NCBI GenBank assembly: GCA_013824585.1
Contig: PNOB01000003.1
Span: 1 to 36,759, forward strand
DNA: 36,759 nucleotides
Origin: Desulfobacterium sp.
Lineage (GTDB): Bacteria; Desulfobacterota; Desulfobacteria; Desulfobacterales; SURF-7
Reading direction: 5' to 3'
In this document: positions 1 to 36,759 of the stretch, in pieces
Position numbering within the stretch: position 1 is the stretch's first letter
Layout of the letters: every line of letters begins with the position of its first letter
Translations under genes and position numbers: made by a program
The notes under the pieces: generated by a model
Told to the model about the DNA's origin: nothing
Database searches by the model: none
Seen by the model: only the letters and a program-made list of their open reading frames with translations

Positions 1-819
1 ATGCGGTGTCGCGGTCATCAGCAGGAAGTGCCGGGTAAGGGTTGACAGGAGTTGTCCGAGCCGGTAGCGTTTGGTGTATTTTGCTTCATTGCCGAATACC
101 GTAGCCGACATTTTGTGTGCCTCGTCACAGACAATCAGATCCCATCTGCAATCCGGGGCCTGTAGTTTCTGTTGCACATCTTCATTGCGAGAGAGTTTGT
201 CCAGGCGGGCAATGATCAGGTTTGTTTCCAGAAACCAGTTGCCGGTGCGTGCAGCTTCGAGCTTATCGTTTGTGAGAATCTCAAACGGCAAGGAAAATCG
301 GCGGTAGAGTTCATCCTGCCACTGTTCAGCAAGACTGCCTGGGCATACGATTAAGCAGCGCTGGAGATCACCACGGGCAATCAGTTCCTTGATAAACAGG
401 CCGGCCATGATTGTTTTACCTGCACCAGGGTCGTCAGCCAGAAGGAAACGGAGCGGCTGCCGGGGGAGCATTTCCTCGTAGACTGCGGTGATCTGATGGG
501 GCAGGGGATCAACCAGTGAGGTGTGGACTGCCAGCACCGGGTCGAACAGATGGGCAAGATGGATACGATGCGCTTCGGAAACCAGCCGGAACATGGACCC
601 GTCACCATCAAAGCTCCATGGCTGTCCTTGTTCGACCAGATCCAGCCGCTGTTCATCACTGCGGTAGAGCAGTTCGTTGGCTACCCTGCCATTTGGTGCT
701 TTATAAGTCAGCTCCAGCGCCTCGGAACCATACCACTGAATATTGACGACAGTGACCAGGCAGTCAGGCAGGAGCCCGCGTATGGACGCGTTTGGTTCAA
801 GGTCTTCGAGTCGAATCAT
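1..819 (-). CDS. SNF2/DEAD-like helicase, N-terminal part (cut by window edge)
   Basis: This reading frame is not in the ORF track because its stop lies beyond base 1. Reading the minus strand from an ATG at 819 gives 273 codons without a stop, beginning MIRLEDLEPNASIRG. A Walker A-like LADDPGAGKT lies near residue 129, a Walker B/DEAH box (VCDEAHK) near residue 225 and motif III MTATPH at the very edge, so the ATPase core of a superfamily 2 SNF2-type helicase is visible up to motif III. AGGA about 7 bases upstream supports the start. Full-length relatives are roughly 1000 residues and often sit beside DUF1156 adenine methylases and DUF499 ATPases in presumed DNA-modification or defence clusters (family knowledge). 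Whether such partners are present cannot be seen here. Confidence 0.88.
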   Translation of the reverse strand, partial: MIRLEDLEPNASIRGLLPDCLVTVVNIQWYGSEALELTYKAPNGRVANELLYRSDEQRLDLVEQGQPWSFDGDGSMFRLVSEAHRIHLAHLFDPVLAVHTSLVDPLPHQITAVYEEMLPRQPLRFLLADDPGAGKTIMAGLFIKELIARGDLQRCLIVCPGSLAEQWQDELYRRFSLPFEILTNDKLEAARTGNWFLETNLIIARLDKLSRNEDVQQKLQAPDCRWDLIVCDEAHKMSATVFGNEAKYTKRYRLGQLLSTLTRHFLLMTATPH

Positions 820-862
820 TTTTTGTCCTGTGATAACAATATTAAAATGGGGGTATGATCTT

Positions 863-890
863 ATTTTATTATGATTGGCAATTACTTCAA
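863..890 (-). promoter_or_regulatory. Possible sigma70-type promoter for the helicase gene
   Basis: On the minus strand TTGAAG is followed after 16 bases by TAAAAT, about 44 bases upstream of the helicase start. The -35 match is moderate and the region is AT-rich, so this is tentative. Confidence 0.35.
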
Positions 891-1064
891 AAAAACGCAA
901 CAGATTTTTTCCGGCGTAATAAAAACTGTTGAGCATACAAATCTGGATGCCGGATATAAGTCCGGCAAGACCGAAAATTTTGGACAATCAAGTTATTCAA
1001 ATACATCAATCATTGAGTATTCTAATTCCCGAATTCTGACAGCCCGAATCTGAAAAGTTTTCCC

Positions 1065-1093
1065 TTGACAAGGAACGAAGTATTCTTTACTAT
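1065..1093 (+). promoter_or_regulatory. Promoter of tetR
   Basis: TTGACA at 1065-1070 and TACTAT at 1088-1093 are separated by exactly 17 bases. An 18-bp palindrome begins three bases downstream of the -10, covering the expected transcription start, so the promoter is probably repressed by the encoded TetR protein. Confidence 0.75.
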
Positions 1094-1095
1094 CC

Positions 1096-1113
1096 GGACT
1101 GAACGTTCATTCC
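1096..1113. promoter_or_regulatory. Probable TetR-family operator, copy 1
   Basis: GGACTGAACGTTCATTCC is an 18-bp palindrome with one mismatched pair. It overlaps the expected start of transcription of the tetR promoter. It matches the perfect palindrome found after tetR at 1753-1770 in 16 of 18 positions, which points to one protein binding both. Confidence 0.75.
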
Positions 1114-1127
1114 GCATTAAAATGCGG
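1112..1127 (+). repeat. Short hairpin in the tetR leader
   Basis: CCGCATT and AATGCGG form a 7-bp inverted repeat with a two-base centre, between the operator and the tetR start. It may fold in the mRNA leader or form part of a wider protein-binding site; its role is unknown. Confidence 0.4.
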
Positions 1128-1143
1128 GTAAAGATTTTAACGG

Positions 1144-1728
1144 ATGAAATCGTTTTTGGGAGTAGTCGATTTGGACAAGCGTGAAGATATTTTGCAGGCT
1201 GCTCTGGAGTTGTTTGCAGAGAGGGGTTATCATGGTACGGCTGTGTCCCTGATCGCCGAGAAGGCCAAGGTGGGGAGTGGGACTATATACCGCTATTTCC
1301 AGGATAAGGAGCAGTTGGTCAACGAGCTCTATCGTTACTGGAAAACAGAGGTGGCCAAGGCTGTGAAAGAGGACTTGGCGGATAATTTGCCCCTGCGAAC
1401 TCTATTCCATGAAACCTGGAGCCGTTGGGTGGAATTTGCCATGAAAAACCGTGCGGCCTATTCGTTTCTCATCGCGCATCATCACGCCCCTTATCTGGAT
1501 CAGGCCAGTGTGGCAATCAACGAGAAGATCCATGGAGAGTATCGAATTTTTTTTGAAATCGGGCGACAGGAGCAGATTATCAAAGATATCAATCCGGAAC
1601 TGATCATGGCCATCGTGACCGGTATATTTTCGGAAATGATGCGGGAATACTGGGCCGGTCATTTGCAGCTTACACCAGAACTCATTGATCAGGCCGAAGA
1701 AGCCTGTTGGCATGCCATTCGGCGGTAA
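1144..1728 (+). CDS. TetR/AcrR family transcriptional repressor
   Basis: A 194-residue protein of usual TetR length. Residues about 12-60 form the TetR_N helix-turn-helix, including AAELFAERGYHGT-like sequence (ALELFAERGYHGTAV) and the characteristic GTIYRYFQDKEQL stretch. The rest is a variable helical ligand-binding domain, so the ligand cannot be told. The start is uncertain: ATG 1144 has a weak ribosome site, while TTG 1171 has GGGAG eight bases upstream and would begin right at the DKRED start of the conserved domain. The gene lies between two matching palindromes, so it probably represses itself and the redox genes that follow (inference from layout). Confidence 0.92.
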   Translation: MKSFLGVVDLDKREDILQAALELFAERGYHGTAVSLIAEKAKVGSGTIYRYFQDKEQLVNELYRYWKTEVAKAVKEDLADNLPLRTLFHETWSRWVEFAMKNRAAYSFLIAHHHAPYLDQASVAINEKIHGEYRIFFEIGRQEQIIKDINPELIMAIVTGIFSEMMREYWAGHLQLTPELIDQAEEACWHAIRR

Positions 1729-1752
1729 CAGGTTGATTTTTTATTGTGAAAC

Positions 1753-1770
1753 GGAATGAATATTCATTCC
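1753..1770. promoter_or_regulatory. Probable TetR-family operator, copy 2
   Basis: GGAATGAATATTCATTCC is a perfect 18-bp palindrome in the gap between tetR and the following ferredoxin gene. Its arms match those of copy 1 at the tetR promoter. It suggests that the genes from 1788 onward are under the same TetR control, although no convincing promoter boxes were picked out beside it. Confidence 0.75.
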
Positions 1771-1787
1771 TGAAAAGAGGGGGAGTA

Positions 1788-2283
1788 ATGAACACTCGCA
1801 GGTATTTTCGGAACCTATCCACCCTTATGGGCTTTTTATCCGGAAAGTGCTCTGAAATCATCGACTTTTCCGAATGAAGCAACCTATGCCCAGGCGCGAC
1901 AATATGCAGTGGAATTGATGGTGCAGGTGAGTTCGGGAAATGCTTTTGAGTTCAGTCGTGAAGTAAGCTTCGGCGATGTCAAGAAAAACCTGGCGCCGAT
2001 CTGGTTCAGTAAAATGATCACCGATGAGCATAGCATTGACAGGGAACGCTGCCAACACTGCGGCACCTGTGCGGAACTCTGTCCCACCGGCGCCATTGAT
2101 CCGGAAAAAGGAGCGGTAAACAAGGAGGTTTGTGTGGACTGCATGGGCTGCATTAACAACTGTCCGGCCCAGGCTGTACGCATGGTTTACTGGGGCAAAC
2201 CGCTTGTCGGATATCATGATTTTTTGCGTCAACAAGGAATCGCCGTAAAGGAACCGAAAGAAATCGTTCATGGAGAATCATGA
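1788..2283 (+). pseudogene. Flavodoxin-ferredoxin (EFR1-like) gene, apparently damaged at its 5' end
   Basis: The intact part (ATG 1909 to 2283, 124 residues) carries two 4Fe-4S motifs, CQHCGTCAELCP and CVDCMGCINNCP, so it is a ferredoxin domain. The same frame is open and protein-like back to about 1792 (GIFGTYPPLWAFYPES, then FPNEATYAQARQYAVEL), which resembles the end of a flavodoxin domain, but there is no ATG, GTG or TTG for most of it. Meanwhile a strong ribosome site (GGGGGAG) and ATG at 1788 open a different frame that stops after 29 codons. The simplest reading is a non-triplet deletion that removed most of an N-terminal flavodoxin domain. A shortened ferredoxin might still be made from GTG 1903 or ATG 1909. 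Confidence 0.6.
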
Positions 2284-2299
2284 ACATCGGAGGATGGAG

Positions 2300-2401
2300 A
2301 TGTTGAGATATTACGCAAAACAAGGTGAAATCCCCAAAATGGGAGAAATCTGGGTGCCGATGGGGCAGAAAAGACATCTACGGAAGGAAATGAAATCATG
2401 A
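2300..2401 (+). CDS. Small ORF, 33 codons, unknown function
   Basis: ATG 2300 is preceded by GGAGG at six bases' spacing, and its TGA overlaps the ATG of the next gene as ATGA, the usual sign of translational coupling. The product (MLRYYAKQGEIPKMGEIWV...) is basic and has no signal peptide, membrane segment or metal motif. The frame extends upstream to ATG 2270 inside the ferredoxin gene, but that start lacks a good ribosome site. It could be a genuine small protein, a leader that sets translation of the oxidoreductase, or the remnant of a longer gene. Confidence 0.4.
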   Translation: MLRYYAKQGEIPKMGEIWVPMGQKRHLRKEMKS

Positions 2402-3831
2402 AAGTATTATTTCTATGCGGAAGCCCGAGAAAGAAGGAGAGCTCAAGTTATGCGGTCGCCCGGTATCTTTCCTATTTTCTTGATGTTGATTATGAATTCG
2501 TGGATGTAGCCCAGGCCAATTTGTCCTACGATGCTGCCGAAACTGAACTTGAATTTGCCGGAATCGTCCAAAAAATGAACAATGCTCAAGTGATCATTTG
2601 GACCTTTGGCGCCATTTGCTGGCATGCGCCCATACACCTCAAACTGTTTTGGGACAAACTTTTTGCTCAAAACCAGACTTTTGAGGGCAAAATCGCACTT
2701 ACGCTTATGTCTGGCGCTCATTTCCTGGATGACTATATCCTCGACCGCGTTAAATACATCAGCGAACAGTTAGGCTTTGGTTATCTGGGAGATGTCTCAG
2801 CCGACGGATTGCCCGGCGGCTATGCCGATTATGAAACAACCGAAAACTCCTGCCGTGTGTTGGCGCAACAGATCAATCAAGCCTTGGCAACCGGTTATGT
2901 TCCTTACCGGGAGAGCACTTATATTAAGCGGGAATATCTGTCAGCATTGCATTTCGGATCCGGATTCCAGGTTGATGACGCGGCTGCGCCAAAGGAAGGG
3001 GACAAACGACTGCTGGTCATCACCGGACCTGGTATTGAAAGGAATCCGGCCGCGGCATCCATCTATGAAACCATTCGGCGAATTTCACAAAATGAGGTGG
3101 AACTGGTTGAAATTGAAAAAGCCGGCATTCAGGCTTGTCGCTTGAACTATCAATGTTTGTTAAAGGAAAACATCAGCTGTGTCCAACAGGATGCATTCGA
3201 AGATATAAAACACAAAATGAAAATGGCGGACGGAATTATCTATATCGGACATTGCACATCAGCCTTCGTGGACGCCCACCTGCAGGCCTTCATTACGCGT
3301 ACCGGCTCCATGCTGACAATGCCCCAACTCAAGGGAAAATACGGCTTTGTCGTAGCCACCGGCGGCGGGCCGCTGGGTCGGTATGCCGCCGGTCATCTGG
3401 ATAAGCTATTGCGGCGCTATGGGATTACCAGCCTGGCAGCCCTGACTGATGGTGATCAGAATACCAAGGATTTTCCGGCAACGCTTCAATGGGCGGTCCG
3501 CAATCTCGATCAAGCCCTGGCGGAAAAATGGCGGATGGCGGATCGTTTCACCTATCGCGCGGAACACTATTTCATGCGGGAGAACGCGGCCAAATTCGGA
3601 ATGGTATTCCGAGGACTGTATGGATTTCATCACCGGGAGAAATTGTTCGATTTTCCCCACTACTGGATAACCAAAGTCTTATGGTTTGTTTTCAGAAGCG
3701 AGAAATTGATCGGTTTGCTGATGGCCTGGATCGAAAAGATAACGATTCGGCAACGGAAGAAGCGGATGAAGCACGATCTGGAGCGTTATGGCACAGGTAA
3801 AGGCCGGGAGGTAACAAGTGTCATATTGTAA
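2398..3831 (+). CDS. Tandem flavodoxin-like NAD(P)H-dependent oxidoreductase
   Basis: A 477-residue protein, about twice the usual length of an NADPH-dependent FMN reductase. Domain 1 (about 1-165) starts with the FMN-phosphate loop LFLCGSPRKKESSS of the flavodoxin-like reductase fold. Domain 2 (about 200-375) repeats the fold with ITGPGIERNPAAAS, a cysteine pair (CRLNYQC) and a VVATGGGPLGRY turn. The C-terminal tail (about 430-465) holds hydrophobic and basic stretches (ITKVLWFVF) that may attach to the membrane. AAGGAA precedes the ATG. With the ferredoxin upstream it suggests low-potential electron transfer to flavin or a quinone-like or xenobiotic substrate; the substrate is unknown. Its end overlaps the next gene by 14 bases. 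Confidence 0.85.
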   Translation: MKVLFLCGSPRKKESSSYAVARYLSYFLDVDYEFVDVAQANLSYDAAETELEFAGIVQKMNNAQVIIWTFGAICWHAPIHLKLFWDKLFAQNQTFEGKIALTLMSGAHFLDDYILDRVKYISEQLGFGYLGDVSADGLPGGYADYETTENSCRVLAQQINQALATGYVPYRESTYIKREYLSALHFGSGFQVDDAAAPKEGDKRLLVITGPGIERNPAAASIYETIRRISQNEVELVEIEKAGIQACRLNYQCLLKENISCVQQDAFEDIKHKMKMADGIIYIGHCTSAFVDAHLQAFITRTGSMLTMPQLKGKYGFVVATGGGPLGRYAAGHLDKLLRRYGITSLAALTDGDQNTKDFPATLQWAVRNLDQALAEKWRMADRFTYRAEHYFMRENAAKFGMVFRGLYGFHHREKLFDFPHYWITKVLWFVFRSEKLIGLLMAWIEKITIRQRKKRMKHDLERYGTGKGREVTSVIL

Positions 3832-5017
3832 TACACGAAGATGGAAACCGAAGATCCAAATGGGGGTAAGGTTTTTTTTCATCATCGTTTGTATCAGTAT
3901 CATCCACGTTTCCATAGTAACGGGGTGTCGTAATGTTAATAAGGACAACATGAAAGTGAACGATATGACAACAAGTCAAAAACAAATGGAAAACAGTATT
4001 TCCTTTGACAATCCAGTGCCCACGAACATCAGTAAACCCGGATCTTTATGGAGCACAGTGTGGGATTTCGTTTCCGGTGATGAAATCCGAGAGCCGGTTA
4101 ATCCCCTGGGGCCTTTTGAGGTAGATCTCCGGGTATCGGAACCTCCCGCGTCCGAGGGGCTCAAGGTTTGTTGGATCGGTCATTCCACGGTCATCATTGA
4201 CATCGATGGGTTGAGGTTTTTAACCGATCCCATATGGAGCCGCAGGTGCTCGCCGGTTGACATGATCGGACCGCGGCGTTTTTTCGATCCGCCGGCTGCC
4301 CTGGATCAGGTCAAGTTTGTGGACGGCGTGATCATCTCCCATGATCACTACGACCACCTTGACGAAGCAACTATTCGGCGGTTGGGGGAAAGGGACATTA
4401 TTTTTTATGTACCTATGGGAGTGGGGTCGCATCTGCGGTCGTGGGGGATCCCGGAAAAAAAGATCCGCGAACACCATTGGTGGGAAGGCACCCGCATCGG
4501 CTTTGATCACCAACTGGTCGCTACGCCGGCCCGGCATTTTTCCGGGCGCGGTATATTCGACCGCAACAAGACCTTATGGGCTTCCTGGGTGATTACGGGG
4601 AAAACGCACCGCGTTTTTTTCGGCGGTGACGGCGGTTTTTTCCAGGGAATGAAAACCATCGGTGAATTGTACGGTCCTTTTGACATGACTTTGCTGGAGA
4701 TCGGCGCCTATCATCCTGGTTGGGGAGAGATCCATCTGGGACCAAAGAATGCTGTCAAAGCTCATTCTGCCGTTCGCGGGAAAGTACTCATGCCCATCCA
4801 TTGGGGTACCTTCAAACTGGCGCTGCATACATGGACCGCACCGGCTGAGGAAGTGATTCAATACGCAAAAACTGGCGGCCTTCCGCTGTTGATGCCGAGG
4901 CCTGGAAGGATGGTTGAATTGCCTGAAGCCCCCCTGATATCCAGGTGGTGGGAAGAACCGGAAGAGAATCGTCAACTCGCTGACGCGGGCCTGGATTCAT
5001 TCTCCTATGCCAAGTAA
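3818..5017 (+). CDS. NAPE-PLD/UlaG-like metallo-beta-lactamase fold hydrolase, lipoprotein
   Basis: The 399-residue protein has the metal site H175-D-H-Y-D-H180 (ISHDHYDHLD), a following MPIHWGTF histidine motif, and RRCSPVDMIGPRRFFDPP, typical of the NAPE-PLD-like branch of the metallo-beta-lactamase fold. These bind two metals and cleave phosphodiester or similar bonds; the substrate here is unknown. The N-terminus is a signal sequence ending in IVTGC, so it is probably lipidated and held at the inner or outer membrane. The start is GTG 3818, chosen because GGGAGG lies six bases upstream; ATG 3860 has no such site. Overlap with the oxidoreductase gene points to one transcript under TetR control. 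Confidence 0.88.
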   Translation: MSYCNTRRWKPKIQMGVRFFFIIVCISIIHVSIVTGCRNVNKDNMKVNDMTTSQKQMENSISFDNPVPTNISKPGSLWSTVWDFVSGDEIREPVNPLGPFEVDLRVSEPPASEGLKVCWIGHSTVIIDIDGLRFLTDPIWSRRCSPVDMIGPRRFFDPPAALDQVKFVDGVIISHDHYDHLDEATIRRLGERDIIFYVPMGVGSHLRSWGIPEKKIREHHWWEGTRIGFDHQLVATPARHFSGRGIFDRNKTLWASWVITGKTHRVFFGGDGGFFQGMKTIGELYGPFDMTLLEIGAYHPGWGEIHLGPKNAVKAHSAVRGKVLMPIHWGTFKLALHTWTAPAEEVIQYAKTGGLPLLMPRPGRMVELPEAPLISRWWEEPEENRQLADAGLDSFSYAK

Positions 5018-5032
5018 TGATATCCTTAGCGC

Positions 5033-6352
5033 CTAATCCTGCATCACGCAGGCATGATCTGAATCCTGCATATTGAGGCGGACAGATTTAAATTTTTCCT
5101 CCTGTGCCAGAAATGCATCCACTACTTCCGGTGCAAAATGTTTGCCTCTGGCTTTTAAAATCATTTCTTTGACTTTTTCGTGGGAATAGGAATCCTTATA
5201 AACCCTTTTGGATGTCAGTGCATCGTAAACATCTGCCAGGGCGATGAGTCTTGCAGATAAAGGGATGGCTTCCCCTTTGAGGCCTTCCGGATACCCGCTT
5301 CCATCCCATTTTTCATGATGATAAAAAGCGATTTCCCGTCCAATGGTAAGGAAAGACTGTCCTTTGGTTTCCAACTCAATCAGTTCGATCGCTTCTCCGC
5401 CTAGTCTGGCATGGCTCTTCATGATTTCAAATTCTTCAGGAGTGAGTCTGGCCGGCTTCAGCAGGATGGAATCCGGTATGCCTACCTTGCCGATATCATG
5501 TAAAATGGAAGAGTTGAAAACATCATCAATATATTCATTGGTTATGTAATCTTTGTAGTCCGGTAGATCAGACAAGGCTTCTGCAAGGATTTTACTGTAT
5601 TCCCTCATTCTTTCCAGATGCAGACCCGTATCCATATCCCGGTATTCAGCCAGTTTCGCAAGCCCAAGTATGGTCGCGCCACGGGCTGCCTGAAGTTTTT
5701 TATCTGCTTCAATCAATTTTCTTTCCATGATTCTTTTTTCAGTGACATCGCGTGCAATCCCCCTGAAACCGGCCGGGTTACTTTTTGAGTCTCTGAAGAG
5801 GGCAATGGAAGCTTCTATAATTCGATTTGAACCATTTTTGTTCACATACTCCACTTCAAAAAGTGAATTGGGCCTTCCGGTTTTAAAAACCGTTTTGGCT
5901 TCTATAAGAATTTTTTTCAAATTTTTTTCATCGATAAACTCTTTTTGATTTCGGCCTAACAGTTCATTACTGGAAAGACCTAATATCCTGCAGAATGAAT
6001 CGTTAAAAAAGGTGACATTTCCATCCAGGTCTACCTCATAGTATCCTTCCTCAATGCTTTCCAGGATCGATCGGTATTTTTCTTCGCTTTCACGCAGAGC
6101 GCTTTCAGCTTTTTTCCGGTTGTTGATCGTATATTGAACATGGGATCCAAATATGAGAAAAAGACACAGAACAATGACACGGGAATAAATATCATACAGG
6201 TTGGCACCGAACAGATTTTCGGAAAAACTGAAACCAGGGGACAGAAAGATATGCATGAACGATTCAATGAACCAGAACGCTACGGATAGACTGATTCCGA
6301 TCAGGATCATGGAATCCCTTTCAAAGGGATTGATTTTGGTCGCTTCTTTCAT
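5033..6352 (-). CDS. Membrane PAS/HD-GYP cyclic-di-GMP phosphodiesterase
   Basis: The product (439 residues) has two predicted membrane helices near 15-35 and 50-75, a PAS sensor domain (about 95-215; ESEEKYRSILESIEEGYYEVD) and an HD-GYP domain (about 235-420) with HDIGKVGIPD and HHEKWDGSGYPEGLKG, the metal-binding and GYP signatures intact. HD-GYP enzymes hydrolyse cyclic-di-GMP to GMP in the cytoplasm. The track starts it at 6391, but AAGGAG eight bases before ATG 6352 marks the likely start. It is convergent with the MBL gene only 15 bases away and has its own promoter. No dedicated partner is adjacent, so what it senses is unknown. Confidence 0.93.
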   Translation of the reverse strand: MKEATKINPFERDSMILIGISLSVAFWFIESFMHIFLSPGFSFSENLFGANLYDIYSRVIVLCLFLIFGSHVQYTINNRKKAESALRESEEKYRSILESIEEGYYEVDLDGNVTFFNDSFCRILGLSSNELLGRNQKEFIDEKNLKKILIEAKTVFKTGRPNSLFEVEYVNKNGSNRIIEASIALFRDSKSNPAGFRGIARDVTEKRIMERKLIEADKKLQAARGATILGLAKLAEYRDMDTGLHLERMREYSKILAEALSDLPDYKDYITNEYIDDVFNSSILHDIGKVGIPDSILLKPARLTPEEFEIMKSHARLGGEAIELIELETKGQSFLTIGREIAFYHHEKWDGSGYPEGLKGEAIPLSARLIALADVYDALTSKRVYKDSYSHEKVKEMILKARGKHFAPEVVDAFLAQEEKFKSVRLNMQDSDHACVMQD

Positions 6353-6388
6353 CAATTTCACTCCTTTTCCATCCGGAAGACAATCAGA

Positions 6389-6409
6389 CACCTGTTATAC
6401 AATCAGGTG
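6389..6409. repeat. Small inverted repeat in the HD-GYP leader
   Basis: CACCTG and CAGGTG are separated by nine bases between the HD-GYP promoter and its start codon. It could be a leader hairpin or an operator half-site pair; nothing more can be said. Confidence 0.35.
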
Positions 6410-6430
6410 GTTGGTTCAAATGAATGGCTT

Positions 6431-6459
6431 ACTATACAGAAACATTATGGATTATTCAA
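6431..6459 (-). promoter_or_regulatory. Promoter of the HD-GYP gene
   Basis: On the minus strand TTGAAT and TATAGT are exactly 17 bases apart, about 78 bases before the start codon. The -35 overlaps the last codons of the upstream cation exporter gene. Confidence 0.65.
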
Positions 6460-7424
6460 CCTGTATCGGATTTTGAAATCATCATTTTAACAATGTCCGA
6501 ATTTTTTCTCTGTGATTTTTTTTTATTTATTTCAACAGTCACATGGGACAGACGGTGAAATCGGCATAAAGCTGTTTTATAGTCTTCCGGAACCGCGTCT
6601 GTATGCGATGTCAGTGAAATAATGGCGCTATATTGTCCCTGACCCAATCGCCATAGGTGCAGATCATCCACCGAAGCAGCTCCGATCGATTCGACGGTCT
6701 CCCGGATATCCTGAAGCATATGGTTGTCACTGTTGTGGTCGAGCAGTACCTTGCCGGTTTCTTTCAGTAAGCCGACTGACCAGCGGCTGATCATCAGAGC
6801 CCCTGCAATACCCATAACCGGATCCAGAAATGTCCATCCGAAAGTCATTCCGAAAAACAGTGCGACAATAGCCAGAATCGATGTCAAGGCATCGGCCAGC
6901 ACATGGATATAAGCTGCACGAAGATTGTGGTCATGGTCATGTTCATGATGGTGATGCTCCGGATCTTCTCTGAGTATAAATGCGCAGATCACATTAACCC
7001 CCAGCCCGACAACAGCTACAATCAAAGCCTCGTTAAAGCGGATGGAGCGGGGTTCGAACAGACGATGGATGGATTCATACGCCATGAAAAATGCGATAAA
7101 GGCAAGGAGAAGTGCACTGCTGTAACCAGCAAGGTCGTTGATCTTGCCGGTTCCGAATGAAAAATTGGAATTGCTTTTATGTTTTTTTACAAAATAATAT
7201 GCCATGGCCGTGATGCCCATGGCTGAGGCGTGACTGGCCATGTGCCAACCATCAGCCAGAAGGGCCATGGAACCGAAAAGAATTCCGGAAATGATCTCCA
7301 CAACCATGGTGGTGACGGTCAGGATGATCACGAACCAGGTTCGGCGTTCATTGGCATGATGGGAATCGGACAGGAAATCGTGGCCATGCGGACAAGTAAA
7401 AGAGGGCCTTTGTGGAAACATCAT
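6456..7424 (-). CDS. Cation diffusion facilitator, DmeF-like divalent metal exporter
   Basis: About 322 residues with six predicted membrane helices. The signatures are LLADGWHMASH in helix 2 and HVLADALTS in helix 5, the metal sites of the CDF family, plus a cytoplasmic loop rich in histidine (EHHHHEHDHDH) and a C-terminal cytoplasmic domain. The DGWHM form is typical of the DmeF branch, which exports cobalt and nickel by proton antiport; the metal cannot be fixed from sequence. The ORF track opens at TTG 7433; ATG 7424 or 7421 are more ordinary starts, though no strong ribosome site precedes either. It is followed by the HD-GYP gene, which has its own promoter. Confidence 0.92.
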   Translation of the reverse strand: MMFPQRPSFTCPHGHDFLSDSHHANERRTWFVIILTVTTMVVEIISGILFGSMALLADGWHMASHASAMGITAMAYYFVKKHKSNSNFSFGTGKINDLAGYSSALLLAFIAFFMAYESIHRLFEPRSIRFNEALIVAVVGLGVNVICAFILREDPEHHHHEHDHDHNLRAAYIHVLADALTSILAIVALFFGMTFGWTFLDPVMGIAGALMISRWSVGLLKETGKVLLDHNSDNHMLQDIRETVESIGAASVDDLHLWRLGQGQYSAIISLTSHTDAVPEDYKTALCRFHRLSHVTVEINKKKSQRKNSDIVKMMISKSDTG

Positions 7425-7454
7425 GATGAACAATCTCTATGTCTTGTTTTGTGA

Positions 7455-7486
7455 GACAGACAATCCCGGCAAAGGGATTGTCTGTC
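7455..7486 (-). terminator. 13-bp perfect hairpin after the lipoprotein gene
   Basis: GACAGACAATCCC and its exact reverse complement are separated by six bases, 22 bases beyond the stop of the lipoprotein gene and upstream of the exporter gene. The stem is strong, but no run of T follows on either strand, so it may end or pause transcription, or act as an mRNA 3'-end stabiliser. Confidence 0.5.
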
Positions 7487-7508
7487 CATTAACCTGCAAG
7501 CGCCTGGA

Positions 7509-9323
7509 TCAGTTTCCCGGTGTATATTGGGTAATCACACCATCAAAGGTGCCTGTAATCGTTCCTGTGATTGAGGTTTCATCTTGGCATGCAGCGTCCT
7601 GACACTGATACCCCCCCAATACATCTACATCAAAACTGCCTGTCAAACGCTCTCCATACTGGGTGCCATAAGTTTGTATGGTAACGCTTCCGGAAGTTCC
7701 GGCCATATCCGATCCGAAAGTAACTGGTTGTCCATTTGGTTTATCAATAATATCTTTACTGCTAAAGAGGACGATTGGCGTGTCGCATTGGCCGAAGCCC
7801 AGGTTCCAAGTACCTGTTCCCATGTAATTGTTCAGCACCACGGTTAAAATATCGCTGGTTGTAAAATTCATTACATTTCCGCCGGAACTGGCATAGATGG
7901 TTGGGACCATGTATTTGTTGATGCTGTCATCACACTCTCCAAGCGCAATCACCTTGAAATTAGGAGAAAATTTACCATAACCGGGAATATTTACATTTGC
8001 ACTCAGGGTTATGCCGGCTGGGCTGTTGTCCTGACATGACGCATGCGTATCGCATTGACCGTCGTAACAATCGATGAGCATGTTACAATTGTTATCCATG
8101 CCGTCTGTGCAGATCTCTGGGGCATTGGGGTGAATGGCTGCATTTTGATCATTACAGTCGCCTTGGACTTCCGAAAACCCATCCTTATCATCGTCCGTCA
8201 GTGCCCGAACAGGAACAAGCTTTACAAGGGACTGAATCGGACTATTTCCGTTGGCATCCACACAAATCGAGGTCTTCCGCAGATGGCCGTCTTCCATCAG
8301 CAGGAAGGTCCAGTCTCCTTTCGGGACATTGTAAAATGAACCGTTCTGACTCGTACCGATATAGATATCATCCGGAGTCAGATCATTTGGATTGATGGCC
8401 TGGATCTGCCGAAAATCCGGATTATCCAGTTTCAGGGAACCATCCGTATCATCGCAGCGCCTGATACCGAAAGCTTTTTTGATGGAATCGACATCGTCAT
8501 AAGTGTCATATGCCTCAATCAGAAATTTTATGGTTTTCCATTCCTGGACACCGGCGGCCCAACTGGATATGTCGGTAACACCATTGGAAATCGTTGCCTT
8601 GATTGCCTCCCCGGCAGCTTTGGGCCACTTTTGGATAATACAGGCAAGCTTTTCCGCTCTCCATTTCATGCATTCGGAAAATCTCGCATCTGTTGCAGCC
8701 GGCATTGGATTGCATTCCGGCAAACCATCACATTCATGAATAGCATCGGCAGCTCCTTTTCCTGCGGCAGCGACTGCTCCGAAAACGGACAGCAGAACAA
8801 GGGCGCCCCCTATCAGGCCGATGGACTGGGAATCCCGGATGACGACCGATGTTTCATCATTTCCGGATTCCAGTGAATCTGCGATGATTTTTTCCTGATC
8901 TTTCAATGCTTCCACGGAAAGGCTGAATGTGTCGGCCGCCGATTGAACATCATTGGCAAGCTCTGTGAGTTGAGCAATGAGATTGGCAGCCTCCTCAGGG
9001 TGTTCGTCAATATAGTCCTCGATCGCTTTCTGATTCGGGGACACTGTTCCAAATGCATCTTCAATCAGCTCCCTGCCGGACTTGAGGTCATTTTCCATTT
9101 CCACTGCACCGGATATCGCAGATTCGGCCGATCTGTTCTGACTGTCCACGGCATTTGCTACTGTCGTATTCGTGCTGGATGGAGTATTGGTGTTGTCCGT
9201 GCTATTGTCTGAACTGCTGCAACTTGATAAAAAAGGAGTGATAATAAAAAAGAAGATTATATGATAAATGAATAATTCCCGGATGACTGCATTGTTCCAA
9301 AAACGTTTGACATTTTTGTGCAT
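7509..9323 (-). CDS. Large lipoprotein with MopE-type metal-binding motif, function unknown
   Basis: A 604-residue protein. The N-terminus is a signal peptide ending in a lipobox (FLSSC, Cys35), followed by a Ser/Thr/Asn-rich linker and a helical, probably coiled region (about 60-165). A glycine/alanine-rich hydrophobic stretch at about 167-190 could insert in a membrane. Residues about 378-425 carry the DDDKDGF...GDCND...EICTDGMDNNC motif of MopE-type putative metal-binding repeats. The C-terminal 150 residues look beta-rich with paired cysteines. It is probably an exported envelope or surface protein binding Ca or Cu; no catalytic motif is seen. AAAGGAGGTG before the ATG and a near-consensus promoter suggest good expression as a single gene. 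Confidence 0.82.
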   Translation of the reverse strand: MHKNVKRFWNNAVIRELFIYHIIFFFIITPFLSSCSSSDNSTDNTNTPSSTNTTVANAVDSQNRSAESAISGAVEMENDLKSGRELIEDAFGTVSPNQKAIEDYIDEHPEEAANLIAQLTELANDVQSAADTFSLSVEALKDQEKIIADSLESGNDETSVVIRDSQSIGLIGGALVLLSVFGAVAAAGKGAADAIHECDGLPECNPMPAATDARFSECMKWRAEKLACIIQKWPKAAGEAIKATISNGVTDISSWAAGVQEWKTIKFLIEAYDTYDDVDSIKKAFGIRRCDDTDGSLKLDNPDFRQIQAINPNDLTPDDIYIGTSQNGSFYNVPKGDWTFLLMEDGHLRKTSICVDANGNSPIQSLVKLVPVRALTDDDKDGFSEVQGDCNDQNAAIHPNAPEICTDGMDNNCNMLIDCYDGQCDTHASCQDNSPAGITLSANVNIPGYGKFSPNFKVIALGECDDSINKYMVPTIYASSGGNVMNFTTSDILTVVLNNYMGTGTWNLGFGQCDTPIVLFSSKDIIDKPNGQPVTFGSDMAGTSGSVTIQTYGTQYGERLTGSFDVDVLGGYQCQDAACQDETSITGTITGTFDGVITQYTPGN

Positions 9324-9364
9324 ATTGCACCTCCTTTTGAGAAGAACTCGGTTTTCATGTGTAT

Positions 9365-9393
9365 TTTATATTTGAGATTCAATTGTGTGTCAA
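9365..9393 (-). promoter_or_regulatory. Strong sigma70-type promoter of the lipoprotein gene
   Basis: On the minus strand TTGACA and TATAAA are exactly 17 bases apart, about 42 bases upstream of the ATG, which itself has a near-perfect ribosome site. Confidence 0.8.
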
Positions 9394-9466
9394 GAAATTG
9401 AAATTCATCTTATTGGGTCAGGTCAAAAATCGAAATATGATCATGTTTTTTTAAAAAATGCTTGAT

Positions 9467-9489
9467 TTTTAATGATACTATCATTAAAA
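9467..9489. promoter_or_regulatory. Perfect 10-bp inverted repeat upstream of the DUF4143 ATPase
   Basis: TTTTAATGAT and ATCATTAAAA are separated by three bases, ending nine bases before ATG 9499. The position suits an operator or a hairpin covering the ribosome binding site. It also supports starting the ATPase at 9499 and not at ATG 9472, which lies inside the repeat. Confidence 0.6.
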
Positions 9490-9498
9490 TTCGATATT

Positions 9499-10752
9499 AT
9501 GTATCATCAAAGAATCCTCACCAACAGACTCGAAAGGCTTTTTTCGGTTTTTCCCCTGGTTGTCGTCAGCGGTGCCCGGCAGGTTGGCAAGAGCACACTG
9601 CTGGCCAATACTCTTGGCAGGGAAATGGACATGGTTGTCTTTGATCCGGTTATCGATATCGAAAATGCCCGACAGGATCCCGAGCTTTTTCTGAACAATC
9701 GTCCTCCTCCAGTCATTCTCGATGAAATCCAGTATTCTCCGGAGCTGGTGGCTGCCATAAAACGGAGGGTTGACCGGGAGTGCAAGCCTGGGCAATATGT
9801 CCTCACCGGATCTCAACAGTGGGGGGTGTTGCGGTCCATCTCGGAAAGTCTTGCGGGCAGGGCCGTTTTTCTTGATCTTGATGGTTTTACACTTTCGGAA
9901 ACAGTGAATCAGAGTGGTCACGAACCATGGCTTGAACAGTGGCTGACTGATCCCCTTGCCCTGGTCAAATCAAAATCAGGCCGCCTGCCGATAAAAAGAA
10001 CCCTTTATGAACAGCTTTGGCGAGGCTTCCTTCCGGATGCACAATTTATCCCCCTGGACACGATCCCTGCTTTTTATCAGGCTTATCAACGGACGTATAT
10101 TGAACGGGATGTTCGTCTGCTGGCAGATGTATCAGACTGGCAGTTGTTTGGCCGTTTTTTGCGATTAACAGCAGCCCTCACAGCTCAGGAGATCAATCAC
10201 AGCGAGATAGGCAGGGAGCTGGGAATTACCCCGCAAACAGCAGGACGCTGGCTTGATATTTTAAAAGCAACATTTCAGTGGTTTGAACTTCCGGCTTTTT
10301 CCGGAAATGCGGTAAAAAAAGTCAGCGGCAAACCCAAAGGATATATTTCCGATACTGGCCTTGCCTGCGCTGCACAGGCAATTTCATCGCCTACTGCTAT
10401 CGGCGGACACCCATTATGGGGCGCATTATTCGAGACCGCTTCCGTAGCGGAAATTAAAAAACAGTGCTCTTTTTTGTCGCCGTCCCCCAGGATGTATCAC
10501 TGGCGAGCCTATGGCGGTGCTGAAGTGGATATTTTACTGGAATATAACGGCAAATTCTACCCAATCGAAATCAAGGCCAAGACCAATCCAAGCCGCCGGG
10601 ATACCTCCGGGATTTCTGCTTTTCGGGCCGGATATCCAAATCTTTCCATTGAAAAAGGACTGATTCTGGCGCCGGTGGAAAGGGTATTGCAGATTTCAGA
10701 GAATGATTTTTCCTTACCATGGGATATCATGACGGAAACAGCAGAAGTTTGA
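9499..10752 (+). CDS. AAA ATPase with DUF4143 domain
   Basis: About 417 residues. An N-terminal P-loop (SGARQVGKST) and Walker B (VILDEIQY) form the AAA_14-type ATPase. A central helix-turn-helix-like segment (EIGRELGITPQTAGRWLDIL) and a C-terminal DUF4143 follow, the latter with a nuclease-fold-like signature AEVDILLE...PIEIKA (D-x(n)-E-x-K). Such ATPases are common, often duplicated and mobile among anaerobes; their role is not established, with defence or toxin-like functions suggested. The gene stands alone on the plus strand between minus-strand blocks, as expected of an insertion. ATG 9472 would add nine residues; 9499 fits the family start better. Confidence 0.88.
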   Translation: MYHQRILTNRLERLFSVFPLVVVSGARQVGKSTLLANTLGREMDMVVFDPVIDIENARQDPELFLNNRPPPVILDEIQYSPELVAAIKRRVDRECKPGQYVLTGSQQWGVLRSISESLAGRAVFLDLDGFTLSETVNQSGHEPWLEQWLTDPLALVKSKSGRLPIKRTLYEQLWRGFLPDAQFIPLDTIPAFYQAYQRTYIERDVRLLADVSDWQLFGRFLRLTAALTAQEINHSEIGRELGITPQTAGRWLDILKATFQWFELPAFSGNAVKKVSGKPKGYISDTGLACAAQAISSPTAIGGHPLWGALFETASVAEIKKQCSFLSPSPRMYHWRAYGGAEVDILLEYNGKFYPIEIKAKTNPSRRDTSGISAFRAGYPNLSIEKGLILAPVERVLQISENDFSLPWDIMTETAEV

Positions 10753-10808
10753 CTAAGGTTCTGATTGACTCAATCTAGTTAAAGTCCGATTTAATATTTT
10801 TAAAGGAT

Positions 10809-10837
10809 GCCATCAACGCATGGCTTGCAGTTTTTTT
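10809..10837 (+). terminator. Possible terminator after the DUF4143 ATPase
   Basis: GCCAT and ATGGC, six bases apart, are followed after six bases by a run of seven T. The stem is short. It lies between the convergent ATPase and oleD genes. Confidence 0.4.
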
Positions 10838-10866
10838 ACAAGAGTATTGTTTGTACTTCCTTCAAG

Positions 10867-11883
10867 CTATTCAACCAATATCGGATTTTGAACCAGCCAT
10901 TCTTTCAGGCGTTTGAATCCTTCTTCGGTGGAAATTTGAGGTGAATATCCCAGATCTTTCTTGGCAGCGCTGATATCAAACCAGTGAGATGTTCCCAGTT
11001 CGTTTGCCACGAATCGGGTCATTTTCGGCTCTCCGGGAATCCGGAAAACAGTGTATACAAACTCAAGGATTGCTCCAATGGTCCAAACCACCTTGACCGG
11101 GAGGGTTTTGGTAATCGGTGGCAAATCGGCGGCATTCAGGATTCCATTGATCATGTCCCACATGGGGATTGGTTTGTCCTGACTGATAAAATAGACCTTC
11201 CCGGAAAGCGACGGGTTTTCTTCCAGCTTTTTTGCAGCCAGAATATGGGCATCAGCGGCATTGTCAATATAGATGGTGTCCACCAGGTTGTTCCGGTTTC
11301 CCACACGGACCAGTTTTCTGGAACGCTGAATGACCCGCGGGACAAGATGTGGATCACCTGGTCCCCATATCAGGTGGGGACGAAGGATGATTGTATTCAA
11401 TCCCTGTTTTGCAGCTTCACGAACCTCTTTTTCCGCAATGGTTTTGGTTCGGGTATAATGGGTATGGGATTCTTCCGGATAGGGGAGGGATTCATTTACT
11501 CCTTCCATATCTTCACCAGTGAAGATAACACTGGGTGAACTGGTATAGATCAAATTTTTGATATTATTCTTTTTACAGGCATGGATTACGTTTCGGGTAC
11601 CCAGAACATTGGGTTTGAAATATTCATCATAGGTTCCCCAAACCCCTGGTTTTGCGGCAACATGATAAACAATATCCATTCCGGATAATGCATTTTCAAC
11701 TGCGTTTTTGTCGGAAAGATCCCCCTGAATCTGCTGAACACCCAAGGCATCAAGATCAGGATAGGAATGGCGGGAAAAATTCCATACCTGTTGACCTTGT
11801 TCAACCAGTTTCCGGATAATGGCTTTGCCTAAAAAGCCGCCTCCGCCGGTTACCAGCACTTTTTTTGGATACATGCTGTCCAT
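10867..11883 (-). CDS. oleD: NAD(P)-dependent 2-alkyl-3-oxoalkanoate reductase, OleD-like
   Basis: A 338-residue short-chain dehydrogenase/epimerase of the 3-beta-HSD type. It has the nucleotide-binding TGGGGFLG (12-19), YTSSPSV, the catalytic Y143-xxx-K147, and LRPHLIWGPGDPHLVPR, a stretch highly typical of OleD. In olefin biosynthesis OleD reduces the OleA product, a 2-alkyl-3-ketoacid, to the beta-hydroxy acid. TTAGGAG six bases before the ATG fixes the start. It is last in the order oleB - coiled coil - oleC - oleD, 133 bases after oleC. Homologous sterol dehydrogenases look similar, but the neighbours settle the call. Confidence 0.87.
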   Translation of the reverse strand: MDSMYPKKVLVTGGGGFLGKAIIRKLVEQGQQVWNFSRHSYPDLDALGVQQIQGDLSDKNAVENALSGMDIVYHVAAKPGVWGTYDEYFKPNVLGTRNVIHACKKNNIKNLIYTSSPSVIFTGEDMEGVNESLPYPEESHTHYTRTKTIAEKEVREAAKQGLNTIILRPHLIWGPGDPHLVPRVIQRSRKLVRVGNRNNLVDTIYIDNAADAHILAAKKLEENPSLSGKVYFISQDKPIPMWDMINGILNAADLPPITKTLPVKVVWTIGAILEFVYTVFRIPGEPKMTRFVANELGTSHWFDISAAKKDLGYSPQISTEEGFKRLKEWLVQNPILVE

Positions 11884-11900
11884 TTTATCTCCTAATGCTA

Positions 11901-11937
11901 AATTGATAATTAGTCATTAACAATTGTTAATTGATAA
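11901..11937. repeat. Palindrome flanked by direct repeats in the oleC-oleD gap
   Basis: TTAACAATTGTTAA (11917-11930) is a perfect 14-bp palindrome. AATTGATAA occurs once on each side, at 11901-11909 and again at 11929-11937. The sequence lies just upstream of the oleD ribosome site and could be an operator, a processing site, or a small intergenic repeat. Confidence 0.5.
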
Positions 11938-12016
11938 GTCAGCGTTTATGCCCCTTCAGCTAATGCCAAATGCCACCAAGGGGAATGAACAATGACCGGG
12001 AGTTTTTGTAAAACAA

Positions 12017-13675
12017 TTATTTCAATTGCTCTTCCGCCCAGATGGCCAGTTCTTCCCGGATAATTTTTGTATGATGCAGGTCATCCACTGGAAGTACATT
12101 GTGAAACAGGATTGTTTTAATGTTCTGAGTGATTACATTTTTTTCTGCCAAAGCCAGAAGCTCCATTTCAATACGGTTTTGTTCAAGATTGTGGCTCTCT
12201 TCCAGTTCGACGCAAATCACCGGTGTTTTGTTTTCCTCTGACCCGATACCGACAAGTGCGCTTCGATAAACATCCGGGTGGGTATTGAAGATCGCTTCAC
12301 AGGGAATCGAATAAAATGTTCCCTGTTCTGTAATGACTCGATGGCTCTTCCTGCCGCAGAACCAGTAACGATTGTTCTTGTCCATCCATCCAAGGTCACC
12401 CATCCGGTGCCATGTTTCACTGTTTTCCTTTATTTTTTGCAGGGTGTCATGTTCACTGTTTTCCAGATAATTTCTGGATACAAGATCGCCCTTGACAATA
12501 AATTCACCAATCTCGCCATGTGGAAGCAGCAGATCATCGGAGAAAATGGATACAGGGGAATCTGTGATCTGAATCAGACGGACGTCAATCTCTTTGATCG
12601 GACGGCCAATACAGTTTCCATATCCTTTTTCACTCAAGCCTTTTGTCTCGGAAAGGATTTCGTTGCTGCCAATGGACAGGATCGGCATGGCTTCTGTCGA
12701 ACCATAGGAAGTATGAACTTCAGCGGTTCCGGATAACATTTTAGCAAATCGCTCAACGCGTGAAGGCTGAAACGGCGCACCAACGGAAATAACTCTTTTC
12801 AGGGAAGAAAGCATAATCCTGTTATTTTGCCCATATCGCCCCACCAGGTCTAACAGGGCAGGGGAGGTGATCATGTTGGTAACACCCTGGTCAAAGATCG
12901 TCTCAATGATGTTCTGCGGGTTCACAAGGGCCAGGTGTGCAGGATCCATATCCGGAATAACCGAAGTCATGCCAAGAGCCGGGCCAAAAAGAGCAAATGA
13001 AGAAAGTGTCGCGAGATCGATTTCATCGGATGAAATATCAAACTGGTCTTTGATTTGCCGGAATTGGGCAGTCAGATTGCCATGGGTATATACCACCGCC
13101 TTGGCTGGTCCGGTGTTCCCGGGGGTGAACAGAATTGCGGCAGTATCATCTGCCTGTGTATCGGCAATAGCAGGTGTGATCCACGGAACTTTTCGAATGT
13201 CTTCCATAGTCATCCCGCCCCAGAACAGACGCTGGCCAGTCGTGATAAAGGTTTTCACACTTTTAAAAAGATCCGGGCGTAATATTTTGAGGATCCGGGT
13301 CCAGGGAACTCCGATAAAGGCTTCGGGCCTTGTTTCCTTCACGCAGCGAAGCAGAGGGGTGATTCCCATGCCAGGATCAACCAGAACCGGAATCGCACCG
13401 ATCTTCAAGAGGGCAAAGGCAAGTGAGAAAAAATCAAGGCATGGCTTTATCATGAGAATGGTTTTTGTATTGCGAACAACACCTGCTTTTTCAAGGCCGG
13501 CAGCCATACAGTCCGATTCCTGTTCCAGTTGACGAAAAGTGAAATGGGAATAAGTCAGACGACCATTTTGATTCCTGGATTCAGGATATACAACAGCTCG
13601 TTTATACGGGTCTTTTTTTGCCGTCTCCGTCACACCGGAGGAGACATTGACAATTGTTTCGTTTGATAGGGTCAC
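12017..13675 (-). CDS. oleC: AMP-dependent beta-lactone synthetase, OleC-like
   Basis: A 552-residue adenylate-forming enzyme. The fold motifs are present: YGSTEAMPI (A5), GDLGWMDKNNRYWFCGRKSHRV (A7-A8) and PCEAIFNTHPDVYRSALVG, the last two being typical of OleC. In known systems OleC uses ATP to close a syn/anti beta-hydroxy acid into a beta-lactone. The phosphate-binding loop at 184-193 reads TPGNTGPAKA where the family has TSGSTGxxKG, so several small residues are replaced while the lysine remains. The start is GTG 13675, overlapping the stop of the upstream coiled-coil gene as GTGA, so the two are probably translationally coupled. A plain long-chain acyl ligase is less likely given OleB and OleD on either side. 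Confidence 0.85.
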   Translation of the reverse strand: MTLSNETIVNVSSGVTETAKKDPYKRAVVYPESRNQNGRLTYSHFTFRQLEQESDCMAAGLEKAGVVRNTKTILMIKPCLDFFSLAFALLKIGAIPVLVDPGMGITPLLRCVKETRPEAFIGVPWTRILKILRPDLFKSVKTFITTGQRLFWGGMTMEDIRKVPWITPAIADTQADDTAAILFTPGNTGPAKAVVYTHGNLTAQFRQIKDQFDISSDEIDLATLSSFALFGPALGMTSVIPDMDPAHLALVNPQNIIETIFDQGVTNMITSPALLDLVGRYGQNNRIMLSSLKRVISVGAPFQPSRVERFAKMLSGTAEVHTSYGSTEAMPILSIGSNEILSETKGLSEKGYGNCIGRPIKEIDVRLIQITDSPVSIFSDDLLLPHGEIGEFIVKGDLVSRNYLENSEHDTLQKIKENSETWHRMGDLGWMDKNNRYWFCGRKSHRVITEQGTFYSIPCEAIFNTHPDVYRSALVGIGSEENKTPVICVELEESHNLEQNRIEMELLALAEKNVITQNIKTILFHNVLPVDDLHHTKIIREELAIWAEEQLK

Positions 13676-14232
13676 TTTGAAATTTTTTCTTTTATTTTTT
13701 GGATAAAACTTTTTTCTTCGGTATTTTTCAGTCGAACAGTCTGTTTTTTTGATGTTTCAAGGGCTTCGGTTGCTGAAGCCAGCAACTCTTCCTTTTTGGA
13801 TGCCAGAAGTTCCGTTCCTTTTTCCGTGTTAACCGTGTACGCGACAAACAGGGGTTCGATGTTTTTTTCCAGATTTTCAATTAGTGTCTGAAGATCTTTT
13901 TGGGTTTTACTCCACATTTTTTTTTCATCCTGAACAATTTTTTTCTGTTTCGGATACTCATTTTCTATTATTTCAAGACGCTTCAATTCCTTTTCAATCA
14001 TAACAATTTCGTGGTTGAGTTCGAAAAGAGAGTTATAAACATCGGGCATGGATTGATGGACAAAGGCGATGGTTTCCTCCTGGAGATGGATATTTGCCAT
14101 TTCATTGTCAGAAGTCTTTTCTGCATTCAAAAATTTATAGGCAAAAAATCCTCCTGCTGCAACAGCTATTGTAATCATCAACAGCAGAATGAAAAGCAGT
14201 TTTCCTGAGTTATTGTATTTATTTTTCATCAT
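13672..14232 (-). CDS. Membrane-anchored coiled-coil protein of unknown function within the ole cluster
   Basis: I do not recognise this family. The 186-residue product has a short basic N-terminus, one hydrophobic helix (about 12-34; LLFILLLMITIAVAAGGFF) and then a long, charged helical region with heptad-like spacing (LNHEIVMIEKELKRLEIIE) and a lysine-rich tail. It is probably anchored in the inner membrane by its N-terminus. It lies 49 bases after oleB and overlaps oleC by four bases (GTGA), so it is co-transcribed and probably coupled to oleC. No good ribosome site is seen before its ATG. A scaffold or membrane tether for the OleBCD enzymes is a reasonable but untested idea. Confidence 0.75.
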   Translation of the reverse strand: MMKNKYNNSGKLLFILLLMITIAVAAGGFFAYKFLNAEKTSDNEMANIHLQEETIAFVHQSMPDVYNSLFELNHEIVMIEKELKRLEIIENEYPKQKKIVQDEKKMWSKTQKDLQTLIENLEKNIEPLFVAYTVNTEKGTELLASKKEELLASATEALETSKKQTVRLKNTEEKSFIQKIKEKISK

Positions 14233-14281
14233 CGATACATTGCAATCGTTTTATGTGCCTAAAAAGACAGACCAACCTATT

Positions 14282-15193
14282 TTATATTGGATGAGATTTT
14301 AAGAAATTTTGAACAATCGGCAGAATTTTATCCGGTACATCCTCCAGCAGATAGTGTCCGGCATCTGAAAAAAGATGGTATTCTGCATCTGGAAATCTTC
14401 GCCTCCATTCTTCAAAAAATGCGATTGTAAAAACAAAATCGTGTTTCCCCCAGCAGATCAGCTTGGGGATGTCCGAAAGCCTGTGAAGATTCTGATCCAC
14501 ATATTGCCCTAAATTATAACTGGGATCGCCTGGCTTTACAGGAATATCCTGAACAAACTTCAATGTTGCGATCCGGTTTTCCCATGAGTTGTAAGGGGCA
14601 ATCAGACCAGCTTTGACATCTTTTGTCAGACGTTTGTATGGAGCCATATACAGGGCAGCCCTTGAGAACAGATTAAACCCCTTTACCCCGATCGTGGCAA
14701 ACGGGGCGATATGGCGTATCAACCAGAGACGCAGCGGAAGCCCTTTTCCGCCAGGGGTAAAAAAACCGGCAGTGTTGGTAATCACGATTCGTTTAACTTT
14801 TGTAAGATTCCTCAATGCAAAGGCAAGGCCGATCATCCCGCCCCAGTCGTGAAGAACCAGTGTGATGCGGCTTTTTATATCAACATGATCCAGCAATGCC
14901 TCCAGATCCTCGACCCGGCTTTGGTATCGGTAATCATACTGGTTCTCAGATGGCTTGTCCGAAAGACCGCAACCAATGTGATCCGGCACAATGGTTCGAT
15001 AGCCGGAAGACAATCCTTTCACAAGGCTTCGATAATAAAATGACCAGGTAGGGTTTCCATGCAGCATGACCACAGGATCACCGGAACCTTCATCAAGGTA
15101 ATGCATCTGCATACCGTTTCTGTTCATAAAATGGGATTGAAACGGGTAGAGGTGCTGAAAAGGCGTAATATCAATTGGTTTACTGTTTTTCAT
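14282..15193 (-). CDS. oleB: Alpha/beta hydrolase, OleB-like beta-lactone decarboxylase
   Basis: The 303-residue protein is of the haloalkane-dehalogenase-like alpha/beta hydrolase group. It shows HGNPTW (45-50) for the oxyanion hole, an aspartate nucleophile in VLHDWGGM (Asp116), an acidic residue in GKHDFVF and the catalytic histidine in DAGHYLLED. OleB in olefin biosynthesis removes CO2 from a beta-lactone to yield a cis-olefin; dehalogenases share the residues, so sequence alone does not separate them. The adjacent oleC and oleD make OleB the better call. It starts the cluster, 136 bases after the topA stop, where OleA would be expected but is not found. Confidence 0.85.
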   Translation of the reverse strand: MKNSKPIDITPFQHLYPFQSHFMNRNGMQMHYLDEGSGDPVVMLHGNPTWSFYYRSLVKGLSSGYRTIVPDHIGCGLSDKPSENQYDYRYQSRVEDLEALLDHVDIKSRITLVLHDWGGMIGLAFALRNLTKVKRIVITNTAGFFTPGGKGLPLRLWLIRHIAPFATIGVKGFNLFSRAALYMAPYKRLTKDVKAGLIAPYNSWENRIATLKFVQDIPVKPGDPSYNLGQYVDQNLHRLSDIPKLICWGKHDFVFTIAFFEEWRRRFPDAEYHLFSDAGHYLLEDVPDKILPIVQNFLKSHPI

Positions 15194-15283
15194 TCTTGTC
15201 TGATACCTGAGTAGAGGGTTTTTTCAAAGCGATTTCCGGATGAATTGGCCGTCTTTGATTCAATTACGATAAAGATAAGGACT

Positions 15284-15312
15284 TCTATAGCTTACAAGCC
15301 TCTATAAAGCAA
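15284..15312 (-). promoter_or_regulatory. Possible promoter of the ole genes
   Basis: On the minus strand TTGCTT and TATAGA are 17 bases apart in the topA-oleB gap, about 90 bases before oleB. A rough palindrome (CTATAGCTTAC...CTCTATA) overlaps it. The match to consensus is moderate. Confidence 0.4.
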
Positions 15313-15328
15313 GGGAATGTATTTTTCA

Positions 15329-17602
15329 TTACTTGCTCTCTTTGTAGTTACAGTCCGGATTTGCGCATTTTAAAAAAGTTCCCTGTTTTTTGCTGGTTTT
15401 TTCAACCAGGAATTTTGAATCACATTGCGGACATACCTGGGCAATCGGTTTGTCCCAGGTTGCAAAAGAGCAGTCCGGATAACGACTGCATCCATAGAAA
15501 ACCTTGCCACGTTTTGAGTTTCGTTCCACAAGGTCTCCTCCGCAATCCTTTTCCGGGCATTTTACTCCTGTGGTTTTCCCTCCTGAAGCACCACCATTAA
15601 CGGATTGGGTATTTTTACAATCCGGATATCCGGAGCAGGCCAGAAACTCTCCATAACGACCTTGTTTGAGAACCATGGGTTTTTGGCATTTTTCGCAGAA
15701 CTTGCCCTCTGCCAGCTCAAAAGACGGTTCAACAGGATGAACTTTTCCTTTTTCATCCCGGGAAAAATTTCTGGAATAGGAGCAATCCGGGTATCCGTTA
15801 CAAGCGAGAAAGGGGCCGTTTTTACCCACTTTGATATGAAGCTTTTTTTGGCACCGGGGACAATCCAGATCTGTGGGAAAACCGACCCCTTTGATGCTGA
15901 GCATGTTTTCCTTTGCAAATTCGAGCTTCTGGGAAAACTGATCATAAAACGTGCGAAGAACCTCCAGATAGGGCAGTTCGCCGATCTCGACCCGGTCCAG
16001 ATTGGTTTCGAATTTGGCTGTAAAATCAACATCCAGTATGTCCGGAAAGTTGTCCACCAGAAGGTCGTTTACAAGAAATCCAAGTTCACTGGGTCGGAAG
16101 TACCGATTTTCAAAATCCACATATCCTTTATCCCGGATTGTGGTCAGAATGGTTGCATAGGTGCTGGGCCGGCCAATACCGTTTTCTTCCAGTTCTTTTA
16201 CCAGTGAAGCCTCGGAGAATCGGGGCGGAGGCTGTGTAAAGTGCTGTTTGGGCTCCAGTTTGATCAGCTTGAGTGCCATTCCTTCGGTGAGTTCCGGAAG
16301 AACCTGTTTCTTCTGCTCTTTGTCAATACTCTCATCCGTTGAAATATAGAGAGCCATGAATCCGGGGAATTTAACCGTAGATCCGCTGACATTGAATGTA
16401 TAGTCTTTGGATTGTATGGACACGGATTTCTGGTCAATCAGTGCCTGGGACATCTGGGAAGCGACAAACCGTTTCCAGATCAGTGTATACAATTCATGCT
16501 GATCTTTTCCAAGATGGGGGGCCAGTTTTTCCGGGGTGTTATAAACCGATGTCGGACGGATGGCTTCGTGTGCATCCTGTGCTTTGTTTTTATTTTTAAA
16601 AAATCGGGGGCTCTCAATGCCGAATTCCGGTCCAAATTTTTCCCGGATAAGATCCTGGGCTTCCAAAGCAGCCTCGTTGGCAATCCTTACCGAATCCGTA
16701 CGCATATAAGTAATGAGACCCGTGGGTTCTCCCGGGCTGATTTCAATTCCTTCATAAAGCTGTTGAGCGACAACCATGGTTTTTTTTGCGGAGAATCTCA
16801 ACTTGCTGATGGCTTCCTGCTGAAGCTTGCTTGTGATAAAGGGGGGCAGGGGGTTTCTCTTGGTTGTTTTATTATTGATTTTATCAACTGCAAAGGCCGC
16901 GTTTCTTAATGCCTCAAGAATTTCATTGGCATGTTTTTCATCCGGTATTTCAATTTTTTCCCCATTTTTTTTGATCAACTTTGCATCAAAGGCAGGTGGG
17001 TATTTTCCTTCCAGATTGGCTGTAATGGACCAGTACTCGACAGGCGTAAATGCCTGAATGGCACGCTCCCGTTCACATATCATCCGGACGGTAACCGATT
17101 GAACCCGCCCGGCACTTAATCCGCCTTGCACCTTTCTCCACAGAAGTGGTGAAATCTGATATCCGACAAGCCTGTCGAGAATTCGGCGGGTTTGCTGTGC
17201 ATCATATTTATCCTTATTGAGTTCGTGTACGGAGCGGATCCCTTCATCAATACCGTTTTTTGTAAGTTCATGAAAAAGCACGCGATAAAAATTCCGGCCC
17301 TTTTTTTTCAGGATATCCGCTGTGTGATAGGCAATGGCCTCCCCCTCCCGATCCGGGTCAGGAGCCAGATAAACATCGGATGCATTGGCCGCCGCAGCCT
17401 TGAGGGATTTGATAACATTCTGTTTCCCTTTTATGTCGATATATTTTGGCGTAAAGTTGTTTTCAATATCAATTCCCATTTCATTGGGGGGTAAATCTTT
17501 TATATGGCCTGAAGTGGCAGTTACATTAAATTGATCCCCAATATATTTTTTTATGGTTTTCACCTTGGTTGGGGACTCGACGATAATTAAGGGTTTTGAC
17601 AC
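15329..17602 (-). CDS. topA: DNA topoisomerase I
   Basis: A 757-residue type IA topoisomerase, which relaxes negative supercoils by transient single-strand cleavage. The N-terminal Toprim domain (LIIVESPTKVKTIKKYIG; PDPDREGEAIAYH) and the active-site tyrosine in GLITYMRTDS (near 299) are intact. The C-terminus has four zinc-finger repeats with paired cysteines (CPRC...CNGYPDC, CEKC...CSGYPDC and two more). The start is GTG, with GAGGAA five bases upstream and only two bases after the dprA stop, so dprA and topA form an operon, as in many bacteria. Confidence 0.98.
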   Translation of the reverse strand: MSKPLIIVESPTKVKTIKKYIGDQFNVTATSGHIKDLPPNEMGIDIENNFTPKYIDIKGKQNVIKSLKAAAANASDVYLAPDPDREGEAIAYHTADILKKKGRNFYRVLFHELTKNGIDEGIRSVHELNKDKYDAQQTRRILDRLVGYQISPLLWRKVQGGLSAGRVQSVTVRMICERERAIQAFTPVEYWSITANLEGKYPPAFDAKLIKKNGEKIEIPDEKHANEILEALRNAAFAVDKINNKTTKRNPLPPFITSKLQQEAISKLRFSAKKTMVVAQQLYEGIEISPGEPTGLITYMRTDSVRIANEAALEAQDLIREKFGPEFGIESPRFFKNKNKAQDAHEAIRPTSVYNTPEKLAPHLGKDQHELYTLIWKRFVASQMSQALIDQKSVSIQSKDYTFNVSGSTVKFPGFMALYISTDESIDKEQKKQVLPELTEGMALKLIKLEPKQHFTQPPPRFSEASLVKELEENGIGRPSTYATILTTIRDKGYVDFENRYFRPSELGFLVNDLLVDNFPDILDVDFTAKFETNLDRVEIGELPYLEVLRTFYDQFSQKLEFAKENMLSIKGVGFPTDLDCPRCQKKLHIKVGKNGPFLACNGYPDCSYSRNFSRDEKGKVHPVEPSFELAEGKFCEKCQKPMVLKQGRYGEFLACSGYPDCKNTQSVNGGASGGKTTGVKCPEKDCGGDLVERNSKRGKVFYGCSRYPDCSFATWDKPIAQVCPQCDSKFLVEKTSKKQGTFLKCANPDCNYKESK

Positions 17603-17604
17603 GT

Positions 17605-18714
17605 TTATTCCTCACAGCTTGAAAAATGTTTGCCCGGTGATTGGGTTACCATGCCTTCAAGTTCAAGTTTCAGCAGAATACCTGCCAGTTTTCCTGGTTC
17701 AATACCAGTCGAACGGACAATATCATCAAAATGAACCGGATATGGCTCAAGGGCTTTAAACACAATTGACTCTTCCGAGTCAAGCATTGTGTGTTTTTTT
17801 TTGATCTGAACCACAGGGGAGGCCCCGGATAATTCATGATAATGAAGGAATGGCTGGATCTCTTCCAGTACGTCTGCTGCGGTTTCCACCAGTTTTGCAC
17901 CCTGTTTCAGGAGGTTATGTGTGCCAGCGCTTTTAAAAGAATGAATAGACCCTGGAACGGCAAAAACCTCACGTCCCTGCTCTGCAGCAAGTTTTGCTGT
18001 GATGAGTGATCCGCTTTTCATGGCAGCTTCAACAACGATCGTGCCAACCGACATACCGGAGATAATTCTGTTCCGTAAAGGGAAATGGTATGGTTCCGGA
18101 TTTGTACAGAGCGGGAATTCCGAGATCACGGCTCCGGTCTCCCTGATTTTCTGAAAAAGGGATCGATTTTCCGGCGGATAGATAATATCAATGCCGCTCC
18201 CTAACACGGCGATGGTGTGACCGTTTGCCTCAATCGCTCCATCGTGCGCTGCGGTGTCAATTCCTCTGGCCATTCCGCTGACAATGGATATGCCATGATG
18301 TACCAACTCCCGGCTCAATTGCTTTGCCGTTGTGATTCCATATCGGGTAGCATTCCGTGATCCGACAATCGCCAAGTGCACGGCTGATTTTTCAAGATTA
18401 CCCAATACGTAGAGAAACGGCGGGGGATCTGGAATATGCAGCAGCAAAGGAGGATAGCTTTCATCAGCCATTGTTACGATCCTGATACCCTTTTCACTAG
18501 CGGATTCGAATTCCCGTTTTTCATGATCCGTGATTTTTTTTTGATGAATCGCTTTTGCAACTGAATGAGAAATGCCCGAAATCCGAGCTAATTCCTCAAC
18601 AGAGGCATTGAAAATATTTTCTGGGGACTGAAACTGATCAATCAGTTTTTTAAAGAGATGATTGCCGACGCCTTTTACATTTTTGAGTGAAAACCACTGT
18701 AGAACATTATTCAT
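17605..18714 (-). CDS. dprA: DNA processing protein DprA (Smf)
   Basis: A 369-residue protein of usual length. The Rossmann-like DprA core contains VGSRNATRYG, SGMARGIDTAAHDGA, VLGSGIDIIYPPENR and FPLRNRIISG. An N-terminal helix-hairpin-helix region precedes it and a C-terminal winged-helix-like domain (about 300-365) follows. DprA binds incoming single-stranded DNA and loads RecA during transformation; it is also widespread in bacteria not known to be competent. It sits 14 bases after the CpoB-like gene and two before topA. No strong ribosome site precedes the ATG, so translation may depend on the upstream gene. Confidence 0.97.
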   Translation of the reverse strand: MNNVLQWFSLKNVKGVGNHLFKKLIDQFQSPENIFNASVEELARISGISHSVAKAIHQKKITDHEKREFESASEKGIRIVTMADESYPPLLLHIPDPPPFLYVLGNLEKSAVHLAIVGSRNATRYGITTAKQLSRELVHHGISIVSGMARGIDTAAHDGAIEANGHTIAVLGSGIDIIYPPENRSLFQKIRETGAVISEFPLCTNPEPYHFPLRNRIISGMSVGTIVVEAAMKSGSLITAKLAAEQGREVFAVPGSIHSFKSAGTHNLLKQGAKLVETAADVLEEIQPFLHYHELSGASPVVQIKKKHTMLDSEESIVFKALEPYPVHFDDIVRSTGIEPGKLAGILLKLELEGMVTQSPGKHFSSCEE

Positions 18715-18728
18715 AGGGAAGGAATGAT

Positions 18729-19541
18729 TTATCTTATCCGTTTTAGCATCTCTTCAGCTTTTGAGCCGGCCGGGCTGAAGGGAAAGTTTTCAACCACCTT
18801 TTTTAAAAATAGCCGTGCATTTCCTTTATCGCCCATGGACAAATACGAATATCCTGTTTTGAGAAATGCGTCCGGTATTTTGCTGCCTTCCGGATAGCGG
18901 GTGACAACATTTTTAAAGGACATGATGGCGGCGGAATAGTTCTTTCTTGCATAATAGCATTCCCCAGCCCAATAAAGTGAATTGTCCGCAAGATCGTGAT
19001 TCGGAAATTTGTCGGAAAGAGAGATGAATGCAGAGGCGGCTTTTTCATAATCCGCTTTTTTATATGAGGCGAGTGCACTGTTATATAATGCCTCAGGGGC
19101 TTCATTTGATGAGGAACTGGATGATTTGGTTGTTACTGGCAATTCCGGCGGAGGCTGAGGGTTTGGCTCCTGATTCTGCTCTAAAATCGGTTGCTCCTGT
19201 AATATTTCAGAAGAGTTCGAGCTCGTAATAGGTTCTTCCTGAAGAGGCGTCTCCTCAATTGAATCGCTTTTGATTACGCCTGATTTTTCAAGATCTTTCA
19301 TTTTTCTTTCATGATTATCGAGCATGAATTGAATGATGGAAACCCGATGATAGATTTCATCCAGTTTTTTATCCATTTCCTGGATCTGTTTTTCAAGCAG
19401 TGTAACCTGAAATTCTTCCTGAGGCGGCGGATTTACCGCAGCACACGATTGAAACAGAACTGGACAACCGGATAAAAGAAATAACAAAAGACAAGACCAT
19501 GACAACTTTCTGCCCAAAGGGGTCTGGAAAGATTTTTTCAT
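18729..19541 (-). CDS. CpoB/YbgF-like periplasmic TPR lipoprotein
   Basis: About 270 residues. The signal sequence ends in LLSGC (a second possible lipobox is FQSC), a coiled-coil trimerisation-like segment follows (LEKQIQEMDKKLDEIYHRV), then a proline/serine-rich linker, and C-terminal tetratricopeptide repeats (about 145-270; ALYNSALASYKKADYEKA, PDAFLKTGYSYLSMGDKGNA). This is the layout of CpoB/YbgF, which links Tol-Pal with cell-wall synthesis during division. No tol genes lie nearby, so the name is not assigned. The start is ATG 19541, with GAGGA five to six bases upstream; ATG 19553 is weaker. Confidence 0.85.
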   Translation of the reverse strand: MKKSFQTPLGRKLSWSCLLLFLLSGCPVLFQSCAAVNPPPQEEFQVTLLEKQIQEMDKKLDEIYHRVSIIQFMLDNHERKMKDLEKSGVIKSDSIEETPLQEEPITSSNSSEILQEQPILEQNQEPNPQPPPELPVTTKSSSSSSNEAPEALYNSALASYKKADYEKAASAFISLSDKFPNHDLADNSLYWAGECYYARKNYSAAIMSFKNVVTRYPEGSKIPDAFLKTGYSYLSMGDKGNARLFLKKVVENFPFSPAGSKAEEMLKRIR

Positions 19542-19648
19542 AGGCGTCCTCATGTAACCTGTTTATCGGAACTTACGAAAACAAGTGGAATGAATTACAT
19601 GTCTGTCAAATCCGCCCGTCCTGTTTTGTGTGAAAGGACTTATGCCAT

Positions 19649-20677
19649 TCACTCCTCCTGCCACGCAAGCAGTACCGGGCTGGCAACAAATATGGAAGAA
19701 TAGGTTCCAACTAAAATTCCGATGATCATGGCAAAGGCAAAATCATGAATGATTCCGCCTCCGAATATATATAGAGCGATAACAGCAAACAGTGTTGTCA
19801 GAGAAGTCAGAATGGTTCGGCTTAAGGTTTCATTAATGCTTTTGTTGATGGTGATGTCAAGGGTATCTTTTTGTTGTTTTTTCAGATTTTCGCGAATACG
19901 GTCAAAAACAATGATCGTATCATTCAATGAATATCCAGTAATAGTGAGCAGTGCTGCGATGATCGGCAATGTAAACTCTTTCCCAAGAATGGAGAAAGCT
20001 CCCACGGTGATGATTACATCATGCACAAGTGCGATAATTGCCCCCAGGGCATACTTTAATCCCAGAACCCAGAAAAGGATAATGGTTAAGGTCAGAGCAG
20101 CGGCAATGAGTATGGGAATACTTACATCAAAAATCGACAGGACAGAAACTGCACCAAACAGGGCAGCGGCAATGACGCCACTCAGGATCCATTTCAGTTC
20201 AAAACGTCCTGAGATATAAATCGCCGTGAATAAGAGTGAGAAAAATACTGCAAACAATGCCTTTTCCCTCAGGTCTTTTCCTACCTGGGGGCCGACCATC
20301 TCAACCCGGAGGATATGGGATACCTGTTTGGTTGATTTATTCAGGGCCTCCTCAATACGGGTGGCAAATCCTTCTGTTGTTTTGATGGGTGTGTTGGTCC
20401 GGATCAGATACGCATTTTCCTTTTCATCACCAAATCTCTGGACAGAGGTTTTCTCCAGGCCAACTGAATTGAGGCCGGATTGGATGTCGTTGACTTGAAC
20501 TGTATTATCAAATGAAATCTGAAGGAGCGTGCCTCCGGCAAAATCAACACCATACCTGGGTCCCTTATGGATAATCAGCGATCCGATACTGATCACAATC
20601 AGTAAAATGGACAGTGCATAGGCGATTTTTCGATTGCCGATGAAGTTTATATTGATATTGGCTTTGATGAACTGCAT
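19649..20677 (-). CDS. secF: Protein translocase subunit SecF
   Basis: A 342-residue inner-membrane protein with six predicted helices. It has the N-terminal [15 protein letters not shown] motif, a periplasmic P1 domain, and the conserved [16 protein letters not shown] of the RND-like membrane domain. With SecD it uses the proton gradient to pull preproteins out of SecYEG on the periplasmic side. AAGGAA lies eight bases before the ATG. It follows secD by 55 bases. Confidence 0.98.
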
Positions 20678-20732
20678 TGATTCATTCCTTTAAATGTAGT
20701 CTGATCAATATCGATCGATAATGAGTAATTAT

Positions 20733-22328
20733 TTATATGCTTATACTTTTTACGCGTCGCACTAACAGAAAGTAATCAAAAATCAGACGTGTGAGAACAA
20801 GTGCCGTAAAAAGGCTGATGATAATACCAAGACTCAGGGTAACAGCAAAACCTTTCACTGGGCCGGTTCCGAATTGGAACAGGACAAAGGCGACGATCAA
20901 GGTTGTGATGTTTGAATCCAGAATAGTCAGTGTCGCACGATCAAAACCTGCATTCAGGGATGCAAGAGGTGTTTTCCCGAGCCTCAGTTCTTCCCGAATC
21001 CGTTCGAAAATCAGAACATTCGAATCCACTGCCATACCAATGGTAAGGATGATACCGGCTATACCGGGAAGTGTCAGGGTGGCCTGAAATGCAGCCAGTC
21101 CTCCTAATAGCATTACCATATTGAAGATCAGGGCAATGACTGCAATGACTCCGGAGCCTTTATAATATATAATCAAGAACACGATCGCAATAAAACCTCC
21201 AATATACCCGGAGAGCAATCCTTTGTTAATGGAATCCTGTCCAAGGGAAGGGCCGACTGTTCTTTCTTCAACAATACTGACCGGGGCGGGAAGTGCACCG
21301 GCCCGCAGAATAATGGCCAGATCCCGGGCTTCTTCCATAGTAAAACTACCCTCGATAATGGCGCTTCCTCCTGAGATTTTTGACCGGATATTGGGTGCGG
21401 AATAAATGGTGTTATCCAGTACAATGGCAAGCCGTTTATTTACATTCTCACCGGTTACCCGTTCAAAGATCCGGCCTCCTTTTTTGCTGAAGGTCATGGC
21501 TACATAAGGTTCATTATATTGGGAGTCAATCTGAACCTTTGCATCAGTAAGATCCGCACCAGAAAGGGGGGACCTTTTTTTGATCAGCATGGGTGTTTTT
21601 GTCGTCTGGCCGGTTTCTCTGTTTTTACGAGTTTCATAGAGCAGCTCGCTTCCTGGCGGGATGCTGCCGTTGACTGCTGCGGATACATCACCTTCCTCAT
21701 CCACAAGCCGGAACTCCAGAAGGGCAGTTTTGCCGATCAGATTTTTCGCACGGTTCGTATCCTTGATTCCCGGAAGCTGAATCAGAATACGGTTTTCTCC
21801 CTGAAGTCGTATGTCCGGTTCGTTGACACCAAATTCGTCAATCCGGTTTCGAATGGTTTCAATGGCTTGTTCGACAGCCATTTTTTTCAGAGATTCCACT
21901 TCTTTTGAAGGAAGAGAAAGAAGGAAAGTGGTTTCACCGTTTCCGGATTCGGATTTGACCTCTAATTCTTTGTATTCTTTGTTTAAAAATTCATTAAACG
22001 GTTCGACCATCCCTTCCTTTACGGTTATTTCGATCTTATTTCTTCCTGCTGATCGGATTCCTGTATGTTTGATATGGGCAGTTCGAAGAAGCGTTTTGAT
22101 TTCTTGCGTCATTGTCTCAATCTGCCTTTCAACTGCTTTTTCTGTCTCAACTTCCAGGACAAGATGCATGCCGCCCTGCAAATCAAGGCCCAGGTTGATC
22201 TGTTTGTGCGGCCATATGGTGGGTTGCTCGGTCTTGTTAATGGCCATGTGGATTGTCGGAAAAAGATAAATCATCGTAACAACAATCACCACAGGCACAA
22301 CATAGAGTCTCCATGAAAGATTCTTCAA
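20733..22328 (-). CDS. secD: Protein translocase subunit SecD
   Basis: A 531-residue partner of SecF. LGLDLQGGMHLVLEVE follows the first membrane helix, a large periplasmic P1 domain comes next (NRIDEFGVNEPDIRLQG), and the C-terminal half has the remaining five helices with GMAVDSNVLIFERIREELR. The reading frame opens with TTG, preceded by AAGGAA at seven bases; no in-frame ATG lies near it. yajC ends 76 bases upstream, so yajC-secD-secF is one operon. Confidence 0.98.
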   Translation of the reverse strand: MKNLSWRLYVVPVVIVVTMIYLFPTIHMAINKTEQPTIWPHKQINLGLDLQGGMHLVLEVETEKAVERQIETMTQEIKTLLRTAHIKHTGIRSAGRNKIEITVKEGMVEPFNEFLNKEYKELEVKSESGNGETTFLLSLPSKEVESLKKMAVEQAIETIRNRIDEFGVNEPDIRLQGENRILIQLPGIKDTNRAKNLIGKTALLEFRLVDEEGDVSAAVNGSIPPGSELLYETRKNRETGQTTKTPMLIKKRSPLSGADLTDAKVQIDSQYNEPYVAMTFSKKGGRIFERVTGENVNKRLAIVLDNTIYSAPNIRSKISGGSAIIEGSFTMEEARDLAIILRAGALPAPVSIVEERTVGPSLGQDSINKGLLSGYIGGFIAIVFLIIYYKGSGVIAVIALIFNMVMLLGGLAAFQATLTLPGIAGIILTIGMAVDSNVLIFERIREELRLGKTPLASLNAGFDRATLTILDSNITTLIVAFVLFQFGTGPVKGFAVTLSLGIIISLFTALVLTRLIFDYFLLVRRVKSISI

Positions 22329-22404
22329 AGCTCATTTCCTTTCTTCAATCCGTATTTCCGTTCCTGTTTCAGAATGGTTAGCCCATGATCCGGGAAATGG
22401 AAAA

Positions 22405-22743
22405 TTATTCCTTTTCTACAGAAGCAGATCCTGGACTTATTGTTCCGATATTACCTCTTGAAACCTTGATTCTTACCTTATCTGCAACTTCAAGGGTGAT
22501 GGTGGTATCATCAACCGCTGTGATCCGGCCATGAATCCCTCCGCTGGTGATCACACGGTCGCCTTTTTTAACAGAGTTGATCATATTCTGATGGTCTTTG
22601 GCTTTTTTCTGCTGGGGTCTGATCAACAGAAAATAAAAAATGGCGAACATTAAAATCAACGGTACAAAAGCAGTCAATCCACCTCCGCTTCCAGCGCCTC
22701 CGGTCGCGCCTCCGGTTCCCATTGCATATGCTACATTAAACAA
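22405..22743 (-). CDS. yajC: Preprotein translocase subunit YajC
   Basis: A small (112 residues) single-pass inner-membrane protein of the SecDF-YajC complex. It has a glycine-rich N-terminus, one helix (VPLILMFAIFYFLLIRPQQKK) and a cytoplasmic domain with VKKGDRVITSGGIHGRI. The start is TTG, with GGAGG seven bases before it; an in-frame ATG exists at residue 8 without such a site. It is first in the yajC-secD-secF operon. Confidence 0.96.
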   Translation of the reverse strand: MFNVAYAMGTGGATGGAGSGGGLTAFVPLILMFAIFYFLLIRPQQKKAKDHQNMINSVKKGDRVITSGGIHGRITAVDDTTITLEVADKVRIKVSRGNIGTISPGSASVEKE

Positions 22744-22827
22744 GATGATTCCTCCTTATATTTTAATAAAACCGTTTCCTTTTTGGTTATGAAAAACATG
22801 TCTCTTCCTCTGTGTTGAACACGGGTC

Positions 22828-22861
22828 GACACCACTGATACAGCAATCAGATCCCGGTGTC
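22828..22861. repeat. Interrupted hairpin between rng and yajC
   Basis: GACACC pairs with GGTGTC, and inside it CTGAT pairs with ATCAG, giving a stem with a small bulge. No T run follows on the minus strand. It may be a processing site or a weak terminator between rng and yajC. Confidence 0.35.
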
Positions 22862-22917
22862 AATACAGGGTGGATATATTCTTCATGGAAAATAAAATTA
22901 TATATAAGAGAGGTAAG

Positions 22918-24378
22918 TTATGAATCACAAACGATTTTGCTGTCACCCGGAATCATTTCAGGGTCACCTTCAATTGCGATTCGAATGTCTAGCCGCATTT
23001 CCAGATTCTGTATTTCGCTTCTTTTTCTGTTCAGGAGGTAGGATGATACATTCATGGGAACCGTAACCGTAACATTGGTATCATTTGCTTTCATGGTGGC
23101 CAATCGGAGTTTTCGCAACACGGAAACGCCCAGTGTTTCCACAGATGGCGTGAGGCCTTTGCCTTTGCAGTGGGGGCATTTTACATAGCTTCCGGATTCA
23201 ATGGAAGGGTTGATCCTTTGTCTTGACATTTCCATAAGGCCGAATTTTGAGATGATGCCGACCTTTGTTCTGGCTTTATCTTCTTTTAAAAATGTTTTGA
23301 TGGCATTTTGTATCAGAATTCTGTGTTTCTGATCCCGCATGTCAATGAAATCGATCACAATCAGCCCCCCTAAGTCTCGAAGCCTGAGTTGCCTTGCGAT
23401 TTCTTCTGCAGCTTCCATATTGGTCTGAAAAGCGGTCTCTTCAATGGATTCTTTTCGGGTCGCTTTTCCGGAATTCACATCAATGGCCACAAGTGCTTCG
23501 GTTGGATTCAGTATAATGGAGCCCCCGGATTTCAATTGTACCCGGTTCTCGAAAATAGAGGAGATCTGGTCCTCCAGTTGATATTTTGAAAAAATGGGTT
23601 TGTCACTTTTGAAATGTTTGATAATTTGGACCTGTTTCGGAGAGATGATACCCATAAAGGTTTTAATATCCCGGTATACGGACTGATCATCAATCAGAAT
23701 TTCGTCTGTCTCCGGGGTGAAATAATCACGGATGGATCGTACTGCAAGATTCCTGTCTTTATAGAGAAGGCTCGGGGCTTTTTGTTCAACTCCCTTTTTT
23801 TTGATATTTTTCCAGAGGCGCAGGAGATATCGGATATCTTTTGAGAGAAGTGTTTTGGTGCAGCTTTCTCCTGCAGTACGGACAATCAGGCCAAACTCTT
23901 CGGGCAGCATTTCCCCGATGGTTTCTTTCAGACGTTTGCGTTCGTTTTCATCTTCGATTTTTCTTGAAATACCAATGGTTGTGCTGCCAGGCATCAACAC
24001 GGTATGTCTTCCGGGCAAAGAGATAAAGGTACTGAGCATGGCCCCTTTATTCAGCATCGGATCTTTGGTAATCTGTACGAGGATCTCCTGGCCTTTTCTT
24101 ACGATCTTTTGCAATGTACGGTCGCCGGAGGTGCTGTCGATAAAATAGTCGCTGTGAATCTCGCTTTGTTGCAGAAAGCCGTGTCGTTCTTCCCCGTAAT
24201 CAACAAAAACAGCCTGAAGGCTCGGCTCGATTCTGGTAATAATACCTTTATAAATGTTGCTTCTCGTTATGGCTTTGGATGTGGTTTCAATGTGAAATTC
24301 TTCCAGTTTATTGTCTTTTACAATAGCGATTCTACATTCTTCCATATCAACAGCATTGATAAGAATTTTATTCCCCAT
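22918..24378 (-). CDS. rng: Ribonuclease G (RNase E/G family)
   Basis: The 486-residue length fits RNase G, without the long C-terminal scaffold of RNase E. An S1-type domain (YKGIITRIEPSLQAVFVDYG), the catalytic metal-binding segments VAIDVNSGKATR and LIVIDFIDMRD, and the zinc link CPHCKGKG are all visible. It cuts single-stranded AU-rich RNA and helps mature 16S rRNA 5' ends. A short GGAAAT precedes the ATG. It is transcribed away from leuS from its own promoter and may read into yajC-secDF. Confidence 0.96.
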   Translation of the reverse strand: MGNKILINAVDMEECRIAIVKDNKLEEFHIETTSKAITRSNIYKGIITRIEPSLQAVFVDYGEERHGFLQQSEIHSDYFIDSTSGDRTLQKIVRKGQEILVQITKDPMLNKGAMLSTFISLPGRHTVLMPGSTTIGISRKIEDENERKRLKETIGEMLPEEFGLIVRTAGESCTKTLLSKDIRYLLRLWKNIKKKGVEQKAPSLLYKDRNLAVRSIRDYFTPETDEILIDDQSVYRDIKTFMGIISPKQVQIIKHFKSDKPIFSKYQLEDQISSIFENRVQLKSGGSIILNPTEALVAIDVNSGKATRKESIEETAFQTNMEAAEEIARQLRLRDLGGLIVIDFIDMRDQKHRILIQNAIKTFLKEDKARTKVGIISKFGLMEMSRQRINPSIESGSYVKCPHCKGKGLTPSVETLGVSVLRKLRLATMKANDTNVTVTVPMNVSSYLLNRKRSEIQNLEMRLDIRIAIEGDPEMIPGDSKIVCDS

Positions 24379-24471
24379 ATTATTTCCTGTGCTTATCCTT
24401 TGTTTCTAATCGTTCTCCGTGAAGGAATTACAGTGCGATTTTGATTTTCATTGATGATGAATATTTAAGTT

Positions 24472-24500
24472 TAAATAAAGAATTGAAGTAGATAAGTCAA
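24472..24500 (-). promoter_or_regulatory. Promoter of rng
   Basis: On the minus strand TTGACT and TATTTA are exactly 17 bases apart, about 94 bases before the rng ATG. It lies back to back with the leuS promoter, the two -35 boxes being 24 bases apart. Confidence 0.6.
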
Positions 24501-24524
24501 ACAGTTTTTATCCTGAATTACACC

Positions 24525-24553
24525 TTGCCAAGCGGGATGATTATTTGTATTGT
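24525..24553 (+). promoter_or_regulatory. Promoter of leuS-lptE
   Basis: TTGCCA and TATTGT are separated by exactly 17 bases, 86 bases upstream of the leuS ATG. No leader-peptide attenuator or T-box-like structure was apparent in the short leader. Confidence 0.6.
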
Positions 24554-24639
24554 CTGGATTCATCAAAATAGTGATATTGCGTGACGTTTAAATTATCGGA
24601 AAAGAACCTGAATGAAGAGATAGGTAAGGAAGATCGAAA

Positions 24640-27231
24640 ATGCAAGAAAACTACAATCCAAGATTGATTGAAAAAAAATGGCAGACATTCTGGGAAGATA
24701 CCGAGCTGTTTACGGTTGTGGAAGATGAGACAAAAGAGAAATATTACCTACTGGAGATGTTTCCCTATCCATCGGGTAAAATCCATATGGGGCATGTCCG
24801 GAATTATACAATCGGGGATGTGGTGGCCAGGTATAAAAGAATGCAGGGGCTGAATGTGCTTCATCCCATGGGTTGGGACGCATTTGGTATGCCGGCTGAG
24901 AATGCTGCTATTGCCAATAATACACATCCTGCTGCCTGGACATATGACAATATTGATTATATGCGGACACAACTAAAAAAACTGGGATTCAGCTACGACT
25001 GGAGCAGGGAAATTGCAACCTGTAAACCCGAATATTATCGGTGGGAGCAGTGGCTGTTTATCAAGATGTTTGAAAAGGGAATGGCATACCGGAAGGAGTC
25101 TTCGGTAAACTGGTGTGATCCATGTCAGACAGTTCTTGCCAATGAGCAGGTTGAAGCCGGTTTATGCTGGCGCTGCGGGAAACAGGTACGTCAGAAAAAA
25201 TTGGAGCAGTGGTTTTTCAGGATCACGGATTTTGCCGAAGATCTTCTTCTGTATTGTGATAAGCTTACAGGTTGGCCTGACAAGGTTACAACCATGCAGA
25301 AAAATTGGATCGGAAAGAGCATTGGTGCGGAGATCCGATTCCCTGTTGAAAATTCGGATCAAGTGATTCCGGTTTTTACCACCCGTCAGGACACTGTGTT
25401 TGGTGCAACCTTTATGTGTCTTGCTCCGGAACATCCATTGGTTCTGTCATTATCCCGGAATACACCGGAAAGAGAGAAGGTTGAGGCATTTGTGGAAAAA
25501 ATGTCTCTTCAAGACCGTTCTAGTAAGGCTGTGGAAAAATTTGAGAAAGAAGGTGTATTTATCGGTGTTCACTGCATCAATCCATTAAGCGGAAGAAAAA
25601 TGCCTGTTTATACAGCTAACTTCGCATTGATGGAATATGGTACGGGTGCTGTGATGTCTGTTCCCGCCCATGACCAGAGAGACTATGACTTTTCAGAAAA
25701 ATATGGACTGGAAAAAATTGTTGTGGTGAAGCCGCATGATCAGGACCTCGATGCTTCCGGAATGACAGAAGCTTACGTCGGTGCAGGAGTTCTGGTTAAT
25801 TCGGGAGATTTTAACGGGCTGGACAATACAAAAGCCCAGGATGATATTGCAGAATATCTGGAAAAAAATGGTTTAGGGAAGAAAACCATCAGTTTTCGCC
25901 TCCGGGACTGGGGGATATCCAGACAGCGCTACTGGGGGGCGCCGATTCCCATGATTCATTGTGATGCCTGTGGCATCGTGCCGGTTCCGGAAGAGGAGCT
26001 TCCTGTTCTTCTGCCTGAGGATGTGAAAATGCCGGAAGGCGGTAAATCCCCTTTGAATTCGCTTGCCCATTTTCAAAAAACAATATGTCCCAAATGCGGA
26101 AATCCTGAAGCCAGACGGGATACCGATACCATGGACACATTTATGGAATCCTCCTGGTACTTTGAACGGTACTGTAGTCCGCATGAAGACAAGGCGATGT
26201 TTGACCGGAAGGCGGTTCATTACTGGATGCCGGTTGACCAGTATATCGGAGGAGTGGAGCATGCGATCCTTCATCTTCTCTACTCACGATATTTTACTCG
26301 TGTTTTGAAAGAAGTCGGTCTTGTGGATTTCAAGGAACCCTTTACGCGACTGCTCACCCAGGGAATGGTATGCAAGGAGACGGTTTCGTGTCCCGAGCAT
26401 GGTTTTCTTTTCCCAGAACAGGTCGATACAAAAAGTGATTTGCCTGTCTGTATGATGTGTGACAGTTTAATCAAGGTTGGCCGTGTGGAGAAGATGTCTA
26501 AATCCAAGAAAAATGTGATTGACCCGAACATCCTGCTGAATCAGTATGGTGCGGATACAACCCGGCTTTTCTGTTTGTTTGCGGCTCCCCCTGAAAGGGA
26601 TCTGGAATGGAGTGAGCAAGGTGTGGATGGCAGTTACCGGTTTTTAAACAGAATCTGGCGTCTGGCTGAGAGTGCTATGGGAAAAATCCATGATGTGGCG
26701 CCTTATAATGGAGATTTCAACCTATTGGATGACAGGCTTAAGGAGTTATATCGCAAGGCGCATCTGACGATTAAAAAGGTCACCAATGATATTGAAGACC
26801 GGTTTCACTTTAATACAGCGATCAGCGCTGTAATGGAACTAGTGAATATGATGTACGGCGTTGAAAAATTTCATGAAATCCCGAACGGGACCTCTGTAAT
26901 GCGGTTTTCCATGGAAACAACAGTGCTTCTGATTTCTCCTATTGTACCTCATATCGCAGAAGAGCTTTGGGAAAGTATGGGCAAGACTCCAAGCATTCTT
27001 GATATGAAATGGCCCAGGTACCGTGAAGATGTTCTTGTACACGATAACATGACAATTGTGATACAGGTAAATGGAAAACTCAGGGGGAAATTCGAAATCG
27101 GGTCAGATGCTTCTGACGAGGAGATCCAGACAGCCGCTCTGACTCATCCGTTAGCCATAAAATTTGTTCAGGGAAAACCAATCCAAAAAGTGATCGTTGT
27201 GAAAAAGAAACTGGTGAATATTGTAATATGA
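24640..27231 (+). CDS. leuS: Leucyl-tRNA synthetase
   Basis: The 863-residue length is usual for a bacterial LeuRS, which charges tRNA-Leu in the cytoplasm. The class I signatures HMGH (49-52, in [17 protein letters not shown]) and KMSKS (618-622) are intact. The CP1 editing domain (about 225-420) has [12 protein letters not shown] and the [18 protein letters not shown] stretch with its conserved aspartate. Zinc-ribbon cysteines (CDPC...CWRC) appear early. AAGGAAG sits ten bases before the ATG. Its stop overlaps the lptE start by four bases. Confidence 0.99.
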
Positions 27232-27734
27232 GAAAATTGATAAAACAAATTTTTTGTGTTTTCTGGGTGCTATGTTTTATTTTATCATGTGGTTATAATT
27301 TTGCAGGTATGGGAAAGATACCTGGCGGGGTGAAAACCATATGTGTTACCATGTTGAAAAACAATACAAATGAAACCGGTTTGGAAAGAATCATTACAAA
27401 CTCAATTGTTAATGAGTTTTCCAGAAATGGCGTACCCATGACGAAGGATCCGGCCAGGGCAGATGGGATACTTTCCGGTTCTGTGGCTTCTGTTTATACG
27501 ACAACCATTGCGCGATCCAGTGCAAACACCTCTTCTGAGAGAAGTGTTTATATTAAACTTGATATGAAACTGATGAATAGTAAGGGCAAACTTTTGTGGA
27601 CTCGATCCGGTATAGAAGATAATGAAGCCTATCAAGCAGGTTTGAACGAAGATAGACAAAAGAAGAAAGCCATTAATGATCTGGTAAAACGATTATCTCG
27701 AACTTTCTACCAGAGGCTGACAGATGATTTTTAG
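27228..27734 (+). CDS. lptE: LPS assembly lipoprotein LptE
   Basis: A 168-residue outer-membrane lipoprotein. The signal sequence ends in the lipobox ILSC followed by GYNFAG, the typical LptE start of the mature protein, and [20 protein letters not shown] continues the family pattern. LptE plugs LptD and helps place lipopolysaccharide in the outer leaflet. The ATGA overlap with leuS means coupled translation; leuS-lptE is a common proteobacterial pair. The holA gene that often follows is absent here. LptE is poorly conserved, so the position supports the call. Confidence 0.88.
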
Positions 27735-27764
27735 CCGGTTTGCCTTATCAAAAAGGCAAACCGG
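27735..27764. terminator. Hairpin between convergent lptE and rpsT
   Basis: CCGGTTTGCCTT and AAGGCAAACCGG form a perfect 12-bp stem with a six-base loop, filling the 37-base gap between the two convergent genes. It lacks a clear T run on either strand, yet its place suggests it serves as a two-way terminator. Confidence 0.65.
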
Positions 27765-27771
27765 AAGTCAA

Positions 27772-28035
27772 TCAGGCAGATTTTGAATTGATCAGCTTGG
27801 ACAGGCGTGAAATTTTTCTGGAGGCTGTTCGTTTATGCATAACCCCTTTTTTAACAGCTTTATCAATAATTGATTTGGCTGTATTCAGGGTAACCGTATT
27901 ATCTTTTCCAGCTTCTGCAGAACCAGTGCGAACATCTTTAATGATATTTTTTACTCTCGTTCTGACCGCTTTGTTCCGCATATGCTTGAGTTCACTTTGT
28001 TTTACGCGTTTTAATGCAGATTTATGATTTGCCAA
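27772..28035 (-). CDS. rpsT: 30S ribosomal protein S20
   Basis: An 87-residue basic protein with ANHKSALKR at the start, NKAVRTRVKN in the middle and GVMHKRTASRKISRL near the end, which is the full S20 pattern; it binds 16S rRNA in early 30S assembly. The start codon is TTG, with AAAGGAG nine bases upstream. Escherichia coli rpsT also starts with UUG and is autoregulated in translation, so the same may hold here. A strong promoter of its own precedes it. Confidence 0.98.
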   Translation of the reverse strand: MANHKSALKRVKQSELKHMRNKAVRTRVKNIIKDVRTGSAEAGKDNTVTLNTAKSIIDKAVKKGVMHKRTASRKISRLSKLINSKSA

Positions 28036-28083
28036 CTTGATTTGCTCCTTTAAAGATTATTTTTAATCCAAACTGAACGAAAA

Positions 28084-28112
28084 TAAATATCGAAACTTTC
28101 CAAAGCTGTCAA
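28084..28112 (-). promoter_or_regulatory. Strong promoter of rpsT
   Basis: On the minus strand TTGACA and TATTTA are exactly 17 bases apart, immediately after the stop of the ACT gene and about 50 bases before the rpsT start. Confidence 0.75.
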
Positions 28113-28125
28113 GTGAATATTTGAA

Positions 28126-28557
28126 TTATAGGGTATAAACCTTATCCCCGTCAATAACCACCACCCCATTTTCCTGCAGGACTCGGACCGCTTCATCCAG
28201 CTTTTCAAATCGGAATATCATGACTGCATTGCTGGAATTCGGCTGGACAAATGCGTACATATATTCAACATTAATACTCACCTTATGAAGTATATTGAGA
28301 ATTTTGTACAAACCTCCTGGTTTGTCTTCAACCTCAACAGCCACGACAAAGGTTTTTCCCACAGTAAAATTTTGTTTTTTCAGGGCTTCTTCAGCTTTTT
28401 GATTGTTGTCAACGATCATGCGCAATACGCCAAAGTCAGAGGTGTCTGCAAGGGATAATGCGCGGATATTGATCCCTGATTCTGCGAGGATGCCGGTTAC
28501 TTCAGCAATACGCCCGGATTTATTTTCCAAAAAAACCGAAATCTGTTCAACTTTCAT
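28126..28557 (-). CDS. Tandem ACT domain protein linked to PaaK
   Basis: The track ORF starts at 28848, but the protein really begins at [21 protein letters not shown] sits eight bases before ATG 28557, and the preceding residues are the antisense-like other frame of paaK. The resulting 143-residue protein holds two ACT domains (about 1-70 with [20 protein letters not shown], and 72-143 with [19 protein letters not shown]). ACT domains bind amino acids or related small ligands. This family is commonly found next to paaK in anaerobes, where it may sense aromatic amino acids; that role is inferred. Confidence 0.92.
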
Positions 28558-28594
28558 TTCTGACCTCCTTATCGGGTTCAAAGCATCGTTGTTT

Positions 28595-29896
28595 TTATAG
28601 TTTTCGGTTATCAATGACACGAATCGCTTTTCCTTCACTCCGGGCAATGGTTTTGGGTTCAACCAGTTTGACCGCAGCAGAGACACCCAAAATCTCTTTG
28701 ATGTCTTTTGAGATTTTTTTCTCAAGATTCTGGAGATTTCTGACTTCATCCGAGAACAGCTGTTCGCCAACCTCAACAAGAACTGACAACGTGTCCAGAT
28801 TGTCTTTCCGGTCAACCACCAGTTGATAATGGGGTTCGACTTCGTCAATCTGCATCAGTACGCTTTCAATCTGTGAGGGGAACACATTGACTCCCCGGAT
28901 GATCAGCATATCGTCTGTTCGGCCGCTGACCCGTTTCATTCTTACATGAGATCGGCCACAAATGCATGGTTCAGGATTCAGTGCAGAGATATCTCTTGTC
29001 CGGTAACGGATTACAGGAAACGCTTCTTTTGTAATAGAGGTGAAAACAAGCTCTCCGGTTTCGCCATAGGGCAGGACATCACCGGTTTCAGGATTAATGA
29101 TCTCTGGTATAAAATGATCCTCGTAAATATGAAGGCCGGCTTTTGCTTCATGACATTCAATGGCAACTCCCGGTCCCATGACCTCACTGAGGCCATAAAT
29201 ATCAACCGCGATGATTTTCAGCTTGTTCTCAATTTCCTGCCGCATGCTCTCAGACCAGGGTTCTGCCCCGAAGATACCGTATTTAAACTTCAGGTCTTTA
29301 AATGAAACACCCATCTCTTCAGCCACTTCTGCAAGATGCAGGGTATAAGAGGGGGTGGCTGTCAGGATTGTGGGACCGAAATCTTTCATGATGATAATCT
29401 GTCTTTTGGTGTTACCACCGGAAACCGGTATAATGGACGCCCCAAGTTTTTCCGCTCCATAATGAACGCCAAGTCCTCCGGTAAACAGTCCGTATCCGTA
29501 TGCATTATGGATAATATCTCCTCGTGTGGCTCCACCTGCGGATAAAGAACGTGCCATGAGTTCAGACCATGTTCCGATGTCGCGGGCAGTGTAACCGACA
29601 ACCGTAGGCTTTCCTGTGGTTCCGGAGGATGCATGAATGCGGACGACATTATCCATCGGGACGGCAAACATCCCAAACGGGTAATTATCGCGCAGATCCT
29701 GTTTGGTCGTAAACGGTATTTTTTGTATATCCGCAAGTGACCTGATTTCAGATGGGGTGATTCCTGCTTCTTCAAATTTTTTTTGATAAAATGGAACGGT
29801 TGCATAAACACGATTCAGCGTGGCTTGAAGTCGTCTGAGCTGGATGGCTTCAAGTGCTTCCCTTGGCATGGTTTCGTATTCAATATTGAATATCAT
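28595..29896 (-). CDS. paaK: Phenylacetate-CoA ligase
   Basis: A 433-residue AMP-forming acyl-CoA ligase of PaaK length. It has the P-loop SSGTTGKP (90-97), [34 protein letters not shown] and [19 protein letters not shown], all typical of PaaK. It activates phenylacetate or a related aromatic acid to its CoA thioester with ATP in the cytoplasm. In anaerobes it often serves aromatic amino acid use together with 2-oxoacid:ferredoxin oxidoreductases, which are not in this window. The ACT gene follows 37 bases later. Confidence 0.96.
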
Positions 29897-29953
29897 GTTT
29901 TTATCCTTTGATCGGGTTTCCCATTATCCAGTGTCGGACAATAGGATATCTGA

Positions 29954-30748
29954 TTATTTATTGAGTTGCCCCTTAAATTCCGGTTTTCGTTTTTCAAGAA
30001 AAGCCGTTGTACCTTCCCGAGCGTCTTCTCCAGCCATGCAGATGGAGAATGCGTCGATTTCCAATTTACAGCCTGTGGCAAGATCAACATCCATTCCGCT
30101 GTTTACTGCCTGTTTGGCGGCTCTCAGACTGACTCTTCCCTTGGATGCAACCATATTGGCTGTTTTTAATACCTCTTCCATGAGAAGCTCGGGAGGCAGT
30201 ATTCTATTCACCATCCCGATCTGATGAGCTTCAGATGCACTAATCATTTTTCCAGTAAAAATCAACTCTTTGGCCATATTTTTTCCAATCTGCCGGGGCA
30301 GCCGCTGGGTCCCGCCAAATCCAGGGATAAGTCCCAGTGTAATCTCAGGTAGACCGAATTTTGCATTTTCAGATGCATAAATAAAATCACATGCCAGGGC
30401 AACTTCACTTCCACCCCCTAGCGCAAATCCATTTACTGCTGCGATTACCGGTATTGGCAATGCTTGAAGTTTATTCATGACCTGATGACCCATTTCCGCA
30501 AAATGTTTGGCCTGTATTGAATCAAGACAGCGGGCAAGTTCTGTAATATCCGCACCTGCGACAAATGATTTATCTCCTGCTCCGGTTAAAACCAGTACAC
30601 GTATTTCCTGATTTTTTTGAATTTCATCCAAGGCTGCTGAGAATTCAGATAAAAGCTCCGAGTTCAGTGCATTCAAGGCTTTGGGGCGATTAAACGTTAT
30701 GATGGAGATATTGTTTTCAATTTGAAAAAGGATCGTATTATATTTCAT
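29954..30748 (-). CDS. Enoyl-CoA hydratase/crotonase family protein
   Basis: The 264-residue protein shows the crotonase fold. AGADI (65-69) and GFALGGGSE form the oxyanion hole, and both catalytic glutamates are present: Glu115 in GGGSE and Glu135 in FGLPEITLGLIPGFGGTQRLPR. It should hydrate a 2-enoyl-CoA, probably a short-chain one such as crotonyl-CoA, in beta-oxidation or butyrate-type metabolism. GGAGGGAAT precedes the ATG. It lies between the amidase and paaK genes in the same direction; acyl-CoA chemistry is shared with paaK, but the substrate is not known. Confidence 0.95.
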   Translation of the reverse strand: MKYNTILFQIENNISIITFNRPKALNALNSELLSEFSAALDEIQKNQEIRVLVLTGAGDKSFVAGADITELARCLDSIQAKHFAEMGHQVMNKLQALPIPVIAAVNGFALGGGSEVALACDFIYASENAKFGLPEITLGLIPGFGGTQRLPRQIGKNMAKELIFTGKMISASEAHQIGMVNRILPPELLMEEVLKTANMVASKGRVSLRAAKQAVNSGMDVDLATGCKLEIDAFSICMAGEDAREGTTAFLEKRKPEFKGQLNK

Positions 30749-30771
30749 TATTCCCTCCGTCTGATACGTAT

Positions 30772-32472
30772 TTATGTTTGTTTATCCGGTTTTTTTTCAA
30801 TAAAGGCAGTCGGGTTTGTTTCTTTGATATAGTTTCGAATCCCGAGGAGGATGGAATCACATACTCGTTCCTGATAGGTTGAGTTAATCAATCTTTTGCA
30901 TTCACTTTCATTGCTGATAAAGGCGGTTTCAATAAGAACGGCAGGCATCTGGGCACCCAGGAGAACATAAAAAGGCGCCTGTTTAACCCCTTTGCTTTTT
31001 ATCTGGTTGTATTGTTCCCGAAGTCTATGAAACATGGAGTCCTGAACATGTGTTGCGAGCCTGCTGGATTCATTTATTTTTGCATTCTGCATCAGATCGA
31101 GGAGAATCGATTGCAGATCGCTGATGTTTTTGGTGGATGTGGCATTTTCTTTTGCAGCAACCATAATGGACTCATCATCGGTTGCAAGGTTGAGAAAATA
31201 GGTTTCAATACCATACGCTCTTTTGTCTCTGGACGCGTTTGTATGAATTGAAATAAAAAGATCTGCATTTTTTGTGTTTGCAATTGCTGTTCGTTCTTCA
31301 AGAGTCAGGAATCGATCGGTCTCGCGTGTCAGGATGACATTACAATGGATTGTATCTTTTATTTTCCGGGCCAGATTTTTGGCCAGTTTCAATACAATAT
31401 CTTTTTCATGGGTTCCTTTGATATAACCTGGAGCTCCGAAATCGTGCCCTCCATGTCCTGGGTCGATAACGATGGTCTGGACACCTAATGCCAGTTGTTT
31501 TGCAATGGCACTGGGGGTGATTTTCTTATTGGTGGAGGGATAGTAAGCTTTTTCAGGAGGTGATTTTTTTACGTATTTCTCTTGTTTGCCATTTTTTCCC
31601 CATACATCGATCACGATTCGAAAAGGGTTTTTCAGGGAAAAAATTTTATAGTTTTTAAACGATTTGATATCAATGACGACCCTTACCGTATCGGCGGTGT
31701 ATTGGCCGGCACGGGCATCTTTGAGCAGGTCGTCGTTAATCTGTTTTGTTTTTTCAAATGTCTTGCCAAGTCTGCTTTTGCTCAGATCCACGTATAGACG
31801 CTCTGGTTTGCTGATAGAGGGGTCTTTTTTCAGAAGACAGTGTGTAAAACTGGTTTCCTTGTCTGAATCAATAACGATTCTCGTATAATTGGGGTTCGAC
31901 CAGAACCGGAGGTCTTTTACCGTTGAAAACCCTTTTGGGAAAAGGGGAAGGGGGGTCTCTTTTGCTGCCGGTTCCTGTTCGGGTATTTTCGGAGGATTAA
32001 TTTTTTTTTGGAGCAGACCGGCTTTCCTTTTTATATACCGGACTTCCGTTGATTCCACTACAGGGCTTATAATCGAAATCCGTCTGATTTCATCCACGGC
32101 CTGGTTTTTATATCTGCTTTTGGGATATTGCTTGATGATCTGTTCGAAAAATGTCAGAGCTTCTTTTCTATCTGAATTTATGTTGGACAATCTGTATAAT
32201 CCAGCATAAAGGAGACCGGTTTTATACAGCCCTGCAGCAGCCCACGGACCGTAAGGATTGAGCCTGTGTACTTCTTTGTATTTTTGAATACAGTACAGCC
32301 AGCTTTTCCGATCTTGCTGTTTTTTCTGATTTTCCAGAAGATACTTATAGCAGGATTCTGCCTGATAGTATTGGTCTTTCGGAGACTTTCCTGCACTTGC
32401 AGCAGAACAGAAGATGAATAAGCTGCAAATCGAAAATAATACAATGCGAATTTTTTTATCAATCATGATCAT
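30772..32472 (-). CDS. N-acetylmuramoyl-L-alanine amidase with AMIN domain
   Basis: About 566 residues. After a signal peptide (about 1-28, ending SAASA), an N-terminal helical repeat region (about 30-130) is followed by an AMIN domain (about 185-290; KDLRFWSNPNYTRIVIDSD) that targets septal or outer structures, then an Amidase_3 domain (about 335-550) with the zinc ligands in VIDPGHGGHDFGAPG, the LISIHTNAS-like FISIHTNAS, and VLIETAFISN. It cleaves the bond between muramic acid and the peptide during cell separation. The start is ATG 32472, which overlaps the mutS stop as ATGA; the longer 32508 start runs 40 bases into mutS and delays the signal peptide. Confidence 0.94.
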   Translation of the reverse strand: MIMIDKKIRIVLFSICSLFIFCSAASAGKSPKDQYYQAESCYKYLLENQKKQQDRKSWLYCIQKYKEVHRLNPYGPWAAAGLYKTGLLYAGLYRLSNINSDRKEALTFFEQIIKQYPKSRYKNQAVDEIRRISIISPVVESTEVRYIKRKAGLLQKKINPPKIPEQEPAAKETPLPLFPKGFSTVKDLRFWSNPNYTRIVIDSDKETSFTHCLLKKDPSISKPERLYVDLSKSRLGKTFEKTKQINDDLLKDARAGQYTADTVRVVIDIKSFKNYKIFSLKNPFRIVIDVWGKNGKQEKYVKKSPPEKAYYPSTNKKITPSAIAKQLALGVQTIVIDPGHGGHDFGAPGYIKGTHEKDIVLKLAKNLARKIKDTIHCNVILTRETDRFLTLEERTAIANTKNADLFISIHTNASRDKRAYGIETYFLNLATDDESIMVAAKENATSTKNISDLQSILLDLMQNAKINESSRLATHVQDSMFHRLREQYNQIKSKGVKQAPFYVLLGAQMPAVLIETAFISNESECKRLINSTYQERVCDSILLGIRNYIKETNPTAFIEKKPDKQT

Positions 32473-35111
32473 GTAATAATACTGTCTGCTTTTTCCTTTA
32501 ATTTGCATAAATAATTAATTGCATCAATAGGAGTCATTGTTGAAATATTCAATTTTTGCAAACTCTGGATGATGATTTCATCCGGTTTCTGAAACAGGCT
32601 GAGCTGAACCTGTCCTTTTGATGGTTCAGTGTTTGCCCTGATCGATTTTTTTGGCTTGGAAACATTCCGATTATCATGCTCTACCCTTGAAAGAACTTTT
32701 TTTGCCTGCCGTATAATTGTTTCCGGTATCCCTGCAAGTCGGGCTACCTGGATACCATAGCTTCTGTTTGTGCTGCCTTCAACAAGTTTTCGAAGAAAAA
32801 TGATTTCATCATTCCATTCCTTTACCGCAATATTGAAATTCTGCACCCGGGGTTTTTGATCCGCAAGATCGGTAAGCTCATGATAATGGGTGGCAAAAAG
32901 GGTTTTGACTCCTTTTCCTTCAAGGTCATGCAGATACTCTGCGACAGCCCATGCAATGCTCAGCCCGTCATAGGTGCTCGTTCCTCTTCCGATTTCATCC
33001 ATGATAACAAGGCTGCGGGGAGTCGCATTGTTCATAATGTTGGCGGTTTCTTCCATTTCAACCATAAAAGTGCTTTGCCCGGAAGAAAGGTTGTCGAGAG
33101 CTCCAACCCGCGTGAAAATTCGATCCGTAATACAGATGGACGCTTTTTGTGCCGGAACAAAGGAACCCATTTGCGCCATAATTGAAAGAATGGCTACCTG
33201 ACGAAGGACGGTTGACTTTCCGGCCATGTTCGGTCCGGTTATGATCAGAATCTGGTTTTCCGAGTCATCCAGTTTGATTGTGTTGGGTATGTACCTTTCC
33301 CCTGTGATCAATTTTTCAACAACAGGATGACGTCCTTCCTGGATATGAATATATCCGTCTGTGTTGATCTCCGGCTGGATATAGTTGTTCTGTTCCGCAA
33401 TTTCAGATAGATTGAAAATACAGTCAATGGATGAAATGAAGTCGGCAAAACGAAGAATTTCATCATTGGTTTGGATGATTGTTTCCCGGATGTCGGTAAA
33501 CAGCTTGTACTCAAGTTCCGCCATAAGTTCATGGGCGTTCAATACCTTGGTTTCAAATGTTTTCAGTTCATCGGTGATATACCTCTCCGCATTGACCAGG
33601 GTCTGTTTTCGGATATAGTTTCCAGGAACGGATTCTGAATGGGCTTTGGGAATTTCAATATAATAACCAAAAACTTTATTGTATTTTACTTTTAATGAAT
33701 TGATTTTTGTTTTTTCTTTTTCTTCAGCTTCCAGTTTAACCAGCCAGCCTTTGCCGTCCTGGCTGATTTTTATCAATTCATCCAGTTTTTCATGATATCC
33801 GGGTTTGATGATCCCCCCTTCGTTTATGATAGGGGGTGCATCTTCCCGGATGGATTTCTCGATCAGGGTAACAAGATGATTCACCTTTTCAAGGGACTGA
33901 TCCGTGTTCCCCTGGCTAAATTGAAAAGCATCTGATGTGAGCTTTCTGAGGATATGCAGGATCTCCGGGATTTTCATCAGGGATTTTTTTAAGGCAACCA
34001 GGTCCCTTGCATTGGCTCTTCCCATGTTAATCCTGCTGGATAGTCTCTCAAGGTCGTAAATGGATTTCAAAGTTTCCCGAACCTGGAATCTGCATTCGAT
34101 ATTTGATTTTCCTTCTGCCACTGCGGTTAATCGTTTCCGGATCAGATCCATGTCGATCAAGGGATATCGAAGCCACTGTTTTAAACGTCGGCTTCCCATG
34201 GCAGTGACACACTGGTCAATAACCCCCAGCAGAGAGCCATGCGGTTTTCCGGTTCGAAGATTTTCAATGAGTTCAAGATTTTTGCAGCTCATCTCATCAA
34301 CGATCAGAAAACCATCCAGAGAATAGGGCTCTATGCGCTTCAGATGTTCTGTCTTCTGCTTCTGTGTTTCACGTACATAGGCCAACAGGGCGCCGGCAGC
34401 TCCAATTCCAACGGTAGCATTTTCACATCCGAATCCTTCAAGGCTTCTTGTCTGAAATTGTTCGATCAGGATTTCCCGACCGGTTTGAGGTTGAAATTCT
34501 TTATCCGGGAGAAAGGATATGGGTTTTTCGGAAAAAGCCCGGAGCAATTTTACATGGCTGTTGCTGTCACGCATGGATTCCGGCAACAGGATTTCACTCG
34601 GAGAAATGCGCAGGGATTCATCAATGATGGCATTGATCTTATCGGATTCCGTCATTCGGAAGGTTCCGGTCGAAATATCAAGAAAGGAGATTCCGGTGAT
34701 GGAATGATTGGCAGAGATCGACAGAATAAAATTGTTGGATTTTTCATTCAGCAGGTTGCTGTCGATGATCATGCCAGGCGTTATTACACGGATAACATCT
34801 CTTTTTACAATTCCTTTGGCAAGAGCAGGATCTTCAAGCTGCTCGCATATGGCTACCCTGTAACCCTTATCAATCAGACGGCCAATGTAGCTGTCTAAAG
34901 CCCGTGCAGGTATCCCACACATGGGGATGGCGTCTTCATTTTTTTTATTTCGGGAGGTAAGCGTGATTTCAAGAATCTTGGATGCGGTTACAGCATCCTC
35001 AAAAAACATTTCATAAAAATCACCCATTCGATAAAACAGGATGGCATCGCTATATTTCTCCTTGATGGAGAGGTATTGTCTGACCATCGGTGTTTCTGTG
35101 GGGATGCTCAT
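32469..35111 (-). CDS. mutS: DNA mismatch repair protein MutS
   Basis: The 880-residue protein has the mismatch-reading F32-Y-E34 (GDFYEMFFEDA), connector, lever and clamp domains, and the C-terminal ATPase with Walker A TGPNMAGKST (near 625), DEIGRGTSTYDG and FATHYHEL. It recognises mispairs on DNA and recruits MutL. The C-terminal beta-clamp-like peptide QVQLSLFQ is also present. No ribosome site is visible before the ATG. The stop overlaps the amidase start by four bases (ATGA). Confidence 0.99.
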   Translation of the reverse strand: MSIPTETPMVRQYLSIKEKYSDAILFYRMGDFYEMFFEDAVTASKILEITLTSRNKKNEDAIPMCGIPARALDSYIGRLIDKGYRVAICEQLEDPALAKGIVKRDVIRVITPGMIIDSNLLNEKSNNFILSISANHSITGISFLDISTGTFRMTESDKINAIIDESLRISPSEILLPESMRDSNSHVKLLRAFSEKPISFLPDKEFQPQTGREILIEQFQTRSLEGFGCENATVGIGAAGALLAYVRETQKQKTEHLKRIEPYSLDGFLIVDEMSCKNLELIENLRTGKPHGSLLGVIDQCVTAMGSRRLKQWLRYPLIDMDLIRKRLTAVAEGKSNIECRFQVRETLKSIYDLERLSSRINMGRANARDLVALKKSLMKIPEILHILRKLTSDAFQFSQGNTDQSLEKVNHLVTLIEKSIREDAPPIINEGGIIKPGYHEKLDELIKISQDGKGWLVKLEAEEKEKTKINSLKVKYNKVFGYYIEIPKAHSESVPGNYIRKQTLVNAERYITDELKTFETKVLNAHELMAELEYKLFTDIRETIIQTNDEILRFADFISSIDCIFNLSEIAEQNNYIQPEINTDGYIHIQEGRHPVVEKLITGERYIPNTIKLDDSENQILIITGPNMAGKSTVLRQVAILSIMAQMGSFVPAQKASICITDRIFTRVGALDNLSSGQSTFMVEMEETANIMNNATPRSLVIMDEIGRGTSTYDGLSIAWAVAEYLHDLEGKGVKTLFATHYHELTDLADQKPRVQNFNIAVKEWNDEIIFLRKLVEGSTNRSYGIQVARLAGIPETIIRQAKKVLSRVEHDNRNVSKPKKSIRANTEPSKGQVQLSLFQKPDEIIIQSLQKLNISTMTPIDAINYLCKLKEKADSIIT

Positions 35112-35205
35112 AATAAAATTTAGTACTTTGTTTTTTATATGATACTGTTCTGTTCGATGGCGACTCTTTTCCTGAAACAGCTTCTACTCTGTTACTATCG
35201 AAAAC

Positions 35206-35958
35206 TCAACCTTTTTTCCCACGTGAACATTCTTCTGTCAATGGTATAATGTCAAGGTTGCCCCAAAGCCCGATAATGTCATCGATGATTGCAACAGCAC
35301 CGAGAATTCCATTAATCTTTCCGGCTTCCTGTACGGCAGTTTTAATATCTGCTTTGGATTTGATTCGGTTTCCGATTGCTGTTGCCGCTGCATCTGCAAG
35401 ACTGCAAGAATGGGAGATAATGCATACTGCATCTGATTTGCCGAAACTGAGAGAATGACCGATTGTACCGGAGGATGTACAAATTGAAAGGGGACGGTTT
35501 TCTGGAATCAGACGCAGACCGAGTTTCATACTCAAAGGCGATTTGCCGGCATAGATACCTATGGTAACAGGTTCATTCAACTTCATAAAGACATCTCCAC
35601 CGTTTTCGACCACAACCTCCTCTGAATGTTCAAGCAGATCCTTACCCACAAACTCTGCGATAGCTCCAGCAACAGCGGCCATGGGGCCGACACCGGCCAG
35701 ATTGCCGGCTTTGATCATTTCATTGATAATCAGTGGTGCAGGACTCTCTATGTTCCATGGAACCAGTGATGTCGCAAAGCTGGGGTTTCTCTGTATAAAG
35801 GCTTCAATATATCCTCGAAACTTAAAAACACTTTCCCGTGCCATATCAAACAGATTTTTGTCTGCTTGAACCGCGATATCAGTCTCTTTCACCATAACCG
35901 TGAAAGATACCAGGTTTTTTCTGTTCATGAATTTTCGGTATTCTTCATCACGGTTCAT
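35206..35958 (-). CDS. UPF0280 family protein (ApbE-like)
   Basis: A 250-residue protein of the UPF0280 family, distantly related to the flavin transferase ApbE. It has NLAGVGPMAAVAGAIAEFVG, VVENGGDVFMKL, and SSGTIGHSLSFGKSDAVCIIS, all family-typical. UPF0280 proteins occur mainly in methanogens and sulfate-reducing or other anaerobic bacteria and have no settled function. It lies 26 bases after the dGTPase-like gene and 94 bases before mutS, in the same direction. No good ribosome site precedes the ATG. Confidence 0.88.
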   Translation of the reverse strand: MNRDEEYRKFMNRKNLVSFTVMVKETDIAVQADKNLFDMARESVFKFRGYIEAFIQRNPSFATSLVPWNIESPAPLIINEMIKAGNLAGVGPMAAVAGAIAEFVGKDLLEHSEEVVVENGGDVFMKLNEPVTIGIYAGKSPLSMKLGLRLIPENRPLSICTSSGTIGHSLSFGKSDAVCIISHSCSLADAAATAIGNRIKSKADIKTAVQEAGKINGILGAVAIIDDIIGLWGNLDIIPLTEECSRGKKG

Positions 35959-35984
35959 TGGATAAGGAGACCTTTAAAAAAAAA

Positions 35985-36759
35985 TTATAAGGTGTAGACT
36001 AATTTTGATCTCATTTTTTCCGGACATAATTCGATAAAATACCGATCGGTCATACCGGCAACAAAATCCCTTACAATTTCAGGATGGGAGTTTTGTTCAA
36101 AATATGAATCTGACATATCTTCAAGGAAGTTTGAATAGATACGTGAGGATCGGTTTTTCTTAGAAAGATCTTCCAGAGATGTTTCAAATAAATATTGAAA
36201 CATCTCCTCAATTTTTTTCGAATTTTTTTTAATACGTTGATTCAGGTAGATGTGTTTATAATTAAATGCTTTCAGGGATTGCAATGCATTTGAGATTTCA
36301 GGACTGAACGCAATATAGGGATTCCCATAACTGGTTGCGATCAAGTCGGTCACCAGTTTGTAAACAATGGTTCCATTTGTTTCCCCCAGCAAAGCAACAG
36401 AATTTTTTGGCAGGTCGCAACGTGTAATCAATCCAAGCCGTATTCCGTCCTCTATATCCCGCCCGATATAGGAGATTGTATCCGCCATTCTGACAACACA
36501 TCCTTCCAATGTCATGGGGATAACGGTTTGTAATGATCCTGATGTCATTTCTGTAATGTTTTGATCAAGGATTTCAAATGACCTGTTTTTTTCAGGTTCA
36601 AGTCTTTGTGTGTGGGTTTCGCCATCATGGCAAAGAATTCCATCCAGCGTCTGGAGGCATAAGTTCCATCCGCGTCCTTTTTTTTCAAGCTGGTCAAGAA
36701 ACCGGATGCTCTGAACATTGTGGCGGAAATTTCCGATTCCTGCGGTTTTGCAAAGTCCG
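35985..36759 (-). CDS. dGTPase-like HD-domain dNTP triphosphohydrolase, C-terminal part (cut by window edge)
   Basis: The track lists only the part from ATG 36548, but the frame is open to the right edge and continues the protein: GIGNFRHNVQSIRFLDQL and LCLQTLDGILCHDGE. These match the middle of dGTPase-type enzymes (HNxQS; TLxGI), and VVRMADTISYIGRDIEDGI supplies the late metal-binding aspartate of the HD motif. The early H and HD residues lie beyond the window. Such enzymes split dNTPs into nucleosides and triphosphate and adjust dNTP pools. About 257 residues are visible. Confidence 0.88.
   Translation of the reverse strand, partial: GLCKTAGIGNFRHNVQSIRFLDQLEKKGRGWNLCLQTLDGILCHDGETHTQRLEPEKNRSFEILDQNITEMTSGSLQTVIPMTLEGCVVRMADTISYIGRDIEDGIRLGLITRCDLPKNSVALLGETNGTIVYKLVTDLIATSYGNPYIAFSPEISNALQSLKAFNYKHIYLNQRIKKNSKKIEEMFQYLFETSLEDLSKKNRSSRIYSNFLEDMSDSYFEQNSHPEIVRDFVAGMTDRYFIELCPEKMRSKLVYTL

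Follow-up and report, generated by a model that had tools for sequence, protein, structure and literature searches.

The window analysed here, a stretch of 36,759 nt, carries on its minus strand the genes oleB, U, oleC and oleD in that order (Table 1). Pfam and NCBIfam assign OleB to the alpha/beta hydrolases of haloalkane-dehalogenase type. OleC exceeded the NF006754 cut-off and was strongly matched by the two models for olefin beta-lactone synthetase, yet under their strict cut-offs; for OleD the two OleD models (NF042423, NF042422) were the best matches, under their strict equivalog cut-offs. OleB, OleC and OleD are thus encoded together in the window, as in an ole olefin cluster. No oleA was found in this cluster within the 36,759-nt window. 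A lone OleA-family thiolase is encoded on contig C47 of the same genome (locus L259, 5784-6815; NF006720, 431 bits against a cut-off of 285); it has 38-39% identity to the cluster oleA of related families and no adjoining ole or pfa gene. The 133-bp gap between oleC and oleD holds a perfect 16-bp palindrome, ATTAACAATTGTTAAT (window 11916-11931), about 33 nt before the oleD start, with one match in the window at up to two mismatches where 0.05 was expected; it is possibly a candidate operator for oleD. The ole cluster is adjoined by a plus-strand AAA_14/DUF4143 ATPase (window 9472-10752). A 604-aa protein encoded on the minus strand at window 7509-9323 begins with a lipobox-like sequence and contains a metal-binding motif of the MopE type (PF11617).

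Table 1. Features of the ole operon and of gene U in the window.
Feature	Position	Strand	Evidence
oleD	10867..11883	-	NF042423 E 1e-130, NF042422 E 3e-121
oleC	12017..13675	-	NF006754 643 bits vs cut-off 478; OleC models E 2e-162 and 2e-156
GTGA overlap of U stop and oleC start	13672..13675	-	sequence; similar 4-nt overlaps at 31/46 loci
gene U, 186-aa membrane-anchored helical-bundle protein	13672..14232	-	ORF and translation, homologues and context, dN/dS
basic-hydrophobic C-terminal tail of U, residues 171-186	13675..13722	-	motif counts in linked/unlinked members
four-helix bundle of U, residues 51-170, conserved part, predicted periplasmic	13723..14082	-	AlphaFold; conserved residues
membrane helix of U, residues ~11-33	14134..14202	-	single hydrophobic peak, family positive-inside charges; helix 9-39 in model
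oleB	14282..15193	-	Pfam and NCBIfam, synteny

The U reading frame begins with ATG at 14232, 49 bp beyond the 3' end of oleB, and ends with TGA at 13674-13672; the GTG start of oleC occupies 13675-13673, and the bases common to the two genes read GTGA. The first-pass annotation had described a 186-residue frame between oleB and oleC with this overlap and with one N-terminal membrane helix. The sequence bears out both descriptions and adds the strand, which is minus; there is a single hydrophobic segment and no second one. Comparison with two sister species gave a dN of 0.06, a dS of 0.39-0.54 and a dN/dS of 0.11-0.16, which indicates purifying selection. Because homologues occur at the same place in 12 families and the dN/dS is this low, U is more than a chance reading frame, and we regard it as confirmed to be a genuine gene.

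To trace the family we used a homologue profile made from alignment A1 (13 members) with a threshold of at least 50 bits on 390 genomes of the order Desulfobacterales, the genome samples being drawn by relatedness. A first search had covered 59 relatives and found U in 19, the weakest matches being spurious; loci L035-L037 from that search were rejected as U homologues, since the proteins encoded there are different ones, such as the YchF-like GTPase of L036. Carriers of U probably include Desulfospira joergensenii DSM 10085 and Desulfamplus magnetovallimortis. At 47 of the 75 U loci that were fetched, U immediately preceded oleC, both genes reading in the same direction (46 complete, and L020 cut by the contig end after oleC had begun), and at four others oleC lay 3.2-7 kb downstream. 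The 47 linked loci span 12 family codes (f1, f10, f14, f18, f27, f35, f42, f47, f48, f52, f55 and f63, where f35 is Desulfobacteraceae), and the repetition of this exact position in 12 families is the most robust evidence of linkage. The usual gene order in relatives was (PfaA-like synthase)-oleA-oleB-U-oleC, with oleD behind oleC in several families, not in Desulfobacteraceae. Over the 47 linked loci, U distances tracked those of OleB (r 0.94) and OleC (r 0.88), values uncorrected for shared ancestry. The occurrence of homologues in the ole clusters of other genomes had been named beforehand as the check on U, and the opposite outcome, homologues mostly away from ole genes, as what would speak against it; the latter did not come true. 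The presence of homologues in ole clusters, together with the recurrence of a 4-nt stop/start overlap at 31 of 46 U-oleC junctions, therefore supports the coupling of U to oleC that had been proposed. Gene order and overlap strongly indicate co-expression, and translation of U is probably coupled to that of OleC. At four Desulfobacteraceae loci (L076, L078, L101 and L160), two opposite-strand genes, one GTPase-like and its neighbour, separated U from oleC or, in clusters lacking U, adjoined oleC.

In 395 genomes of the phylum, true matches to the bundle were found only in G393, in two tandem copies, plus a weak one in G031, which belongs to the order itself; the remaining matches were rejected as U since they covered only the tail and membrane helix. 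The tandem pair of U-like proteins in G393 (L262, 166-2128), of which one begins like a lipoprotein, has as its neighbour a third protein that is small, helical and lipoprotein-like.

Within the order, OleC was present in 263 of the 390 genomes (E 1e-90 or better) and U in 91, of which 79 also had OleC; the resulting table (79/12/184/115) gave a Fisher p of 3e-6, uncorrected for shared ancestry. At 70 of 166 OleC loci oleB was directly beside oleC with no U between them, and these clusters were otherwise like those with U; this held even inside the genus codes g124 and g130 (Desulfobacula and Desulfotignum type). A dedicated search of 19 Desulfobacteraceae genomes with OleC found no true U. 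Placed on the OleC tree, U presence required 12 changes, against about 37 in shuffles, and on this showing it is clade-wise but repeatedly lost or gained. U also occurred apart from the pathway: in genomes of f18 g101 it was present without OleC (five searched) and without OleA (three searched), and in family f30 a divergent U was kept away from the genome's own ole cluster. The copies unlinked to ole formed few clades (f30 with f44, f18 g101, and f35 g43), whereas linked copies were spread over many families, and no constant neighbour was seen at the unlinked loci. U is accordingly a conserved but optional part of the ole operon of many sulfate-reducing bacteria, and most ole clusters of the order do without it, in line with the earlier statement that canonical ole clusters have no such gene. 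In view of the U-less clusters and of the occurrence of U without OleC, claims that the pathway requires U, or that U works in it alone, can be made only within limits; U was not a constant companion of the pathway wherever the latter occurred.

The protein consists of a lysine-rich N-tail, one membrane helix, a linker, a bundle and a basic tail. The N-tail varies in length and sequence, from 10 aa in the window copy up to about 75 elsewhere. An AlphaFold model built on a 24-sequence alignment placed helices at residues 9-39, 52-61, 63-92, 94-134 and 136-185; pLDDT exceeded 90 over most of the bundle (residues 52-170). The Desulfobacter vibrioformis protein was modelled with the same bundle, its N-tail being disordered. 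In both models a compact four-helix bundle takes the place of the long charged coiled coil expected from the first reading. The conserved residues (F57, E82, R85, P94, Q96, V130 and G139) were located in the bundle and not in the N-tail; F57, P94, Q96 and V130 were invariant in 75 sequences, and E82 and R85 were identical in 74. A C-terminal tail motif was carried by 40 of the 47 members linked to ole, against 6 of the 23 that were not; in reading this comparison it should be kept in mind that the oleC start codon, which lies within the last U codons in many members, partly determines the motifs in the tail and at the 60-nt level. We rejected the tail as a clear amphipathic helix; its hydrophobic moment was just ~0.9 sd above shuffles and, because of this and of the oleC start within those codons, its amphipathicity stays a remark.

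No curated Pfam or NCBIfam family scored above its cut-off for the window protein and 24 members, nor was there a PDB sequence match. Weak Pfam/NCBIfam matches to AIF-MLS, FliL, MapZ and EnvC were rejected as homology, as they covered just the lysine-rich tail and membrane helix or a generic helix and differed among members. With bitopic N-in/C-out proteins of the FliL, MapZ and PknB type, which some members matched in NCBIfam, U has in common a lysine-rich N-tail followed by one membrane helix; however, the match ends after that helix, the bundle is unrelated and the scores are far below the curated cut-offs. Foldseek searches with the window and D. vibrioformis models found no significant solved structural relative and no hint of lipid binding. 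The best matches were Borrelia outer surface lipoproteins (e.g., 5izt and 2yn7), which share a helical bundle at a TM-score of ~0.4, but with an E of 0.14 at best and 12-14% identity these are not significant and are at chance level for a helical bundle.

The orientation of U in the membrane was judged from the charges flanking the helix. Over 98 entries, in which some organisms are counted twice via two collections, the mean number of K/R residues was 5.6 on the N side vs 2.4 on the C side, and N exceeded C in 84; this N-in/C-out pattern therefore predicts a periplasmic bundle. The window copy, with three on the N side and two on the C side, had a slight bias that is hardly decisive, and f30 members did not clearly follow the charge rule. 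At locus L070, where U is next to oleC, a signal peptide with the lipobox LSGC replaces the membrane anchor, which therefore puts that bundle outside the cytosol; the remote homologue in G393 has an N-terminus resembling that of L070, though less canonical. Taken together, these signs suggest that U is anchored in the inner membrane and that its bundle probably faces the periplasm.

OleB, OleC and OleD are cytosolic enzymes. The reading that we prefer, with a probability of roughly 0.4, is that U is an optional, inner-membrane-anchored periplasmic protein that is co-translated with OleC and acts on the product side of the olefin pathway. U, presumably made together with OleC, would be held in the inner membrane by its N-terminal helix, with the bundle on the periplasmic side, where it may contact hydrocarbon or envelope; at that face of the membrane it could help to place, hold or pass on the hydrophobic long-chain olefin released by OleB. 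The Ole pathway yields long-chain olefins, which come to lie in membranes (PMC7064751; membrane hydrocarbons also in PMC6463001), and the pfa-linked product is the polyunsaturated C31:9 (PMC6463001, PMC3098273). A co-translated, periplasm-facing U is easier to reconcile with where the product goes than with a part in assembling the enzymes, and it is from this fit that we infer a hydrocarbon-handling role. The slight charge bias of the window copy and the structure searches, which gave no pointer to lipid binding, count against a product-side role, and so do the presence of U without oleC in f18 g101, its place away from ole in f30 and its absence from most ole clusters. These last three facts, together with the patchy presence of U on the OleC tree, would be expected of an envelope protein with a general job, such as membrane or wall maintenance, whose gene has come to reside in the ole operon and is expressed along with it, the protein having no role in the olefin pathway. 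We consider this explanation somewhat unlikely: U recurs at the same position, often with the same overlap, in 12 families, its unlinked copies belong to few clades as opposed to the many families of the linked ones, and those unlinked copies have no constant alternative neighbour. A more specific form of the product-side reading, unlikely in our estimate, would give U the dedicated task of carrying or placing head-to-head olefins in the periplasm, so that they leave the inner membrane for the envelope and possibly reach the outer membrane; no periplasmic carrier or placement factor for the Ole pathway was described in the literature searched.

The first-pass annotation had favored a tether or scaffold for OleB, OleC and OleD, and U could attach these enzymes to the membrane, with the contact made by its N-tail in the cytosol or, in the reverse topology, by the bundle. 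Such a role would agree with the coupling to oleC, with the basic C-terminal tail, with the statement in PMC6463001, citing Christenson 2017, that OleB, OleC and OleD form one large complex, and with the fusion of oleB to oleC in some bacteria (PMC7064751), which makes the site between them functionally tight. It is disfavored, and we hold it to be quite improbable, as the charge bias and the lipoprotein form at L070, which has no cytosolic part, argue for a periplasmic bundle, and the N-tail that would remain in the cytosol is variable. Moreover, many clusters that are equal in other respects do not have U, which therefore is not a general part of an OleBCD assembly. That the U frame serves as a leader setting OleC translation, the protein itself being of little weight, might be read from the frequent 4-nt overlap; purifying selection on U, residues that are near-invariant across the order, also in copies unlinked to oleC, and a confident fold make this a very remote prospect.

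Compared with canonical oleABCD, often found beside pfa-type synthases (PMC3098273, PMC6463001, PMC7064751), the cluster likewise has OleB, OleC and OleD in one operon, and in relatives oleA and a PfaA-like synthase lie upstream of U clusters too. Unlike the canonical arrangement, U stands between oleB and oleC, the window cluster is without oleA, and oleD is not adjacent in Desulfobacteraceae. Ole clusters with 0 to 3 intermediate genes have been recorded, the U family not being among those named (PMC7064751). Neither the U family or this cluster variant nor, for these bacteria, any gene separating oleB from oleC was described in the literature searched, which left most subscription journals outside its scope and is therefore weak evidence of novelty. 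The operon belongs to a known type to which a new component, the unnamed accessory family U, has been added.

The Ole enzymes have been studied well. The physiological role of the Ole hydrocarbon has been called obscure (PMC6463001). A conserved, optional and probably periplasmic operon partner would offer a handle on the fate of the olefin in the envelope and on the route by which so hydrophobic a product gets there, and near relatives with and without U in otherwise equal clusters form natural pairs for comparison. With U comes a protein family that has a confidently predicted fold but neither name nor annotation and that is carried by nearly a quarter of the sampled genomes of one order (91/390).
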